The notes under the pieces: generated by a model
Databases searched by the model: none
What the model was told of the DNA's origin: nothing
Seen by the model: only the letters and a program-made list of their open reading frames with translations
Program-made: the position numbers and the translations under genes
Assembly: GCA_035546775.1 (NCBI GenBank)
Contig: DASZWD010000001.1
Coordinates: 1 to 58,726, forward strand
Length of the DNA stretch: 58,726 nucleotides
DNA from: Acidimicrobiales bacterium
Lineage (GTDB): Bacteria; Actinomycetota; Acidimicrobiia; Acidimicrobiales; JACCXE01
Reading direction: 5' to 3'
Part shown: positions 1-58,726 of the stretch, one piece after another
How the letters are laid out: every line of letters starts with the position of its first letter
Position numbering within the stretch: position 1 is the first letter of the stretch

Positions 1-567
1 GGGGGGCCGCCCCCCCCCCCCGGCCGCGCCGCCTTGGGTGTCGCCCGCACGTTCCAGAACTTGCACCTGTGGAAGCGCATGACGGTGCGCGACAACGTGC
101 TCGTCGGCTGTCACCGCGCGCTGCACGTGCGCCTGTGGCAGTCGGCCCTCTCCACGCCGGCGGCCCGGCGCGCCGAACGCATGGCAACGGCGCGCGCGTC
201 GATGCTGCTCGACCTCGTCGGTCTGCACGGGCGCGGCGATCAACTCGCCGGGTCGCTGCCTTTCGCCGAGCAGCGCCGCCTCGAGATCGCGCGGGCGTTG
301 GCATCGGATCCCGATCTGTTGCTGCTCGACGAGCCCGCGGCCGGTCTGCACCCCCACGACCTCCAGGAGCTGCTGGCCCTGATCAAGCGGCTCAAGGCGA
401 CGGGCATCACCATCCTGCTCGTCGAGCACCACATGGAGCTGCTGATGAAGGTGTGCGATCGCGTGAGCGTGCTCGACTTCGGTCAGAAGATCGCCGAAGG
501 CACCCCGCGGTCGATCCAGCGCAACAAGTCCGTGATCTCCGCCTACCTCGGGACTGATGCCGCATGA
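1..567 (+). CDS. livG: ABC transporter ATP-binding protein, LivG-like (5' end missing)
   Basis: Cytoplasmic ATPase of a branched-chain-amino-acid/amide type importer; the real substrate is unknown. The visible part begins just before the Q-loop motif ARTFQNL, so the Walker A half lies outside the window. Present are a degenerate signature (LPFAEQRRLEIARAL), Walker B with DEPAAG and the H-loop (LLVEHHM). The frame is open to base 1. A TTG at 34 is only the first in-frame start-like codon, not a credible start. The first ~30 bases are an extreme G/C run and may be poor sequence. The stop overlaps the next ATPase by 4 bases, the usual livG-livF coupling. Confidence 0.85.
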   Translation, partial: GGPPPPPGRAALGVARTFQNLHLWKRMTVRDNVLVGCHRALHVRLWQSALSTPAARRAERMATARASMLLDLVGLHGRGDQLAGSLPFAEQRRLEIARALASDPDLLLLDEPAAGLHPHDLQELLALIKRLKATGITILLVEHHMELLMKVCDRVSVLDFGQKIAEGTPRSIQRNKSVISAYLGTDAA

Positions 568-1292
568 GCCTGTTGGAAGTCCACGATCTGTCGGTGCGCT
601 ACGGCGCCGCCGACGCGGTGCAAGGTGTGTCGCTGCGCGTCGAGGAGGGCGAAGTTGTCACCATCATCGGCAGCAACGGCGCGGGCAAGACCACGACGCT
701 ACGCGCCGTCACGTCGATGCTGCTGCCGAGCATGCACGTGAGCGGCAGTGTCCGCTTCGACGGGCGCGAGCTCGTCGGCATGAGCGCGCACCGCGTGGCC
801 CGACTCGGCCTCGTGCACGTGCCCGAAGGCCGCCACGTGTTCCCGTCGGCGACGGTCGAGGAGAACCTGTTGCTTGGCGCCTACCGATTGAAGAAGCGCC
901 AGCGCAACGGCGACCGCCTCGTCGCCGCCGAGAAGATCTACGACATGTTCCCCGTCCTCCACGACCGGCGGGCGCAGTACGCAGGGTTCCTGTCCGGCGG
1001 TGAACAGCAGCAACTCGCCATCGGGCGCGCCCTCATGGCCGAGCCGAAGCTGCTCGTGATGGACGAGCCGTCGCTCGGCCTTGCCCCCCGTCTCGTGAGC
1101 GAGATGTTCGCCACCATCCACCGCCTGGCCGAGGCCGGCACCACGATCCTGCTCGTCGAGCAGATGGCGCGCGCCGCGCTGCGCGTCGCCGACCGTGCCT
1201 ACGCGCTCAGCGGCGGCCGCGTCGTCAAAGAAGGCATCGCCGATGACCTCATGGACGACAAAGACGTCAAGAAGGCCTACCTCGGCGCCTAA
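564..1292 (+). CDS. livF: ABC transporter ATP-binding protein, LivF-like
   Basis: Second ATPase of the Liv-type importer, 242 aa, the normal LivF length. Walker A GSNGAGKTTT is near residue 35, the LivF-type Q-loop region is HVPEGRHVF, the signature is LSGGEQQQLAIGRAL, and Walker B reads LLVMDEPSLGLAP. The ATG overlaps the livG stop (ATGA), so the two are translationally coupled and presumably form a heterodimer below LivH/LivM permeases encoded left of the window. It is the last gene of the operon: a strong hairpin follows 9 bases after the stop and the next gene is convergent. Substrate specificity cannot be read from the ATPase. Confidence 0.92.
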   Translation: MSLLEVHDLSVRYGAADAVQGVSLRVEEGEVVTIIGSNGAGKTTTLRAVTSMLLPSMHVSGSVRFDGRELVGMSAHRVARLGLVHVPEGRHVFPSATVEENLLLGAYRLKKRQRNGDRLVAAEKIYDMFPVLHDRRAQYAGFLSGGEQQQLAIGRALMAEPKLLVMDEPSLGLAPRLVSEMFATIHRLAEAGTTILLVEQMARAALRVADRAYALSGGRVVKEGIADDLMDDKDVKKAYLGA

Positions 1293-1300
1293 CCCACAAA

Positions 1301-1343
1301 CTTGTGTTCTGTCGCACCCGTTTTGGGTGCCACAGAACACAGG
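1301..1343. terminator. Bidirectional hairpin terminator
   Basis: Outer arms TGTGTTCTGT and ACAGAACACA pair perfectly and enclose an inner stem GCACCC/GGGTGC with a GTTTT loop; one C:C mismatch separates the two stems. It lies between the convergent stops of the livF-like gene (1292) and the glycosyltransferase (1349). There is no real U-tract on either side, as is common in GC-rich actinobacteria. Confidence 0.7.
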
Positions 1344-1348
1344 CTGGT

Positions 1349-2254
1349 TCAGAGGAGGAAGCGGCGGTGCTTGATGGCCCCTTCCGCCAGTGACGCGAAG
1401 GCGACCGCGTCGGAGACGGCGTACTTGGCCAGGATGCGGGGGATGCGGCTGACGTCGTTGCCGGTGTAGCCGCGCGTGGCGCGGAGGCGCCGGTTGAGCC
1501 AGGGGAGCGCGAGGACGAGCGGCCAGGCGCGCCGCAGCGCGAGCGCACCGATGACACCGACGACGCCGAGGTCGAAGAGTGCGGTCGTGCGGTTGAGGAA
1601 GCCCGACTTGAGACCCGGTAGGCCGGCGAAGAGCCGTAGCTGGCGCTCGTCGGCGAGGTGCTGCTCGAACGTGCGGCTGACGCAGCGGTGGTACACGACG
1701 GCGACGTCGACGTAGGCGCGGCGCCCGCCGCGCGCCAGCACCGCGGCGCCGAGCAGCGCGTCCTCGCCGAAGGCGCGCCCCGTGCGCTCGTGGAACCCGC
1801 CGACGGCGTCGAAGGCCGTCCGGCGATAGGCGACGTTCGCCGTCTCGAAGAACGGCGACGGCCCGTGCACTGAGATGGTGTGGTCGAAGGGACCCATCTG
1901 GTTCCGCGTCGCCGGATCGGGATCGACGCGGCCCTGCACCACGACAACGTCGGGATCGTCGAATACCGGCACGAGGTGTTCGAGCCACGTCGGCGTCGGC
2001 AGGCAGTCGTCGTCGGTGAACACGATGATCTCCGCGTCCGTGACGGCGACGCCGGCGTTGCGCCCGCCGCCGGGCCCGCGGTTCGCGTCGAGGCGGAGCG
2101 TCGCCAGTCCAGTGGTCGGCGTGTCGTCGGTCGACGCGTTGTCGACAATTACGGCTTCGAAGTCGCGAAACGTCTGCGCCTCCAGGCACTTCACCAACTC
2201 GCGCAGGTACCCGGCCCGGTTGTACGTGCTGACGACGACGGCGACGCGAGCCAT
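1349..2254 (-). CDS. Family 2 glycosyltransferase
   Basis: GT-A fold inverting glycosyltransferase, 301 aa. The N-terminus has the GT2 start VVVSTYNRAGYL, then IVDNAST and the metal/nucleotide-binding aspartates in FTDDDCLP near residue 90. A later acidic motif (GEDALLG) is probably the acceptor/base region. The C-terminal part has a hydrophobic stretch (about residues 215-245) that may lie in or on the membrane, so the product is probably a cell-surface glycan or glycolipid. It is a single gene, converging on the livF-like gene, and the TauD-type gene lies upstream on the same strand after a 16-base gap. Donor and acceptor sugars cannot be inferred. Confidence 0.85.
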   Translation of the reverse strand: MARVAVVVSTYNRAGYLRELVKCLEAQTFRDFEAVIVDNASTDDTPTTGLATLRLDANRGPGGGRNAGVAVTDAEIIVFTDDDCLPTPTWLEHLVPVFDDPDVVVVQGRVDPDPATRNQMGPFDHTISVHGPSPFFETANVAYRRTAFDAVGGFHERTGRAFGEDALLGAAVLARGGRRAYVDVAVVYHRCVSRTFEQHLADERQLRLFAGLPGLKSGFLNRTTALFDLGVVGVIGALALRRAWPLVLALPWLNRRLRATRGYTGNDVSRIPRILAKYAVSDAVAFASLAEGAIKHRRFLL

Positions 2255-2270
2255 GACGCGCCGACGTTAC

Positions 2271-3197
2271 TTAGAAGGGCTGGTCGCCGATGATCGTGAT
2301 GCGTTCCATCACGCGGCGGTTGGGAAAGTAGTCGGAAATGGCGTAGTGCTGCGTCGAGCGGTTGTCCCAGAAGGCGACGTCGCCGGGCTGCCACTTCCAG
2401 CGGCACTGGTACTCGCCGAAGCCGGCCTGGATCCACAGTTGCTCGAGCAGCGCCCGGCTCTCGTCGGGATCCATGCCGACGATGAACTGCGTGAAGCCGC
2501 GGTTCACGTACAGCATCTTGCGTCCGGTCTCCGGATGGGTGCGCACGACGGGGTGACGCGCCGGCGGGAAGTCCTGGCGCAGCGCGTCGCGCTCGGCGGG
2601 CTTCATGGTGAGGCCGAAGCTGTAGAGCCAGTCGTGTTCGGCGACGAGACCCTCGATGCGCTGCTTGGTCGCGTCGTTGAGGCCGTCGTAGGCGGCGCAC
2701 ATGTCCGCCCACATCGTGTCGCCGCCGACCGGCGGCACTTCGATGGCGCGCAACACCGAACCGAGCGACGGGATCTCGCGCCACGTCACGTCGGAGTGCC
2801 ACACGTTCTCGTAGCCCCCGAGGTCGGGGCCCTTTTCGAAGCGGACGACTTCGGCCTTGCCGTGCGACTGGTCGGTCGTGAGCTTGATGAACGGATGCGA
2901 CTCGAGCGGACCCCAGTGGGCGGCGAAGTCGGCGTGCTGCTCGCCGGTGATGTCCTGGTTGCGGAAGAAGATGACCTTCCACTCGAGCAGCGCGCGGTTC
3001 AGCTGCGCGAACAGCTCGTCGTCGACATCATCGGCGAGCGACACACCGTTGATGACCGCACCGATGGTCGGTGTCAGCGGCTCGACCGTGAAGCGGGAGT
3101 AGGGCGTGTCGGCCCACCCGTCGGGCGTGCGGCTGTAGACGCGCGGCCCGGGGTGATAGTCGGTGAGGAGGCCGTTGAGGTCGGCGGTGATGGTCAT
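2271..3197 (-). CDS. TauD/TfdA family Fe(II)/2-oxoglutarate dioxygenase
   Basis: 308 aa, the usual family length. Iron ligands are visible as the HSD motif in NVWHSDVTWRE and the distal His in DNRSTQHYA; the following Arg region (NRRVMERITI) binds 2-oxoglutarate. Family members hydroxylate sulfonates (taurine), aryloxyalkanoates or alkyl sulfates, releasing succinate and CO2; the substrate here is not determinable. The ATG overlaps the TGA of the upstream TetR gene by 4 bases, so the two form an operon and the TetR protein probably controls this enzyme. Confidence 0.88.
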   Translation of the reverse strand: MTITADLNGLLTDYHPGPRVYSRTPDGWADTPYSRFTVEPLTPTIGAVINGVSLADDVDDELFAQLNRALLEWKVIFFRNQDITGEQHADFAAHWGPLESHPFIKLTTDQSHGKAEVVRFEKGPDLGGYENVWHSDVTWREIPSLGSVLRAIEVPPVGGDTMWADMCAAYDGLNDATKQRIEGLVAEHDWLYSFGLTMKPAERDALRQDFPPARHPVVRTHPETGRKMLYVNRGFTQFIVGMDPDESRALLEQLWIQAGFGEYQCRWKWQPGDVAFWDNRSTQHYAISDYFPNRRVMERITIIGDQPF

Positions 3198-3814
3198 GGA
3201 CGTGTCCTTTCGAGGACGGGCGCCGTCAGCACGGCGACCCCGGTGGAGATCAGTTCGTCGGCGAGTACTTCGGGCGACAGGCGCGCCTGGCCGCGATCAC
3301 CCGCGCCTTCCCAGCCGGCGATCGTGCCGAGCACGAGCGTCATCAATTGGTCGAGGCGGCTGTGGCGGATGGGGCGCGACAAGTCGTCGAGGGCGCGGTT
3401 GAGCTTGCGCATCGCGGTCGCAAACGGGGCGCCGGTCGCGACGCGCTGCAACGCGTCCCATGCCTCGGTGTCCCAGCGGGCGCGCGCCTGGAAGCGCGCG
3501 TACCAGCCGTCGACCTCCGCCACCACTTCCACCAGCGGGACGACGATGGCGGCGACGAGGCCGCGCACGTCGCCATCGGCGACTCCTGTTAGATGGGCCT
3601 GGCGGCGCTGGTTGACGACGCGCATCCGGTTCTCGTACACCGCGGCCACCAACCCGAGGCGGTCGCCAAAGTGGTACTGCGCGGCGTTGTGGTTGCGCTG
3701 GCCGGCCGCCGCCGACACGTCACGCAGCGATACGCCCTCGATCCCGCGCTGCGCGAACAAACGCTCCGCCGCTTCGACCAGCGCCGCGCGCGCCGCCTCT
3801 CCCCGCACCGCCAC
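3194..3814 (-). CDS. TetR family transcriptional regulator
   Basis: Typical TetR size (206 aa) with an N-terminal helix-turn-helix: AAERLFAQRGIEGVSLRDVSAAAG, then NAAQYHFGDRLGLVAAVYE. The C-terminal ligand domain is unspecific. It is cotranscribed with the TauD-type dioxygenase (4-base overlap). I chose GTG at 3814. A TTG at 3832 would extend it by six residues, but that codon sits inside the tandem repeat and lacks a ribosome binding site. With -35 TTGACT (3849-3844) and -10 TACTTT (3826-3821), transcription would begin at about 3814, which suggests a leaderless mRNA. The start is inferred; the family assignment is secure. Confidence 0.85.
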   Translation of the reverse strand: MAVRGEAARAALVEAAERLFAQRGIEGVSLRDVSAAAGQRNHNAAQYHFGDRLGLVAAVYENRMRVVNQRRQAHLTGVADGDVRGLVAAIVVPLVEVVAEVDGWYARFQARARWDTEAWDALQRVATGAPFATAMRKLNRALDDLSRPIRHSRLDQLMTLVLGTIAGWEGAGDRGQARLSPEVLADELISTGVAVLTAPVLERTRP

Positions 3815-3824
3815 GCCGACAAAG

Positions 3825-3859
3825 TAAGTCAAGTGGCGTAATAAGTCAAGTGGCGTAAT
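3825..3859. repeat. Two tandem 17-bp repeats in the TetR promoter
   Basis: The unit TAAGTCAAGTGGCGTAA occurs twice head to tail with a 17-base period, plus one more T. Read on the minus strand, the distal copy supplies a TTGACT -35-like hexamer, and a weak -10 (TACTTT) follows at 17-base spacing. The position directly upstream of the TetR/TauD operon suggests operator or promoter duplication. Confidence 0.6.
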
Positions 3860-3881
3860 CCGTCGACGTCGACCCTCTACC

Positions 3882-3928
3882 TTTTGGTCCGTCTCAGCCA
3901 GGGTCTTTCTGTCTCAGACGGACCAAAA
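3882..3928. terminator. Hairpin terminator with CAGGGTCTTTCT loop
   Basis: Perfect 13-bp arms TTTTGGTCCGTCT (3882-3894) and AGACGGACCAAAA (3916-3928). It lies 12 bases beyond the stop of the peroxiredoxin gene (minus strand), so it should end that transcript; the arm's A run gives a short U-tract. The loop contains CAGGGTCTTTCT (3899-3910), identical to the loop of the hairpin at 22431-22485. Confidence 0.65.
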
Positions 3929-3939
3929 CCCGAGGGGGG

Positions 3940-4407
3940 CTACGACGCGCGGGGTTTCAGCGCCGCGAGGGCCTCGTCGGCGTGCTTTTCCATCGACGTC
4001 TCGGACTTGATGACGGCGAGGATGGTGCGGTCGGTGTCGATGACGAAGGTGACGCGCTTGTCGAAGCGCAGCTTGATCGGCCCGAGCCCACGGCTGACGC
4101 CGAACATCGTCGCGACCTTCTTGTCGGAGTCGGCGAGCAGCGGATAGCCGAAGCCGTGCTTGTCGGCGAACTGTTTCTGCTTGTCGACCTTGTCGGCGCT
4201 GATGCCGACCGGGTGGGCGCCCACTTCGGCGAAGTCCTTGGCGACGTCGCGGAAGTGGCACGCCTCGGCGGTGCAGCCACTCGTCATCGCCGCGGGATAG
4301 AAGAACAGCACTACCGGGCCGCTTTCGAGGAGGCCCGACAGCGTGCGGGGTGTTCCCGTCTCGTCGGGTAGCTCGAAGTCGTCGACGGTGTCTCCGGTGT
4401 TCAGCAT
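3940..4407 (-). CDS. bcp: Peroxiredoxin Q (thioredoxin-dependent peroxidase)
   Basis: 155 aa, typical PrxQ/BCP. It reduces H2O2 and organic hydroperoxides in the cytoplasm with electrons from thioredoxin. The peroxidatic Cys is in AMTSGCTAEACHF near residue 45, and the resolving Cys lies five residues later, the classic PrxQ CxxxxC pair. FFYPAAMTSGC matches the family's F-x-P-x-x-x-T-x-x-C signature, with Ala where many members have Lys. The gene is divergent from the TetR/P450 operon; the short intergenic region carries the palindrome at 4430-4448, so the two may be co-controlled. Confidence 0.93.
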   Translation of the reverse strand: MLNTGDTVDDFELPDETGTPRTLSGLLESGPVVLFFYPAAMTSGCTAEACHFRDVAKDFAEVGAHPVGISADKVDKQKQFADKHGFGYPLLADSDKKVATMFGVSRGLGPIKLRFDKRVTFVIDTDRTILAVIKSETSMEKHADEALAALKPRAS

Positions 4408-4429
4408 TCTGAAACCTCACTAGTATTTG

Positions 4430-4448
4430 AGACGTGAGTCTCACGTCT
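4430..4448. promoter_or_regulatory. Palindromic operator over the TetR/P450 operon start
   Basis: AGACGTGAG-T-CTCACGTCT is a perfect 9+1+9 palindrome. It covers the GTG start codon (4434) of the TetR gene and lies 23 bases from the divergent bcp start. This is the expected size and place for a TetR-family autoregulatory operator. A TAGTAT -10-like sequence (4421-4426) lies just upstream. Confidence 0.65.
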
Positions 4449-5060
4449 TCGAGCTTGCGGGAACGCAAGAAGCAGCGTACGGCCGACGACCTGTTCGACG
4501 CCGCCCTGTCGCTGTTCGCCCAGCGCGGCTACGACGACGTGACCGTCGAAGAGATCTGCGAGCTGGCCGACGTCAGCCGCGCCACGTTCTTCCGGTACTA
4601 CGGATCGAAGGCCGGTCTCGTCGCCGAGTTCAACCGACGGCTCGCCGAACGCGTGACGGCGCGGATCGCGCGGCTGAAGGAGCCCACGGCCACTGAGCAA
4701 CTCTTCGCCATGCAGGAGGAGCTGGCCGACGCGTGGACGAACTGCGGTCCGGCCGTCCGGGCCATGGCGCTCGACTTTGCCCACGTGGTCACGGTCGACG
4801 CCGACACTGCGCCGCCGCCGTTCCCCGAGTTGCTGATGCTCGTCACCGGCATCGTCGACGACGGCCAGCGCTCGGGCGAGTTCGCGACGTCCCACGCTCC
4901 TGTATTCGTTGCCGCCACCATCGCCGGATTGCTCGGCGGCATCACCATGCACTGGCTCGCCACCCGCGTCGACCGGGACGGGCGCCCAACGAAGCAGGGA
5001 AAGCTCGGTCGCGCCATGCACGACGCCCTCGACCTCTTGATCAAAGGACTTGAGAAATGA
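4434..5060 (+). CDS. TetR family transcriptional regulator
   Basis: 208 aa, with the N-terminal HTH visible as AALSLFAQRGYDDVTVEEICELADVS and ATFFRYYGSKAGLV. It is the first gene of an operon with a P450 (ATGA overlap) and an acyl-CoA dehydrogenase, so it probably senses a lipid-like substrate of that pathway. The start is GTG at 4434, inside the 19-bp palindrome, which makes autorepression likely. The ligand is unknown. Confidence 0.9.
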   Translation: MSLTSSSLRERKKQRTADDLFDAALSLFAQRGYDDVTVEEICELADVSRATFFRYYGSKAGLVAEFNRRLAERVTARIARLKEPTATEQLFAMQEELADAWTNCGPAVRAMALDFAHVVTVDADTAPPPFPELLMLVTGIVDDGQRSGEFATSHAPVFVAATIAGLLGGITMHWLATRVDRDGRPTKQGKLGRAMHDALDLLIKGLEK

Positions 5061-6325
5061 CCATGATCGAAGTTCCGCCCGAACCGCCCGTCGATCACCC
5101 CGCGGCGCTGTTCGTCGTCCCGCGCCTGTGGGCCGACATGGACGAGTGGCACGCCCGGGTGGCGAAGCTGCGCGCCGAGACCCCGGTCATCGAGGCCGAC
5201 TTCGAAGGCTTCGCGCCCTTCACCGTGCTGACGCGTCACGAAGACATCGCGTCGATCGAGCGCGACCACAACTCGTGGCTCAACACGCCTTTCTCGGTGC
5301 TCGGCCCGCAGATGCAGCAGGAGCAGGCGGAGGCGAGCGGCATGCCGCTGCCGGCGTCGCTCGTGCAGCTCGACGGCACCAAGCACCGCACCCACCGAGC
5401 TGTCACCGCCGATTGGTTCAAGCCGGCGGTCGTGGGCAACCGACAGGAGCGCATCGCGGAGATCGCGCAGCAGTACGTCGACAAGATGCGCGACCTCGGT
5501 GACCGCTGCGACTTCGCCGCCGACATCGCGCAGCCCTACACGCTGCACGTGATCATGGACATCTACGGCGTGCCCGAAGAGGACGAGCCGCTGATGCGCG
5601 AGCTCACCCAGGGCGTGTTCGGTGCCGCCGACCCCGAGTTCGGCGGCGACGATCCCGGGGCCGCGCTGCTGGGCGCCGTCATGAAGTTCATCGCCTACTT
5701 CAACGAAGTGACCGAAGACCGCAAGGCGCACCCCCGCGACGACCTCGCGTCGGTGATCGCCAACGCGCAGATCGACGGCGCGCCCATCGGCGACATCGAG
5801 CGGCTCTGGTACTACATCATCGTGGCGACCGCCGGCCACGACACGACGTCCTACGGCCTGTCGGGCGGCATGGAGGCGCTGCTGCACGATCCGGCGCAGC
5901 TGTTCGGCCTCGCCGGTGATCCCGACCGCGTCGTGCGCGCCACCGAAGAGATCATCCGCTGGACGACGCCCGTGCGCCACTTCCTGCGCTACACGACCCA
6001 CGACGTCGAACTGCACGGCGTGAACATCCCCGAAGGCGGGCGGGTCCTGCTGTCGTACCCGTCGGCCAACCGCGACGAGCGCGTGTTCGCCGACTCGATG
6101 ACCTTCGACATCGACCGCACCGACTCGGACCGCCAGCTGTCCTTCGGCGCGGGCGTGCACTTCTGCCTCGGCGCCCACTTCGCCCGCCGCGAGATTCGCA
6201 CGATGCTCACGCTGCTGTCCGAGCAATTGGCGTCGATCGAAGCGAACGGGACGCCGCAGTGGTCCGAGTCGCACTTCGTGTCGGGCGTCAAGCACCTCCC
6301 GATCGGTTATACGTTCAAGCCGTGA
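5057..6325 (+). CDS. Cytochrome P450
   Basis: Soluble class I bacterial P450, 422 aa. Hallmarks: I-helix oxygen-activation motif AGHDTT (~residue 257), K-helix ExxR in EEIIRWTTPVRHF, and heme-binding loop FGAGVHFCLGAHFARRE with the axial Cys near 370. It resembles actinobacterial CYPs acting on fatty acids, sterols or terpenoids, but I cannot name the subfamily. The ATG overlaps the TetR stop. The stop overlaps the GTG of the acyl-CoA dehydrogenase. Electrons must come from a ferredoxin and reductase not encoded here. Confidence 0.93.
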   Translation: MTMIEVPPEPPVDHPAALFVVPRLWADMDEWHARVAKLRAETPVIEADFEGFAPFTVLTRHEDIASIERDHNSWLNTPFSVLGPQMQQEQAEASGMPLPASLVQLDGTKHRTHRAVTADWFKPAVVGNRQERIAEIAQQYVDKMRDLGDRCDFAADIAQPYTLHVIMDIYGVPEEDEPLMRELTQGVFGAADPEFGGDDPGAALLGAVMKFIAYFNEVTEDRKAHPRDDLASVIANAQIDGAPIGDIERLWYYIIVATAGHDTTSYGLSGGMEALLHDPAQLFGLAGDPDRVVRATEEIIRWTTPVRHFLRYTTHDVELHGVNIPEGGRVLLSYPSANRDERVFADSMTFDIDRTDSDRQLSFGAGVHFCLGAHFARREIRTMLTLLSEQLASIEANGTPQWSESHFVSGVKHLPIGYTFKP

Positions 6326-7455
6326 GCCTCGCCGACCTCTGGGATCCCAACCTCTCGCTGCTCGAGTGGCGGACCCGGCTCGTCGACAACGGCTATCGCT
6401 GGGACGACCCGGAGGTGGGGCGCGAGCTCGCGGCGATCGGCGCGCCCGGCTTCCCCGACGGCGTGGGCATGAACCTGGCCATCCCGACGATGCTCACCCA
6501 CGCCAACGACGACGTGCAGGCGCGTCTCGTGCGGCCGACCGCCACCGGCGAGATGACCTGGACGCAGTTGTTCTCCGAACCGGGCGCGGGTAGCGACCTC
6601 GCGGGGCTGTCGACACGCGCTGATCGCGACGGCGACGTGTTCCGCGTCAACGGCCAGAAGGTGTGGAACACGTCCGCACATCACGCCGACTACGGGTTGT
6701 TGCTCGCCCGCACCGACTGGGACGCGCCGAAGCACCGCGGCATCACGTGCTTCGCCATCCCGATGCATCAGGACGGCGTCGAGGTGCGGCCGCTGCGGCA
6801 GATGAACGGCCACGCGTCGTTCAACGAGGTGTACTTCACCGACGCCGTCGTTGACGCCGCCGACGTCATCGGTGAAGTGAACGACGGATGGGCGGTTGCG
6901 CTCACGACGCTGGCGCACGAGCGTCGGCTGGCACCGATCCACCGGGGCGGGCCCGTCGGGAGCGCGCCACCGGGTCGGGCGTGGGAAGAGGCGACGGCCG
7001 AGACGCTGCGCAACTCGCAGCCCTACACGTGGTATCCCCAGCGCGCCGGGCGTCCCGACCTCGTCGCCGCCGCCCACACCGACGATCCGATCGCCCGCCA
7101 GGAGATCGCCCGCACGGTGTCGCTCGGGCGCGCCGCGCAGTGGACGGCGATGCGTGCGGCTGCCGCGCGTGCGGGGGGCAAGCCGCCGGGTGCGGAGGGG
7201 TCGCTCGGCAAGCTGTCGTCGTCCAACATCGCCCGCCAGGCGGCGCGGACCCACACGTTGCTGGCCGGTGCGAGTGCGATGACCAGGTCCGACCCGATCG
7301 TCGCCGAGGTGTTGATCTCGGTCCCGGCCGTCTCGATCGCCGGCGGTACGGACGAGATCCAGCACAACATCCTGGGCGAGCGCATCCTCGGCCTTCCCCG
7401 CGAACCCGACGAGTCGAGGGACGCCCCCTTCCGCGACGTCCGCCGCTCCACCTAG
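6322..7455 (+). CDS. Acyl-CoA dehydrogenase family protein
   Basis: FAD-dependent acyl-CoA dehydrogenase, about 377 aa, oxidising an acyl-CoA to the trans-2-enoyl-CoA. Family landmarks: the FAD/substrate-loop segment TQLFSEPGAGSDLAGLSTRA, NGQKVWNTSAHHADYGLLLART, then GITCFAIPMHQDGVEVRPLRQM and the C-terminal SIAGGTDEIQHNILGERILGLPRE. I use GTG at 6322, overlapping the P450 stop, because an upstream start would lie deep inside the P450 gene. Its place behind the P450 suggests hydroxylation and beta-oxidation of one substrate, possibly terpenoid or sterol-derived. It also resembles the FadE paralogs common in lipid-degrading actinobacteria. Confidence 0.9.
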   Translation: MSLADLWDPNLSLLEWRTRLVDNGYRWDDPEVGRELAAIGAPGFPDGVGMNLAIPTMLTHANDDVQARLVRPTATGEMTWTQLFSEPGAGSDLAGLSTRADRDGDVFRVNGQKVWNTSAHHADYGLLLARTDWDAPKHRGITCFAIPMHQDGVEVRPLRQMNGHASFNEVYFTDAVVDAADVIGEVNDGWAVALTTLAHERRLAPIHRGGPVGSAPPGRAWEEATAETLRNSQPYTWYPQRAGRPDLVAAAHTDDPIARQEIARTVSLGRAAQWTAMRAAAARAGGKPPGAEGSLGKLSSSNIARQAARTHTLLAGASAMTRSDPIVAEVLISVPAVSIAGGTDEIQHNILGERILGLPREPDESRDAPFRDVRRST

Positions 7456-7755
7456 CCGCGCCCGGGCGGGCTCGTGGGGACTTCCGGAGGGTTATGGCTG
7501 CATTGCGACCGCAAGCCTCCGAAGATGACGGCTGGCGCCCCTCCTTAGTGATCCGAACAGCCGCAAGGTTCCAAGACCGAAGGCCGAAGACGCCAAGCTG
7601 GTGATTGCGCCGACGGATCGACGGGAACGTATAAGTGAGAGCTCGCACGGACCCCTGTGGATGAGTGTCCCGCGGACACGCCGTCTCCGCGAGAGACTCA
7701 TCCACAGGTTTTGACCTTCGCTGATCGAGCAGCCTTAGTGCGGAAGGTAGCCAGA
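7456..7755. other. Intergenic patch of lower GC without a convincing gene
   Basis: About 300 bases between the acyl-CoA dehydrogenase stop and the DUF4279 start. Codon periodicity is absent and GC is lower than in the flanks. The only structure I see is the inverted repeat at 7654-7708 and a -10-like TATAAG (7631-7636). No tRNA-like cloverleaf is recognisable. Confidence 0.4.
7654..7708. repeat. Inverted repeat with DnaA-box-like arms
   Basis: Perfect 13-bp arms CCTGTGGATGAGT and ACTCATCCACAGG, enclosing a second hairpin GTGTCC-CGC-GGACAC (7667-7681). Each arm contains TCATCCACA in opposite orientation, one base from the DnaA box TTATCCACA. It lies just upstream of the DUF4279 gene and could be its regulatory site, the edge of an inserted segment, or a chance hairpin. 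Confidence 0.5.
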
Positions 7756-8232
7756 GTGCGAGTACGCCAGACAGCTGAGTTTGTGATTTGGAGTTCAAAG
7801 GTCACTGCCGAGGAGATCGACGAACGGCTCGATATTGCTGATGGGCAAGTCACCGCCCGTGGCTCGAAGGTTGCGGGACCACCTCCATTGCCGCGGTTTC
7901 ACATGTGGGAGTTGAAGTCAGACCTCCCCGACACCGAGCGCATCGATCAACATCTCAAGCAACTGTTCGGCAAGTTGCATCCGAGCGAACGTGTTCTCAA
8001 GGACCTGCTGGCGACGAACCACGACATGGTCGCTCAGCTCCAAGTGGTGCGGTACTTCGACGAAGGCCCTGACGACTACGCAGACGCTCCAGTTCCAGGC
8101 GTTGAAGAGCCACCTCCGAATTGGGCGCTCGTGCCAGGGCAACACCGCTTGTTGGGCATGGTCTTATCCGCGGAATGGATCGCATTCCTCCACAACGTCG
8201 GGGCGAACCTACAGTTCGACGAGTACGACTAG
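7756..8232 (+). CDS. DUF4279 domain protein
   Basis: About 158 aa. The layout matches DUF4279: a first strand (AEFVIWSSKVTAEEIDERLDI), a central HMWELKSDLPDTERIDQHLKQLFGKLHPSERVLKDLL segment in several pieces, and a hydrophobic C-terminal strand (GMVLSAEWIAFLHNVGANLQFDEYD). No biochemical function is established; such genes often occur as isolated accessory genes. I prefer GTG at 7756 because homology begins there; GTG 7738 or ATG 7657 (inside the inverted repeat) are possible. Codon use is less GC-rich than the neighbours, which suggests transfer. Confidence 0.65.
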   Translation: MRVRQTAEFVIWSSKVTAEEIDERLDIADGQVTARGSKVAGPPPLPRFHMWELKSDLPDTERIDQHLKQLFGKLHPSERVLKDLLATNHDMVAQLQVVRYFDEGPDDYADAPVPGVEEPPPNWALVPGQHRLLGMVLSAEWIAFLHNVGANLQFDEYD

Positions 8233-8238
8233 TCGCGC

Positions 8239-8316
8239 TCAGGCGCGGTCGACGGGCACGTAGCCCGTGCCGAAGTGCGACGCGTGGGAGACCATCGGCA
8301 TGCCGCCAGCACTTGA
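8239..8316 (-). pseudogene. Possible 3'-terminal gene remnant
   Basis: Between the DUF4279 stop and the convergent MmcQ-like gene, the minus strand reads GGMPMVSHASHFGTGYVPV followed by DRA and a stop. This looks like a genuine protein C-terminus (well-formed codons, 100% third-position preference of the region), but only 20-25 residues are left. An in-frame ATG exists at 8301. I do not recognise the parent protein. It could also be a random open stretch. Confidence 0.25.
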
Positions 8317-8317
8317 T

Positions 8318-8662
8318 CTAACCCGGAGGCCGCTTGCTCTTCGGGAGGCCCGCGACCACTTGGTCGTAGGAGTGCTCGATCATCTCGCGGAGTTCGTCGT
8401 CGGCGATCGAACCGTCAACGGCGACCGTGTTCCAGTGCTGCTTGTTCGTGTGGTAGCCGGGTTCGACTGCCGCGTACTTCTGGCGTAGCCACACGGCGAG
8501 TTCGGGGTCGCATTTGAGCGTCATCGTGACGGCGCCGTCGACGGGCACGAGGGCGAACATCTTGCCGACGACCTTGAACACGGCCACGCCGTCGCCGAAC
8601 GGGTACTCCTCGGTGACGCGGGCGAGGCTGTTGCAATACTCGAACACGGCCTTTCGGTTCAC
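8318..8662 (-). CDS. MmcQ/YjbR family protein
   Basis: 114 aa, the family norm. It has the YjbR/CyaY-like fold with typical segments EEYPFGDGVAVFKVVGKMFALV, TLKCDPELAVWLRQKY, PGYHTNKQHWNTVAVDG and a C-terminal helix IEHSYDQVVAGLP. Members are small predicted DNA-binding proteins of unsettled function. The gene is divergent from the molybdopterin oxidoreductase with a 29-base gap. A second, diverged family member lies at 38353-38730. Confidence 0.88.
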   Translation of the reverse strand: MNRKAVFEYCNSLARVTEEYPFGDGVAVFKVVGKMFALVPVDGAVTMTLKCDPELAVWLRQKYAAVEPGYHTNKQHWNTVAVDGSIADDELREMIEHSYDQVVAGLPKSKRPPG

Positions 8663-8691
8663 GCCGCAGTCCTAGCGCGTACGGTTCGGGC

Positions 8692-10884
8692 ATGACGACG
8701 CGCACCGCGTACCGGACCTGCCCGTTGTGCGAGGCGGGGTGCGGCCTCGAGATCACCCTCGACGGCGACACCGTGACCCGCATCCGCGGCGATAGGGACG
8801 ACGTGTTCAGCCACGGCTTCATCTGCCCGAAGGGGTCGACGCTCAAGGACCTGCACGAGGATCCGGACCGCCTGCGGACGCCGCTGGTCAAGCGCGACGG
8901 CGCGTTCGTGGAGGCGACCTGGGACGAGGCGTGGGCCGCGATCGAAACCGGTATCGGCGGGGTGATCGAGCGCCACGGGCGCAACGCACTCGCGGCCTAC
9001 GTCGGCAACCCGAACGCCCACAACATCGGCGCCGGCCTGTTCCTGCGCGGGGTGCTGAAGGGCCTCGGGTCGCCGAACATCTTCTCGGCGTCGACGGTCG
9101 ACCAGCGCCCCAAGGAGATCTCGGCGGGGCTGATGTTCGGCGGCTTTACTGTCCCCGTCCCCGACATCGACCGCACCGACTTCTGCCTCATGCTCGGCGC
9201 CAACCCGTACGCGTCCAACGGCTCGCTGGCGACGGCGCCCGACTGGCCCGGACGGCTCGAAGCGCTCATCGCCCGCGGCGGCGAGCTGGTCGTGGTCGAC
9301 CCGCGCCGCAGCCGCACCGCCGAGACGGCGACGCAGTGGGTCGCCATCCGCCCCGGCACCGACGCCCACTTCCTCGCGGCGGTCGCCAACGTCTTGATCG
9401 CCGACGGGCTCGTCGACCTGGGCGCCGTCGCCGACCACGTGGCCGGCTACGACGACGTCGTCGCCGGACTGGCGCCGTTTACGCCCGAAGCCGTCGCCGA
9501 GGTAACCGGCGTCGCCGCTGAGGTGACGCGCGGCATCGCCCACCGCCTCGCCGCCGCACCGAGCGCGTGCGTGTACGGCCGCATCGGCACGACGACCCAG
9601 GCGTTCGGTACCACGACCTCCTGGCTCGTCGACGTCGTCAACATCTTGTCGGGCAACCTCGACAAGCCGGGCGGCGCCATGTTCACCAAGGCCGCCGCCG
9701 GCCAGGCGAACACCCGCGGCGAGCCGGGTAAAGGGCGCGGCATGCGCGTCTACCGCGGCGAATCGCGCGTCAGCGGCATGAAGGGCACGCTCGGTGAGCT
9801 GCCGGTCGCGGTGATGGCCGAGGAGATCGAGACCCCGGGCGACGGCCAGATCCGCGGCATGGTCACCATCGCCGGCAACCCCGTGCTGTCGACGCCCAAC
9901 GGCGGCCGCCTCGACCGGGCTATGTCGCAGCTGGAGTTCATGGTCGCCGTCGACATCTATGTCAACGAGACGACGCGCCACGCTGATGTGATCCTGCCGG
10001 TGCCGAGCGCGCTGCAAAAGCCGCACTACGACCTGTCGTTGCTGCAACTCGCCATTCGCAACGTGGCCAACTGGTCCGAGCCGGTGCTGCCCCTCGACGA
10101 CGGCCAGCCCGACGAGTGGGAAGTGCTGGCGAAGCTGGCGCTGATCGTGAGCGGTGTACCGGCGGCGCAGGCCGACCCGGCGCTCGCCGACGACGCCGCG
10201 TATAACGCCATGGCCGAACACGCCGGCGACGACGTGCGCGCCGCCATCGCGGCGACCGGCCGCACCGGTCCGGCGCGCATCGTCGATTTCATGCTGCGCA
10301 CCGGCCCCTACGACGTCACCCTCGACGACCTGATCGCCAACCCGCACGGCATCGACTTCGGCGCCCTCGAGCCGCGCATGCCCGAAGCGCTGCGCACGCC
10401 GACGGGCCAGATCGAACTGGCACCCGTCGAGGTGATGGACGACCTGCCGCGCCTCGCCGCCGCCATGACCGCCGCCGTCGATCCCGAGCGGCCGTTCCTG
10501 CTCGTCGGGCGCCGGCACCTCAAGTCGAACAACAGCTGGATGCACAACGTGCCGGTGCTGCTGAAGTCGACCAAGCACCGCTGCACCATGCAGCTGCACC
10601 CGGACGACGCGGCGCGCCTCGGCCTCGCCGACGGCGACCCCGCCGTCGTCACCAGCCGCGTCGGCGAGGTCACCGTGCCCGTCGAGATCACCGACGGCAT
10701 CCGTCCCGGCGTCGTGTCGATCCCGCACGGCTGGGGCCACGGCGACCCCGGCGTACAACTGCGCGTCGCCCGGGAACACGCCGGTGTCAACACCAACGTC
10801 CTCACCGACGAACTCGGCGTCGATCCCGTCTCGGGCAACTCCATCCTCAACGGCATTCCGGTTTCGGTGGTGGCGGCCCGCTGA
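8692..10884 (+). CDS. Molybdopterin-dependent oxidoreductase with N-terminal [4Fe-4S] site
   Basis: 730 aa, DMSO-reductase/formate-dehydrogenase superfamily. The N-terminal cluster ligands are C10, C13, C17 and C45 (CPLCEAGC ... FICPKG). The molybdopterin-binding region follows, and the C-terminal dinucleotide-binding domain begins near residue 590 (LLVGRRHLKSNNSWMHN). There is no Tat signal, so it acts in the cytoplasm. The expected metal-ligand loop (SASTVDQRPKE) has no Cys or selenocysteine codon, so an Asp- or Ser-ligated Mo/W is likely and a classical formate dehydrogenase is not. It is a single-subunit gene; no electron-transfer partner is adjacent. Cofactor genes are at 30.9-38.3 kb. 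The substrate is unknown. Confidence 0.88.
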   Translation: MTTRTAYRTCPLCEAGCGLEITLDGDTVTRIRGDRDDVFSHGFICPKGSTLKDLHEDPDRLRTPLVKRDGAFVEATWDEAWAAIETGIGGVIERHGRNALAAYVGNPNAHNIGAGLFLRGVLKGLGSPNIFSASTVDQRPKEISAGLMFGGFTVPVPDIDRTDFCLMLGANPYASNGSLATAPDWPGRLEALIARGGELVVVDPRRSRTAETATQWVAIRPGTDAHFLAAVANVLIADGLVDLGAVADHVAGYDDVVAGLAPFTPEAVAEVTGVAAEVTRGIAHRLAAAPSACVYGRIGTTTQAFGTTTSWLVDVVNILSGNLDKPGGAMFTKAAAGQANTRGEPGKGRGMRVYRGESRVSGMKGTLGELPVAVMAEEIETPGDGQIRGMVTIAGNPVLSTPNGGRLDRAMSQLEFMVAVDIYVNETTRHADVILPVPSALQKPHYDLSLLQLAIRNVANWSEPVLPLDDGQPDEWEVLAKLALIVSGVPAAQADPALADDAAYNAMAEHAGDDVRAAIAATGRTGPARIVDFMLRTGPYDVTLDDLIANPHGIDFGALEPRMPEALRTPTGQIELAPVEVMDDLPRLAAAMTAAVDPERPFLLVGRRHLKSNNSWMHNVPVLLKSTKHRCTMQLHPDDAARLGLADGDPAVVTSRVGEVTVPVEITDGIRPGVVSIPHGWGHGDPGVQLRVAREHAGVNTNVLTDELGVDPVSGNSILNGIPVSVVAAR

Positions 10885-10940
10885 TCGCATAACATGACAC
10901 CGACGTCGGGTTTTGCCGGCGGTGGCGTGTGGGGGAAGAG

Positions 10941-12293
10941 ATGGCCATCAGCAGGCGGTCGTTCGTGGGTGGCCTCGCGGCCGCGGCCGCGATAGCGCCG
11001 GTCAAACGTCTGCGGCTCGACGCGTTCGCCCAAGGCGGTTCGTCTGCCGGTCGACGCATCGTGGGCGTCGACGTGTCGAAGCACCCCGTGCCGTTCCCGC
11101 CCAACCTGCAGCGCGTCTGCCAGTTCGACCAGGCGTGGCTCGACACGATCGCGCGGCGGTACTGGGACGACTACGCCAGCCATCTCAACCGCCCGCTGAA
11201 CGCCTACGACCGCGCCGACTTCTGGTTCCGCTACGTGGCCATCCCGCTGCAGGAAAAGGCGATGCGCGGCGAGTCACTCGGGACCGGTGGCAGTCGTGTC
11301 GAGAAGGACCTCGCGCTGATCCACATGGTGGGTTACTACGGTGGCATCTGGTTCGGCAAGAAGCTCGACGAGTTCCTGCACATGTCGACCACGGCGAAAT
11401 GCAAGACCCCCGAACCGGGCCCGACCACCGCCGACTTCGACGCCATGACGGCGTCGCTGCAGACGTCGATCGACACGGCACGCGACGGCAGCAACCTCGA
11501 GGTCATCGAGGCGGCCGAGCAGGCGTTGCGCGGCGGCGACTTGCTCTTCTACCTGTCCAACGGTGTACCGACGCTCAACGGTCTGATCGGTTCGTACGCC
11601 TACAACGTCGGTTACACGAACGCGATCCTCGTGCCCGACAACCGCGCGCTGCCGCCGCCGGCGAATCCAAAGGGCCCGTCGCCGTTCAGTCCACCGTGGA
11701 ACAGCTTCGTGTCGAAGCCAACCGGCGTGTTCGACGCGTCGTATCCCGTGTGGTCGAATCCGAAGACGGCGCGGCATCGCCAGCCGCTGCCACCGAGCCC
11801 GCAGCCGTTCAAGCCCGTTCCGTACCTCACCGGTGCGGTTCCGGCGCTGCGGTTGAGTCGCGCCAAACTGGCCGACGCGCAGCATCACTACGCCGCGCAG
11901 CTCAAGCGCATCAAAGCCGGCCGTTTCGACCGGCACGGCAATACGGTCGTGCGCGGTGACCTGGCCGACCTGGCGGAGGCCGCGTATGACGTCGGCACCG
12001 CGATGTGGACGGGCGTGCCCACGCTGAACATCCGCCCGTGGGACAAGCCGAGCTACGACCTCATCGTCTCGCTCAGCATCTTCTTCGTGCAGGCGATGCA
12101 GGCGCCGGGACAGGCGTGCCTGGCGGCCGCGGCGGCGAGCAACGCTGCGGACGCGCGCAACGCGCTGATGACGGCTGCCATCGCCGCGCCGTTCGGCCTC
12201 AGCTACCTGATCGCGCTCAACCGTGGCAACAGCGGCGCGTATGCGTGTTACAACGCCGACGCGTCGATCCCGCCCTTCATCTTCGGCGACTAG
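10941..12293 (+). CDS. Tat-exported protein of unknown function
   Basis: 450 aa. The start ATG at 10941 has a good ribosome binding site (GGGGGAAG) and begins a twin-arginine signal: MAISRRSFVGGLAAAAAIAP. The mature part is soluble, rich in Trp/Tyr and Pro, with a Pro-rich linker around residues 240-280 (NRALPPPANPKG, PLPPSPQPFKPV) and a helical, Ala-rich C-terminal region (AAAAASNAADARNALMTAAI). Cys residues are few, and I recognise no catalytic motif or family. Tat export suggests folding or cofactor insertion before secretion. It follows the molybdoenzyme by 56 bases on the same strand, which may or may not be functional. Confidence 0.75.
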   Translation: MAISRRSFVGGLAAAAAIAPVKRLRLDAFAQGGSSAGRRIVGVDVSKHPVPFPPNLQRVCQFDQAWLDTIARRYWDDYASHLNRPLNAYDRADFWFRYVAIPLQEKAMRGESLGTGGSRVEKDLALIHMVGYYGGIWFGKKLDEFLHMSTTAKCKTPEPGPTTADFDAMTASLQTSIDTARDGSNLEVIEAAEQALRGGDLLFYLSNGVPTLNGLIGSYAYNVGYTNAILVPDNRALPPPANPKGPSPFSPPWNSFVSKPTGVFDASYPVWSNPKTARHRQPLPPSPQPFKPVPYLTGAVPALRLSRAKLADAQHHYAAQLKRIKAGRFDRHGNTVVRGDLADLAEAAYDVGTAMWTGVPTLNIRPWDKPSYDLIVSLSIFFVQAMQAPGQACLAAAAASNAADARNALMTAAIAAPFGLSYLIALNRGNSGAYACYNADASIPPFIFGD

Positions 12294-12879
12294 CGCCGAA
12301 CAACGAGTCGTGGATCACCGCCGTGAGCGTGTCGGTGATCGCGTCGGCGTCGACCCCCAAGAGTCCGGCGGCGGCGTAGTAGTTCAACCGCTCGATCACG
12401 GAGAGGAAGGCGACGGCCGACGCACCGGGATCGACGTCGGTCGGGTCGCCGGCGCGGATCGCCGCGGCGATGGCCTTGGTGGTGGACCCGAACAACTTCG
12501 GCCCAAACGCGCCGAACTCGCCCGCGCCCGCTTCGGCTTCGGTCCAGGCGCACAGCAACGCCGCGTGCCGCGCGTACAACGTGACGAACCCGTCGACCCA
12601 GACGCGCAGACTCGCCTGCGACGCGGCATCGTCGCGAATCGGTTGCAGGCTGAGGGCGTGGGCGTGGATGTCGTCGCCGACTTCGGTGAGCACCGCACGG
12701 AAGAGGTCGTCTTTGCCGCCGAAGTATTCGTAGAACGTGGTGCGCGCCATCCCGGAGCGGGCGACGATGTCGTCGACGGTCGCGGCGTTGTAGCCGACCG
12801 AGCCGAAGACGTCGGTGGCTGCCTGGAAGAGGCGTCCGATGGCGGCGCGGCCGGCGCGGTTGCGCACGCGGGTCGTCAT
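12277..12879 (-). CDS. TetR family transcriptional regulator
   Basis: 200 aa. HTH: RLFQAATDVFGSVGYNAATV, DDIVARSGMARTTFYEYFGGK. The C-terminal ligand domain is unspecific. It is divergent from another TetR gene (12897) with only 17 bases between starts, an arrangement that makes mutual regulation likely. Its 3' end overlaps the Tat-exported gene by 17 bases on the opposite strand. Confidence 0.9.
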   Translation of the reverse strand: MTTRVRNRAGRAAIGRLFQAATDVFGSVGYNAATVDDIVARSGMARTTFYEYFGGKDDLFRAVLTEVGDDIHAHALSLQPIRDDAASQASLRVWVDGFVTLYARHAALLCAWTEAEAGAGEFGAFGPKLFGSTTKAIAAAIRAGDPTDVDPGASAVAFLSVIERLNYYAAAGLLGVDADAITDTLTAVIHDSLFGASRRR

Positions 12880-12896
12880 TACGCTGCACCCGTCCG

Positions 12897-13526
12897 ATGA
12901 GCGAGCGTCCCATCCACATTCCTGCCGGCATTCCCGCCGCGTCCCGGCCGTTGCGGGCGCGCGGCCGCGTGACCATGGCTCGTCTGATGGACGCCGGGCT
13001 CGAGGTGCTGGCCGAGGACGGCTGGCACGACGCGTCGATCGACGCGGTGGTGGTGCGCGCCGGCGCGGCGCACGGAACCTTCTACCGGTACTTCGCCAAC
13101 AAGCAGGATCTCTTGCTCACGCTGGCGCACGAGTGCGCCGCCGTCATGGTCGAACTCGTGTCGCATCTCGACGCCGTCGGTCCCGGCGCCGCCGGGCGCG
13201 ACGCCGTGCGGTCGTTCCTCGTGCGCTTCCTCGACGCCTACGACCGCTACCAGGGGGTGGTGCGGGCGTGGATGGAAAGCCAGGTCGACCATCCCGACCT
13301 TCGCGCGCTGGGGGAGGACGTGATGGGCGCGTTCGCGGCGCGTTTCATCGCGCTGACGGGCGATCCCATGCGCGCCGCTGCGTTGCTGGCCTTGCTCGAG
13401 CGCTCCAGTTACGGGCTCGCGGCGCGCGGCGTGCGCATCGGTCGCGACCGCATGCTCGACACCCTGACGACCATCGTGCATCGCGGCTTCCTCAGCCCAG
13501 CTGCGCCCGCAGCGACGTCTTCTTGA
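12897..13526 (+). CDS. TetR family transcriptional regulator
   Basis: 209 aa, with a longer N-terminal tail (SERPIHIPAGIPAASRPLRARG) before the HTH (LMDAGLEVLAEDGWHDASID, GTFYRYFANKQDLLLTLAHE). The final part (LLALLERSSYGLAARGVRIG, LTTIVHRGFL) resembles mycobacterial-type regulators of lipid genes. Its last 35 bases overlap, tail to tail, with the acyl-CoA synthetase gene on the other strand. It is a candidate regulator of the acyl-CoA synthetase/amidohydrolase pair, by context only. Confidence 0.9.
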   Translation: MSERPIHIPAGIPAASRPLRARGRVTMARLMDAGLEVLAEDGWHDASIDAVVVRAGAAHGTFYRYFANKQDLLLTLAHECAAVMVELVSHLDAVGPGAAGRDAVRSFLVRFLDAYDRYQGVVRAWMESQVDHPDLRALGEDVMGAFAARFIALTGDPMRAAALLALLERSSYGLAARGVRIGRDRMLDTLTTIVHRGFLSPAAPAATSS

Positions 13527-14949
13527 TCTTGCCCATCGGCGTGCGCTCGAAGTCGGCGACGACGAAGAACTCCTCGGGCACCTTGTAGCGCGCTAGTTCG
13601 ACGGCGCAGCGGGCCCGCAGCGCGTCGAGGTCGAGGTCGGCGTCGCCGTTGCGTTGCACGAAGGCGACCACCCGCTCGCCGAGGCGTTCGTCGGGCGCTC
13701 CGACTACCGCGCACGCCGCGACTGCGGGATCGCCGTGCAACACCCGCTCGACTTCGGCGGGGTAGACGTTGGCGCCGCCTCGGATAATGAGATCGGCCTT
13801 ACGGTCCTCGATGAACAGGTTCCCGTCGACGCCGATGCGCCCGATGTCCTGCGTGTGCAGCACGCCGCCGCGCAGCGCCTCGGCGGTGGCATCGGGACGG
13901 TTCCAGTAGCCGAGCATCGGCGTGTACAGGCCGGCGAACGGACCGGTCGCGGCGGGGCGAACGCACACCTCGCCGGTCTCGCCGGCGGGCACCTCGTTGC
14001 CGTCGTCGTCGAGGATGACGATCTCGACCTGGGGGAGCGCCTTGCCACACGAGCCGGGAACGCGCGGCTCGAGCGGGCTCTCGACGGTGACGGCGGTAGG
14101 CGCTTCGGTCAACCCGTAGCCGGAGTAGATCTCGGTGCCGAAACGCTTGCGGTACAGGACGCGGAACTCTTCGGGAATGGCGGCGCCGCCGACACCGGGG
14201 CGCACGAGCGAGACGAGGTCGTCGTCGCGCACGTCGGGATGGTGGAGCAGGTCGTGGATCATTGCGGGGACCGCCGAGAACGTCGACACCTTCTCGTCGC
14301 GGATCCACTCGGCAAGCCCGACGGGGTCGACGCGGTCGATCGCCACCAGCGTCTGGCCCACCTGGTACGCGACGAGCGGGCCCAGCACGAGCAGGTTCAA
14401 GATGGTGAGGGGCAACGCGACGCCGAGAACGTGATCCGGATTCGCCGAGCCGGTCGTCGCCGAGACGTGGCCCGGCAACAGCAAGTTGTGCTGCGAGTGC
14501 ACGACGCCTTTCGGGTAGCCGGTGGTGCCGCCCGTGTAGGCGATCGCCGCCGGGGCGTGCGGGTCGACCGCGCCCGGCGCGCCGTCGTGGCCCTCGCCGC
14601 CGGCGACCAGCTCTCGCCACCGTTCAGGCGTGTCGACGAAGCACGCCGCGTCGCAGTCCTCCAGCAACCACGCCTTCTCCGGCGGCGCCAGCGCGCGGTT
14701 GATGCCGACCCAGATGGCGCGGATGCGCTGCGTCGCCAGGAAAGCGATCACGATGTCGACATCGTTGGGCAGCGACACCGCGAAACGATCACCGGCACCG
14801 ACACCCGCAGCGCGCAAGCCGGCGGCCGCCGCCGTGACCGCGTCGTCGAGCGTCGCCCACGTGAAGCGGCCGCCGCGGCCGACCAGCGCCTCCTTGTCAG
14901 GGTGTTCGGCAAGGCCGCGCTCGAGGACCGCGGCGATCGACGGGATCAC
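13492..14949 (-). CDS. Acyl-CoA synthetase (AMP-forming, class I adenylate-forming enzyme)
   Basis: 485 aa. It activates a carboxylic acid to acyl-AMP and then acyl-CoA. Motifs: P-loop YTGGTTGYPKG, A5 motif YSGYGLTEAP, the hinge ending FIEDRKADLIIRGGANVYP, and the C-terminal catalytic Lys in TPMGKIKK. A somewhat short N-terminal domain (lacks ~30 residues against typical FadD proteins) is normal for the aromatic/cyclic-acid subgroup. It overlaps the upstream amidohydrolase gene by 4 bases, so they are one operon. The substrate is probably an aromatic or alicyclic acid, inferred only from the partner. Confidence 0.92.
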   Translation of the reverse strand: MIPSIAAVLERGLAEHPDKEALVGRGGRFTWATLDDAVTAAAAGLRAAGVGAGDRFAVSLPNDVDIVIAFLATQRIRAIWVGINRALAPPEKAWLLEDCDAACFVDTPERWRELVAGGEGHDGAPGAVDPHAPAAIAYTGGTTGYPKGVVHSQHNLLLPGHVSATTGSANPDHVLGVALPLTILNLLVLGPLVAYQVGQTLVAIDRVDPVGLAEWIRDEKVSTFSAVPAMIHDLLHHPDVRDDDLVSLVRPGVGGAAIPEEFRVLYRKRFGTEIYSGYGLTEAPTAVTVESPLEPRVPGSCGKALPQVEIVILDDDGNEVPAGETGEVCVRPAATGPFAGLYTPMLGYWNRPDATAEALRGGVLHTQDIGRIGVDGNLFIEDRKADLIIRGGANVYPAEVERVLHGDPAVAACAVVGAPDERLGERVVAFVQRNGDADLDLDALRARCAVELARYKVPEEFFVVADFERTPMGKIKKTSLRAQLG

Positions 14950-16124
14950 GCCGCGGGCTCAGCCAGGAGCGCACGGGTGTTGTTGCGCATGATGGCGTCG
15001 ACGGACGCGTCGTCGAGACCGCGCAAGCACGGGAGGAAGTCCTCGGGCGCGGCGACGCCTTCGGGATGCGGGAAGTCCGAACCGAACAGCACCTGGCTGG
15101 CGCCGATCTCCTCCACCAGCGCCGGGATGTTCTCCTCGTGGTACGGCGACACGAACAGGTGGCGCTTCAGGACTTCGCTTGGTTTGCCGGGGACGTAGCC
15201 GCCGGGCCAGGGCCCGTTGCGTCCCATGCCCTTCATCTTGTCCATCGCCTTCAGCAGGTACGGCACCCACAACGACCCGTTCTCGAGCGATGCGATGCGC
15301 ACGCGCGGGAAGCGGCCGAACAGGTTGAGGAACGTCATCGACGCGACGGTGTCCATGATCGGACGGTCGCCGTACGAGCACGTCCACTGGAACGCCGACT
15401 GCATGTGCGACGACGGGTTCGGGTCTTCGCCCCACTCCGTTGAGAACTTCTCGTTGTAGCCGCTCTCGGCAATGTGGAACGCGACGGTGATGCCCGCCTC
15501 GTTCACCCGCGCCCAGAACGGGTCGAAGCTCAGGTCCGCCGGTGACTTTCCGCCCTGCGGGCCCGGACGCAAGTGCACGACGCGCGCGCCGCGATCGAGC
15601 GCCCACTCCAACTCTTCGACGGCGCGGTCGACGTCGAGCAGCGACATCAGCGGGGGCGCGTAGATGCGGCCGCGGCTCCCGAACCCCCAGTCTTCGTCGA
15701 GCCACGTATTGAAGGCGCGCAGGTTGGCATACGTGCGTTCGGGGTTGTCGTCCATGAAGTGCTCGACGCAGACGCCGAAGGTGGGCAACAGGAGCGCCGC
15801 CTCGAGCCCCTGCGCGTCCATCACCTTGATGCGGGCGTCCCGGTCGACGTACTCCGGCTGGACCGGCTCGATGGCAGGGTTGTCTTCGCCCCGACCCGAG
15901 CTGAGGTTGCGCAGCATCTCGCGCAGCGCGCCCGGCTTCACGACGCGCTCGCGGAACGGATCCGTCAGGAACGTGAACGGGCGGTCGCCGACGAACACCT
16001 GCTCGGTGCCGTCGGCCTGCTGCACCGTCCGGATCGCTTCGTCGACGCGGTCCTTCGGGAAGTGCCGCGTGAAGCAATCCGTCGGCTCGTAGTAGTGGTT
16101 GTCGGCGTCGTACCAGTCACCCAT
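14946..16124 (-). CDS. Amidohydrolase family (Amidohydro_2) metal-dependent hydrolase/decarboxylase
   Basis: 392 aa TIM-barrel protein of the ACMSD-like Amidohydro_2 family. The N-terminal metal motif is replaced by DADNHYYEP (DxxxHYxEP, as in many actinobacterial members). Later landmarks are AFHIAESGYNE, NGSLWVPYLLKAMDK and the metal-binding Asp in VLFGSDFPHPEG. Family members decarboxylate or hydrolyse cyclic and aromatic acids; several in actinobacteria sit in steroid or aromatic degradation operons. It is first gene of the operon with the acyl-CoA synthetase. A paralog is at 57645. The divergent start region toward 16201 has TGACGTCA (16150-16157), of uncertain meaning. Confidence 0.88.
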   Translation of the reverse strand: MGDWYDADNHYYEPTDCFTRHFPKDRVDEAIRTVQQADGTEQVFVGDRPFTFLTDPFRERVVKPGALREMLRNLSSGRGEDNPAIEPVQPEYVDRDARIKVMDAQGLEAALLLPTFGVCVEHFMDDNPERTYANLRAFNTWLDEDWGFGSRGRIYAPPLMSLLDVDRAVEELEWALDRGARVVHLRPGPQGGKSPADLSFDPFWARVNEAGITVAFHIAESGYNEKFSTEWGEDPNPSSHMQSAFQWTCSYGDRPIMDTVASMTFLNLFGRFPRVRIASLENGSLWVPYLLKAMDKMKGMGRNGPWPGGYVPGKPSEVLKRHLFVSPYHEENIPALVEEIGASQVLFGSDFPHPEGVAAPEDFLPCLRGLDDASVDAIMRNNTRALLAEPAA

Positions 16125-16200
16125 AGGTGACGTATGGTAAACCCGACAGTGACGTCAGGTATCTGGAAACCCAGAAATCGGTCGTGTGAGAGGGGGATTG

Positions 16201-16644
16201 ATGGGTCGTCTACGGGCGGCGTTGGCTTCGCTGACGGCTGGCCAGCGCTGGACCGCGTCGCTCGCGGTCGCCCTTGGCGCGGCCGTGCTCCTCTTCGGGA
16301 CGCCGCAGAGCGCCGCGCCGCTGGCCGCCCCGCTCGCCGCCACGCCGCGCCGGGCGACGTCGGTTGCGGCGGCCGCGCAGGACGCACCGGCTGCTGGCAT
16401 CGCGCTGGCGCCCACGATCGACCTCACACCGCCGCCGCTCGTCGATGTCGCCGCTGGGCCCGAAGACGAGCCGCAACCGGCCACCGAGCAGCCGGCCGAG
16501 CCGGCAGACCCGGCACCACCGCCCCCGTCGACCGGCGCGTCGGCGCCGTGCGTGGCGCCGTACCCGCTGCGGCTGACGGGCGTCGCCCAACTCGACGCGC
16601 TGCTGTGCACGCTGTACGCCCTCATTCCGGTGACGGTGCCGTGA
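16201..16644 (+). CDS. Membrane-anchored or secreted proline-rich hypothetical protein
   Basis: 147 aa. It has one hydrophobic segment near the N-terminus (residues ~20-38, AVALGAAVLLFG), then a low-complexity Ala/Pro/Thr tract (~residues 60-115) and a short C-terminal piece with two Cys (APCVAPYPLRL, LDALLCTLYAL). The start at 16201 is set by GAGAGGGGG nine bases upstream. I recognise no family. It is the first gene of the ABC transport operon (4-base overlap with the ATPase), so it may be a cell-surface accessory of the importer. That role is inferred from position. Confidence 0.65.
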   Translation: MGRLRAALASLTAGQRWTASLAVALGAAVLLFGTPQSAAPLAAPLAATPRRATSVAAAAQDAPAAGIALAPTIDLTPPPLVDVAAGPEDEPQPATEQPAEPADPAPPPPSTGASAPCVAPYPLRLTGVAQLDALLCTLYALIPVTVP

Positions 16645-17369
16645 CCCCGCTCCTCGCCCTCGACGACGTCACGTTCAGCTACGGATCACTCCCGGTCCTC
16701 TTCGGCGCGAGCGTGCGCGTCGGCGAGGGCGAGCGCGTCGCGTTGCTCGGCACCAACGGCGCGGGGAAGTCGACGCTGCTCAAGATCGTGGCCGGTCTCG
16801 AGACGCCGGCATCCGGTCGCGTCTTCTTCGACGGTGAAGACATCACCGCCTGGTCGCCGGCGCGCCGCGTCGAGCGCGGGCTCACCCTCGTCGTCGGCGG
16901 TCGGGCGACCTTCCCAACACTGACCGTGCGGGAGAACCTGCGCCTCGGCGCGTACGGCTTCCGCCGTGACCGGGCGCTGGTCGAAGCGCGCCTGCAGTCG
17001 GCGCTCGCCCCGTTCCCGGCGTTGGTGCCGCTGCTCGAGCGTCCGGCGGGATTGCTCTCCGGCGGCGAGCAGCAGATGATGGCGCTGGCGCGCGCCCTCG
17101 TCGCCGCGCCGCGCGTCCTGCTCATCGACGAGCTGTCGCTCGGCCTCGCGCCCGTCGTCCTCGGCGACTTGTTGCGCGTCGTCGACGACCTCGCCGCCGC
17201 GGGCACGACGATGATGATCGTCGAGCAGTCGCTCAACGTTGCCATGTCGATCGCCGAGCGCGCCTACTTCATGGAGAAGGGCGAGATCCGCTTCGAAGGC
17301 GCAACGGAACAACTCGCGAGCCGGGACGACATCGCCCGCTCCGTGTTCTTCGGGTCGAGGGCGTCGTGA
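16641..17369 (+). CDS. livF: ABC transporter ATP-binding protein, LivF-like
   Basis: 242 aa. Walker A is GTNGAGKST near residue 38, the signature LLSGGEQQMMALARAL, Walker B LLIDELSLGLAP, and the H-loop is replaced by IVEQS as is normal for LivF. The Q-loop region (VVGGRATFPTLTVREN) is also LivF-like. GTG overlaps the previous stop and the stop overlaps the next GTG by 4 bases. It should pair with the LivG domain fused to the permeases in the next gene, giving an asymmetric ATPase pair. Confidence 0.92.
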   Translation: MTPLLALDDVTFSYGSLPVLFGASVRVGEGERVALLGTNGAGKSTLLKIVAGLETPASGRVFFDGEDITAWSPARRVERGLTLVVGGRATFPTLTVRENLRLGAYGFRRDRALVEARLQSALAPFPALVPLLERPAGLLSGGEQQMMALARALVAAPRVLLIDELSLGLAPVVLGDLLRVVDDLAAAGTTMMIVEQSLNVAMSIAERAYFMEKGEIRFEGATEQLASRDDIARSVFFGSRAS

Positions 17370-20182
17370 TCCACTTCGAGGTGCCGCTCAACATCGTCGT
17401 GCTCGGGCTCATCAGCGGCATGACATACGGCCTCCTCGGCGTCGGCCTCACGCTGACGTACCGCGCCAGCCGCGTCATCAACTTCGCCTACGGCGAGATG
17501 GGAGCGCTGCCGGCGCTGATCGTGCCCGTCCTCGTGCTCAACCACGGCTGGAGCTGGTGGGCGGCGATGCCGCTCGCGATTGCGCTCTCGGGTGGCCTGG
17601 GTGCGGTGACCGAGGTGACGGTGATCCGGCGGCTGCGGCGGTCACCGCGACTTGTCGTGCTCGTGGCCACCCTCGGCGTCGCTCAGATCCTCCTCGTCGC
17701 CAACCTGTTGATCCCGCGTACCGGCCGGCTCGCGGGCGGCGACTACCCGACGCCGTTCCATGTGCTGGTGACGATCGGCAGTCTGCGGCTCAACGCCGGC
17801 CACCTCTTGATCCTGTTCGTGACGCCCTTGATCGTCGCCGGGATCACCGTGTTCCTGGCGCGCACATCAGTCGGCATCGCCAGCCGCGCCAGCGCGGAGA
17901 ACCGGGAAGCGGCGCTGCTCGCCGGCGTCCCCGTGGCGACGGTGTCGCTCCTCGTGTGGACCTTCGCCGGGGTGCTCGCCGGCGCGTCGGCGATCCTCGT
18001 CGGGCCGACCAGGCCGCTGCTGTCGCAAGTGGCGCTCGGCCCGTCGCTGATGGTGCGGGCGCTGGCGGCCGCGCTCATCGGCAAGCTCACAAACCTGCCG
18101 CAGGTGCTCGCCGGGGGGCTCGTCATCGGCGTCGTCGAGCTGCTGGTGCAGTGGAACTACCCGACGGGCGGCCTCCTCGAGATGACGCTCTTCGTCATCG
18201 TCGTCGGCTGCTTGTTGCTGCGGAGCGGCCTCGGCCAGATGGCCCGCGGCGGCGACGAAAGCTCGTGGACCCTCGCCGGCAGCATTCGCCCGCTGGCGCG
18301 CGCCGTCGCCGCCAGGCGCTCGGTCGTGACCGCCCGTCGGGCCACGCTCGTCGGCCTCGTCGCCCTCGCGGCGCTGGCGCCGCTGCCGATGCAGAACTCG
18401 CAGCGCCTGCTGGCGAGTTCGGTCATCCTCTTCGCACTCATCGGCCTGAGCGTCACGGTGCTGACGGGCTTCGCCGGCCAGGTGTCGCTCGGCCAGTTCG
18501 CCTTCGTCGCGCTGGGGGCCCTCGTCGGCGGGCGCATGTACCAACTCGGCTATCCGGCATGGATGGGTGTCCTGTACGCCGTCGCCGCCGGTGCACTCGT
18601 CGCTGCGGTGATCGGCCTGGCGGCGTTGCGTGTGCGCGGCCTCTTCCTCGCGGTCGCCACCCTCGCCTTCGCGCTGGCGGCGAGCACGTGGCTGTTCAAC
18701 CAGTCCTGGCTCGTCGCCGCCGACGTCACCGGCTTGTCGTCACGACGCATCCCCCGCCCGCACTTCCTCGGCGTCGACTTCCAGCGCGAGCTGCCGTACT
18801 ACTGGCTGTGCCTGGCGGCGTTCTGCGTCGTCGCCGCGATCGTGCACCGGCTGCGCGCGACGGGCGTGGGCCGCGCCATGATGGCCGTGCGCGACAACGA
18901 GCGCGCCGCGGCGACGCTGTCGGTCTCGCCGCGACGCGCCAAGCTCACCGCCTTCGTCGTCGCCGGTGCCATCGCCGGCCTCGGCGGCTGGCTCTACGGA
19001 GCGCTGCTCGTCACCTTCAACGTGAACGCCTTCGGTCCCGAGCAGTCGCTCAATCTCGTCGCCATGTGCGTGTTCGGCGGCGTGACGACGATCACCGGTG
19101 CGGTGCTCGGCGCGCTGTGGGTCCGCGGCATCCCGTACGCCTTCGGCGACAACGTCGGCCTGGCGTCGTCAGCCGCCGGGCTGCTGCTCGCCTTGCTCGT
19201 GTTCCCCGGCGGGCTCAGCGGCCTCGTGTTCGGCGTGCGCGATCGATTCTTGCGGTTGGTGACGGGCGAGTCCGTCTCCGAAGCGATGCCGAGTGACGAC
19301 GTGCCGCGGGCCGTGCTTCCCGCTCGTGCCGCTCCGCCCGCGCCTGCCGACGGCGACGACGAGCCGATGCCGCTGGTGGCGTCGTCGGTGTCGGTGCACT
19401 TCGGTGGCATCGCCGCGGTCGACGACGTCAGCCTGACGCTCGCGCCGTTCGAGACGGTCGGGCTCATCGGGCCGAACGGCGCCGGCAAGACCACCTTCTT
19501 CGACGTGTTGTCGGGCCAGATCACACCAAGCCACGGCGCCGTGTCGCTGCACGGCGTCGACGTCACGCAGCTGCGGGTCGAGCAGCGCGCCGAGCTGGGC
19601 TTGGGTCGCACGTTCCAGCAGGCGCGGCTGTTCGACGGCCTGACGGTGCACGAATCGTTCCGCATCGCCGGCGAACGAGCGGCGCGCTCCGAAGTCGTCC
19701 CGTCGCTGCTCGGGCTGCCGCCGTCGCGTGTGGCTGAACGGCGCAAGACGCTCGACGCCGACGCGCTCGTCGACCTGCTCGGCCTCGGCGCGTTCGCCGA
19801 CCGGCGCGTCGCCGAGCTGTCGACGGGCACCCGTCGCCTCGTCGAGCTCGGCTGCATCGTCGGTCTCGGCGCCGACGTGCTGCTCCTCGACGAGCCGATG
19901 GCCGGCATCGCCCAGCGCGAGGTCGAGGCGTTCGTCCCCGTGATCGCCGACGTGCGCGAGTACCTCGGCGCGTCGATCGTGCTCGTCGACCACGACCTCC
20001 CGATGGTGTCGGCCATCGTCGACCGCGTCGTGGTGATGGCGAGCGGCTCCATCGTGGCCGAAGGGCCGCCGTCGATCCTGGCCGAGGACGACGCGGTGAA
20101 GGCAATCTATCTCGGCACCGACGACCGCGCCGTGCGCCGGTCGGGTGCGCTGGTCGGAGGAGGTTCCCGTGCCCGGTCCTGA
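17366..20182 (+). CDS. Fused Liv-type permease-permease-ATPase (LivH-LivM-LivG)
   Basis: 938 aa with three importer parts in one chain. Residues ~1-290 are a LivH-like permease (SGMTYGLLGVGLTLTYRASR, YGEMGALPAL). Residues ~300-630 are a LivM-like permease (LTGFAGQVSLGQFAFVALGA, VRDNERAAATL). Residues ~670-930 are a LivG-like ATPase with Walker A GPNGAGKTT, RTFQQARLFDGLTV, a degenerate signature LSTGTRR and Walker B LLLDEPMAG. A hydrophilic, Pro/Ala-rich linker (~635-665) joins membrane and ATPase parts. Such fusions occur in some actinobacteria. With the LivF before it and the binding protein after it, the operon encodes a complete importer. The substrate is unknown. Confidence 0.9.
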   Translation: MIHFEVPLNIVVLGLISGMTYGLLGVGLTLTYRASRVINFAYGEMGALPALIVPVLVLNHGWSWWAAMPLAIALSGGLGAVTEVTVIRRLRRSPRLVVLVATLGVAQILLVANLLIPRTGRLAGGDYPTPFHVLVTIGSLRLNAGHLLILFVTPLIVAGITVFLARTSVGIASRASAENREAALLAGVPVATVSLLVWTFAGVLAGASAILVGPTRPLLSQVALGPSLMVRALAAALIGKLTNLPQVLAGGLVIGVVELLVQWNYPTGGLLEMTLFVIVVGCLLLRSGLGQMARGGDESSWTLAGSIRPLARAVAARRSVVTARRATLVGLVALAALAPLPMQNSQRLLASSVILFALIGLSVTVLTGFAGQVSLGQFAFVALGALVGGRMYQLGYPAWMGVLYAVAAGALVAAVIGLAALRVRGLFLAVATLAFALAASTWLFNQSWLVAADVTGLSSRRIPRPHFLGVDFQRELPYYWLCLAAFCVVAAIVHRLRATGVGRAMMAVRDNERAAATLSVSPRRAKLTAFVVAGAIAGLGGWLYGALLVTFNVNAFGPEQSLNLVAMCVFGGVTTITGAVLGALWVRGIPYAFGDNVGLASSAAGLLLALLVFPGGLSGLVFGVRDRFLRLVTGESVSEAMPSDDVPRAVLPARAAPPAPADGDDEPMPLVASSVSVHFGGIAAVDDVSLTLAPFETVGLIGPNGAGKTTFFDVLSGQITPSHGAVSLHGVDVTQLRVEQRAELGLGRTFQQARLFDGLTVHESFRIAGERAARSEVVPSLLGLPPSRVAERRKTLDADALVDLLGLGAFADRRVAELSTGTRRLVELGCIVGLGADVLLLDEPMAGIAQREVEAFVPVIADVREYLGASIVLVDHDLPMVSAIVDRVVVMASGSIVAEGPPSILAEDDAVKAIYLGTDDRAVRRSGALVGGGSRARS

Positions 20183-21662
20183 GTCGGTATTGCGCCGCTC
20201 GAGTCCCATGCTGACACTCGCCGTCGGTTTCCTGGTGGGCGTGATGTTCGCCGTGATCGCGCTGCCCGACCGACCGTCGCTCACCTCGAACGCCGCGGCC
20301 ACCCGCCGCACCACAGAGGCCACCGTGGCGGCCAGCACGCTCGACGCGAGCGACACTACCGCCGGTACGTCGGCCACCGACGCCACGATCGCCGCCGGCA
20401 CATCCACGCCGTCGAGCGCGGCCCGCGGCGTCACGGCCACGACCAACAAGCGCGACGCCGAGCCGCCGGCGCAGCGCGGCGTCGACTCCAAGACGATCAA
20501 GATCGGCGTGGCGCTGCCCGACATCAGCGTCATCGCCGCGCTCGGACCCGGCTACAACCAGGGTGACCTCAAGGCGCACGTCCAGTCGATCCTCGCCGCG
20601 CTCCACCGCGACCACCAGCTGCCGATTGCCGGCCGCGACTTCGAAGTTATCTACCGCTCGTTCAACATCCTGTCGGCCGACGCCGAGCAGGCGACGTGCA
20701 CCGGCTTCGCCCAGGACGACCACGTCTTCGCCGTCATCGGCATCCACGACTACCCCGACGGCGCCGAGTGCCTGGCGACGCAGTACAAGATCCCGATCCT
20801 GACGTCCGACGGCCCGTTCGAGGGGGCCTACCAACGCGGGTGGCCGTGGCTGTTCACGATGGAGATGTCGCAGAGCCGCGTCCTGCGCAACCTCATCTCG
20901 TGGGGAGACTCCACTGGTCGGTTCAAAGGCAAGCGCATCGGCGTCTACTACCCCGACGATCCTTCGACCACGCCCGACATGCAGAAGTACGTCGTCGGCC
21001 GGCTGCGCCAGCTCGGCTACAACGTCGCCTCGGTGGTGACGACGAGCTTGCAGGGCGCCGAGACCGGCGGGGCGAACGACACCGTGGCCGTCGAGCGCTT
21101 CCGCGCCGCCAACGTCGACACCGCGCTGCTGTTCGTCAGCCCCGTCGCCAAGACCAACTTCTTCACGCAGGCGAAGCAGCAGGGTTACAAGCCGGCGTAC
21201 CTCGAGTCAGACGTTGCGTTCTCGACGACGACCACTGGTACGTCGACGTACCCCGCCGACTACTTCAACGGCACGTGGGGCGTCACCGGCCAGCGCTTCG
21301 GCGAGGCCGCCGCCGGTATTCCCGAGACGCCCGAGTCGGTCAAGTGCGGCGCCGACTTCACCGCTTACAGCGGCCAGCACGTCGACCGGCAGGTGCAGGA
21401 GGCCGAGTACATCGCCGGCAACCAGGCGTGCGACGAGTTCCGCGCCTTCATGACCGCCCTCAACTACGCGGGGCGCAACCTGACGCCGACGCGGCTCGTC
21501 CAAGGATTGGAGACGATCAAGGCAATGCGTATGGGCATACACGGCGACGTGTCGTTCAGTCCGCAGCGTCACGACGGCGTGGAGACCTACCGCGAGCTGC
21601 TGTGGAAGGCGTCGTGCAAGTGCTGGGTGGCGCAGGGCGACCTGAAGCCGGCAGCGCAATGA
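20169..21662 (+). CDS. ABC transporter substrate-binding protein (periplasmic-binding type 1)
   Basis: About 497 aa. The start GTG at 20169 follows GGAGGAGG and overlaps the permease fusion by 14 bases. An N-terminal hydrophobic anchor (LTLAVGFLVGVMFAVIAL) has no lipobox Cys, so it is probably an uncleaved membrane anchor. Next is a Thr/Ala/Ser-rich spacer of ~70 residues, then the binding fold from TIKIGVALPDISVIAALGPG. Typical features include VIGIHDYPDGAECLATQYKI and RIGVYYPDDPSTTPD. It is the ligand receptor of the importer. The ligand could be an amide, amino acid or lipid-derived acid. Confidence 0.87.
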   Translation: MPGPESVLRRSSPMLTLAVGFLVGVMFAVIALPDRPSLTSNAAATRRTTEATVAASTLDASDTTAGTSATDATIAAGTSTPSSAARGVTATTNKRDAEPPAQRGVDSKTIKIGVALPDISVIAALGPGYNQGDLKAHVQSILAALHRDHQLPIAGRDFEVIYRSFNILSADAEQATCTGFAQDDHVFAVIGIHDYPDGAECLATQYKIPILTSDGPFEGAYQRGWPWLFTMEMSQSRVLRNLISWGDSTGRFKGKRIGVYYPDDPSTTPDMQKYVVGRLRQLGYNVASVVTTSLQGAETGGANDTVAVERFRAANVDTALLFVSPVAKTNFFTQAKQQGYKPAYLESDVAFSTTTTGTSTYPADYFNGTWGVTGQRFGEAAAGIPETPESVKCGADFTAYSGQHVDRQVQEAEYIAGNQACDEFRAFMTALNYAGRNLTPTRLVQGLETIKAMRMGIHGDVSFSPQRHDGVETYRELLWKASCKCWVAQGDLKPAAQ

Positions 21663-22420
21663 CGGCCGAACGTTTCACCGGTCGCGTCGCGCTGGTGACG
21701 GGCGCGGCGGGCGACGGCATCGGACAGGCGACGGCTCGTCGCCTGCTCGAAGAGGGAGCGCGCGTGGCGGTGACCGACAATCACGAGCGGCGCATGCGCG
21801 CCGTCGCCGAGGAGTTGGCCGACAAGTTCGGTGCTGACCGGGTGTGCGGCGTCGTGCTCGACGTCGGCGACCGCGCGTCGATCGACGCCGCGCTCGCCGA
21901 CGTGCACGCGCGTTTCGGGATCGTCGACATCGTCGTCAATAACGCGGCGATCAACGTGCTGACCGAGGTGGCCGAGATGGATCCGGCCGACTGGGACCAC
22001 ACGATGGCGGTCGACCTCTCAGGCCCGTGGTACCTGACGCGGGCGTTGTTGCCCGGGATGTACGAGCTCGGTCGCGGCTCGATCGTCACCGTGACATCGG
22101 TCGCGGGCTACCTCGGTGGTGGGCGTGAGGGCCCCTACGCCGCGGCGAAGGCGGCGCTGCATTCGCTGACGCGCACTCTGGCGCTCGAAGGCGGGCCGCG
22201 TGGTGTGCGGGCCAACGCCGTTGCTCCCGGCATCATCGAGTCGAAGTTCATCGCCAAGCACCGCGCCAACTTCGAAGTCGAGATCGAGAAAACGCCGCTG
22301 CGCCGTCTCGGCCTGCCGGAGGACGTCGCGTCGGTCGTCGCCTTCTTGTGCAGCGACGACTCCGCCTTCGTCACTGGCGAAACCATCACCGTCTCCGGCG
22401 GCTGGTACATGCGTCCCTAA
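21659..22420 (+). CDS. Short-chain dehydrogenase/reductase
   Basis: 253 aa classical SDR. The cofactor motif is TGAAGDGIGQ, variant of TGxxxGxG; NNAAINV follows, then the catalytic Ser-Tyr-Lys in TSVAG and YAAAKAALH, and the C-terminal PGIIES. Asp after beta-2 (AVTDNHERR) suggests NAD(H). It is the last gene of the ABC operon (ATGA overlap with the binding protein), so it probably acts on the imported substrate. It closes with the hairpin at 22431. Confidence 0.9.
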   Translation: MTAERFTGRVALVTGAAGDGIGQATARRLLEEGARVAVTDNHERRMRAVAEELADKFGADRVCGVVLDVGDRASIDAALADVHARFGIVDIVVNNAAINVLTEVAEMDPADWDHTMAVDLSGPWYLTRALLPGMYELGRGSIVTVTSVAGYLGGGREGPYAAAKAALHSLTRTLALEGGPRGVRANAVAPGIIESKFIAKHRANFEVEIEKTPLRRLGLPEDVASVVAFLCSDDSAFVTGETITVSGGWYMRP

Positions 22421-22430
22421 GCGGCAGCCC

Positions 22431-22485
22431 ACGCTTCTGGTGTCTCCAGCGCAGGGTCTTTCTATCCTGGGGACACCAGAAGCGT
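22431..22485. terminator. 19-bp stem hairpin, convergent terminator
   Basis: Arms ACGCTTCTGGTGTCTCCAG and CTGGGGACACCAGAAGCGT pair over 19 bp with one G:T wobble. It lies between convergent stops (22420 plus, 22485 minus) and touches the minus-strand stop codon. The loop holds CAGGGTCTTTCT (22452-22463), the same 12 bases as in the hairpin at 3882-3928, though the arms differ. Confidence 0.75.
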
Positions 22486-23159
22486 CAGTCGAGGGGCAGG
22501 CAGGTCTCGCAGAAGCGTTGGCCGAACGGGGTGAGCTCGATCGAGCGGTGCTCGGTGCGAGGTGAGCGGCCGGCGCGTTTCATCGCGTCGATGACGTCGG
22601 GCTGCGCTTCGAGCAACTGGTAAACGGACGGATCCGCCACCTGTTCCTTGCTGAACCAGATCAGGCGCAGGCGCTCCAGGTTCGCCAGCTCGACCGCGGT
22701 GTCGTCCTGGTTGCGCACGCCGGCGTAGAGGCCGATCATCGACAGCCCCGACGCCACCTTCTCCGAGCCGCGCCCCATCGGCCGGTTGGTGCGCACGTCC
22801 ACCGACGGCTGCGGTCCGTTCTTGTAGAGAAAGCGCAAGATGCGCGCCTCGTCGGGCACGAGCTCCTGGAGCACGTGGGTGAAGGCCGGGTGGACGCCGT
22901 CCTTGTACGACACGTCGGCGGAGTCGCGCAGCAGCTTCGCTCCCATGTCCTGGAGCTCACGCAACCGTGACGAAGCAGTCGGCGCCGGTGGCTTGACCGG
23001 CCGCGGATCCTCGACGAAGCGACGCAGTGCCTCGCGGTTGGTGTCGAGCGCCCACCGCACCGTGCTTTCGGCCGCCGTGCGGGCGATGCGCGCCAGGCCC
23101 GGCAGCATCTCGGCGATCTGCTCGGCCGTCGTCTTCTCCGGTGGCGTGGCGTCGCTCAT
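22485..23159 (-). CDS. DUF4393 (Abi-alpha-like) domain protein
   Basis: 224 aa. The central segment LRELQDMGAKLLRDSADV followed by GVHPAFTHVLQELVPDEARILRFLY fits the DUF4393 family, whose Pfam entry is linked to abortive-infection proteins. The C-terminal half (LANLERLRLIWFSKEQV, IELTPFGQRFCETCL) looks like a winged-helix readout domain. No transmembrane segment is visible. I chose ATG at 23159, which overlaps the stop of the DUF445 gene by 4 bases; a longer start inside that gene is unlikely. The strict coupling to a membrane protein suggests a cytoplasmic partner of it. Role in phage defence is possible but not shown. Confidence 0.65.
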   Translation of the reverse strand: MSDATPPEKTTAEQIAEMLPGLARIARTAAESTVRWALDTNREALRRFVEDPRPVKPPAPTASSRLRELQDMGAKLLRDSADVSYKDGVHPAFTHVLQELVPDEARILRFLYKNGPQPSVDVRTNRPMGRGSEKVASGLSMIGLYAGVRNQDDTAVELANLERLRLIWFSKEQVADPSVYQLLEAQPDVIDAMKRAGRSPRTEHRSIELTPFGQRFCETCLPLD

Positions 23160-24457
23160 ACGCCGAAGATGAACAGGTGGAGGAGGCCGGCGCCGAAGCC
23201 GAGCACGGCGCCGTGGAGGAACAGGAGCCACTCGTCGGAATGGATGGCCGACCGCAACAGTTCGGCGAAGTCGTGCGGTGACAGCTGCTGCATCTGACCG
23301 CCGACGAACTCCGAGATGCGCTTGGCCTGCTGCTGGTTGAAGTCGGCGTCGCTGAACGCCGAGCCGAAGTTCGTCACCTCGGTGGCCAACGATTCCTTGA
23401 TGCGGTCATATTCGCGCGTGCCGACGGCGACGCGCACCGCGCCCTTCGCCGGACCGATGGCCTTGTCGGCCGCCGGCGACAGCACGTCGCGCAGCATGCG
23501 GTGCGTGCGGTCCGAACGTGGCCCGTTGAGCAGCTCGTTGCCGACGTTCTCCAGGTTGATGACGTCGTTGGCGATGATGTCGGCGAAGACCAGCGACGCC
23601 TCGGGCTGGCGTTTGATGAACAACCCCTGGAGGGTGAAGGGCCCGATCTTGCGGGGCTCGACGGGTTCGAAAACGGCCCACACCGCGATGAAGTTGACGA
23701 CGTAGCCGATGACCACGCCGCCCACCGGCAGCACCCACCAGTGCGGGAACGCCTGCAGTACGAACACCAGCAGGAGGCCGAGCGGCACGCCGAAGTAGAA
23801 GCCCGAGTTCTTCATGAACCGCAGCTCCTTCTTGCCGATCTCGAGGAAGACGGCGTTCATCTTCTCCGGGTGATCGTGGAAGTAGCGGATGATCATGAGC
23901 TTGGCGTCGATGAGCTGGTCGACGTGGTTGCCGAGTTCGGCGGTGATGCCGCGGATGATGTCGGGCAGCTGCGCGTCGATGCGGGCGAACACCGACTCCT
24001 TGACCGCCGGCGGCAGGTCGCGCCATAACCGCGGGTGCTCGCGCCGCATGATCTCCTCGACGATGCCGCGCAGTTGCGGACGGGCGACGTTGGTCAGGTG
24101 CTCGGCGATCTTGTCCGGTTCGAGCTCGCGGTAGAAGTCACCGATTGACCCCACTTTGAGCAGTGCTTTGTCCGTGGCGATCGACGCCATCTTCTCGACG
24201 CGTGACGGCACGATGCCCTGCCACCCGAACCGCCCGTCCTTCGAGATCGCCGGGATGACCTGCACGCGCCGGGGTAGCCACGGCCACAGCAGCTTCAATC
24301 CCGGCACGCGGGTGCCGTAGAACCGGATCGGCTGGAAGAGCATGAGCACGCCCGACCAGTTCGTGATGTAGCCGATGGCCCCGGTGAACAGCGGCACGGT
24401 GACGAGGTCGATGACGAACTTGTGCGCCTCCGGCACGTGCACGATCGCCCCGAGCAT
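23156..24457 (-). CDS. DUF445 family membrane protein
   Basis: 433 aa. It has a hydrophobic N-terminal segment (TVPLFTGAIGYITNWSGV), a large helical cytoplasmic or periplasmic region, two central transmembrane helices (GVPLGLLLVFVLQAF and VGGVVIGYVVNFIAVWAVF), and a C-terminal one (GAVLGFGAGLLHLFIFGV). The repeated ITNW/VNFIAVW-type motif followed by FxP is the DUF445 signature. Function is unknown; the B. subtilis homolog YheB is likewise uncharacterised. It overlaps the DUF4393 gene downstream, suggesting a membrane complex. Confidence 0.82.
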   Translation of the reverse strand: MLGAIVHVPEAHKFVIDLVTVPLFTGAIGYITNWSGVLMLFQPIRFYGTRVPGLKLLWPWLPRRVQVIPAISKDGRFGWQGIVPSRVEKMASIATDKALLKVGSIGDFYRELEPDKIAEHLTNVARPQLRGIVEEIMRREHPRLWRDLPPAVKESVFARIDAQLPDIIRGITAELGNHVDQLIDAKLMIIRYFHDHPEKMNAVFLEIGKKELRFMKNSGFYFGVPLGLLLVFVLQAFPHWWVLPVGGVVIGYVVNFIAVWAVFEPVEPRKIGPFTLQGLFIKRQPEASLVFADIIANDVINLENVGNELLNGPRSDRTHRMLRDVLSPAADKAIGPAKGAVRVAVGTREYDRIKESLATEVTNFGSAFSDADFNQQQAKRISEFVGGQMQQLSPHDFAELLRSAIHSDEWLLFLHGAVLGFGAGLLHLFIFGV

Positions 24458-24531
24458 GGGAGCCGAGCGTAGCGAGGCGACCCGTGGATACGGGCGGGTG
24501 GGGTGGGGGCAACGTAGTGCTACTGCTACTG

Positions 24532-26745
24532 CTATGGCTGCGGGTACGAGACGAAGGCGGTCTGCTGCAGGTTGTCCAGGCGCGTCACGAGCAGGCCCTG
24601 TGCGGTCGTGAAGTACAGGTGGTCGCCGATGACGACACTGCGCTCGATGTTGGGCTGGCCGTACTGGCCGTTGGCCGGGGCCTGCGCCCGGCCGACTTCG
24701 CTGATCGACGAGTCACCAACGTGCATCCCGATGGCGCCGTTGAACGCCTGCGACGACGGGGTCGAGCCATCCGGCGTCGTGTATCCGCCGTAGGTCTGCA
24801 ACGGGACGACGGCGAGCTTCGTCGCGGGCCAGTAGAGGAAGGCGTGGTGGTCGAAGTTGCCCGCCGCGCCCGAGAAACCGGTACCGAAGTCACTGCGCGC
24901 CAGCAGCTTCGGGCTGGTCGGGTCGTGCACGTCGTAGAGCGACATCTGCACGCCGTCGGGTTCGCCCTGCTTGACCTCGGCGCCGACGGCGAGCAGCAGC
25001 CCGTCGCTGATCGGATGCAAGTAGGCCGAGTAGCCCGAGACTTCGAGCGACCCGGTCACCCGCGGCTTGGTCGGGTCGCTGAGGTCGACGACGTAGAGCG
25101 GGTCGAACTGGCGGAAGGTCACGACGTAGCCGACCGGTCCGATGAAGCGCACGGCGTAGATGCGCTCGCCCTTGCCGAGACCACCGACCTGGCCGACGGG
25201 CACCAGCGCGCTGCCCGAGTCGCCGAGCACGGTGACGAAGCTTTCCGATCCGTTGCCGGCGTCGGTGGTGGCGACCCGCAGTGCGCCCTTGTACTCCGAC
25301 ATCGAGAACTGGTTGAGCACGGTGCCGTTGACGCGTCCCGACTCGCGGTAGACGGCCTGCACCGGGTCGCTGATGTCGAAGGCGTGGATGAGGGTCGACG
25401 ACGAAGGGGCGAACGAGTTGCTCGCCGGCGTCACGCTGCTCCAGGCGTTGGTCGCGACGTAGACCCGCGTGTCCGATGCGTAGACGATGTCGCCGTCGCC
25501 CATGACCGACGCCGCCCGGGTGTAGGACGGGTTCTCGGTGTTGAAGCTCAGCACGCTCAGCATGCCGAAGCCGGAGAACTGCGGCGGGTGGTAGCTGTCA
25601 CCGCAGGCGAACGTCTTGCCTGTCTGCTCGCGGCCGCTGGCGTCAGTCGCCGTGTAGTGCGGGAGCCACACGTCAGCCGCCGCGCCGCGGATCACTGACG
25701 CATTGTGCTCCTTGGCCGCCGCCTCGGCCTCGGTGGTGCCGTCCTGCGGATACGAGAACGTGAGGTTGGGGCTCGAGCGCACGACGAGGCGGGCGACGCC
25801 GTTGACCGTGCGCGCCGACACGTAGGAACCGTCCACGTCGAGGTGACCCGTGACCTTCATCGCTTTCGGGTTGGAGACGTCGACCACGGTGAAGCGCGAC
25901 TGGCTCGAAGTGCCGCCGCCTGGATAAGGCGACGCCACGTCGCCGCCGGCCATCGGGCGAGCGACAGCTCCACCTGAAGCGGGGTAGTAGACCCCACCGG
26001 GCGACACGACGATGAGGCGGTCGGCGATGCGCAGCATCTCGGTGGCGCCGTCGACAGCGAGTGACCCGAGCAGCTGCGGGTTGTCGCCCGCCGAGGTGGC
26101 GAACACTCTGCCGTTGGCGATCTGGTACACGGTGTGGCCGTCGGTCTTGACCGAATCCGGTTCGTCGATGCCCGCCTCTTGCACGTTGGTGTCGGAGTAC
26201 GCCGGCGCCGAAGTGCTGGACTCGGCCTTGGGCGCGGCGGTGTCGCCGCTGGCGGTACCGGCGGCGTTCGCCATCATCCGCTGATCCGTGATGCCGACGG
26301 TGCCCACACCCGGCAGGCCGTTGGGCCCGACATCCTTCAGCGCCTGCGCCTTGGCGTAGCTGGCCAAGGTGCCGCACTGGTTGAACGGGACGAGCCGCGT
26401 CGAGGCCAGGTACACCTTGGTGTTCCCGTCGAGGGTGGTCGGCGTTGTCGCGCCTGGCGTCAGCGTTGACGACGTGGTGCCGAGCGCCCGCCGCGACACG
26501 GCGTCGCGGCCGTTGCCGTCGCCCACGTTGAGGGCGGCGACGATGCCGGCGAGCACCATCACCGTCGCCGCGATGGTCGTCAGCGCCCGCGGGTTGCGGT
26601 ACAGCGGCACGACGGTGGGCGCCGGCGCCGGGGAAGACGCGTCGGCGCTGGCGGCGGCGAACACGTCATCGGCGCCGCGGGCATCGCCGCGCGCCGACAG
26701 GCGCCGCAGCCGGTCGGTCCAGCCTGACGGAGTTGGGTCACTCAT
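24532..26745 (-). CDS. Membrane-anchored beta-propeller protein, probable anti-sigma partner
   Basis: 737 aa. The layout is: a cytoplasmic stretch of ~50 residues (WTDRLRRLSARGDARGADDV), one transmembrane helix at ~54-73 (LTTIAATVMVLAGIVAAL), a Ser/Thr-rich spacer, and a large extracellular region matching the secreted C-terminal beta-propeller family (PF09826): repeated blades such as VVDLSDPTKPRVTG, YDVHDPTSPKLLA and FDHHAFLYWPATKLAVVPL. The ATG at 26745 overlaps the ECF sigma gene by 8 bases. The topology (inside tail, TM, outside sensor) and the coupling point to an anti-sigma factor with a propeller sensor. No zinc-binding anti-sigma motif is visible, so this role is inferred. Confidence 0.8.
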   Translation of the reverse strand: MSDPTPSGWTDRLRRLSARGDARGADDVFAAASADASSPAPAPTVVPLYRNPRALTTIAATVMVLAGIVAALNVGDGNGRDAVSRRALGTTSSTLTPGATTPTTLDGNTKVYLASTRLVPFNQCGTLASYAKAQALKDVGPNGLPGVGTVGITDQRMMANAAGTASGDTAAPKAESSTSAPAYSDTNVQEAGIDEPDSVKTDGHTVYQIANGRVFATSAGDNPQLLGSLAVDGATEMLRIADRLIVVSPGGVYYPASGGAVARPMAGGDVASPYPGGGTSSQSRFTVVDVSNPKAMKVTGHLDVDGSYVSARTVNGVARLVVRSSPNLTFSYPQDGTTEAEAAAKEHNASVIRGAAADVWLPHYTATDASGREQTGKTFACGDSYHPPQFSGFGMLSVLSFNTENPSYTRAASVMGDGDIVYASDTRVYVATNAWSSVTPASNSFAPSSSTLIHAFDISDPVQAVYRESGRVNGTVLNQFSMSEYKGALRVATTDAGNGSESFVTVLGDSGSALVPVGQVGGLGKGERIYAVRFIGPVGYVVTFRQFDPLYVVDLSDPTKPRVTGSLEVSGYSAYLHPISDGLLLAVGAEVKQGEPDGVQMSLYDVHDPTSPKLLARSDFGTGFSGAAGNFDHHAFLYWPATKLAVVPLQTYGGYTTPDGSTPSSQAFNGAIGMHVGDSSISEVGRAQAPANGQYGQPNIERSVVIGDHLYFTTAQGLLVTRLDNLQQTAFVSYPQP

Positions 26746-27253
26746 TGCGTGCTCCTTCGACTTCGGCGCGCAAGCGCCGGCGCGCACGCGCCGCGCGCGT
26801 GCGCGCCGCCTGCTCGGTGATGCCGAGCGTGCTGGCGGCTTCGGCGTAGGTGCCGCCCTCGACCTCGACGATGAACAGCAGGGCGCGATCGTGCGGGTCA
26901 AGGCGCAGCAGGTCTTGCCAGTCGCTGTCGTACTGCGGCGCCTGGCCTTCGTCGACGCGGTCGAGGCGGGCGAACGCGACGCGGAAGCGCGCCAGCGACC
27001 GGCGCCGGTTGGCGGCGAGGTTCACGATGGCGCGGCGCAGGTAGGCGCCGGCGTCGTCGAGGTCGACGAGGCGGTGGGTGCGCAGGGTGCGGGCGACGGC
27101 CTCCTGCACGAGGTCGTCGGGCTCAACGTCGACAGGCCCGGTGACCGCGGCGAACGCCCGCAGCGATGGATAGATGGCGGCGAACAGCCCCGCGTCGTCT
27201 CTTGGGTCGTCCAACGGCCCCGCCCCTCGCTCCGCCACCAGAACAGCTTGCAT
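26738..27253 (-). CDS. ECF-type RNA polymerase sigma factor
   Basis: 171 aa. Region 2 is at residues ~22-85 (IYPSLRAFAAVTGPVDVEPDDLVQEAVARTL, with LDDAGAYLRRAIVNLAANRRR) and region 4 near 118-165 (LDPHDRALLFIVEVEGGTYAEAASTLGITEQAARTR in pieces). It directs transcription of a regulon controlled by the downstream propeller protein. The region 2.2 segment PDDLVQEA and the C-terminal Arg-rich helix (RTRAARARRRLRAEVEG) are typical. The ATG at 27253 is close to the divergent phosphatase gene; an auto-activated promoter is expected in this 30-40-base gap. Confidence 0.88.
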   Translation of the reverse strand: MQAVLVAERGAGPLDDPRDDAGLFAAIYPSLRAFAAVTGPVDVEPDDLVQEAVARTLRTHRLVDLDDAGAYLRRAIVNLAANRRRSLARFRVAFARLDRVDEGQAPQYDSDWQDLLRLDPHDRALLFIVEVEGGTYAEAASTLGITEQAARTRAARARRRLRAEVEGARNE

Positions 27254-27292
27254 TACTCAGAAGACACCGCAGCGGTCCACTATGTGACCGAG

Positions 27293-27808
27293 ATGTCCTG
27301 GCTTTCCGAACGGTCGCGCAACGGCGGCATCGACGAGGTGCCTTTGCCCGACCCGTCGTGGGGCCGGCTGTGGCTGTGCGGCAAGCACTTCGTCGGCCCT
27401 GACCCCGAAGGGGCGCTGGCCCGCACGCAGGCGGCCGCCATCGTGTGCCTCAACGAGGGCTACGAGTTGTCGGAGCGCTACCCCGACTACGTCGAGTGGT
27501 TGGTGGCCAATCGCGGCGGCCGTGCCGTTTGGGCGCCGTGGCCGGACATGCACGCGCCGCCGGTGGAGGACTTCGCTGCGTTTCTCGACACGCTGAAGGC
27601 GCGACTGACGCAGGGCGAGGGCCTCATCGTCCACTGCGGCGCCGGTATCGGCCGCGCCGGCACCACGGCCACCGCGCTGCTGATGGACCTCGGGCTGTCG
27701 CTGCGCGACGCGCTCAGTGCGGTGCGCGCCGCGCGGCCGGCAGCGGGTCCGCAGACGGCTGAGCAGGACGCGCTGCTCGAGCAGTACGCGTCTCGGCTCG
27801 GTCGCTGA
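27293..27808 (+). CDS. Dual-specificity/tyrosine protein phosphatase-like protein
   Basis: 171 aa. The catalytic P-loop HCGAGIGRAGT (HCX5R(S/T)-type) lies near residue 112, and the general-acid Asp is probably in WAPWPDMHAPP. The N-terminal half forms the DSP fold (WLCGKHFVGP, IVCLNEGYEL). It hydrolyses phosphoester bonds on proteins or small substrates such as phosphoinositides; the target is unknown. The start is ATG at 27293; GTG at 27284 is also in frame. Divergent from the ECF sigma gene, it might belong to the same regulon. Its last 95 bases overlap the 3' end of the MFS gene on the other strand. Confidence 0.85.
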   Translation: MSWLSERSRNGGIDEVPLPDPSWGRLWLCGKHFVGPDPEGALARTQAAAIVCLNEGYELSERYPDYVEWLVANRGGRAVWAPWPDMHAPPVEDFAAFLDTLKARLTQGEGLIVHCGAGIGRAGTTATALLMDLGLSLRDALSAVRAARPAAGPQTAEQDALLEQYASRLGR

Positions 27809-29000
27809 GCGTCAGCGCCGTGCCGGCCACGACCACGAGCGTGCCCAGCGTGAAGATCCACGGCCGCAGCCCGACGGCGCCGATCAAAACGCCGCCGGCG
27901 CCAAGGCCGAGGAACAGCGCCAGGTTGCTGGCCAGCAGATCGGCGGCCATGACGCGGCCGTGCACCGACTCGGGCGTCGACCGCTGGAGCAGCGTGACGG
28001 CCGGCCCGCCGACGAAGCCGGTGAAGAACCCCCACACCGTGACGCCGGCAAACGCGATCACCACGCTGGTCGTGCCGAGGTAGATGGCAGCGGCCACGCC
28101 CGAGCCGAGCACACCCGCTGTGATCCAACCGAAGCGCGCCATGCGCTCGCCGGCGCGCGCTGCGATGAGGCCCGCGACGATCACGAAGACGCCGAAGGCG
28201 GTCTGGAGCGACGCGAACACGCTCGGCGACCGGTGCAGCACGTCGCGTACGTAGAGCGGTTCGGCCAGCATCGAAGTGCCGTAGAGCAGGTGCAGGGTGA
28301 AGTTCGCCGTCACGACGCGGCGCACCAGCGGCGTGTCGGCCACGACGCGCCACCCGGCCGCCGCGTCGCGCCACGGGTGCTCGTGGGTGGCGACGCGCGC
28401 GACGGACGTCAGGTGGACGAGGGGCAGCGCAACGATGCCGAGGGCGTAGGTGGCGGCGTCGAACACGAAGGCGCCCTTGAAGCCGAACAAGCCGATGGCG
28501 ACGCCGGCGAAGACCGGCCCGAGCACGATCGACAGCTGTTCGGAGAGACCGAGCAGCGCGTTGGTGCGCGCCAGGTACGCGTCGTCGACCATGCGGGGCG
28601 GCAACGACTGGATTGCGGGGCGGGCGAACGCCGCGCCCACGCCGTGGAGCGCGCTCAGCAACGTCAGCGCGGCGAAACTGTGGGCGCTCAGCAGCGCGAG
28701 CGAGGCCGCGATGCCGAGCACCTTGGCACCGATGAGCGTGGCGCGCGGGCCGGCGCGGTCGACCACGACTCCGGCCAGCGGTCCGAGCACGACGCCGGGC
28801 GCGGAGAACGCCACGCCGTAGAGCGCGATCTGGCCGGGCGACGCGTGGTAGCGGTACGCGGCGTACGCCCAGATGGCGATCATGGTGGCGAACGACCCGA
28901 TGGCGCTGAGCGCCTCGGCCGCGAGGAAGCCTCCGATCCGGGGAGACCACGGCGAGCGGGTATCGCGCACGGCGCCGAATGTACGGTGCGACCAGCCCAT
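27714..29000 (-). CDS. Major facilitator superfamily transporter
   Basis: About 428 aa, 12 predicted transmembrane helices. Typical MFS segments: GPLAGVVVDRAGPRATLIGAK (loop 2-3 motif, split) and GLIAARAGERMARFG (second-half equivalent). It resembles the MFS_3/enterobactin-exporter type: SEQLSIVLGPVFAGVAIGLFG. The substrate is unknown. I use ATG at 29000; GTG at 28970 is an alternative. The last ~30 residues are Arg/Ala/Pro-rich, are encoded antisense to the phosphatase, and look like a non-conserved tail gained by stop-codon shift. Confidence 0.85.
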   Translation of the reverse strand: MGWSHRTFGAVRDTRSPWSPRIGGFLAAEALSAIGSFATMIAIWAYAAYRYHASPGQIALYGVAFSAPGVVLGPLAGVVVDRAGPRATLIGAKVLGIAASLALLSAHSFAALTLLSALHGVGAAFARPAIQSLPPRMVDDAYLARTNALLGLSEQLSIVLGPVFAGVAIGLFGFKGAFVFDAATYALGIVALPLVHLTSVARVATHEHPWRDAAAGWRVVADTPLVRRVVTANFTLHLLYGTSMLAEPLYVRDVLHRSPSVFASLQTAFGVFVIVAGLIAARAGERMARFGWITAGVLGSGVAAAIYLGTTSVVIAFAGVTVWGFFTGFVGGPAVTLLQRSTPESVHGRVMAADLLASNLALFLGLGAGGVLIGAVGLRPWIFTLGTLVVVAGTALTLSDRAETRTARAARPAQPSADPLPAARRAPH

Positions 29001-29027
29001 GCACCGCCGAATTCGTCGCGCCGCGCT

Positions 29028-29423
29028 GTGACCGTGTTGGTCGTCGTGCGCGTCGCGCTCGCCGCGGTGTTCGTCGTCGCCGCCGTGGCGAAGTTGCGCG
29101 ACCCCGAGGGCGCCCGCCGCACCGTCGGCGGCGTCGGTGTACCACCGGCGTACCGGCCGGCGGTTGCGTTCCTGTTGAGCGCCGTCGAGCTCGCCGTTGG
29201 TGCGCTGTTGGTCCTCCCGGGGTTCGGTTACATCGGCGCCGCGACCGCATCGGTGTTGCTCGCCGTGTTCCTCGCCGCCCTCACGGTGCAGCACCTCCGC
29301 GGCGTCGACGTCCCCTGCGCCTGCTTCGGCCAACTGGCGACGACGCCGGCGGGGTGGCCGACGCTGGCGCGCAACGCGGTGCTGCTCGCGGTCGCGCTGG
29401 GTGCATTAATCGCCGCGCATTAA
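29028..29423 (+). CDS. MauE/DoxX-like small membrane protein
   Basis: 131 aa with four predicted transmembrane helices (VVRVALAAVFVVAAVAKL; FLLSAVELAVGALLVLPG; AATASVLLAVFLAAL; ARNAVLLAVALGALIAA). The motif DVPCACFGQL between helices 3 and 4 is the hallmark of MauE-like proteins, linked to disulfide handling. It lacks a neighbouring thioredoxin-like partner. Start GTG at 29028 is divergent from the MFS gene by 27 bases. Confidence 0.82.
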   Translation: MTVLVVVRVALAAVFVVAAVAKLRDPEGARRTVGGVGVPPAYRPAVAFLLSAVELAVGALLVLPGFGYIGAATASVLLAVFLAALTVQHLRGVDVPCACFGQLATTPAGWPTLARNAVLLAVALGALIAAH

Positions 29424-29442
29424 TTCACGCGATACTGAGCAG

Positions 29443-30906
29443 GTGGATCAACAACACTTCGACGTACTGATCGTCGGCGCGGGCATCTCGGGCATCGGCG
29501 GCGCCTGCCATTTGCAGGCGCAGTGCCCGGACAAGTCGTTTCTGATAGTCGACGCGCTCGACCACTTCGGCGGCACGTGGTGGACGCACAAGTACCCCGG
29601 CGTCCGTTCCGACTCGGACCTGTTCACCTTCGGCTACAAGTTCAAGCCGTGGCGCAAGGCGCCGATCGCGTCGGCCGACGAGATCCTCCACTACATGGGC
29701 GAGACGATCGAGGAGCACAACCTCGCGCCGCACATCCGCTACAACACGCGCGTGGTCGACGCCGCGTGGTCGACCGACGACCGCGTGTGGACCGTCACCA
29801 TGCAGCCCACCGAGGGCGAGGCGTACACCGTTACGGCGAACTTCGTCTACATGTGCCAGGGCTACTACCGCCACCGTCAGGGCTACACGCCCGAGTGGCC
29901 CGACTTCTCCGCGTATAAGGGCGAGGTCATCCACCCGCAGGAGTGGCCTGAGGACGTCGACCTGTCGGGCAAGCGCGTCGTCGTCATCGGCTCGGGCGCT
30001 ACGGCGGCGACGCTCATCCCGAACATCGCGTACGACTGCGCCCACGTCACGATGCTGCAGCGCTCGCCGACGTTCTTCTTCGTCGGCGCCAACCGCAACG
30101 AACTGGCCGATCAGCTGCGCGCCGAGGGCGTCGACGACATGGAGATCCACGAGCGCGTGCGCCAGTCCGTCGTCGAGGCGCACGACCTCATCGCCAAGAT
30201 GTCCTACGAACAGCCCGAGATGGTGCGCGGCATGCTCATCGAAGGCGTGAAGAGCGTGCTGCCCGAAGGCTTCGACGTCGACAAACACTTCAACCCGAAG
30301 TACCGCCCATGGCAGCAGCGCATCGCGCTCGTGCCCGACGGTGACCTGTTCAAGGCGATCCGCGACGGCCAGGCCGATGTCGTCACCGACACCATCAAGC
30401 GCTTCACCCCGACCGGCATCGAGCTGGAGTCGGGCGACGTGCTGGAAGCCGACGTGATCATCACCGCGACGGGCTTCGATCTCGCGGTGATGGGTGAGGT
30501 GGCCTTTCGCGTCGACGGCGAGCCCGTGAACTTCGCCGACACCACGACCTACCGCGGGATCATGTTCACCGGCGTGCCCAACTTGGCGTACGTGTTCGGC
30601 TACTTCCGCTCGAGCTGGACGCTGCGCGCCGATCTCATCAGCGAGTTGGTGTGCCGGTTGCTCAACTACATGGACGAGAACGGCTCCACGATGGTCGTGC
30701 CCGAAGTCCCCGAAGAGCTCGCCGACATGGAACGGCTGCCGTGGGTCGAGCCCGACAACTTCAACCCGGGATACCTCACGCGGTCGCTCCATCTCATGCC
30801 GAAGCAGGGCCCCGAGGACCCGTGGCGCCTGCGCCACGACTACACGGCCGAGAAGGACATCCTGCCGAACGCCGACTTCGCCGACGGTTCGCTCGTGTTC
30901 AAATAG
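29443..30906 (+). CDS. Flavin-containing (Baeyer-Villiger-type) monooxygenase
   Basis: 487 aa, FAD- and NADPH-dependent. FAD motif DVLIVGAGISGIG is at the N-terminus. A BVMO-like fingerprint YKGEVIHPQEW (YxGxxxHxxxW) precedes the NADPH motif VVVIGSGATAATLIPN. The segment GGTWWTHKYPG is typical of group I flavoprotein monooxygenases. Such enzymes oxidise ketones to esters or heteroatoms to oxides; the size and sequence resemble mycobacterial Rv3083/Rv0565c-type proteins. Start is GTG. A second, longer monooxygenase is at 41299. Confidence 0.9.
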   Translation: MDQQHFDVLIVGAGISGIGGACHLQAQCPDKSFLIVDALDHFGGTWWTHKYPGVRSDSDLFTFGYKFKPWRKAPIASADEILHYMGETIEEHNLAPHIRYNTRVVDAAWSTDDRVWTVTMQPTEGEAYTVTANFVYMCQGYYRHRQGYTPEWPDFSAYKGEVIHPQEWPEDVDLSGKRVVVIGSGATAATLIPNIAYDCAHVTMLQRSPTFFFVGANRNELADQLRAEGVDDMEIHERVRQSVVEAHDLIAKMSYEQPEMVRGMLIEGVKSVLPEGFDVDKHFNPKYRPWQQRIALVPDGDLFKAIRDGQADVVTDTIKRFTPTGIELESGDVLEADVIITATGFDLAVMGEVAFRVDGEPVNFADTTTYRGIMFTGVPNLAYVFGYFRSSWTLRADLISELVCRLLNYMDENGSTMVVPEVPEELADMERLPWVEPDNFNPGYLTRSLHLMPKQGPEDPWRLRHDYTAEKDILPNADFADGSLVFK

Positions 30907-30910
30907 AGGT

Positions 30911-31930
30911 GTGATCACGGACGCACGCGGCCGGCCCCTGCGCGACCTGCGCTTGTCGGTCACCGACCGCTGCGATCTGCGGTGCAGCTACTGCATGCCC
31001 GAGCAGGACTACACGTGGCTGCCGCGCGAGGACATCCTCACCTTCGAGGAGTGCGAGCGGGTCGTGGCCGCGTTCGCGGCGGTTGGCGTGCGATCGGTGC
31101 GCATCACCGGTGGTGAACCGCTGCTGCGCCGTGACCTGCCGGCGGTCGTCGCCCGCATCGCCAACGTCGAGGGCATCGACGAGGTCAGCCTCACCACCAA
31201 CGGCACGCAACTGGCGCGCTACGCCTCGGAGCTGAAGGCCGCGGGTCTCGCCCGGGTGACGGTGAGCCTCGACACCCTGCGGCCCGAACGGCACCTCGCC
31301 ATCACGTCGCGCGACAACCACGCCACCGTGCTCGCCGGCATCGGCGCGGTGAGCGGTGCCGGCTTCGGCGGCACAAAGATCAACACCGTCGTGGTGCGTG
31401 GCGTCAACGACGACGAGCTCGTCGACCTGCTCGACTTCGCGGCGGTCATCGAGGCCGAGGTGCGGTTCGTCGAATACATGGACGTGGGCGGCGCCACCCG
31501 ATGGGAGAGCGAGAAGGTGGTCAGCGCGGCGGAGATCCTGGCGCGGGTGGGCGACGCACTGGGCCCGCCGCTGGCCATCGGCTCACGGGCGTCGGCGCCG
31601 GCCGTGCGCTACCAACTGCCCGACGGGCGCGTCTTCGGCATCATCGCCTCGACGACGACGCCGTTCTGTGCGGCGTGTGATCGCTCGCGGGTGACGGCCG
31701 ACGGCGTCTGGTACCGCTGCCTCTACGCCACCGGCGGCACGGACCTGCGGGCGCCGCTGCGTGCCGGCGCGTCGACCGACGACTTGGCGCGCCTCATCGC
31801 CGGCGTGTGGTCCGAGCGCGCCGACCAGGGCGCGGTCGACCGTTTGTCGGCTGACCATCGCGCCGCGTCGGTGCCCGTCACGCTGCTCAAGCGCGATCCG
31901 CATTTGGAGATGCACACCCGCGGTGGTTGA
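30911..31930 (+). CDS. moaA: GTP 3',8-cyclase MoaA
   Basis: 339 aa radical-SAM enzyme for the first step of molybdenum cofactor synthesis: GTP to 3',8-cyclo-GTP. The SAM cluster motif is CDLRCSYC near residue 17, and ITGGEPLLR follows. The second cluster uses FCAACDRSRV and a later Cys (VWYRCLY). The chain ends HTRGG; the C-terminal diglycine is needed for MoaA activity. GTG at 30911 is supported by GAGG. It starts the cluster moaA-moaD-moaE-mog-moeA. The partner gene moaC is not in this cluster. Confidence 0.97.
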   Translation: MITDARGRPLRDLRLSVTDRCDLRCSYCMPEQDYTWLPREDILTFEECERVVAAFAAVGVRSVRITGGEPLLRRDLPAVVARIANVEGIDEVSLTTNGTQLARYASELKAAGLARVTVSLDTLRPERHLAITSRDNHATVLAGIGAVSGAGFGGTKINTVVVRGVNDDELVDLLDFAAVIEAEVRFVEYMDVGGATRWESEKVVSAAEILARVGDALGPPLAIGSRASAPAVRYQLPDGRVFGIIASTTTPFCAACDRSRVTADGVWYRCLYATGGTDLRAPLRAGASTDDLARLIAGVWSERADQGAVDRLSADHRAASVPVTLLKRDPHLEMHTRGG

Positions 31931-32171
31931 GGTGCTGCTGTTCGGCCCGGCGCGCGACTGCGTCGGGGGAGAGTCGTGGCTCAAGGTCGACGTCGCGCTG
32001 CCCCTCACCGTTGGCGAACTCGTCGACGCGCTGGCCGCGTCCAACGCCGCGCTGGACGAACTGCTCCCGCACTGCGCGATCGCGGTGGGCGACGAGATCG
32101 TGACGCGGGATGCGTTGGTGCGCGACGGCGACGAGGTGGCGGTGCTGCCGCCGGTGTCGGGGGGCTGCTGA
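31923..32171 (+). CDS. moaD: Molybdopterin synthase sulfur carrier subunit MoaD
   Basis: 82 aa ubiquitin-fold sulfur carrier. It donates sulfur from a C-terminal thiocarboxylate to cyclic pyranopterin in complex with MoaE. Typical features: VEVLLFGPARDCVG start and DEVAVLPPVSGG end. The odd point: the stop codon does not follow the diglycine. The chain ends in GGC, one extra Cys (32166-32168), so it must be processed or is non-standard. GTG overlaps moaA by 8 bases; the stop overlaps the moaE ATG (TGATG). Confidence 0.93.
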   Translation: MVEVLLFGPARDCVGGESWLKVDVALPLTVGELVDALAASNAALDELLPHCAIAVGDEIVTRDALVRDGDEVAVLPPVSGGC

Positions 32172-32584
32172 TGCGGATCCAGGAGACGCCGCTGCAACTC
32201 GACGCGCTGCTCGCCGAGACCGAGCGCGCTGACTGCGGCGGCCTCGTCGTGTTCTCCGGCACGGTGCGCGACCACCACGACGGCAAGGCGGTGACGCGGC
32301 TGATCTACACCGCCCACGTTCCCGTCGCCGAGCGCGCCATCGCCGAGATCGAGCAGGAGGTGCTGACGAAGTTCGCCGCCGGCGCGTGCCGCATCCAGCA
32401 CCGCATCGGCGAGCTGCGCATCGGTGAGGCAGCGGTGCTCGTGGTCGTGCGCGCCGCCCATCGCGACGCCGCCTTTGAGGGCTCGCGCTACGGGATCGAC
32501 GAAGTGAAGCGCCGGGTGCCGATCTGGAAAGAGGAGTTCTACGCCGACGGCACGCGGGCCTACGTCCAGGGATGCGCGCTCTGA
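32171..32584 (+). CDS. moaE: Molybdopterin synthase catalytic subunit MoaE
   Basis: 137 aa. It builds the dithiolene of molybdopterin with sulfur from MoaD. Family features: CGGLVVFSGTVRDHHDGKAV, HRIGELRIGEAAVLVVVRAAHRD and the catalytic Lys region EVKRRVPIWKEEFYADG. The ATG at 32171 overlaps the moaD stop by one base. An upstream in-frame extension would lie within moaD and is rejected. Confidence 0.96.
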   Translation: MRIQETPLQLDALLAETERADCGGLVVFSGTVRDHHDGKAVTRLIYTAHVPVAERAIAEIEQEVLTKFAAGACRIQHRIGELRIGEAAVLVVVRAAHRDAAFEGSRYGIDEVKRRVPIWKEEFYADGTRAYVQGCAL

Positions 32585-33093
32585 TGGCGCAGACGCACCC
32601 AGGTCCGACGGCGGTCGTGTTGACGTTGTCCGACACCGTCGCGTCGGGTGCCAAAGCCGACACCGCCGGTGGCGCGGTCGCCGACGCACTGAACGCCGCC
32701 GGCATACGGGTGATCGCGCACGAGGTCTTGCCGGATGAACCCGACGAACTCGTCGTCGCCCTCGAGCGATGGTTGCTCCAACGGCCCGAGGTGATCGTGA
32801 CCGTCGGCGGCACCGGTGTCGGGCCGCGCGATCGCACGCCCGACACCATCCGGCCGATGCTCACCATGGAGATCCCCGGGATCATGGAGGCGGCACGCGC
32901 CTACGGCATGACGAAGACGCCCTACGCCATGTTGTCGCGCGGCGTCGCCGGACTCATCGGCACGACGATCGTCATCACCGCGCCGGGTTCGCGCGGCGGG
33001 GCCACCGAGACGATGGAAGCGATCGTCGAGGCGTTGCGCCACCTCGTCGATGTCGTGCACGTGAAGTTCCCCCACGACGGCGGCTACCAGTGA
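32584..33093 (+). CDS. mog: Molybdopterin adenylyltransferase-type protein (MogA/MoaB family)
   Basis: 169 aa. It adenylates molybdopterin before metal insertion. Motifs: VLTLSDTVASGAKAD, TVGGTGVGPRDRTPD (nucleotide and pterin binding) and ITAPGSRGGATETMEA. An ATG at 32584 overlaps the moaE stop; ATG at 32572 would add MRAL and is also possible. The family includes MogA and MoaB, which sequence reading alone cannot separate. The downstream moeA overlaps by 4 bases. Confidence 0.92.
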   Translation: MAQTHPGPTAVVLTLSDTVASGAKADTAGGAVADALNAAGIRVIAHEVLPDEPDELVVALERWLLQRPEVIVTVGGTGVGPRDRTPDTIRPMLTMEIPGIMEAARAYGMTKTPYAMLSRGVAGLIGTTIVITAPGSRGGATETMEAIVEALRHLVDVVHVKFPHDGGYQ

Positions 33094-34280
33094 TCCCGGT
33101 CGACGATGCGCTGGCGATCGTTGCCGGCGCCGTTGGCCCGTTGCCCTCCGAAGTCCTGTCACTGGCCGACGCGCTCGGTCGGGTACTCGCCGCCGACGTG
33201 CACGCGGCGTTCGCGCTCCCACCTTTCGATCAGAGCGCGGTCGACGGCTACGCGGCGCGGCACGCCGACATCGCGCAGGTCCCAGTGACGTTGCCGGTCA
33301 AGGGCGTCGTCGCTGCTCGCGGCTACGACCAGCGGCCGTTCCTCGACCTCGGCACGATGATGCGCATCTTCACCGGCGGCGTCGTGCCCGAGGGCGCCGA
33401 CACGATCGTGCGTCAAGAGGCGACCGAACCCGGCGGTGACGAGCGCACCACGGTGACCCAACGCATCGAGACCGGCGCCGACTACCGGCGCGCTGGTGAG
33501 GAACTCGCCGCCGGCTCGCGGGTGGCCAAGGCGGGCGTGGTCGTCACGCCCGGGGTCGTCGGCGCGCTGGCGCTGGCCGGCGCCGACACGGTGAGCGTGT
33601 ACGCCACCCCGCGGGTCACCGTGCTCGTGAGCGGTGACGAGGTCGTGCCGCTCGGCGCGCCGCTGGGTCTCGGCCAGGTGACCGACTCCAACGGCCCGCT
33701 GATGACCGCGCTGTTGCAGTCGTGGGGCGTCGCTCCCGTCGCCGTCGCCCACATCGCCGACAGCGAGGCAGCGGTGCGCGACGCGCTCGCGCGCGCCTTT
33801 GCCACCTCCGACCTCGTACTGACGAGCGGGGGAGTGTCGGTCGGCGACTACGACTTCATCCCTGCCGTCGCACGAGAACTCGGCGCCGACGTACTGCTGC
33901 ACAAGGTGGCGCAGAAGCCGGGCATGCCGCTGTTCGTCGCCAAGCGCGGCGACTCGCTCCTGCTCGGCCTGCCCGGCAACCCCGGCGCAGTGTTCGTCAA
34001 CCTGCACGTCTACGTCCGCGCCGCGCTCGACGTGATGAGCGGCCTCGACCCCCGGGCCCGCTGGCGCCGCGCCCGGATGCCCGATGGCGTGCGCCGCGAA
34101 GAGGGCAAGACCTTCTGGCTCCGGGCGCGCGCCGTCTACGACGCCGACGGCCGCGTGCGCATCGAACAACTCGGCCACCAGGCGAGCCACATGCTGTCGA
34201 ACCTCACGGACGCCAACGCCCTCGTGCGCATCCCACCCGCGGGCGAAGCCGCCGACGTCGTGGAGTGGCTGCCGCTCTAA
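33090..34280 (+). CDS. moeA: Molybdopterin molybdenumtransferase MoeA
   Basis: 396 aa, full length. It inserts molybdate into adenylated molybdopterin. Landmarks: LPPFDQSAVDGYAAR, MMRIFTGGVVPEGADTIVRQE, LVSGDEVVPLG, LTSGGVSVGDYDF and LPGNPGAVFVNLHVYVR. GTG start overlaps mog stop. It is the last gene of the moa-moe operon; the lipoprotein gene follows two bases later and may be read through. Confidence 0.96.
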   Translation: MIPVDDALAIVAGAVGPLPSEVLSLADALGRVLAADVHAAFALPPFDQSAVDGYAARHADIAQVPVTLPVKGVVAARGYDQRPFLDLGTMMRIFTGGVVPEGADTIVRQEATEPGGDERTTVTQRIETGADYRRAGEELAAGSRVAKAGVVVTPGVVGALALAGADTVSVYATPRVTVLVSGDEVVPLGAPLGLGQVTDSNGPLMTALLQSWGVAPVAVAHIADSEAAVRDALARAFATSDLVLTSGGVSVGDYDFIPAVARELGADVLLHKVAQKPGMPLFVAKRGDSLLLGLPGNPGAVFVNLHVYVRAALDVMSGLDPRARWRRARMPDGVRREEGKTFWLRARAVYDADGRVRIEQLGHQASHMLSNLTDANALVRIPPAGEAADVVEWLPL

Positions 34281-34282
34281 CC

Positions 34283-34822
34283 ATGCGAGGCGTGTCGGTG
34301 CTCGTGCTGGTGGGCCTTGTGTTGTTCGGCGCATGTGGCCGCTCCCGCAAGGCACAAGAGCCGGTGCCCGGCGCGCCGATATCGGTCACCGTGTCGAGCG
34401 CGGCGTTCGCCGACGGGGCGGCCATCCCGCCTCAATACTCCTGCGACGGCAGTGGCGCGCGACCACCAATTGCATGGGGCGAGGTTCCGGCGGCGACGAA
34501 GTCGATCGCCATCGTCGTCGACGACCCCGACGCCCCCTCGGGCACGTTCGTGCACTGGACGGCGTGGGGCTTCGACCCGAGTGCGCACGCCGCGACCGGC
34601 GCCGTCCACGAGGGAGCGCACTCCGGGGGCGGCCGCGGGTGGACGCCGCCGTGCCCGCCGAAGGGCGCGGCCGCGCACCACTACCGGTTCTTCGTCTACG
34701 CCCTGCGGCACCGGCTCCCGGTGAACGACGGAGCGTCGCCCGACAGCGTCCGCGCCGCCATCGCCGCGGCGGCGCCACTCGCCCGCGGCGAACTCACGGC
34801 CACGTACCAGCGCGCCCGTTAG
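34283..34822 (+). CDS. YbhB/YbcL family (PEBP/Raf kinase inhibitor-like) lipoprotein
   Basis: 179 aa. An N-terminal lipoprotein signal ends in LVLFGAC (lipobox LFGAC), so it is anchored outside the membrane. The PEBP core has PPQYSCDGSGARPPIAWGEVP, the ligand motif DDPDAPSGTFVHWTAWG (split DPDAP and VHW) and HHYRFFVYAL. PEBP proteins bind small anionic ligands; the bacterial function is unclear. It starts two bases after moeA on the same strand. It ends in a 4-base tail-to-tail overlap with the HNH gene. Confidence 0.88.
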   Translation: MRGVSVLVLVGLVLFGACGRSRKAQEPVPGAPISVTVSSAAFADGAAIPPQYSCDGSGARPPIAWGEVPAATKSIAIVVDDPDAPSGTFVHWTAWGFDPSAHAATGAVHEGAHSGGGRGWTPPCPPKGAAAHHYRFFVYALRHRLPVNDGASPDSVRAAIAAAAPLARGELTATYQRAR

Positions 34823-35793
34823 GCGGCTCTTCGGAACGTGGTCGTCGTCTCGAGGATCTGGCCCTTCGGTCCTTCGAGCCGCGTGACGCCGGTGCTCGCG
34901 TTCCACGCCGCCGTCCATCCGCCTTCGTGCACCAGATGGTGATGGAAGGAGCAGATGCGATGGATGCCGGCGTCGCAAGCGAGGCGGCGCACGGCCTCAC
35001 CGGTGAGCCACGTCCCCTGCGAGCTGAGCCCGGGGCCGGACGCGTTGATCAGGTCTTCGTACTGAATCGTCACCCCGACCGTCGCCTTGTACGGATCGAT
35101 TGCGCGCGGGTCCGCCAGCGCCCGTTCCTCGAGGAGATCGAACAACCAGTCGAGCCGCTGCGCCCCCGGCGCCCGCCGGAGCTCTCCGTCAGAGTTATCC
35201 ACAGCCTGTGGACGAGTCTGCATTGCAGACTCCGGTTGGTTGCGCCAGAGATAGTCACCGTAGGCATCGACAACGGCGAACATGCGGTCGAGCATGTCGT
35301 CCGGAGCCTCGATCACCACCTTGCCGAGACCGCCGCCGAAGCCGCGTTGGCGACGAATCCCGTAGTGGTCATCGAGGCTGGAGGGTTTGCGATCCTGATC
35401 GTGGTACTCGTTCCACGTGTCAACACGCTGTTCGAGCACGCGAATCGAGTCGTGCTCTGCGTGGTGAACGAACAACTCGTCGCGTTCAGCGTCCACGCCG
35501 ACCAGACGAACCAATAGCCGGACCTTCGAATAGGGCAGCCCGTCGAGGAATGCCGTCCGCACGACATTACGGCGGGTGAGTTCGTGCGCCACCTTCAACT
35601 TTTCGAAGGCGGTTGACCGGGCAATCTGACAGCGGTCGACCAGCCACGACGCGCAGGTCGCGTGACCGTCCTCCTTCCACAATCCGCTGGCGTCGAAGTC
35701 GGCGAGTTTCAGGACCCACTCGGCGACCCCGCGCTCAATCTCGGTCCACGCCGCGATCAGCTCGCGGCCCTGCTCAGAAACAGACGTCGACAT
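34819..35793 (-). CDS. 13E12-repeat/DUF222 protein with deleted HNH core
   Basis: 324 aa. DUF222 region spans ~10-250 (GLWKEDGHATCASWLVDR, YSKVRLLVRLV). It ends with LTGEAVRRLACDAGIHRICSFHHHLVHEGG. In intact relatives ~50-60 residues separate LACDAGI and HHHLVHEGGW and contain the GCxxPGC and HH zinc/nuclease motifs; here that stretch is missing in frame. So it is probably catalytically dead or reduced. The start is ATG at 35793 with GTGAGG upstream. It is preceded by a TATAAT promoter and a LexA-type box at 35872-35887, as for several mycobacterial 13E12 genes in the SOS response. Confidence 0.85.
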   Translation of the reverse strand: MSTSVSEQGRELIAAWTEIERGVAEWVLKLADFDASGLWKEDGHATCASWLVDRCQIARSTAFEKLKVAHELTRRNVVRTAFLDGLPYSKVRLLVRLVGVDAERDELFVHHAEHDSIRVLEQRVDTWNEYHDQDRKPSSLDDHYGIRRQRGFGGGLGKVVIEAPDDMLDRMFAVVDAYGDYLWRNQPESAMQTRPQAVDNSDGELRRAPGAQRLDWLFDLLEERALADPRAIDPYKATVGVTIQYEDLINASGPGLSSQGTWLTGEAVRRLACDAGIHRICSFHHHLVHEGGWTAAWNASTGVTRLEGPKGQILETTTTFRRAA

Positions 35794-35865
35794 GAAAACC
35801 TCACAATCGAAAGACGTCTGACGACACAGGCGAGCCACTCGAACCGGGCTGCGAAGGTTGCTCTC

Positions 35866-35871
35866 ATTATA
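35866..35871 (-). promoter_or_regulatory. Consensus -10 element (TATAAT) of the HNH/DUF222 gene
   Basis: The minus strand reads TATAAT exactly, rare in this GC-rich DNA. The predicted transcript starts near 35859, giving a ~65-base leader before ATG 35793. The -35 is weak (TGGCTA at 17-base spacing), and the SOS box fills the spacer. Confidence 0.6.
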
Positions 35872-35887
35872 CCGAACTGGTGTTCGG
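35872..35887. promoter_or_regulatory. LexA/SOS box
   Basis: CCGAAC-TGGT-GTTCGG, a perfect 6+4+6 palindrome, matches the Gram-positive/actinobacterial LexA core GAAC-N4-GTTC (consensus CGAACRNRYGTTYC, with a T instead of R at the first spacer base). It sits in the -35/-10 spacer of the HNH/DUF222 promoter, an ideal place for repression. Confidence 0.75.
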
Positions 35888-35901
35888 ATAGCCACGTCGC
35901 G

Positions 35902-36830
<929 letters not shown>

Positions 36831-36834
<4 letters not shown>

Positions 36835-37619
36835 GCCCGCACCCACCAGCGATCGCGCAGCGCGACGAGCGCCGTGATCGACACCGCGACCAGCAACAAG
36901 CTCAGCGCCAGCGCCGCACCCGGGTCGGTTTCGAGCAGCAGGTACACGTCGAGCGGCAGCGTCTGCGTGCGTCCGGCCACGTTGCCGGCGAAGGTGATGG
37001 TGGCGCCGAACTCACCGAGCGCCCGGGCGAACGCCAGCACGCCGCCGGCCACGACCGACCCCGCGACCAGCGGCAGTGTCACGCGCCAGAAGATGCGCCA
37101 CGGCGAGGCACCCAGGGTCGCGGCCGCGTCCTCGTAGCGGCGGTCGACGCCGGCCAGCGCCGCCTCGAGCGTGATGACGTAGAACGGCATCGCCACGAAC
37201 GTCTGCGCCATGACAACGCCCGCGGGAGAGAACGTCAATTGCAGTCCGAGCGCGTCGTGCAACCAGCCGCCGAGTGGGCTGCGCAGGCTGAACGCCGCCA
37301 GCAACGCGACGCCGCCGACGACGGGCGGCAACACCAGCGGCAACAGTACGAGGCCACGCAACAGTCGCCGGCCGGCGAACTCGCCGCGGGCGAGGAGCCA
37401 CGCGAGGGGCGTGCCGAACACGACCGCGAGCACGGTTGCAGCGACGGCGCACAGCAACGACAGCCGAAGCGCGTCCAGCGCGGCGTGCGTCGTGAGGTCG
37501 TGGGCCAGCGTCGACCAGCGCGCCCGTTGCAGCAGCCCGAACAGCGGCAGCGCGAAGAACGCCGCGGCAAGAACGCCGCCGACCACGATCACGGCGGGTG
37601 GTCGGCGGGCGTCGTTCAC
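36831..37619 (-). CDS. modB: Molybdate ABC transporter permease ModB
   Basis: 262 aa with about six transmembrane helices. EAA-type loop: AAATLGASPWRIFWRVTLPL, then ARALGEFGATITFAGNV, the ModB signature. GTG start at 37619 overlaps the modA stop; the stop overlaps modC start. A longer reading frame upstream runs antisense through modA and is a shadow. Confidence 0.94.
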
Positions 37620-38332
37620 GGCGCGATGAACCCGAATCGCTCGAGAATGCGCTGGCCGGAGCGGCCGCGCACGAGCGCCACGAACGCGCGCGCCGCGCGG
37701 GTGTGGCGGAGGGTCGCGATCGGATACGACGCAAGCACGTTCACGCCGTCCGGGATCGCGACCGTGGCGACGCGCGCGCCCGCCGCCTTCGCATCGGTGG
37801 CATAGACGATGCCGGCGACGGCGTCGCCCTCGCTCACCGCGGTCAGCGTCGCGGCGGCGTTCGGGGCCCGCGTCACGCCGGACTCGTCGAGCGTCACGCC
37901 GGCCTTCGCCAACGCCGTCGCGGCGTACAGGCCGCACGGCACCTCAGCGCCGCACAGCGAGATCACACCGGCGTGCGCCAGGTCGGCCAACGACTTCACG
38001 CGCCCGGGGTTCCCGGGCTTGGTGACGATCACGAGTCGGTTGCGCGCGAACACGGAGCCGGTACGCAGCGACTTGGTGTCCGCCGACGCGAACACGTCAG
38101 GCGTGGCGCCGTCGCTGATCTGCTGCGCCAGCGCCGACGACGCCGCGAAGTTGAACGTCACCTTCGTGCCCGGATTGGCCGCCTCGAATGCGGCGCCGAT
38201 GTCGCGGAACGCGCCCGTCAACGACGTGGCGGCGAACACCGTGACGTTGCCCTTCGGCATCGGCTTGTCAGCACAGGAGCCCAGCGGCACGCATAGCGCC
38301 ACGGCCAGAAAGCCCGACACCTGCCGTCGCAT
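37616..38332 (-). CDS. modA: Molybdate-binding lipoprotein ModA
   Basis: 238 aa. The signal ends at a lipobox (CVPLGSC), so it is a membrane-anchored receptor. ModA features: VTVFAATSLTGAFRDIGAAFE, FNFAASSALAQQISDGATPDVFASAD and NVLASYPIATLRHT. The residues contacting MoO4 (Ser in TSL, Ser in ASSA, Val/Ala near AGIVYATDA) are in place. It is the first gene of the modABC operon and divergent from an MmcQ-like gene (20-base gap). Molybdate uptake feeds the cofactor genes next door. Confidence 0.94.
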   Translation of the reverse strand: MRRQVSGFLAVALCVPLGSCADKPMPKGNVTVFAATSLTGAFRDIGAAFEAANPGTKVTFNFAASSALAQQISDGATPDVFASADTKSLRTGSVFARNRLVIVTKPGNPGRVKSLADLAHAGVISLCGAEVPCGLYAATALAKAGVTLDESGVTRAPNAAATLTAVSEGDAVAGIVYATDAKAAGARVATVAIPDGVNVLASYPIATLRHTRAARAFVALVRGRSGQRILERFGFIAP

Positions 38333-38352
38333 CGCGACGAAACTAGACGGCG

Positions 38353-38730
38353 ATGGAGTGGGGCCAGGTTCCCGTGGACGTCGAAGAGAAGCTGCGCGCC
38401 ATCTGCCTGGCGCTGCCCGACGCCCACGAACAGGACGCATGGAACGGGCGCCGGTGGTTGATCCGCCAGCGCACATTCGCCCACGTGTTCGCCGTCGAAC
38501 GACCCGAGGGCCCCGTCCCGATGATGCAGTTCCGTTCCGACCCGCCCGAATTCGAGGCGCTCGTGCGGTCGGGGCACCCGTTCTTCAAGGCGGGCTGGGG
38601 GTCAAACGTGCTCGCCATGATCTTCGACGACCGCACCGACTGGGACGAGGTCGCCGAGCTCGTCGCCGACAGCTATTGCAGCCAGGCGCCGAAGAAGCTC
38701 GCCGCGCTCGTGAATGGTCGCGTGAGCTGA
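38353..38730 (+). CDS. MmcQ/YjbR family protein
   Basis: 125 aa. Family segments: LRAICLALPDAHEQDAWNGRRWLIRQRTFAHVFAVE in pieces, FRSDPPEFEALVRSGHPFFKAG and the C-terminal LVADSYCSQAPKKLAAL. The GHPFF...GW stretch places it in the actinobacterial branch, distinct from the paralog at 8318. Function is unknown; it is not evidently linked to molybdate genes. Confidence 0.87.
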   Translation: MEWGQVPVDVEEKLRAICLALPDAHEQDAWNGRRWLIRQRTFAHVFAVERPEGPVPMMQFRSDPPEFEALVRSGHPFFKAGWGSNVLAMIFDDRTDWDEVAELVADSYCSQAPKKLAALVNGRVS

Positions 38731-38799
38731 ACGTTTGAACGTTGTGAACTGGCCCGCATCGGCTTCTCCGGTGTAACACCCCGTCAGTAGCCTGGCGCC

Positions 38800-41157
38800 A
38801 TGTTCGCTCGCCTCGGCACGTGGTGCCACGACCGGCGCCGCCTCGTCGTCGTGCTGTGGGTCCTCGCCCTCATCGTCCTCAACGGCATCGCCAGCGGCGT
38901 CGTGAAGGCCGACTACAAGCAGGACTTCAACATTCCCGGTGCCGACTCTGGCAAGGGTCTCGACATCCTCAAGTCCGAGTTCCCCGGCGGCCAGTCCGGC
39001 ATGACGGGCACCATCGTGTTCAAGGCCGATCAGGGCGTGAACAGCCCAGCGGTCCAGGCGGCGATGACGACCATGTTCCAGAAGGTCGCCGCTATTCGCG
39101 GCATCGCCAAAGTCGAGAGCCCGTACGAACCGGGCGGCCAGCGGTTCATCTCCGCCGCGGGGCCGGAGGCCGGCAAGATCGCCTACGCCAACATCAACTT
39201 CCCGAGCGGCACCGACTTCGGCAAGATCCCGGCGATCAAAACCAAGGTCCTCGCGGCCGAGCCGCACATCGACGGCGTACAGATCGAACTCGGCGGCCAG
39301 ATCTTCGCCGCCTTCCAGTCGCCGACCACCGAGACCATCGGCCTCGGGTTCGCCATCGTCATCCTCATTTTGGCGTTCGGTTCCGTGCTGGCGATGGGTT
39401 TGCCGGTATCGGTGGCGCTCTTCGGCATCGGGATCGGCGGCGCGTTCGTGATCTTCTTCAGTCACCTGCTGTCGGTACCGGAGTTCGCCCCGTTCCTCGG
39501 CGTGATGATCGGCCTCGGCGTCGGCATCGACTACGCGCTGCTAATCGTCACCCGCCACCGGGAACAGCTGCACCTCAACCACACGGTGCGCGAGTCAGTC
39601 GCGATCGCGCTCGACACCGCCGGGCGCTCGGTGATCTTTGCCGGCGGCACCGTGGTCATCTCCCTGCTCGGCATGCTGCTGATGGGCGTCGACTTCGTGC
39701 GCGGCCTCGCGGTGAGCGCGTCGGTCACGGTGCTCATCACGGTGCTGTCGTCGCTCACGCTGCTGCCGGCACTCCTGGGCTTCTCCGGCCTGAACGTCGA
39801 GCGCACCCGCTGGCGCGGCCTGATCGCCGCGGGCCTCGTCGCCGTCGGCCTGGTCGCCTACGGCTTCGGCGCCTGGCCCGTCCTCGCCGTCGCCGGCGTG
39901 CTGGCCGCGCTCACGCTGGGCTTCGGCTTCGCGGTGCCGGCGCTCAAGCGCGAGGTGCGGCACCGCCCGGTCAAGCCTCGTCGCGAGACGCTGGCGTACC
40001 GCTGGAGCCACGGCATCCAGCGCCGACCGTGGACGGCGTTCCTCGCCTCGGCTGCCGCTCTGTTGCTGCTGTCGATTCCCGTGCTCGGCTTCCGCCTCGG
40101 CTTCTCCGACGAGTCCAACTACGCCAAGAGCACCACGACGCGCAAGGCCTACGACTTGCTGGTCGACGGGTTCGGCAAGGGCTACAACGGGCCGCTCTTG
40201 CTCGTGGCGAAGCTGCAACCCGGCACGCAGGCCAGCGCCCTCGCCGGGCTCAAGCAAGCGGTCGGGGCTGATCCCAACGTCGCCTTCGTCACCGATCCGA
40301 TTCCCAACAGCCCGATCGCTCCCACCGCAGTGTTGTGGACGGTCGCGCCCAAGACGGGGCCGCAGGACGGGCCCACCGCCGATCTCGTGCACCGGTTGCG
40401 CAAGACCGTGTTGCCGCCGGTGGTGGCGGCCATCGGTTCGCCGATCCACGTCACCGGTTTCACCGCCGCCAGCGTCGACCAGTCCGATCAGATGGGCCAG
40501 CGCCTGCCGTTCTTCTTCCTCGCCGTGCTGGGCGTGTCGTTCCTCTTCCTGATGACGGTGTTCCGCTCGGTACTGGTGCCGCTCAAGGCCGTCATCATGA
40601 ACATGCTGTCGATCGGCGCCGCCTACGGCGTCGTGGTGGCGCTGTTCGAGTGGGGATGGTTCGGCAAACTCACCGGTCTGTCACCCGGGCCGATCGAACC
40701 ATGGGCGCCGATGATGCTCTTCGCCATCGTGTTCGGCCTGTCGATGGACTACGAGGTCTTCCTGCTGTCGCGCGTGCGTGAGGAGTGGCTGCATTCGGGT
40801 GACAGTCACGGGTCGGTGGCCGACGGGCTGGCGGCCACCGCCAAGGTCATCACCGCGGCTGCCGCGATCATGGTGGTCGTCTTCGGCAGCTTCCTGCTCG
40901 AGGACAACCGCACGTTCAAGCTCATGGGTACGGGCCTCGCCACTGCGGTGCTCCTCGACGCCACCGTCGTGCGCATGCTGCTCGTCCCCGCCACGATGGA
41001 ACTGCTGGGCGACAAGAACTGGTGGTTGCCGGGTTGGCTCGACCGGCTCCTGCCCAACGTGTCGGTCGAAGGCAGCGAAGGCGCGGCGGCGTTCGAGCAC
41101 GAACACGAAGAGCACCTGCGAGAAGAGCGGGAGCTGGAGCCGACCGCCGGGGGTTAA
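38800..41157 (+). CDS. MMPL family RND transporter
   Basis: 785 aa, 11-12 transmembrane helices. Two membrane bundles (~190-380 and ~560-760) are separated by large outside domains. Family motifs: GLGVGIDYALLIVTRHREQL and the second-half FGLSMDYEVFLLSRVREEW, with the Asp-Tyr pairs that carry protons in MmpL3-type proteins. MMPL proteins export lipids or drugs with proton import. A soluble acidic/His-rich tail (EHEHEEHLREERE) follows the last helix. It is a single gene; the substrate is unknown. Confidence 0.9.
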   Translation: MFARLGTWCHDRRRLVVVLWVLALIVLNGIASGVVKADYKQDFNIPGADSGKGLDILKSEFPGGQSGMTGTIVFKADQGVNSPAVQAAMTTMFQKVAAIRGIAKVESPYEPGGQRFISAAGPEAGKIAYANINFPSGTDFGKIPAIKTKVLAAEPHIDGVQIELGGQIFAAFQSPTTETIGLGFAIVILILAFGSVLAMGLPVSVALFGIGIGGAFVIFFSHLLSVPEFAPFLGVMIGLGVGIDYALLIVTRHREQLHLNHTVRESVAIALDTAGRSVIFAGGTVVISLLGMLLMGVDFVRGLAVSASVTVLITVLSSLTLLPALLGFSGLNVERTRWRGLIAAGLVAVGLVAYGFGAWPVLAVAGVLAALTLGFGFAVPALKREVRHRPVKPRRETLAYRWSHGIQRRPWTAFLASAAALLLLSIPVLGFRLGFSDESNYAKSTTTRKAYDLLVDGFGKGYNGPLLLVAKLQPGTQASALAGLKQAVGADPNVAFVTDPIPNSPIAPTAVLWTVAPKTGPQDGPTADLVHRLRKTVLPPVVAAIGSPIHVTGFTAASVDQSDQMGQRLPFFFLAVLGVSFLFLMTVFRSVLVPLKAVIMNMLSIGAAYGVVVALFEWGWFGKLTGLSPGPIEPWAPMMLFAIVFGLSMDYEVFLLSRVREEWLHSGDSHGSVADGLAATAKVITAAAAIMVVVFGSFLLEDNRTFKLMGTGLATAVLLDATVVRMLLVPATMELLGDKNWWLPGWLDRLLPNVSVEGSEGAAAFEHEHEEHLREERELEPTAGG

Positions 41158-41262
41158 TCCCCGGCGGCGGCAACTCCATCCACTTCCACAGGATGCCGGA
41201 ATCGCCCGGCGCGTCCTAGTGCGGGAAGACACCGATCTTCGGGACCTTCGTCCCCTCAACTA
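41158..41262 (-). pseudogene. Possible coding remnant
   Basis: On the minus strand one frame reads [14 protein letters not shown], a TAG, and then [18 protein letters not shown]. Both pieces look like real protein and are in the same frame, separated by a stop. It may be a decayed gene end between MMPL and monooxygenase genes. The parent family is not recognised, and regulatory sites overlap it, so this is weak. Confidence 0.2.
41241..41254 (+). promoter_or_regulatory. DosR-box-like palindrome upstream of the monooxygenase
   Basis: GGGAC-CTTC-GTCCC, preceded by TTC, follows the 20-base DosR consensus TTSGGGACTWWAGTCCCSAA at 16 of 20 positions by eye. It shares TTCGGGACCTTCG with the site at 50570-50582. 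It lies 45 bases before the monooxygenase start and next to the palindrome at 41263. Confidence 0.4.
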
Positions 41263-41284
41263 AACTTGACCGCCTGGTCAAGTT
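41263..41284. promoter_or_regulatory. 22-bp palindromic operator before the monooxygenase gene
   Basis: Arms AACTTGACC and GGTCAAGTT with a 4-base centre GCCT. It ends 14 bases before the GTG start (41299), overlapping the expected promoter; TAAACT (41261-41266) could be a -10. Size and symmetry suit a TetR-family regulator encoded elsewhere. Confidence 0.6.
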
Positions 41285-41298
41285 CTGGGGGGAACACA

Positions 41299-43098
41299 GT
41301 GGCAATCGACACAGCAACCAAGGAAGCGCTGAAGCAGAAGTACCGCGCCGAGCGCGACAAGCGCCTGCGGGCCGACGGCAACGCGCAGTACCGCCACTTG
41401 GCGGGCACGCACCTCGAGGGCTACCTCACCGACCCCTACATCCCGGTGCAGGAGCGCGAGCCGCTGCGCGACCACGTGACGGTGGCCTTCATCGGGGGCG
41501 GTTTCGCCGGTCTCGTCACCGGTGCCCGTCTCGTCGAGCAGGGCATCACGGATGTGCGCATCATCGAGAAGGGCGGCGACTTCGGGGGGACCTGGTACTG
41601 GAACCGCTACCCGGGCGCCATGTGCGACACGGCGAGCTTCGTCTACATGCCGCTGCTCGAAGAGACCGGATACATGCCGACTGAGAAGTACGCCCGCGGT
41701 CCGGAGATCTACGAGCACTGCCAGCGCATCGGCAAGCAGTACGGCCTCTACGACAACGCGCTGTTCCACACCGAGGTGCGCGATCTCCGCTGGCGCGAGG
41801 CCGACTCGCGCTGGGTCATAAGCACGAACCGAGGCGACGAGTTCACCGCCCAGTACCTGGCTATGGGCACCGGACCGCTGCACGTGCCCAAGTTGCCGGG
41901 CATCCCCGGCATCGAGGATTTCGAGGGCCACTCGTTTCACACGTCGCGGTGGGACTACGCCTACACCGGCGGCGACCCCAAGGGCGCGCTGATGGAGCGG
42001 CTGGCGGACAAGCGCGTCGCCATCATCGGCACCGGCGCCACCGCCGTGCAGTGCATCCCGCATCTGGCGAAGGCGTGCGGGGAGCTGTTCGTGTTCCAGC
42101 GCACCCCGAGCTCCGTCGACGTGCGCGACAACCGCCCGACCGACCCCGAGTGGTTCAAGACAATCGCGACGCCGGGCTGGCAGCAGCGCTGGCTCGAGAA
42201 CTTCACCGCCAACCAGACCGGCGGCTGGGCCGAGGAAGACCTCGTGATGGACGGTTGGACCGATCTGTCGCGCCGCATCCGCGACCGCATCGCCACCCTC
42301 CCCGCTGATCAGATGACGCCTGAGGGCATGATGGCGGCATTCGAAGACGCCGACTTCGAGAAGATGGAAGAGATCCGCGCCCGCGTCGACGCGCTCGTCG
42401 CCGATCCCGACACGGCGCAGAACCTGAAGGCTTGGTACAACCAGTTGTGCAAGCGCCCGTGCTTCCACGACGAGTACTTGCAGTCCTACAACAACCCGAA
42501 CACGCACCTGATCGACACCGACGGCAAGGGCGTGGAGCGCATCACCAAGAACGCCGTGGTCGTGGCCGGCGTCGAGTACGAAGTCGACTGCATCATCTAT
42601 TCGACGGGGTTCGAGGTGGGCACGTCGTTCACCTCGCGGGCCAACTACGACCCCGTCGGTCGCGACGGCGTGCGCTTGTCGGAGTACTGGGCCGACGGCA
42701 TGCGCACCAAGCACGGCACGCACGTCCACGGCTTCCCGAACATGTTCATCGTGCAGCCGACGCAGGGCGCCAACCTGATTTCGAACGTGCCCCACAACCT
42801 CACCGAGTCGGGCAAGACGATCGCGCTCACGATCAAGCACGCCGTGGACAACGGTTACGAACAGATCGAGGTCACGAAGGAAGCCGAGCAGGAGTGGCTC
42901 GACCTCTTACTGAGCGGCCCGGGGCGCATGCTCGGCGCCAACTCCGAGTGCACCCCCGGCTACTACAACAACGAAGGCCAGCCGCTGGCCAACGGCGCGT
43001 CGCTGTTCGTCGGCTACCCGCAGGGCGCCATGGCGTACTTCGCCTACATCGCCGAGTGGCGCACCAACGGCCGCTTCGACGGCTTGGCGTTCTCGTAG
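41299..43098 (+). CDS. Baeyer-Villiger-type flavin monooxygenase
   Basis: About 599 aa, larger than the enzyme at 29443. N-terminal extension of ~70 residues, FAD motif [19 protein letters not shown] fingerprint [11 protein letters not shown] (FxGxxxHxxxW), NADPH motif [16 protein letters not shown], and [21 protein letters not shown] near the end split over positions ~445-465. It is of the long class similar to cyclopentadecanone/steroid-type BVMOs. I start at GTG 41299 after TGGGGGGAA; an in-frame TTG at 41266 lies inside the operator palindrome and is rejected. Substrate probably a cyclic or long-chain ketone. Confidence 0.92.
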
Positions 43099-43105
43099 CG
43101 GAAAA

Positions 43106-43156
43106 CGAACTGGCACTGCCAGTGACCGCAAAGCGGTCGCTGACAGTGCCAGTTCG
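43106..43156. terminator. Long hairpin, convergent terminator
   Basis: Arms CGAACTGGCACTG and CAGTGCCAGTTCG (13 bp, perfect) continue after one mismatch into GTGACCGC/GCGGTCGC with an AAA loop, for a stem of about 24 bp. It stands between convergent stops (43098 plus, 43182 minus). No U-tract is present. Confidence 0.75.
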
Positions 43157-43181
43157 GAAATGCTGGGAAGTACGAAGTGGT

Positions 43182-43406
43182 CTAGATCGGGAGCGGCGGC
43201 AGGCCGGGGACGCCGGGCACGCCCGGAACGCCGGGCGCGCCGTCGGGCGGCAGGCAGATCGCCTGGGCGACGGGGGTGCCGTTGAGGTTCAGGTCGATGT
43301 TGACGCAGATGACGGGGTCAGCCTGCGCGCTGGGGGCAAGGGCAAATGCGCCGAGTCCGCCGAGCAACGCCGCGGCAGCACCGACAACAGCAACACGCTT
43401 CTTCAC
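43182..43406 (-). CDS. Small secreted protein with collagen-like tail
   Basis: 74 aa. It starts at GTG 43406 with AGGAGA nine bases upstream. A Sec signal (KKRVAVVGAAAALLGGLGAFALAPSAQA, in pieces) is cleaved after AQA, leaving ~45 residues: DPVICVNIDLNLNGTPVAQAICLPP with two Cys likely in a disulfide, then GAPGVPGVPGVPGLPPLPI, a run of Gly-x-Pro-type triplets. No family recognised. Similar Gly/Pro-tailed small secreted proteins occur in actinobacteria. Confidence 0.75.
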   Translation of the reverse strand: MKKRVAVVGAAAALLGGLGAFALAPSAQADPVICVNIDLNLNGTPVAQAICLPPDGAPGVPGVPGVPGLPPLPI

Positions 43407-43488
43407 GTGATGGTTCTCCTTTTACTTCTGCGCACCGGCATGTGCGCCCACAAGTAACGCTTGCCTGACGCCGATCTTGCGCGAATTC

Positions 43489-44583
43489 CTACTGCGGCAC
43501 GACGACGCCGTGGACCGGCGGCGTCGCATCTGCGACATCACCGGCCATAACGGCGAGCAAACCCGCGGCGTCGTCGAGGCCGACGACTTCCCGCGGCAAT
43601 TCGGCGAAGGGCCACCGACGAGACGCCAGCGTGGCGAACGCCGGCGCGTAGGCGCGGGCATCGACGCCGAGCGCGCCGACGACTTTCAACTCCTTGTAGA
43701 CGATCTCGTCGGGGTTCACGCCGGGGGCGTCCCCACCGCCGCGCGTGCCGGCCACCACGACCGTGCCGCGCCGGCGCGCCAAGCGGATCGCCTGCGCGAA
43801 TGCCGCGGGTGCCTTCGCCGTCACGTCCACCACGACGTCTGCGACGTCGCCGACCGCGGCCCGCAACGCGCGCACCGGATCCTCCTGGGCCACGTCGACG
43901 ACGAGGTCGGCGCCGAACCGGCGCGCCATTTCGAGACGCGCCGCGTCGCGCGCTCCGGCGCCGGTGACCATCACGAACGCCGCGCCGGCGTCCTTGGCGG
44001 CGGCGGCCGCCGACAACCCACGGATGCCGGGCCCGAGCACGGCGACGACGTCGCCCGCCTTGGTGCCGGGCACGTTGACGCCCCACTGGATACCGGCGCC
44101 GAGCGGGTTGAACGCGGTGGCGAGGACGGGGTCGAGCCCTTCGGGCACCGGCAGCAGCACGGCGTCGCGGTGCAGGTAGACGTACTCGGCGTAACCGCCC
44201 CACAGTCCCGGCGCGCGCTCCACCGGCACATTGCCGTAGAACTCGGGGAAGGGATGCGCGACGCAGTGGCGGTAGTCGCCGGCCACACACGCGTCGCAGG
44301 CGCGGCACGACATGAACACTTCGACGGCGACGCGCTGGCCGATCGACACGCCCCAGCGCGCCAGCGCGGCGTCACCCGCCGCTTCGACGATCCCGACGAT
44401 CTCGTGGCCCGGCACGTACGGCGCGAACACCGGGATGGCACCGGTGAACTGCTCGTGATCGGTCCCGCACAACCCGCACGCCTCGACGCGCAGTAAGCCG
44501 TCGTCGTCGCCGATCGCCGGCAGCGGCAACTGGCGCGTCCGCAAGTCGCGCGGCGCCTCGAGCACCAACACCCGTGCGCTCAA
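43489..44583 (-). CDS. Zinc-dependent alcohol dehydrogenase (MDR family)
   Basis: 364 aa medium-chain dehydrogenase. Catalytic zinc ligands: Cys in ACGLCGTDHEQF and GHE (YVPGHEIVG). The structural zinc site is CRACDACVAGDYRHC. NAD(P)-binding loop: VAVLGPGIRGLSAAAAAK (G-P-G-I-R-G, lacking one Gly of GxGxxG at its usual place). It oxidises an alcohol or reduces an aldehyde; substrate unknown. It stands alone, 36 bases downstream of the thioesterase gene start region on the same strand. Confidence 0.9.
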   Translation of the reverse strand: MSARVLVLEAPRDLRTRQLPLPAIGDDDGLLRVEACGLCGTDHEQFTGAIPVFAPYVPGHEIVGIVEAAGDAALARWGVSIGQRVAVEVFMSCRACDACVAGDYRHCVAHPFPEFYGNVPVERAPGLWGGYAEYVYLHRDAVLLPVPEGLDPVLATAFNPLGAGIQWGVNVPGTKAGDVVAVLGPGIRGLSAAAAAKDAGAAFVMVTGAGARDAARLEMARRFGADLVVDVAQEDPVRALRAAVGDVADVVVDVTAKAPAAFAQAIRLARRRGTVVVAGTRGGGDAPGVNPDEIVYKELKVVGALGVDARAYAPAFATLASRRWPFAELPREVVGLDDAAGLLAVMAGDVADATPPVHGVVVPQ

Positions 44584-44619
44584 CTGTTCGCGCCGAGCGA
44601 TCTCATGCGGCGGGGGATC

Positions 44620-45060
44620 TCATGCTCGCGACGGCATGATCGTCACCGTTCCCTGCGCCAGGCAAACCGTGCGACCTTCGTTCTCGATGTCGATGCGCAC
44701 GACGGCCGAACGCTTCGTCAGCGCCACGATCTCGGCGGTGGCGACGGCGTCGCCCTGGGTGACGGGCGCCAGCAGGTTGAGCTTGAACTCGGTGGTCGCG
44801 GCCCACGCCCCGCGTGGCATCACCGGGTAGCAGACCACGCCGAGCACGTGGTCGCAGAAGGCCGACAGGACGCCGCCGTGCATGTTGCCCATCGGCGTGA
44901 GCAGTTCGGCGCGCACGGGCAGCGTCGCTCGCAAGCCCCCGGCCCACATATCGTCGAGGCGGATGCCGAGCCATCCGTCGAGACCGCCGCGGTCGGGTGA
45001 TTCGTGCACCTTGACCATGCCGCGGGCAATCGATTCGTCATAAGTATCAAACGTCGCCAC
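44620..45060 (-). CDS. PaaI-like acyl-CoA thioesterase (hotdog fold)
   Basis: 146 aa. Hotdog segments: LRATLPVRAELLTPMGNMHGGVLSAFCDHVLG with the NMHGG active-site stretch, and FKLNLLAPVTQGDAVATAEIVAL. The Asp of CDHVLG is the probable catalytic residue. It hydrolyses a short or aromatic acyl-CoA. The GTG start at 45060 is divergent from the sensor kinase (27 bases). It may share control with the kinase, but no DosR-like site is seen in the gap. Confidence 0.88.
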   Translation of the reverse strand: MATFDTYDESIARGMVKVHESPDRGGLDGWLGIRLDDMWAGGLRATLPVRAELLTPMGNMHGGVLSAFCDHVLGVVCYPVMPRGAWAATTEFKLNLLAPVTQGDAVATAEIVALTKRSAVVRIDIENEGRTVCLAQGTVTIMPSRA

Positions 45061-45087
45061 AGGCGCAACCTATTGGGAAATACTTAG

Positions 45088-46625
<1,538 letters not shown>

Positions 46626-46683
46626 TCGACGTCACCATCCTGATCGCAGGATGGGCTTCCAGCCGCTCGAGCGACCAGTGCCG

Positions 46684-46698
46684 ATGGTCCCAAGTCCC
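46684..46698 (-). promoter_or_regulatory. DosR/DevR-type binding site
   Basis: The minus strand reads GGGACTTGGGACCAT, which fits the mycobacterial DosR motif GGGACTTNNGNCCNT at every defined base. It lies 58 bases upstream of the flavin-protein gene and 41 bases before the response regulator, so it may serve both and autoregulation. Confidence 0.7.
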
Positions 46699-46723
46699 GG
46701 TGGCTACCCGGCACACGCGAATC

Positions 46724-46739
46724 GGGCCACAATGGTCCC
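46724..46739. promoter_or_regulatory. Second DosR-like half-site pair, adjoining the regulator start
   Basis: GGGCC-ACAATG-GTCCC. Half-sites resemble the DosR box but the spacer is six bases, not four, and it ends immediately before GTG 46740. ATGGTCCC (46732-46739) repeats the core of the site at 46684-46691. Confidence 0.4.
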
Positions 46740-47390
46740 GTGGCTACCCGTGTGTTCTTGCTCGACGATCATGAGGTCGTTCGCCGTGGCGTCCGCGAGC
46801 TGCTCGGCGCTGAGCCCGACATGGAAATCGTCGGCGAAGCCGCCACCGCAGCCGAGGCGTTGAGCCGCATTCCGACCACGTCGCCGGAAGTGGCCATCCT
46901 CGACGTGCGGCTGCCCGACGGCGACGGCGTCGAAGTTTGCCGCGAGATTCGCTCGCTGCATCCCGAGATCGCCTGCATCATGCTCACGTCGTATTCCGAC
47001 GACGACGCGGTCTACGCGGCGATCATGGCCGGTGCGTCGGGCTACTTGCTCAAGCAAGTGCGGGGCACCGACCTGGTCGAGGGCGTGCGCCGCGTGGCCC
47101 GCGGCGAGTCGCTGCTCGACCCGGCCGTCACCGCCCGCGTCCTCGACCGCATCCGTCATCGCGAGGACAACGACGAGCTCGCCAGCTTGTCGACGCAGGA
47201 ACAGACGATCCTCGAGCTCATCGCCGAAGGCCTCACGAACCGCCAGATCGGCGAGCGCATGTTCCTCGCCGAGAAGACGGTGAAGAACTACGTGTCCAAC
47301 ATGCTGGGCAAGCTGGGGATGAGCCGGCGGGCCGAAGCCGCGGCATACGCGGCGCGCTTGTCGGAGCGCCGCGGCAAACCATCTCTCTGA
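46740..47390 (+). CDS. devR: DevR/DosR-like response regulator (NarL/LuxR family)
   Basis: 216 aa. Receiver domain: LLDDHEVVRRGVRELLGAEP, phospho-acceptor D55 in AILDVRLPDGDG, LTSYSDDDA and LKQV. Output domain ~148-205: LTNRQIGERMFLAEKTVKNY with VSNMLGKLGM. This recognition helix is the same as in mycobacterial DevR/DosR apart from conservative changes, so the same DNA motif should be bound. The receiver also matches DevR closely (VRLPDGDG, SYSDDDA). GTG start. Partner kinase at 45088. Name is given by strong resemblance, not proof. Confidence 0.9.
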   Translation: MATRVFLLDDHEVVRRGVRELLGAEPDMEIVGEAATAAEALSRIPTTSPEVAILDVRLPDGDGVEVCREIRSLHPEIACIMLTSYSDDDAVYAAIMAGASGYLLKQVRGTDLVEGVRRVARGESLLDPAVTARVLDRIRHREDNDELASLSTQEQTILELIAEGLTNRQIGERMFLAEKTVKNYVSNMLGKLGMSRRAEAAAYAARLSERRGKPSL

Positions 47391-47419
47391 CAGATCGGGA
47401 CCATCAGGGCCGTCCATCT

Positions 47420-47433
47420 GGGCCATTCGGCCC
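47420..47433 (+). promoter_or_regulatory. DosR-type palindrome upstream of the multicopper oxidase
   Basis: GGGCC-ATTC-GGCCC, same 5+4+5 geometry as GGGAC-N4-GTCCC. It lies 35 bases before the oxidase ATG. A separate GGGACCAT half-site is at 47397-47404. It could also act as a terminator stem for the regulator gene. Confidence 0.5.
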
Positions 47434-47468
47434 TACGCCAAAAGACGGACAAATCCGAATCTTGATGC

Positions 47469-48836
47469 ATGACTCTTGCATCGCTGCCCGAGGGTTCGCG
47501 CCGGGACAACCTCTTGGTCGTTACCGTTTTCGTCGCCGCCCTGTCGCTGGTCGTAGCGGCCGTTGGTGTTGGCTTCGGCTGGCGGGCCATTGATCAGACG
47601 AAGGGCACGGGCACCAGCGTCGCGGCGGGGAACACGTCCGCGCCGGCCATGGTCAACCTCAAGGAATTCAAGATCGACGACGCGACCGTTCCCGAGGGCG
47701 GCTCGATCATGGCCATGAACGCCGGGTCGGTCACCCACAACCTGACCATCGAAGGCCAGGGCCTCGCCACGTCGAACCTCGACGCCGGCAAGAACGAGAC
47801 GCTCGACGTTTCCAAACTGAAGCCCGGCACCTACACGATGTTCTGCTCGATCCCGGGCCACCGTGAAGCCGGTATGCAGGCGAAGCTGACGATCACCAGC
47901 GGCGGCTCGTCGTCCTCGGAATCGATGTCCTCGATGTCGTCGTCGTCGGGCACGATGGACTACGCCGCCATGACCAAGTCGATGCTCGACAGCATGACGG
48001 CGTTCCCGGCCAAGACCGAAGGCCTCGGCAACCAGCCGCTCGCGCCGACCAAGGTCAAGGGCAACGAGAAGTGGTTCGACATCACCGCCGCGATCACGAA
48101 GTGGGAAGTGTCACCGGGCAAGATCGTCGACGCCTGGACCTTCAACGGGACCGTTCCAGGGCCCCAGATCCGCGTCAACGTCGGCGACAAAGTGCACCTG
48201 ATCCTGCACAACAAGACGCCGATGGCGACCGACCTGCACTTGCACGGCATCAACGTCGACAACAAGTACGACGGGGTATCGCCCTTTACGCAGGACCCCA
48301 TCAAGCCCGGCGACAGCTTCGAGTACGTCTGGACGGCGGACGAGCCCGCAGTGGCGATGTACCACCCGCACTTCATGTCGCAGGTCAGCATGCCCAACGG
48401 CATGTTCGGCACGATCATCCAGGGCGACATGCCGCTGCCGGCCGAATACCAGGGCGTGCAGATCGCGCAGCACTTCCCGATGGTGCTCAACGACTCGGGC
48501 GTCATCGGCTACAGCCTCAACGGCAAGAGCTTCCCGGCCACCGCGCCGGTCGTGGCCAACAAGGGTGATTGGATCCTCGTCGACTACTTCAACGAGGGTT
48601 CGCAGTACCACCCGATGCACATGCACCAGTTCGACCAGATCGTGATCGCGAAGGACGGATTCCCCGTGCCGGCGCCGTACAAGGTCGACACGCTCAGCGT
48701 GGGCCCAGGCGAGCGCTACACCGTGCTGGTGCACCTCGACAAGGCCGGCACCTGGGTGTGGCACTGCCACATTCTCCCGCACGTCGAAAAGGACGACGGG
48801 ATGTACGGCATGGTCACCGCCGTGATCGTCAAGTAA
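47469..48836 (+). CDS. Membrane-anchored cupredoxin-multicopper oxidase fusion
   Basis: 455 aa. One N-terminal transmembrane helix at ~15-38. A plastocyanin-like domain at ~55-145 has Cu ligands in THNLT, MFCSIPGHREAGM. A Ser/Met-rich linker follows (~148-165). Two multicopper-oxidase domains come next: LHLHGINVD, YHPHFMSQ, then HPMHMHQFD and WHCHILPHVEKDDGM (type 1 plus trinuclear ligands). It looks like a two-domain laccase-type enzyme, not a NirK with type 1 copper in the first domain. The fused cupredoxin may deliver electrons. Its DosR-like site suggests induction at low O2 or NO. Natural substrate unknown. Confidence 0.85.
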   Translation: MTLASLPEGSRRDNLLVVTVFVAALSLVVAAVGVGFGWRAIDQTKGTGTSVAAGNTSAPAMVNLKEFKIDDATVPEGGSIMAMNAGSVTHNLTIEGQGLATSNLDAGKNETLDVSKLKPGTYTMFCSIPGHREAGMQAKLTITSGGSSSSESMSSMSSSSGTMDYAAMTKSMLDSMTAFPAKTEGLGNQPLAPTKVKGNEKWFDITAAITKWEVSPGKIVDAWTFNGTVPGPQIRVNVGDKVHLILHNKTPMATDLHLHGINVDNKYDGVSPFTQDPIKPGDSFEYVWTADEPAVAMYHPHFMSQVSMPNGMFGTIIQGDMPLPAEYQGVQIAQHFPMVLNDSGVIGYSLNGKSFPATAPVVANKGDWILVDYFNEGSQYHPMHMHQFDQIVIAKDGFPVPAPYKVDTLSVGPGERYTVLVHLDKAGTWVWHCHILPHVEKDDGMYGMVTAVIVK

Positions 48837-49563
48837 CGACGAGTTCGCCCTTCATGCCGGCCGCTTCGTGGCCGGGGATGGCGCAGATGAATCGGTAGGT
48901 CCCGGCCGGGACGTTCTTGATGACAACCCGGCCGCGGCCGCTGGTGGCGACCCGCAAATTCACGTGCAGCTTGCGAATCGTGAACGTGTGCCAGAACAGG
49001 TCCTGGTTGCGGAAGACGACGCCGATGTCGCCGCTGGGCGCGGTCAGGCGGTCGGTGGAGAACTCGACGTTGTGCGCACTGATGCGCAGGTCGCCGGGGT
49101 GCGCGCGTTCGGCGTCGCGACCGAGCGCGGGTACGCACACCACGAGCAGTGCGGCAATGACGACGCCGGTAATCCCAACCGGCAGCGCGGCGGCCTCGCG
49201 TATCCGGCGCGCCCGCAGCACCACCGCGACGAGTCCGAGGACGGCCGCGACCGACAACACCGCCGGGACCGCCGCGCCGATCACCGACGGGGCGGCGTGC
49301 GTGAGGTCGACGACCGCCGTCAGCATCCAGAAGCCCTGGTTCACGAACAGCGCGCCGACACCGATCCAGCCCACGCGCTCCCGCCGCGTGAAGGTGATGG
49401 CGGTAAAGCCGATCAGCAACACGCCGATAGCGAGCGACTCGCGGTCGAAGACCGCGGCACCCCGAGCGATTTCGATGACACCGCTGAGCGCGGCGCAGGC
49501 GCGTGCGAGTGTGTCCCACCGCGACGAGGGGTACGACATGGTCATGCTGACCATTCTCATCAT
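48829..49563 (-). CDS. Multi-pass membrane protein with C-terminal cupredoxin domain
   Basis: About 244 aa. Five or so N-terminal transmembrane helices (SLAIGVLLIGFTAITF; VGALFVNQGFWMLTAVV; VIGAAVPAVLSVAAVLGLVAVVL; VGITGVVIAALLVVCVPAL), then an extracellular cupredoxin domain with RFICAIPGHEAAGM supplying Cys, His and Met and a His in FWHTFTI. It converges on the multicopper oxidase with an 8-base overlap. The two may exchange electrons. Several ATG starts (49563, 49545, 49539) are possible; I give the longest. Confidence 0.72.
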   Translation of the reverse strand: MMRMVSMTMSYPSSRWDTLARACAALSGVIEIARGAAVFDRESLAIGVLLIGFTAITFTRRERVGWIGVGALFVNQGFWMLTAVVDLTHAAPSVIGAAVPAVLSVAAVLGLVAVVLRARRIREAAALPVGITGVVIAALLVVCVPALGRDAERAHPGDLRISAHNVEFSTDRLTAPSGDIGVVFRNQDLFWHTFTIRKLHVNLRVATSGRGRVVIKNVPAGTYRFICAIPGHEAAGMKGELVVT

Positions 49564-49624
49564 CGCAGTGTTGCTTCTGCTGCTTCTCGGCGGCTGGGGC
49601 TACGGGTACCGCTCCCGGCCCTAA
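49538..49624 (+). CDS. 28-residue single-pass membrane peptide
   Basis: MVMLTILIIAVLLLLLLGGWGYGYRS plus RP. One hydrophobic helix with a Gly/Tyr/Arg tail, similar to the DUF3309-type small membrane proteins (LLLLLGGWGYG). A good ribosome binding site GAGGGG lies six bases before the ATG. It overlaps the start of the divergent cupredoxin membrane gene; its ATG and the other gene's CAT share two bases. Small enough to be missed by automatic methods. Function unknown. Confidence 0.6.
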   Translation: MVMLTILIIAVLLLLLLGGWGYGYRSRP

Positions 49625-49628
49625 CAGT

Positions 49629-50495
49629 TCAGCGCAGCAGTTCGGCGCGTACGACGGTGACGGCGCAGGGTGCGTGATGTACGCAACGCCGGCTCACCGA
49701 GCCCAACAGCCAATGCACGACGTCGGAGCGGCCGGCGCCGACGATGAGTTGGTGAGCGCCATTCGCGGCTTCGAGCAGCGCCGCGGCTGCGTTGCCGGCG
49801 ACGGCTAACGGCTCAATGGCCGGCGGTAGTGGCGCCTGGTCGGCTCGGGCGCGATCGATCATGTCGTCGATCAGCGTGCGGCCGTAGTCGCCCATCTCGG
49901 CGGGCACGGCGACGCCTGGGAGTGAGGAACCCACCGGGTACACGAACATGATCGTGAGCGGAAGGTGCCGCTCGGAGGCACTCGCCATCGCGAACGTCAG
50001 GGCTGCCTGCGCGTCGGCGCTGCCGTCGACTCCGACCACGACGCGTGCGCCGTAGGCGGGCGCTTCCGACGGGACGACGGTGACGGGTCCGGCGCCGAGG
50101 TGGACGCACTGATCCGCCACCGAACCGAGGAAGGCGCGACCGACGAATCCGTGACCCTGGCGGCCCACGACGAGCTGGCGGGCCTCACGTCCGCGTTCAC
50201 ACAGCACGTGAGCGGCGTCGCCTTCGACGAGCACGCTGTCGACGCGCGACGGGGCGGCGCCCGCACGGTCGAGCGCATCGTGGAGGGCCGCCTCGAGCAC
50301 GAACTTTCCATGCGCTTCGATTTCGGCGCGATCGACCGGCACGGGAATCGCTTCGGGGGCGATCGCGGGGGTTGACCACACGTGGACGACCTCGAGGTCG
50401 GCGCCCACGACCTTGGCTTCGGCGATCGCCCAGTCGAGCGCCCGCCCCGACGCGTCCGAGCCGTCCGTTCCGACGACGATGCAGTGGCGTGACAT
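49629..50495 (-). CDS. Two-domain universal stress protein
   Basis: 288 aa, tandem UspA domains (~1-142 and ~148-288). First: VVGTDGSDASGRALDWAIAEA, VGRQGHGFVGRAFLGSVADQCVH. Second: VVGVDGSADAQAALTFAMA, VGAGRSDVVHWLLGSVSRRCVHH. The G-2x-G-9x-G(S) ATP-binding pattern is visible in both. This size class (about 290-300 aa, tandem) is characteristic of mycobacterial DosR-regulon proteins such as Rv2623. ATG start at 50495 with AGGAGG upstream; DosR-like site at 50573. Confidence 0.92.
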   Translation of the reverse strand: MSRHCIVVGTDGSDASGRALDWAIAEAKVVGADLEVVHVWSTPAIAPEAIPVPVDRAEIEAHGKFVLEAALHDALDRAGAAPSRVDSVLVEGDAAHVLCERGREARQLVVGRQGHGFVGRAFLGSVADQCVHLGAGPVTVVPSEAPAYGARVVVGVDGSADAQAALTFAMASASERHLPLTIMFVYPVGSSLPGVAVPAEMGDYGRTLIDDMIDRARADQAPLPPAIEPLAVAGNAAAALLEAANGAHQLIVGAGRSDVVHWLLGSVSRRCVHHAPCAVTVVRAELLR

Positions 50496-50572
50496 ACACG
50501 CACCTCCTTGACTCCCTCATGGTGCTCCCGGGGGCGCCGCCCGGACAGGGGCCAATCGTCGATTTCTGATTC

Positions 50573-50587
50573 GGGACCTTCGCCTCT
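50573..50587 (+). promoter_or_regulatory. DosR-type site between universal stress protein and STAS genes
   Basis: GGGACCTTCGCCTCT matches the mycobacterial motif GGGACTTNNGNCCNT at nine of eleven defined bases. It sits about 78 bases upstream of the stress protein gene and 34 bases before the STAS gene. Flanking GGACAG/CTGTCC repeats (50533-50538, 50585-50590) frame it. Confidence 0.45.
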
Positions 50588-50621
50588 GTCCTGAAAACGT
50601 GCGCTCGCGGATCATCGACCC

Positions 50622-50909
50622 ATGGCTCGGACGCTCACGGACCTTGTTGTGCCTTTTTCCGGTTATGTCGGCCGGGACCAATTCGCCTTCGCGAAACGGG
50701 CGCTGCTCGGGGTCGGAAACGAGGTCGAGCAGGCCGTGCTCGACTTGCGCGACGCCCGCGGCATCGACCTCTCGACGATCGATTCGTTGCTCGACGCCGC
50801 CGAAGTCCTGCAGCAGCGCGGCGTCCGCGTCGTCGTCGAGCCGGGATGGGCCCGCGACGCACTTCATCTCACCGGCCATGCGGCCATGACAGAACGAGAA
50901 CCAGCATGA
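50622..50909 (+). CDS. STAS-domain protein
   Basis: 95 aa. Short STAS (anti-sigma antagonist-like) domain: VVPFSGYVGRDQFAFAKRALLG, VLDLRDARGIDLSTIDSLLDAAEVL, VRVVVEPG. The residue usually phosphorylated in SpoIIAA-type proteins is in DLSTIDSLL. No cognate anti-sigma factor gene is adjacent. It is translationally coupled (ATGA) to the SDR downstream. Confidence 0.72.
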   Translation: MARTLTDLVVPFSGYVGRDQFAFAKRALLGVGNEVEQAVLDLRDARGIDLSTIDSLLDAAEVLQQRGVRVVVEPGWARDALHLTGHAAMTEREPA

Positions 50910-51661
50910 GTGAACTCCAAGGCAAAGTGGCCCTGGTCACGGGCGCCAGCAGCGGCATCGGCAAAGCCACCGCCATGGCGCTCGCCGTCGCAGGCGCCGA
51001 CGTCGTGGTCGCCGATCTCGACGCCGTCCGCGGCGAGTTGGTCGCCGCCGACATCCAAGCCAAGGGCGGTCGTTCGCTGTTCGTGCGGGTCGACGTCGCC
51101 GACGACGAATCCGTGGCCGCCATGGTCGACGCGACGCTGCGGCGCTTCGCGCGGCTCGACATCGCCGTCAACAACGCGGGCATCGAAGGCGCCTCGGCGC
51201 CGACCGCGGAGTGCTCGCTGGAGAACTGGCACACCACGCTCGCCATCAACCTGACAGGTGTCTTTCACTGCATGCGCCACGAGATCCCAGCGCTGCTCGA
51301 GACCGGTGGGGGTTCCATCGTCAACATGTCGTCGGTGGCGGGACTCGTCGGCTTCGCCACCAGTCCCGCATACGTGGCGTCGAAACACGGTGTCGTGGGG
51401 CTGACGAAGGCCGCGGCGCTCGAGTACGCCGGTCGCATCCGCGTGAATGCGGTGTGCCCGGGCGTCATCGACACCGAGATGGTGGCTCGCTTCACCCACG
51501 ACGAACCCGCGGCGGTGGCGGCAATGCAAGCCATGGAACCCGTCGGGCGCCTCGGCCGTCCCGAAGAGATCGCTGACGCGTGCGTGTGGCTGGCCTCCGA
51601 TTCGTCGAGCTTCGTGACCGGTCAGGCCATCGCCGTCGACGGCGGGCTTGTCACCCGCTGA
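50906..51661 (+). CDS. Short-chain dehydrogenase/reductase
   Basis: 251 aa classical SDR. TGASSGIG cofactor motif, Asp after beta-2 (VVADLDAVR, NAD preference), NNAGIEG, catalytic Ser in MSSVAG, Tyr-Lys in YVASKHG, PGVIDTEM. Start ATG overlaps the STAS stop. Substrate unknown; many members reduce beta-ketoacyl or steroid-like ketones. Position inside the stress block suggests a dormancy-linked redox role, by context. Confidence 0.9.
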   Translation: MSELQGKVALVTGASSGIGKATAMALAVAGADVVVADLDAVRGELVAADIQAKGGRSLFVRVDVADDESVAAMVDATLRRFARLDIAVNNAGIEGASAPTAECSLENWHTTLAINLTGVFHCMRHEIPALLETGGGSIVNMSSVAGLVGFATSPAYVASKHGVVGLTKAAALEYAGRIRVNAVCPGVIDTEMVARFTHDEPAAVAAMQAMEPVGRLGRPEEIADACVWLASDSSSFVTGQAIAVDGGLVTR

Positions 51662-51664
51662 CCT

Positions 51665-52319
51665 TCAGCCCTCACCCGGCGAGAAGTGCGCCACGAACCA
51701 GTCGCGCGCGCTGCGGGCGGCGGCTTCCAGCGTGCCGGGCTCCTCGAAACACGTGGGTCGCGCCGGCGATCTCGACGAGCTTGGCCGGACACCGCAGCAG
51801 GGCGAGCGCGTCGCGATTGAGTTCGAGGACGACGTGGTCCTCGCCGCCCACGATCAGCAACGTCGGCGCGGTCACCTCGGCGAGTCGGCCCGCGGCCAGA
51901 TCAGGGCGGCCACCGCGTGACACGACCGCGGTAATCGCACGGCCGAGTTCGGCTGCGGCCCACAACGCGGCCGCCGCGCCCGTACTCGCGCCGAAGTAGC
52001 CGAGCGGCAGGGTGTCGGCCAACGCTCGGCGGGTGAAGGTCGTGGCGCCGAGCAACCGCGACGCCAGCAGTTCGATGTCGAAGACGTTGCTGCGCCGCAC
52101 TTCCTCGTCCGGCGTGAGCAGGTCGAACAGCAGGGTGCCGACCTTGGCGGCGTTGAGTATTTCGGCGACGTACCGGTTGCGTGGGCTGAGGCGGCTGCTC
52201 CCGCTGCCGTGGGCGAAGATGACCACGCCGCGGGCGGAGGCCGGAATGGCCAGATGCCCGGAGAGTTGCGCCGTGCCGGACGGGACGACGACGTGCTGAT
52301 CGATGGCGGTTTCGGGCAT
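51665..52319 (-). pseudogene. Dienelactone hydrolase family protein, frameshifted near the C-terminus
   Basis: Alpha/beta hydrolase with VIFAHGSGSSRLSPRN, nucleophile region GYFGASTGAAAALWAA (Cys/Ser elbow as G-A-S-T-G) and catalytic Asp (GGEDHVV) and His (GATHVF). After GATHVF the frame changes: as written the chain ends RGARHAGSRRPQRARL and stops at 51672. In the next frame it reads EEPGTLEAAARSARDWFVAHF, the normal family end, stopping at 51665. One extra base in the A run at 51747-51749 explains this. It is either a sequencing error or a recent mutation. Homologous to the C-terminal half of Rv0571c as I recall. Confidence 0.82.
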
Positions 52320-52354
52320 ACCTTCAAAAGTGTGCGCGTCCCGCTCCGCCGACT

Positions 52355-52369
52355 AGAGCCGATCGGCCC
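52355..52369 (-). promoter_or_regulatory. DosR-type site between hydrolase and phosphoribosyltransferase genes
   Basis: On the minus strand GGGCC-GATC-GGCTC followed by T, with a perfect inner palindrome GCCGATCGGC. Geometry equals the other sites. It lies 36 bases upstream of the hydrolase and 56 bases before the phosphoribosyltransferase. Confidence 0.45.
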
Positions 52370-52424
52370 TACACCGCTGGCTCGCGAACCGGATGCTGGT
52401 GGCAGTGATGGAAGTAGCGACGTC

Positions 52425-53093
52425 GTGAAGCCCCACGCTCGGTTCCGTGACCGGGAGGACGCCGGCCGCCAGTTGGCGTTGGCGCTGCAGGAATTCAGCG
52501 GTCGCCGCGACGTGCTGGTGCTCGGCCTGCCGCGGGGAGGCGTGCCCGTCGCCGGCGTCGTGGCCCGCGACCTCCACGTGCCACTCGACGCCCTGATCGT
52601 CCGCAAGGTCGGGTTTCCGGGGCACGAGGAGTTTGCCGTGGGCGCCGTCGGACCCGCGGGTGTGACGGTGATCGACTGGCAGACGCTGGCCGAGTTCGGC
52701 CTCGCCCCTGAGGCGCTGGCGCCGACGATCGAACGCGAGCGCGACGAGTTGCAACGACGCGAGCACGTCTATCGCGACAGCTTGCCGTTCCCCGACGTGC
52801 GCGCCCGTGTGGTCATCATCGTCGACGACGGGCTCGCGACCGGCGCATCCATGGCGGCCGCGGTCGAGACCGTGCGGCATCTGCACGCCGCGCGCGTGAT
52901 CGTGGCGGTGCCCGTCGCCTCCGTCGACGGCGCCGAGCGCCTGCGCGGCGTGGCCGACGACGTCGTGGCGCTGCGCACCCCCGACCCGTTCACGGCGGTG
53001 GGTCTCTGGTACGACGACTTCGGCGCCACGACCGACGAGGAAGTCATCAGCTGGCTCGAAGACGCCCGCGCGGGTTTCGGCCAGCAGGTGTGA
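52425..53093 (+). CDS. Phosphoribosyltransferase family protein
   Basis: 222 aa. PRT fold: VLGLPRGGVPVAGVVARDL, PRPP loop VVIIVDDGLATGASM (DDGLATG), and LIVRKVGFPGHEEFAVGAV near the start. Acceptor substrate unknown. In mycobacteria the same domain is fused either to a dienelactone hydrolase or to an erythromycin-esterase domain; here three separate genes stand next to each other. GTG 52425 chosen; GGAAGTAG upstream is a weak ribosome site. Confidence 0.86.
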   Translation: MKPHARFRDREDAGRQLALALQEFSGRRDVLVLGLPRGGVPVAGVVARDLHVPLDALIVRKVGFPGHEEFAVGAVGPAGVTVIDWQTLAEFGLAPEALAPTIERERDELQRREHVYRDSLPFPDVRARVVIIVDDGLATGASMAAAVETVRHLHAARVIVAVPVASVDGAERLRGVADDVVALRTPDPFTAVGLWYDDFGATTDEEVISWLEDARAGFGQQV

Positions 53094-53097
53094 GGCG

Positions 53098-54435
53098 ATG
53101 GCTCGCTCCGCCCTCGCCGCCGACGTCGACGCCGTACGCGCCGCCGCCGTTCCGATCACCGGCGCGTCCGACGACTACGACGAGTTGCTGCGCCGCATCG
53201 GGGATCGCCGCGTCGTGCTGCTCGGGGAGGCGTCGCACGGGACGCACGAGTTCTATCGGGAACGGGCGCGCATCACGCAGCGGCTGATCGAGGAGAAAGG
53301 CTTCAACGCCGTCGCCGTCGAAGCCGACTGGCCCGACGCGTACCGCGTGAACCGGTACGTGACGCATCGCTCCGACGACACCAGCGCTACCGAGTCGCTC
53401 GCCGACTTCGAACGCTTCCCGGCGTGGATGTGGCGCAACGCCGACGTCGTTCGCTTCGTCGAGTGGCTGCGCGCTCGCAACGCGGCGCACGGCGACATGC
53501 GTTCGCGCGCCCGCTTCTACGGGCTCGACCTCTACAGCCTGCGCGCCTCGATGGAAGCGGTCGTGCGCTACCTCGACGGCGTCGATCCCGCCGCCGCGGC
53601 GCGCGCGCGGGAGCGCTACAGCTGTTTCGATCACGTCTCGGGTGAGGGCCCCGAGTACGGCCACGCGGTGTCGCTCAACCTCACGGTGCCGTGCGAGCAG
53701 CAGGTGATCAGCCAACTCGTCGACCTGCGTCGCCAGGCGCACGCGATCCTGTCGCGTGACGGCTGGCTGGCCGAGGACGAGTTCTTCTTCGCCGAACAGA
53801 ACGCTCACCTCGTGCACCACGCCGAGGAGTACTACCGCGAGATGTACCGCGGCCGGGTCAGTTCGTGGAATCTGCGCGACCGGCACATGGCCGACACCCT
53901 TGCCGCCCTCGTCGACCACCTGCACGGCCAGCTCGGCGCCGCCCGCGTCGTCGTGTGGGAACACAACTCGCACGTGGGCGACGCTCGGCACACCGAGATG
54001 GGGCAGTGGGGCGAGTGGAACGTCGGCCAACTGGCGCGCACGCAGTGGCCCGGCGAGTGCTTCAACGTCGGGTTCACGACTGACCACGGAACGGTCACCG
54101 CGGCGTCGGACTGGGGTGGCGTCGCCGAGCGCAAGCGGGTGCGGCCGGCGTTGCCCGACAGTCACGAGGCGCTGCTGCACGCCTGCGGGCTACCGGCGTT
54201 TCTCGTGCCCACCGAACGCGTCGCCGACGTCCTCGGGGCGCGGCGGCTCGAGCGTGCCATCGGTGTCATCTACCGGCCCGAGACGGAGCGGGCGAGCCAC
54301 TGGTTCCACGCGTCGATGAGCCAGCAGTTCGACGCCGTGATCCACGTCGACCGCACCACCGCCGTCGAACCGCTGGAGCGCAGCGCCCGCTGGGATGAGG
54401 GCGAAGCGCCCGAGACGTTCCCGACCGGGCTCTAG
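53098..54435 (+). CDS. Erythromycin esterase family protein
   Basis: 445 aa. Family motifs: [20 protein letters not shown] with the catalytic His and Glu, [36 protein letters not shown], and [20 protein letters not shown] true macrolide esterase is not implied; most members hydrolyse unknown esters. It follows the phosphoribosyltransferase by four bases, mirroring the Rv2030c fusion in M. tuberculosis. The stop overlaps the convergent hydratase stop by 4 bases. Confidence 0.88.
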
Positions 54436-55232
54436 AAGCGCGGCGGACGCTTCTCCAGATGGCTCGCGAGTCCCTCGCGCGCGTCGGGGCCGCCGAAGCC
54501 GAGCATCTCGTAGGCGACCGACGCGTCGAAGGCCGCGGCCTGGGCGCGATACCAGTGGTTGAGCGTGTGCTTGGTGAAGCGGATGGCGTTCTGCGCGCCG
54601 GCCGCCAGCTGCGTGGCGATTTCCAGGGCGCGCTCCTGCACGCCATCGTCGTCGACGCACAGTGAGACCAGGCCGATGCGCTCGGCCTCTTCGCCCGTCA
54701 GCGGGTCACACGTCAGCAGGTAGTACTTCGCCTTCGCCATGCCGCACAGCAACGGCCAGCAGATCGCGGCGTGGTCGCCGGCGGCGACGCCGAGACGGGT
54801 GTGGCCGTCGATGATCTTGGCGGTGCGCGCCGCGATCGAGATGTCGGCCAGCACCGCGGCGACGAGGCCGGCGCCCACCGCCGGGCCGTGGATGGCCGAC
54901 ACGATCGGCTTCGAGCAGTCGACGATGTTGAGCACCAGGTCGCGCGCCTCGCGCAACGTGCGCAGGCGGACGTCGTAGTCGTCGATGATCGCCTGGAGCA
55001 TGGTGAAGTCGCCTCCGGCCGAGAACCCCTTGCCCGCGCCCCGGATGAGGGCCACGCGCGCCGTCTCGTCGCGGTCGATCACCGGCCACACGTCGGCCAG
55101 CTGGCCATGGGCGGCGGCGTTCACGGCGTTGAGGCCGGGGGCGTCGAGCGTGATCCGGACGACGCCGTCGGCTGGGCGGTCGATCGCCAGTTCGTCGAAC
55201 GCGGCGTAGGGGGCGGCATTGGTGTGCGGCAT
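54432..55232 (-). CDS. Enoyl-CoA hydratase/isomerase family protein
   Basis: 266 aa crotonase-fold protein. Oxyanion-hole motifs: [16 protein letters not shown] and [19 protein letters not shown]. Hydrates or isomerises enoyl-CoA esters. The usual second catalytic Glu position reads [19 protein letters not shown], so the Glu of the hydratase pair may be replaced and another reaction (isomerase, thioesterase) is possible. It is divergent from the aldehyde dehydrogenase with a 17-base gap, probably jointly regulated. Confidence 0.88.
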
Positions 55233-55249
55233 CCGCTTAACTTACGAAA

Positions 55250-56725
55250 ATGACGTCAGCGTTAGATCTCGGGTCTGACTCCCGCATGCTGATCGACGGC
55301 AAGCTCGTCGAGGCCAGTTCCGGCAAGACCTTCGAAAACATCAACCCGGCGACCGAGGAAGTCCTCGGTGTGGTGGCCGACGCCTCGGCCGACGACATGC
55401 AGCAGGCGATCCAGGCCGCCCGCCGCGCCTTCGACGAGACGGACTGGTCCACCAACCACGCGTTCCGCAAGCAGTGCCTGCTCCAGTTGCAGGCCGCGAT
55501 GGAAGCCGAGCGCGAGCTGTTCCGTGAGGAGGTCATCGCCGAGGCGGGCGCGCCGCGCATGCTGACGTACGCGCCGCAACTCGACGCGCCGCTCAAGGAC
55601 GCGCTGCTGTGGCCCGCCGAGATGATCGACAAGTTCGAGTGGGAGCGCGACCTGCCGCCGGGCGACATGATGGGCATCGCCTCGAAGCGCAAGGTGTGGA
55701 AGGAAGCGATGGGCGTCGTGGGCGCCATCGTGCCGTGGAACTTCCCGATCGAGGTCACGCTGAACAAGCTCGGTCCGATCCTGGCGACGGGCAACACCTG
55801 CGTGCTCAAGCCCGCACCCGACACCCCGTTCAACGCCACCCGCATCGGCCGCCTTATCGCCGAGCAGACCGACATCCCGCCGGGCGTCGTCAACGTCGTG
55901 ACAAGCGCCGATCACCTCGTCGGCGAAGAGCTCACGCTCAGCCCGCTCGTCGACATGATCTCCTTCACCGGCTCGACGGCGGTCGGCAAGCGCATCATGG
56001 AGAAGGGCGCGGCCACGCTCAAACGCGTGTTCCTCGAACTCGGCGGCAAATCGGCGATGATCGTGCTCGACGACGCCGACATCGCGGCGACCGTTCCCGG
56101 CGCGGCCATGGTGTGCGTGCACGCGGGTCAGGGCTGCGCCATCCAGACGCGCATCCTGCTGCCCCGCAGCCGCTACGACGAGGCCGTCGAGCTGTTGATC
56201 GCGGCGATGAGCGGCATGCCCTACGGCGACCCGTCGGACATGAGCAACCTCATGGGCCCGCAAATCTCCAAGAAGCAGCAGGAGCGCGTGCTCGGCTACA
56301 TCCAGAAGGGCGTCGACGAAGGCGCCACGCTGGCGCTCGGCGGCAAGAAGCCGGCGCAGTTCGACAAGGGCTTCTTCGTCGAGCCGACGCTGTTCACCGA
56401 CGTCACCAACGACATGACGATCGCGCAGGAAGAGATCTTCGGCCCGGTGCTGTGCGCCATTGCCTACGACACCGAGGAAGAGGCGATCAAGATCGCCAAC
56501 GACAGCGCCTACGGCCTGTCGGGGGGCGTGCACTCGGGCAGCGTCGAGCGCAGCGAACGCGTGGCCCGTCGTATCCGCACCGGCTCGATCAGCGTGCAGG
56601 GCGGCGTCTGGTACGGCGCCGACTCGCCCTACGGCGGCTACAAGAACTCCGGCATCGGCCGCCAGTGCGGCATTGAAGGCTTCGAACAACACCTCGAGAC
56701 AAAGGCGGTGGCGTACCCGTTATGA
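55250..56725 (+). CDS. NAD(P)-dependent aldehyde dehydrogenase
   Basis: 491 aa. Motifs: VGAIVPWNFPIEV, FTGSTAVGKRIM, catalytic Glu in LELGGKSAMIV and catalytic Cys in GQGCAIQTR, and EEIFGPVLC near 385. ALDH of the wide family including betaine-aldehyde and long-chain types. Together with the SDR and amidohydrolase following it, and the hydratase before it, it suggests degradation of a cyclic or branched substrate. Confidence 0.93.
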   Translation: MTSALDLGSDSRMLIDGKLVEASSGKTFENINPATEEVLGVVADASADDMQQAIQAARRAFDETDWSTNHAFRKQCLLQLQAAMEAERELFREEVIAEAGAPRMLTYAPQLDAPLKDALLWPAEMIDKFEWERDLPPGDMMGIASKRKVWKEAMGVVGAIVPWNFPIEVTLNKLGPILATGNTCVLKPAPDTPFNATRIGRLIAEQTDIPPGVVNVVTSADHLVGEELTLSPLVDMISFTGSTAVGKRIMEKGAATLKRVFLELGGKSAMIVLDDADIAATVPGAAMVCVHAGQGCAIQTRILLPRSRYDEAVELLIAAMSGMPYGDPSDMSNLMGPQISKKQQERVLGYIQKGVDEGATLALGGKKPAQFDKGFFVEPTLFTDVTNDMTIAQEEIFGPVLCAIAYDTEEEAIKIANDSAYGLSGGVHSGSVERSERVARRIRTGSISVQGGVWYGADSPYGGYKNSGIGRQCGIEGFEQHLETKAVAYPL

Positions 56726-56795
56726 GCGAGCTTGCGAGCGAATACAAAGAGACAGCGAGCCCAGGCTCATCTGGGCCGACGAAGGAGGCCCATTG

Positions 56796-57641
56796 ATGAG
56801 CAGTGCAGCAGATCGTTTTCGGTATGACGGCAAGCGCGTGCTGGTCGTCGGCGGCGCGACGGGCATGGGGGCGGCGGCGGCGCAGACCGTCATCGACCTC
56901 GGCGCCGAAGTCGTCGTGCTCGACTATGCGCCCGTCACCTACGACGGCGTGAAGGAGTCGATTCAGGTCGACCTGCGCGACCGCGCCGCCATCGACGCTG
57001 CGCTCGCCGAAGTGGGCGGGCCGGTGCACGCGGTGTTCAGCGCCGCCGGTGTCGCCGACGGCACGCCGGGTCTGATGAAGATCAACTTCATCGCCCATCG
57101 CCACATCGCCGATTCGCTCATCGCGTCCGGGGCACTCGGGCGCGGGGGAGCGATCTGCTTCATCAGCTCGGCCGCCGGCCTCGGATGGGAGACCGAAGCC
57201 GAGATCATCGGCGAGTTCCTCACCCACGACACCTACGAGTCGGCCGTCGAGTGGATCGAGCGCGAAGACAACGTCTTCCGCGACAACTACCTGTGGTCCA
57301 AGCGCGTGATGCTGACCTACGTGGCCCGCGCCGCCTTCCCGCTGGCGCAGAAGGGCATCCGCATCAACGCCATCTGCCCCGGTCCGACCGACACCCCGCT
57401 GGCACGTGCCAACGAGGAGTTGTGGCTCGGCTTCGGCAACGACTGGCGCGAAGCCACCGGCACCGAATACGGCACGCCCGAAGAGATGGGCGACACCATG
57501 GCGTTCCTCAACAGCGACGCGGCCCGCGGGATCAACGGCGTCAACGTCATCATCGACGGCGGCTACATGATGAGTTCCCTCGCCGGTTCGTTCGAGCCCG
57601 GCACGATGGTGGCGCAGTTCCTATTCGGCAAGCTGGGGTAG
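56796..57641 (+). CDS. Short-chain dehydrogenase/reductase
   Basis: 281 aa SDR with GGATGMG cofactor loop, Asp in VVLDYAPV, FSAAGVADG, catalytic Ser in SSAAG and Tyr-Lys as DNYLWSKRVM (YLWSK, YxxxK pattern). Longer insertion before the Tyr (GWETEAEIIGEFLTHD) is characteristic of 3-alpha-hydroxysteroid-type SDRs. ATG at 56796 with GAAGGAGG seven bases upstream. Followed by the amidohydrolase three bases later. Confidence 0.92.
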   Translation: MSSAADRFRYDGKRVLVVGGATGMGAAAAQTVIDLGAEVVVLDYAPVTYDGVKESIQVDLRDRAAIDAALAEVGGPVHAVFSAAGVADGTPGLMKINFIAHRHIADSLIASGALGRGGAICFISSAAGLGWETEAEIIGEFLTHDTYESAVEWIEREDNVFRDNYLWSKRVMLTYVARAAFPLAQKGIRINAICPGPTDTPLARANEELWLGFGNDWREATGTEYGTPEEMGDTMAFLNSDAARGINGVNVIIDGGYMMSSLAGSFEPGTMVAQFLFGKLG

Positions 57642-57644
57642 CGA

Positions 57645-58726
57645 GTGTCTCTGGTATTCGACGCTGACAGCCATGTGATGGAGACGGGCGAGTGGTTGCC
57701 CGCCTTCGCCGATCCGGATGTGCGTGATCGCTTGCACCCGCTCGGGCTCGACGGCGCCGGGGCCGGCGCCAAAAAGCTGATGGACTCGCTGCCCGATCTG
57801 TGGGCGTCGCACAAGACCCAGGCCATCGACGCCGACGTCATCAAGGGTCCGAAGGGGTGGCAGGCGCCGGGCGCGCTCGACGTCGAGGTGCGCTCGAAGG
57901 TGCTCGACGCCCTTGGCATCACCGCGCAGTTGGTGTTCCCGACCTTCGCTCTCGCTCACTTCAACTTCAGTCAGGACAACGACGTCCACTACGGCGGTGT
58001 GCGCGCCCTCAACCGCGCCATCAGCGCGTTCTGTGCCGACGACGCCCGGCTGTTGCCCGTCGGCTTCCTGTCGTTGCGCGATCCCGAGCGGGCGCTGATC
58101 GAACTCGACATGGCGCTCGACGCCGGCGTAAAGGCGATGTGGGTGCCGTCGGACGCACCGGGCGACTTCTCGCCGGCGCACGTGTCGGTCGAGCCGGTGT
58201 GGGCGCGACTGGCCGAGGCGGGCGTGCCCTTCGTCCTCCACGTCGGCGGCGGGCGTCTGCTCCCAAAGGCGTTCCACAACAACGGCCACCCGCGCCCGAC
58301 GGACTGGTTGGGCGGCGGCGAAAACATGCGGGCCAAGGACTTTCCCGTCCTGCACCACTCGCCCGAGCGGTTCCTCGCCTGCCTCGCCCTCGACGGCGTG
58401 TTCGAACGCCACCCCGACCTGCGCGGCGCGGCAATCGAACTCGGTGCGTCATGGGTGCCGGGCATGCTGCGCAACGTCAACCATGCGCACCGCTCATTCT
58501 CGAAGTTCGAGCCGCTGCTCAAGGACCTGCCGCTGCTGCCCGCCGACTACATCCGTCGCCAGGTGCGCTTCACGCCGTTCCCGTTCGAGGACACGCAGTG
58601 GCTCGTCGAGCAGGAGGGCGCGGAGCTCTTCATGTTCTCGACCGACTACCCGCACCCCGAAGGCGGCAAGCGCCCGTTCGAGAACTTCGGCGAGGCGATG
58701 GCACCCTTCGACGACGACGCCCGCGA
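57645..58726 (+). CDS. Amidohydrolase family (Amidohydro_2) hydrolase, 3' end outside window
   Basis: 360 residues visible, frame open at the end. Metal-site start DADSHVMETGEWLP (DxxxHxxE type), FVLHVGGGRLL, IELGASWVPGMLRNV and FMFSTDYPHPEGG with the catalytic Asp. Paralog of the gene at 14946; here the partner genes are ALDH and SDR. GTG start at 57645 is close behind the SDR stop, so they are in one operon. Reaction unknown. Confidence 0.88.
   Translation, partial: MSLVFDADSHVMETGEWLPAFADPDVRDRLHPLGLDGAGAGAKKLMDSLPDLWASHKTQAIDADVIKGPKGWQAPGALDVEVRSKVLDALGITAQLVFPTFALAHFNFSQDNDVHYGGVRALNRAISAFCADDARLLPVGFLSLRDPERALIELDMALDAGVKAMWVPSDAPGDFSPAHVSVEPVWARLAEAGVPFVLHVGGGRLLPKAFHNNGHPRPTDWLGGGENMRAKDFPVLHHSPERFLACLALDGVFERHPDLRGAAIELGASWVPGMLRNVNHAHRSFSKFEPLLKDLPLLPADYIRRQVRFTPFPFEDTQWLVEQEGAELFMFSTDYPHPEGGKRPFENFGEAMAPFDDDAR

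Follow-up and report, generated by a model that had tools for sequence, protein, structure and literature searches.

Tt-TolB of Thermoanaerobacter tengcongensis has been proven to act as an anti-sigma factor, with a tail of 39 residues through which it binds its ECF sigma factor (PMC3397946), and CnrY holds its cognate sigma factor by wrapping two helices around it (PMC7406223). RsgI proteins are anti-sigma factors of the membrane, several of which, sensing different substrates, are found within one organism (PMC12203970, PMC4711584). The pair of genes described here lies in a stretch of 58,726 nucleotides from an Acidimicrobiales bacterium (contig DASZWD010000001.1), referred to as the window, in which an ECF sigma factor gene is followed by a gene for a single-helix membrane protein with a large propeller. 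From sequence, this propeller protein is best read as one member of a class-specific sigma/anti-sigma family that combines a minimal tail with interchangeable outer modules.

The sigma factor and its partner in the window

The sigma factor of the window has an ECF layout, with Pfam matches to region 4 (Sigma70_r4_2, 35.5 bits against a cut-off of 25.7; Sigma70_r4, 27.1 bits against 24.1) and to region 2 (Sigma70_r2, 22.8 bits, slightly below the cut-off of 24), and with neither region 1 nor region 3. A profile of 17 of its relatives (A1) matched solved ECF sigma factors over both domains. The nearest named family is the SigE family of Actinomycetota (TIGR02983), of which it is not a member (49.3 bits against a cut-off of 141.55). 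The stop of the sigma gene and the start of the partner gene both fall within ATGAGTGA, so the two genes overlap by exactly 8 bases, as the original prediction had stated.

The partner is composed of an inner tail of ~52 residues, one helix and a propeller (PF09826, Beta_propel) that is matched over model positions 1-494 of 495 (Table 1). Pfam and hydropathy thereby bear out the earlier description of an ECF sigma factor with a partner made up of a ~50-residue tail, a single helix and a PF09826-like propeller. The AF2 model of the partner has a pLDDT of about 90 across most of the PF09826 domain, and the best PDB alignments of this domain are to eight-bladed propellers, the designed Tako8 (Z 17.2, 295 residues, 3.8 A) and, with Z up to 15.9, the eight-bladed BamB; as modelled, the propeller is probably eight-bladed and located outside the cell. 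A reported function for the PF09826 family was not found in the literature.

Table 1. Position of the sigma/partner pair, its predicted elements and its neighbours in the window
Feature	Position	Strand	Evidence
Predicted autoregulatory promoter, TCACATAGT-N11-GTGTCTT	27261..27287	-	Shared motif, leave-out score
ECF sigma factor gene, 171 aa, sigma2 + sigma4	26738..27253	-	Pfam; profile against solved ECF sigma factors
Overlap of 8 bases, ATGAGTGA, sigma stop and partner start	26738..26745	-	Sequence
Putative membrane anti-sigma factor with propeller ectodomain, 737 aa	24532..26745	-	Pfam; architecture in 53/54 relatives
Tail core GWTDRLRRLSARGDARGADDVFAAASAD, residues 9-36, RG two-helix motif, proposed sigma-binding element	26638..26721	-	Motif, leave-out profile
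Single transmembrane helix, about residues 54-72	26530..26586	-	Hydropathy maximum 2.27, strongest hydrophobic 19-mer
PF09826 propeller, residues 183-725	24571..26199	-	Pfam, 407.2 bits (cut-off 22.4)
Dual-specificity/PTP-type phosphatase	27293-27808	+	
DUF445 membrane protein	23159-24457	-	36 bits, barely above cut-off
Abi_alpha (PF14337, abortive infection alpha)	22488-23231	-	161 bits

The inner tail and its outer modules across Acidimicrobiia

The sigma group, collected by a genome-collection scan and local profiling, comprises 54 distinct members. It is clearly set off in a scan of the class, where the best relatives scored 77-145 bits and none of the others above 55, and when 396 genomes across the phylum were scanned, E<=1e-20 was reached only in genomes of the window's class. 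The records of the relatives are mostly labelled Acidimicrobiia or unspecified Actinomycetota; the sole record labelled 'Acidobacteria' (L120) and L072 are one and the same locus, from a genome of the window's class. The group is thus apparently confined to Acidimicrobiia; a divergent pair (L122) is carried by the cultured relative Aquihabitans sp. G128. The gene following the sigma gene encodes a short tail, one hydrophobic helix and an outer part of highly variable length in 53 of the 54 members, a recurrence from which it follows that the coupling is not due to chance; the one sigma gene without a partner (L108:4540-5052) is the second sigma of its locus. Partner starts, picked by script in these 53 relatives, overlap the sigma stop by 1-17 bases in 50 cases, mostly by 4 or 8, and lie 1 base (two cases) or 43 bases (one case) past it in the other three. 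The search across genomes that had been proposed with the original prediction therefore found the gene pair conserved. There is no conserved operon past the pair, the following genes differing in the two other loci with a PF09826 partner (L076 and L123). In-frame fusions of sigma factor and tail, sought as evidence of contact, were not found, and fused matches from Microbacterium were rejected as such because they belong to another group and carry a zinc-type domain.

Across the sigma partners, the tails share the consensus LxxxLxxLAxRGxPRGAxxVLxxAxxxA, with the first arginine of the motif present in 51 of 53 tails and the first and second glycines in 48 each. Leave-out profiles, trained solely on tails less than 50% identical to the tail tested, rank 49 of the 53 above all 999 shuffles, while four tails deviate; the window tail reaches 32.5 bits, and none of its 999 shuffles exceeds 9.5. 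The conserved core spans about 30 residues; class I anti-sigma domains, which are recognised by profile, consist of four helices and in a published survey span no fewer than 50 residues, with a mean near 100. AF2 predicts two helices in the window tail (residues 6-18 and 25-37) around the RG turn, at low pLDDT and for a single chain modelled without the sigma factor, and again predicts two helices in the tail that bears the largest of the orphan outer domains (cluster of L107), whose own model is unusable (mean pLDDT 50). A profile of 35 tails gave 23 matches at E<=0.001 in 198 genomes of the class, of which 21 lie directly behind a sigma gene of the window group and the remaining two, within an AAA-type protein and a SelA-like protein, are chance matches. 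Tail and sigma factor thus co-occur and, at the sensitivity of the profile, are not found apart.

Residues 1-52 of the partner include neither Cys nor His, which makes a zinc motif impossible in the tail. Pfam gave no match to a zinc (ZAS/zf-HC2) anti-sigma domain or, at E<=1, to RsgI_N in the partner, nor to any anti-sigma domain in full proteins or tails; the tail has no NCBIfam match, and the tail profile, which at 30 residues has little power to detect distant relation, matches no PDB chain. The earlier claim that the tail is free of zinc and anti-sigma motifs accordingly holds for catalogued domains and has to be amended for the family-specific RG two-helix motif.

There is a substantial chance, if somewhat less than an even one, that the partner is an anti-sigma factor whose domain has simply diverged from class I or from the CnrY-like class II and so represents no separate type. 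CnrY likewise wraps its sigma factor with two short helices (PMC7406223), as many as AF2 places in the tail at low confidence, and other SigE-family sigma factors of Actinomycetota have coupled partners with tails of 37-45 residues that share at most a weak helix-1 pattern. Against such a descent, no sequence relation was found between the tail and any anti-sigma domain in Pfam or the PDB, and alignment of the RG tail with the wider actinobacterial tails gave an hhalign probability of 5%, which does not establish homology and comes from a 30-residue profile of low power. About as likely, the RG tail is instead a separate minimal ECF anti-sigma class of about 30 residues, peculiar to Acidimicrobiia, that serves as a universal plug for unrelated outer modules and by which envelope proteins were repeatedly made into sigma-controlling sensors. 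A published account of the RG tail was not found; the main ECF classification (10.1093/nar/gkaa1229), which lay outside the comparison, may already describe the group.

The idea that the propeller defines the type was rejected, as PF09826 forms the outer part in only 3 of the 53 partners. The other outer parts include propellers of the Reg_prop, kelch and BNR types, an alpha/beta hydrolase, LytR-CpsA-Psr, tandem PASTA and cytochrome c domains, and several orphan types. The exchange is sharpest between L087 and L096, in which the sigma factors are 83% and the tails 74% identical and the outer parts, a hydrolase in L087 and a Reg_prop-like propeller in L096 (assigned via its relative L079), do not align. 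Among sigma pairs at 45-55% identity, about 1% have outer parts with recognisable likeness. Since the same tail bears many outer parts, the propeller would be one of several putative sensors that can replace one another. The contrast between a conserved tail and an exchanged outer part is the strongest argument that it is the tail, not the outer protein, that works with the sigma factor.

The same evidence bears on an improbable explanation, that the sigma factor is co-transcribed with an envelope protein that is its target and makes no regulatory contact, the pairing reflecting no more than an operon. Ordinary envelope proteins (LytR-CpsA-Psr, hydrolase, cytochrome c) do occur among the outer parts, and PF09826 proteins are widespread as stand-alone lipoproteins, but what is conserved with the sigma factor is the inner tail and not the outer protein, and those PF09826 relatives that stand alone carry a lipoprotein signal in place of the tail, the tail being found only beside a sigma factor of the window group.

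Cell-wall ligase domains of the LytR-CpsA-Psr type are carried on sigma-coupled tails in L101:3467-5065 (+) and L108:3435-4562 (+), which suggests either an enzyme serving as sensor or an enzyme under sigma control. A cytochrome c domain on such a tail (L078:3471-4169, +) is a possible redox sensor, and two PASTA domains (L105:3444-4175, +) are a possible sensor of cell-wall fragments.

The PF09826 lipoproteins of Acidimicrobiia share the propeller family of the window partner at about 40-45% identity, with a lipoprotein signal peptide in place of its inner tail and helix and no window-group sigma gene beside them. Nearly all of the nearest homologues in the class with a readable start begin with such a signal peptide, and among 29 nearest homologues examined, none has a sigma gene of the window group within 1.5 kb. 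The sigma factor and a PF09826 partner are adjacent in two genomes of other families (L032/L076 and L033/L123), and the three propellers linked to a sigma gene group as a single clade amid lipoproteins in a tree (SH-aLRT 99). This single clade suggests one capture from lipoproteins, so that the PF09826 propeller was, judging from the tree, probably captured once.

The promoter-like motif and neighbouring genes

A motif, TCACRAAN-N11-GTGTCTT, is common just upstream of the sigma core among the sigma relatives. Leave-out motif models, trained solely on sigma factors less than 60% identical, recover it in 34 of 52 upstream regions at p<=0.01, and the window copy (score 19.5, reached by 0 of 200 shuffles) is among the best of the 52. 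Its right element ends 7 bases before the ATG of the sigma gene, so that the transcript would be nearly leaderless, and its position fits self-activation of the sigma factor. The strict pattern occurs at two sites in the window's own genome, the intergenic one being that of the sigma operon and the other lying inside a coding region. Across 198 genomes, a stricter pattern gave 3 matches against 4 in the control, and prediction of a regulon from it is therefore uninformative. In genome G174 (pair L062; L219), a motif copy stands some 40 bases ahead of a gene whose product is a secreted propeller protein of the PQQ-like kind, a single anecdote that makes this gene a candidate sigma target.

The phosphatase gene is divergent from the sigma gene, and the two starts are about 40 bases apart, which places the predicted sigma promoter inside the shared gap. 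On the other side, some 75 bases separate the end of the propeller gene from the start of the DUF445 gene; no DUF445 gene is found beside the pair in L076 or L123. The Abi_alpha gene lies downstream of the pair and the DUF445 gene, in the same direction.

Proposed mechanism and comparison with described systems

The partner is very probably a membrane anti-sigma factor in which the tail is the sigma-binding part and the outer sensors are interchangeable. Computation shows that the genes are coupled, that the tail is conserved along with the sigma factor and occurs exclusively with it, that outer modules are exchanged, that the propeller was probably captured from lipoproteins and that a promoter-like motif is conserved; physical binding, inhibition, the direction of control, the release mechanism, the signal and the regulon we infer. 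By analogy with proven systems, the tail would hold the sigma factor at the membrane until a signal from outside frees it. Two short helices around the RG turn would clamp the ECF sigma factor there, and the single helix would link the tail to the outer propeller, which would receive an envelope signal. The tail would then release the sigma factor or be cleaved, and the freed sigma factor would transcribe genes, its own operon included, from TCACRAAN-N11-GTGTCTT promoters. Site-2 proteases are present in the window's genome and likewise in every control genome, and thus give no support for cleavage.

It is highly improbable that the partner, rather than inhibiting the sigma factor, regulates it positively or recruits it to the membrane, for although conservation and coupling do not give the sign of control, and an activating or sigma-stabilising role would conserve the pair alike, the known proven membrane partners of this shape (Tt-TolB, RsgI, the RseA/RsiW type) inhibit, and an anti-sigma gene that lies downstream of its sigma gene and overlaps it is the usual order.

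With the partner read as an anti-sigma factor, the suggestion of a little-described type survives in part, in that the pair is conserved, the tail matches no catalogued domain and the partner is most simply an anti-sigma factor, but Tt-TolB is a precedent (PMC3397946). The 53 natural pairs, one tail with differing outer domains, make the minimal sigma-holding element directly testable and allow one to ask how outer domains turn into sensors. They also offer a short portable tail for engineered sensing, and a proposed regulatory role is now attached to three members of PF09826.

Within Actinomycetota, sigma factors of the SigE family (TIGR02983; L186-L208) have coupled partners as well at most of the loci sampled, with tails of 37-45 residues, one helix and no zinc motif, and these tails lack the RG motif of the window group. 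CnrH/CnrY (class II, defined by two short helices that wrap sigma4 and sigma2) has a short two-helix anti-sigma element before a membrane helix, to which the two helices predicted with low confidence in the window tail may correspond; no sequence relation to the tail was found, and CnrY is not known to carry a large propeller. In Tt-RpoE1/Tt-TolB, as in the window, an ECF sigma gene is followed by a gene for a short tail, one helix and a large outer domain (PMC3397946); the system comes from a different phylum and has a TolB-type outer domain in place of PF09826, so the likeness is one of architecture. SigI of Clostridium thermocellum is not an ECF sigma factor of the window group, and RsgI has its own N-terminal domain, which is unmatched in the window partner, yet the RsgI proteins, paralogous membrane anti-sigma factors, resemble the window family in that a common inner part is joined to differing outer sensing modules (PMC12203970, PMC4711584).

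Follow-up and report, generated by a model that had tools for sequence, protein, structure and literature searches.

A probable membrane-anchored three-cupredoxin oxidase of a DosR-type regulon in Acidimicrobiia

In the present study, we analyzed a stretch of 58.7 kb (the window, taken at its full length), in which a gene for a copper oxidase with an additional N-terminal type-1 cupredoxin is preceded by a DosR-like palindrome and by genes for a DevR-like regulator and a heme-GAF kinase (Table 1). The oxidase is probably an O2-reducing, membrane-anchored three-cupredoxin enzyme of a DosR-type regulon, from which the neighbouring membrane cupredoxin and membrane peptide are to be excluded. From the types of the regulator, sensor and site, which, like the domain anatomy, the copper ligands and their conservation in the family, are read from the sequence itself, we infer that the oxidase is expressed under low O2 or NO. 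An initial annotation of the locus had regarded the oxidase, the membrane cupredoxin and the peptide as one copper redox module. That interpretation is partly supported, in that the components are genuine and the trio is not.

Table 1. Positions of the oxidase gene and surrounding features in the window
Feature	Position	Strand	Basis or remark
Sensor histidine kinase, DevS/DosT-like, one heme-type GAF	45088..46224	+	structure relatives and Pfam
Pyridoxamine-phosphate-oxidase-like flavoprotein	46221..46625	-	Pyridox_ox_2 (Pfam)
DosR-like palindrome, flavoprotein/regulator intergenic region	46675..46694	.	15.3 bits, rank 2 in window
DevR/DosR-like response regulator	46740..47390	+	3c3w best solved relative
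DosR/OsdR-like palindrome TCTGGGCCATTCGGCCCTAC	47417..47436	.	core 47420-47433; 14.5 bits
Oxidase, 455 aa	47469..48836	+	Pfam, 55-sequence alignment, AlphaFold2
Membrane cupredoxin, 244 aa	48829-49563	-	Pfam Cupredoxin_1
Single-helix membrane peptide ORF, likely 26 aa	49544-49624	+	homologues' common start

Domain structure, copper sites and distribution of the oxidase

The Pfam domains of the oxidase are, in order, Copper-bind/Cupredoxin_1, Cu-oxidase_3 and Cu-oxidase_2. One hydrophobic segment begins near residue 16, and in the AlphaFold2 model (a monomer predicted from 55 sequences, mean pLDDT 87.7) a membrane helix at about residues 11-38 is followed by a cupredoxin fold at about 60-144 and by two further cupredoxin folds up to residue 455. 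The N-terminal cupredoxin is of type 1, with the copper ligands H90, C126, H131 and M136, and a linker containing Ser and Met joins it to a two-domain multicopper oxidase part (about 185-455). The latter contains four HxH motifs that supply the histidines of the trinuclear site (257, 259, 299, 301, 384, 386, 432 and 434), and its second domain carries the type-1 residues H381, C433 and H438. The N-terminal cupredoxin is present in all of the 55 aligned sequences, and both its four ligands and the three type-1 residues of domain 2 are invariant among them, as are the trinuclear histidines except H299 (54 of 55). These data support the earlier proposal that a membrane-tethered cupredoxin is joined to a complete laccase-type copper site. 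The type-1 loop of domain 2 is two residues longer than the loops of CueO and CotA, and the axial ligand of this copper is therefore uncertain; of the two candidate positions, M445 is variable (M, L or V) and M448 is invariant in the 55 sequences. Met makes up 5.8% of the linkers and 3.4% of the oxidase part; the window linker has six Met in 41 residues. As a Cu(I) site the linker is a weak candidate, the enrichment being slight and uneven.

The best structural match of the model is 2zwn (Z 30.3, rmsd 1.8, 253 residues), followed by 3g5w (Z 29.9). In alignments, these two enzymes and the copper nitrite reductases carry a type-1 Cys in domain 1, where the oxidase family has Ala, Pro or Ser (position 300, 55 of 55 sequences). 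Because this Cys is lost, the oxidase is not a nitrite reductase of the NirK kind, which is characterized by a type-1 Cys in domain 1. It has the four-HxH trinuclear site of type B two-domain oxidases and, within the core, a type-1 site in domain 2 only, but exceeds their two cupredoxin domains; since a third cupredoxin is present, it is a fused variant of the type B kind and not a plain member. Thus, as judged from its sequence, the enzyme is a type B two-domain oxidase with a tethered cupredoxin and not a nitrite reductase.

Acidimicrobiia are a large, little-studied group of soil and water actinobacteria. Of 148 genomes of the order (the window's own genome excluded), about 26 encode a full-length or near-full-length fusion; shorter or split relatives were also found. 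An alignment-based scan of genome contigs, which gave no match when queried with a single sequence, yielded 80 named loci throughout Acidimicrobiia and in Nitriliruptoraceae. The labels of nearly all of the loci are Acidimicrobiia, Acidimicrobiales, Ilumatobacter, Microthrixaceae or Actinomycetota; Nitriliruptoraceae are represented among the more distant loci, and a few labels of metagenome-assembled genomes (e.g. Bifidobacterium, Acidobacteria) are probably wrong. Intact fusions of roughly 420-540 aa are encoded at nearly all of the 80 loci; the oxidase of L177 is truncated by the contig end. Cultured carriers are Desertimonas flava (L117, with the kinase and the regulator nearby) and Ilumatobacter nonamiensis (L151). 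At two loci, L090 (G005:C9) and L099 (G130:C176), the cupredoxin and the two-domain oxidase are encoded by separate adjoining genes, an arrangement that may either precede the fusion or derive from it. The genome from which the window was taken (G000) also encodes a second cupredoxin-fused copper enzyme (G000:C50:31419-32321; L002, L096), the domain 1 of which is NirK-like (MYHCGTAPALHHIGNGMYG); it is 29-36% identical to the oxidase and is possibly a true three-domain nitrite reductase.

The DosR-like site and the regulatory genes

The DosR-type switch, which senses O2 and NO, sends the tuberculosis bacterium into dormancy. The site before the oxidase gene, GGGCCATTCGGCCC, is centred 42.5 bp upstream of the ATG. 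Compared with the 20-mer consensus of M. tuberculosis alone, it is unremarkable (12 of 20 positions, low rank); it fits the Streptomyces OsdR form better, with two bases different from the SCO0214 site of S. coelicolor and a resemblance to the OsdR consensus AGGGCCGATCGGCCCT. It was convincing only after the homologous promoters were tested. With a matrix trained on these promoters, the site ranks third in the window, and its score was reached by none of 500 dinucleotide shuffles of its own region. The untrained M. tuberculosis core GGGAC-N4-GTCCC was found, with at least 9 of 10 positions matched, in 44 of 79 oxidase promoters, whereas dinucleotide shuffles gave 3.7 and randomly chosen places of the same loci 1.3. 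The trained matrix exceeded 12 bits in 57 of the 79 (0.2 expected), a comparison that is partly circular and is used as support only, and about a quarter of the homologous promoters have no clear site. At a threshold of at least 8 of 10 positions, the core was present at 21 of the 26 loci where DevR is close and at 40 of the 53 where it is not. The site is thus about as frequent where no DevR gene is near, and is not a by-product of linkage; nor does close relatedness explain it, since only 18 promoter pairs are mutually similar. The DosR-like site described in the initial annotation is therefore real, and the homologous promoters make a stronger case for it than could be made from the single sequence.

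Genome-wide statistics of the site were obtained by pattern searches. The pattern GGGMCNWWNGKCCC is matched exactly at nine places of the 3.75 Mb assembly, as against three for the reversed control; two of the nine fall in the window, one of them being the oxidase site, and the remainder include sites at the 5' end of a second DevS-like kinase gene and beside a gene for a protein that resembles Rv2629 by eye. In 99 genomes, the palindrome pattern occurred 460 times versus 263 for the control where a close DevR is present, and 133 versus 176 times where it is absent (p = 2e-6, with the 99 genomes treated as independent, which related genomes are not). A fixed box-to-start spacing of 42.5 bp was rejected as a general rule: the start codons of the homologues mostly lie 60-90 bp away from the box centre, and spacings of 42.5-44.5 bp were seen only in L101, L103, L106, L109 and the window. 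In the window, this spacing suggests a leaderless transcript, an idea that is limited to a subset of the family since most homologues have the longer spacing.

Other palindromes of this type were observed. The best-scoring one of the window (41241-41254, GGGACCTTCGTCCC, 17.9 bits) lies just upstream of a FAD monooxygenase-like gene (41266-43098), and a weaker one (50570-50589, 9.3 bits) lies between the divergent genes for a universal stress protein (49629-50495, minus strand) and an ORF at 50622-50909 (plus strand). Elsewhere in the same genome, a palindrome (L194, G000:C30:4502-4515) is located upstream of the gene for the 341-aa protein resembling, by eye, the DosR-regulated Rv2629, with a monooxygenase-like gene on the opposite side. 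The second heme-GAF DevS-like kinase gene has a DosR-like box at its 5' end (L195, G000:C30 around 38442), and about 20 kb from it is the gene for a second DevR-like regulator (G000:C30:58882), 69% identical to the first.

The regulator and kinase genes of the window are directly upstream of the oxidase gene. The best solved relative of the regulator is M. tuberculosis DevR (3c3w, 1.5e-72), and the stretch FLAEKTVKNYVS of its recognition helix is identical to that of DevR. The kinase has the Pfam domains GAF, HisKA_3 and HATPase_c. Its sensor domain matches the heme GAF-A domains of DosT (2vzw, 1.4e-49) and DevS (2y8h, 3.6e-46), and its other best solved relatives are DevS/DosT ATPase domains. 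H111 of the kinase aligns with the His of the HPPM stretch in DevS/DosT GAF-A, which we take, from the DevS construct, to be the DevS heme ligand H149. As far as can be judged at this level, the locus thus has the characters of a DosR-type regulon, namely the DevR recognition stretch, a heme-GAF kinase of the DevS/DosT type and a site conserved between species.

The regulator, the kinase and the pyridoxamine-phosphate-oxidase-like protein form the commonest neighbour clusters of the 80 oxidase loci. A regulator with more than 50% identity was present within the fetched stretch at 27 of them, mostly 1-4 kb away, and the flavoprotein at 25. Overall, the regulator and the kinase are each linked to the oxidase at 27-28 of the 80 loci (about one third), whereas only 0.2-0.3 linked regulators are expected in 1.07 Mb, because a DevR-bearing genome has about one such gene. 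At the genome level, the co-occurrence of the oxidase and DevR was 15/19 versus 36/80 (Fisher p = 0.007; the test assumes independent genomes, which related genomes are not). A close DevR was absent from four of the 19 fusion-bearing genomes, two of which are incomplete.

Neighbouring genes and possible functions of the oxidase

The genes for the oxidase and the membrane cupredoxin are convergent and overlap tail to tail by 8 bases. As described initially, both encode membrane parts and cupredoxin domains, and the Cu loops CSIPGHREAGM (oxidase) and CAIPGHEAAGM (membrane cupredoxin) are found in the sequences. The adjacency of the genes, the similarity of these loops and the roughly four predicted membrane segments of the membrane cupredoxin would fit a single membrane electron path composed of the oxidase, the membrane cupredoxin and the peptide. 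However, the loops are alike because both families have this kind of loop in common; it is seen across the fusion oxidases as well as in membrane cupredoxin homologues. Since, in addition, the two cupredoxin domains are only about 30% identical, the similarity of the loops says little in favour of a pair. A membrane cupredoxin gene was found near the oxidase at none of the 80 loci, the weak "memCup" matches there being the oxidase's own N-terminal domain. Clear homologues are present in four genomes (G001, G002, G010 and G055), and a partial one in G121. The four gave no match to the fusion oxidase; the homologues sit at other loci, and no common neighbourhood was seen among them. Furthermore, in the window no DosR box was scored with the trained matrix at the 5' end of the membrane cupredoxin gene.

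The peptide ORF exists, but its length, first given as 28 residues, is likely to be 26 with a start at 49544, since the window peptide and its four closest homologues all start with MLTIL. G001, G002, G007 and G010 encode homologues of 25-28 residues that follow the pattern MLTILLIVLLVVLLFGGxGYxRRGR, and a profile search found the family in scattered genomes of Acidimicrobiia, where it stands at unrelated loci; in G277, one contig carries two copies. The four homologues that were inspected have neither an oxidase gene nor a membrane cupredoxin gene beside them. The peptide is thus genuine but distinct, a member of a stand-alone family of single-membrane-helix peptides. The initial annotation had itself held that a lack of co-conservation would tell against the module, and neither the membrane cupredoxin nor the peptide is co-conserved with the oxidase. 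On these comparative grounds the two are unrelated neighbours and not part of the oxidase system, and a common electron path of the three is hardly credible.

The possible activities of the oxidase itself may be weighed as follows. The initial annotation had also considered nitrite reduction, and a three-domain enzyme of the NirK kind that reduces nitrite or NO, with a cupredoxin fused to NirK as in Hyphomicrobium, would agree with the shared domain order, with the Foldseek ranks of its structures (fourth to seventh; 6tfo, 6tfd, 2dv6) and with NO being a DosR signal. However, the Hyphomicrobium enzyme aligns poorly with the oxidase overall (rmsd about 14.6), the NirK equivalog model gives 57 bits against a cut-off of 296, and the lack of the domain-1 type-1 Cys in every sequence, the type-1 site in domain 2 and the complete set of trinuclear histidines are unlike NirK; nitrite reduction is thus disfavoured and such an enzyme very improbable. 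An ordinary laccase that oxidizes phenols in the manner of small laccases, and that came under stress control by chance, would be in line with the closest solved structures, which are two-domain laccases or oxidases (2zwn, 3g5w), and with the slow oxidation of phenols by a type B two-domain oxidase (PMC13151041). We think this doubtful. Both the anchoring in the membrane and the additional type-1 site, which is invariant, point to an electron donor that is a protein or resides in the membrane, and the regulatory site is conserved across the class. A tentative possibility is a cuprous or ferrous oxidase for metal safety, like CueO or MmcO, that oxidizes, outside the membrane, Cu(I) or Fe(II) accumulating at low O2; the DosR control would then be anticipatory, and this would be one possible substrate assignment within the preferred explanation. 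The complete trinuclear site, the mild Met enrichment of the linker and a weak match to the TIGR01480 copper-resistance oxidase family are consistent with it. On the other hand, the Met enrichment is weak and differs between homologues, copper-homeostasis genes are not prominent among the frequent neighbours of the 80 loci, and the promoter site is DosR-like.

We therefore return to the reading of the protein as an O2-reducing oxidase under DosR-type control. A fall in O2, or the binding of NO or CO, would cause the heme-GAF kinase to phosphorylate the DevR-like regulator, which would bind the palindrome before the ATG and activate the gene, probably as a leaderless transcript. The product would be anchored in the membrane with its three cupredoxin domains outside the cytoplasm. 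Electrons may enter by way of the tethered N-terminal type-1 copper, or may go straight to the type-1 copper of domain 2; they would then pass to the trinuclear site, where O2 would be reduced to water; by analogy with other two-domain oxidases, this site is probably at the interface of a homotrimer. Most simply, the extra, invariant type-1 cupredoxin would be the electron entry point, as in cupredoxin-fused nitrite reductases. The substrate may be Cu(I), Fe(II), a phenol or quinol, or a membrane electron carrier, and the role may be metal oxidation, O2 scavenging or that of an electron sink. That scarcity of O2 should induce an enzyme that reduces O2 is a paradox, unless the enzyme serves O2 scavenging or metal handling or uses another acceptor. 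A further proposal, which is speculative and rather unlikely, is that the class-wide family is a core enzyme of the DosR regulon of Acidimicrobiia and serves dormant cells as a terminal electron sink, either when O2 is very low or by use of another acceptor. If true, the dormancy response would have a copper-based branch unknown in mycobacteria, and the purpose of the slow two-domain oxidases would be answered.

Comparison with known systems

Like the fusion oxidase, MmcO of M. tuberculosis and CueO of E. coli are extracytoplasmic multicopper oxidases with a trinuclear site. They consist of three domains and are controlled by copper, whereas the fusion oxidase has a two-domain core with a cupredoxin and a DosR-like site. 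The closest solved chains by sequence (2zwn and 3g5w) differ from the fusion oxidase in having the type-1 Cys in domain 1. The three-domain NirK of Hyphomicrobium denitrificans (2dv6, 6tfo) likewise consists of an N-terminal cupredoxin and a two-domain copper enzyme, but NirK has its type-1 site in domain 1 and no trinuclear cluster, whereas the fusion oxidase lacks the domain-1 Cys and has the complete cluster. A two-domain copper enzyme with an extra cupredoxin is also seen in the Nitrosopumilus maritimus multicopper oxidase 9cck, which was matched here by structure comparison only; unlike in the fusion oxidase, the cupredoxin is C-terminal and the enzyme is archaeal. Type B two-domain multicopper oxidases (SLAC; CjMCO of Cellvibrio japonicus, PMC13151041) have two cupredoxin domains, the type-1 site in domain 2 and complete trinuclear histidines, as in the core of the oxidase. 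Unlike these, the fusion oxidase has in addition an N-terminal membrane helix and type-1 cupredoxin, and a DosR-type promoter, and its loop HCHILxHxExxxGMFGM is longer than theirs. The physiological role of type B enzymes has been called poorly understood, and the same 2026 study suggested that slow reoxidation by O2 could mean either adaptation to low oxygen or the use of another oxidant (PMC13151041). The conserved DosR site before a large type B family makes this idea directly testable.

Each component of the present system is of a known kind, and what is combined is the fusion and class-wide control of the DosR type. In the open-access literature, we found neither a description of a fused type B enzyme with such control nor a report linking DosR with a multicopper oxidase, although a description elsewhere is possible. 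In the study of OsdR of S. coelicolor, which binds sites of the AGGGCCGATCGGCCCT type, the word "copper" does not occur and the target table contains no multicopper oxidase, while the predicted targets include the pyridoxamine-phosphate oxidase gene SCO0214 (PMC5069765). With the DosR/DevR regulon of M. tuberculosis and OsdKR of S. coelicolor (PMC5069765), the system described here shares the heme-GAF kinase, palindromic GGGxC-N4-GxCCC sites and neighbouring genes for a universal stress protein and a pyridoxamine-phosphate-oxidase-like protein; the identity of the recognition stretch is to DevR. Thus, a dormancy regulon known from mycobacteria and Streptomyces would extend to Acidimicrobiia, with a copper enzyme as its target.
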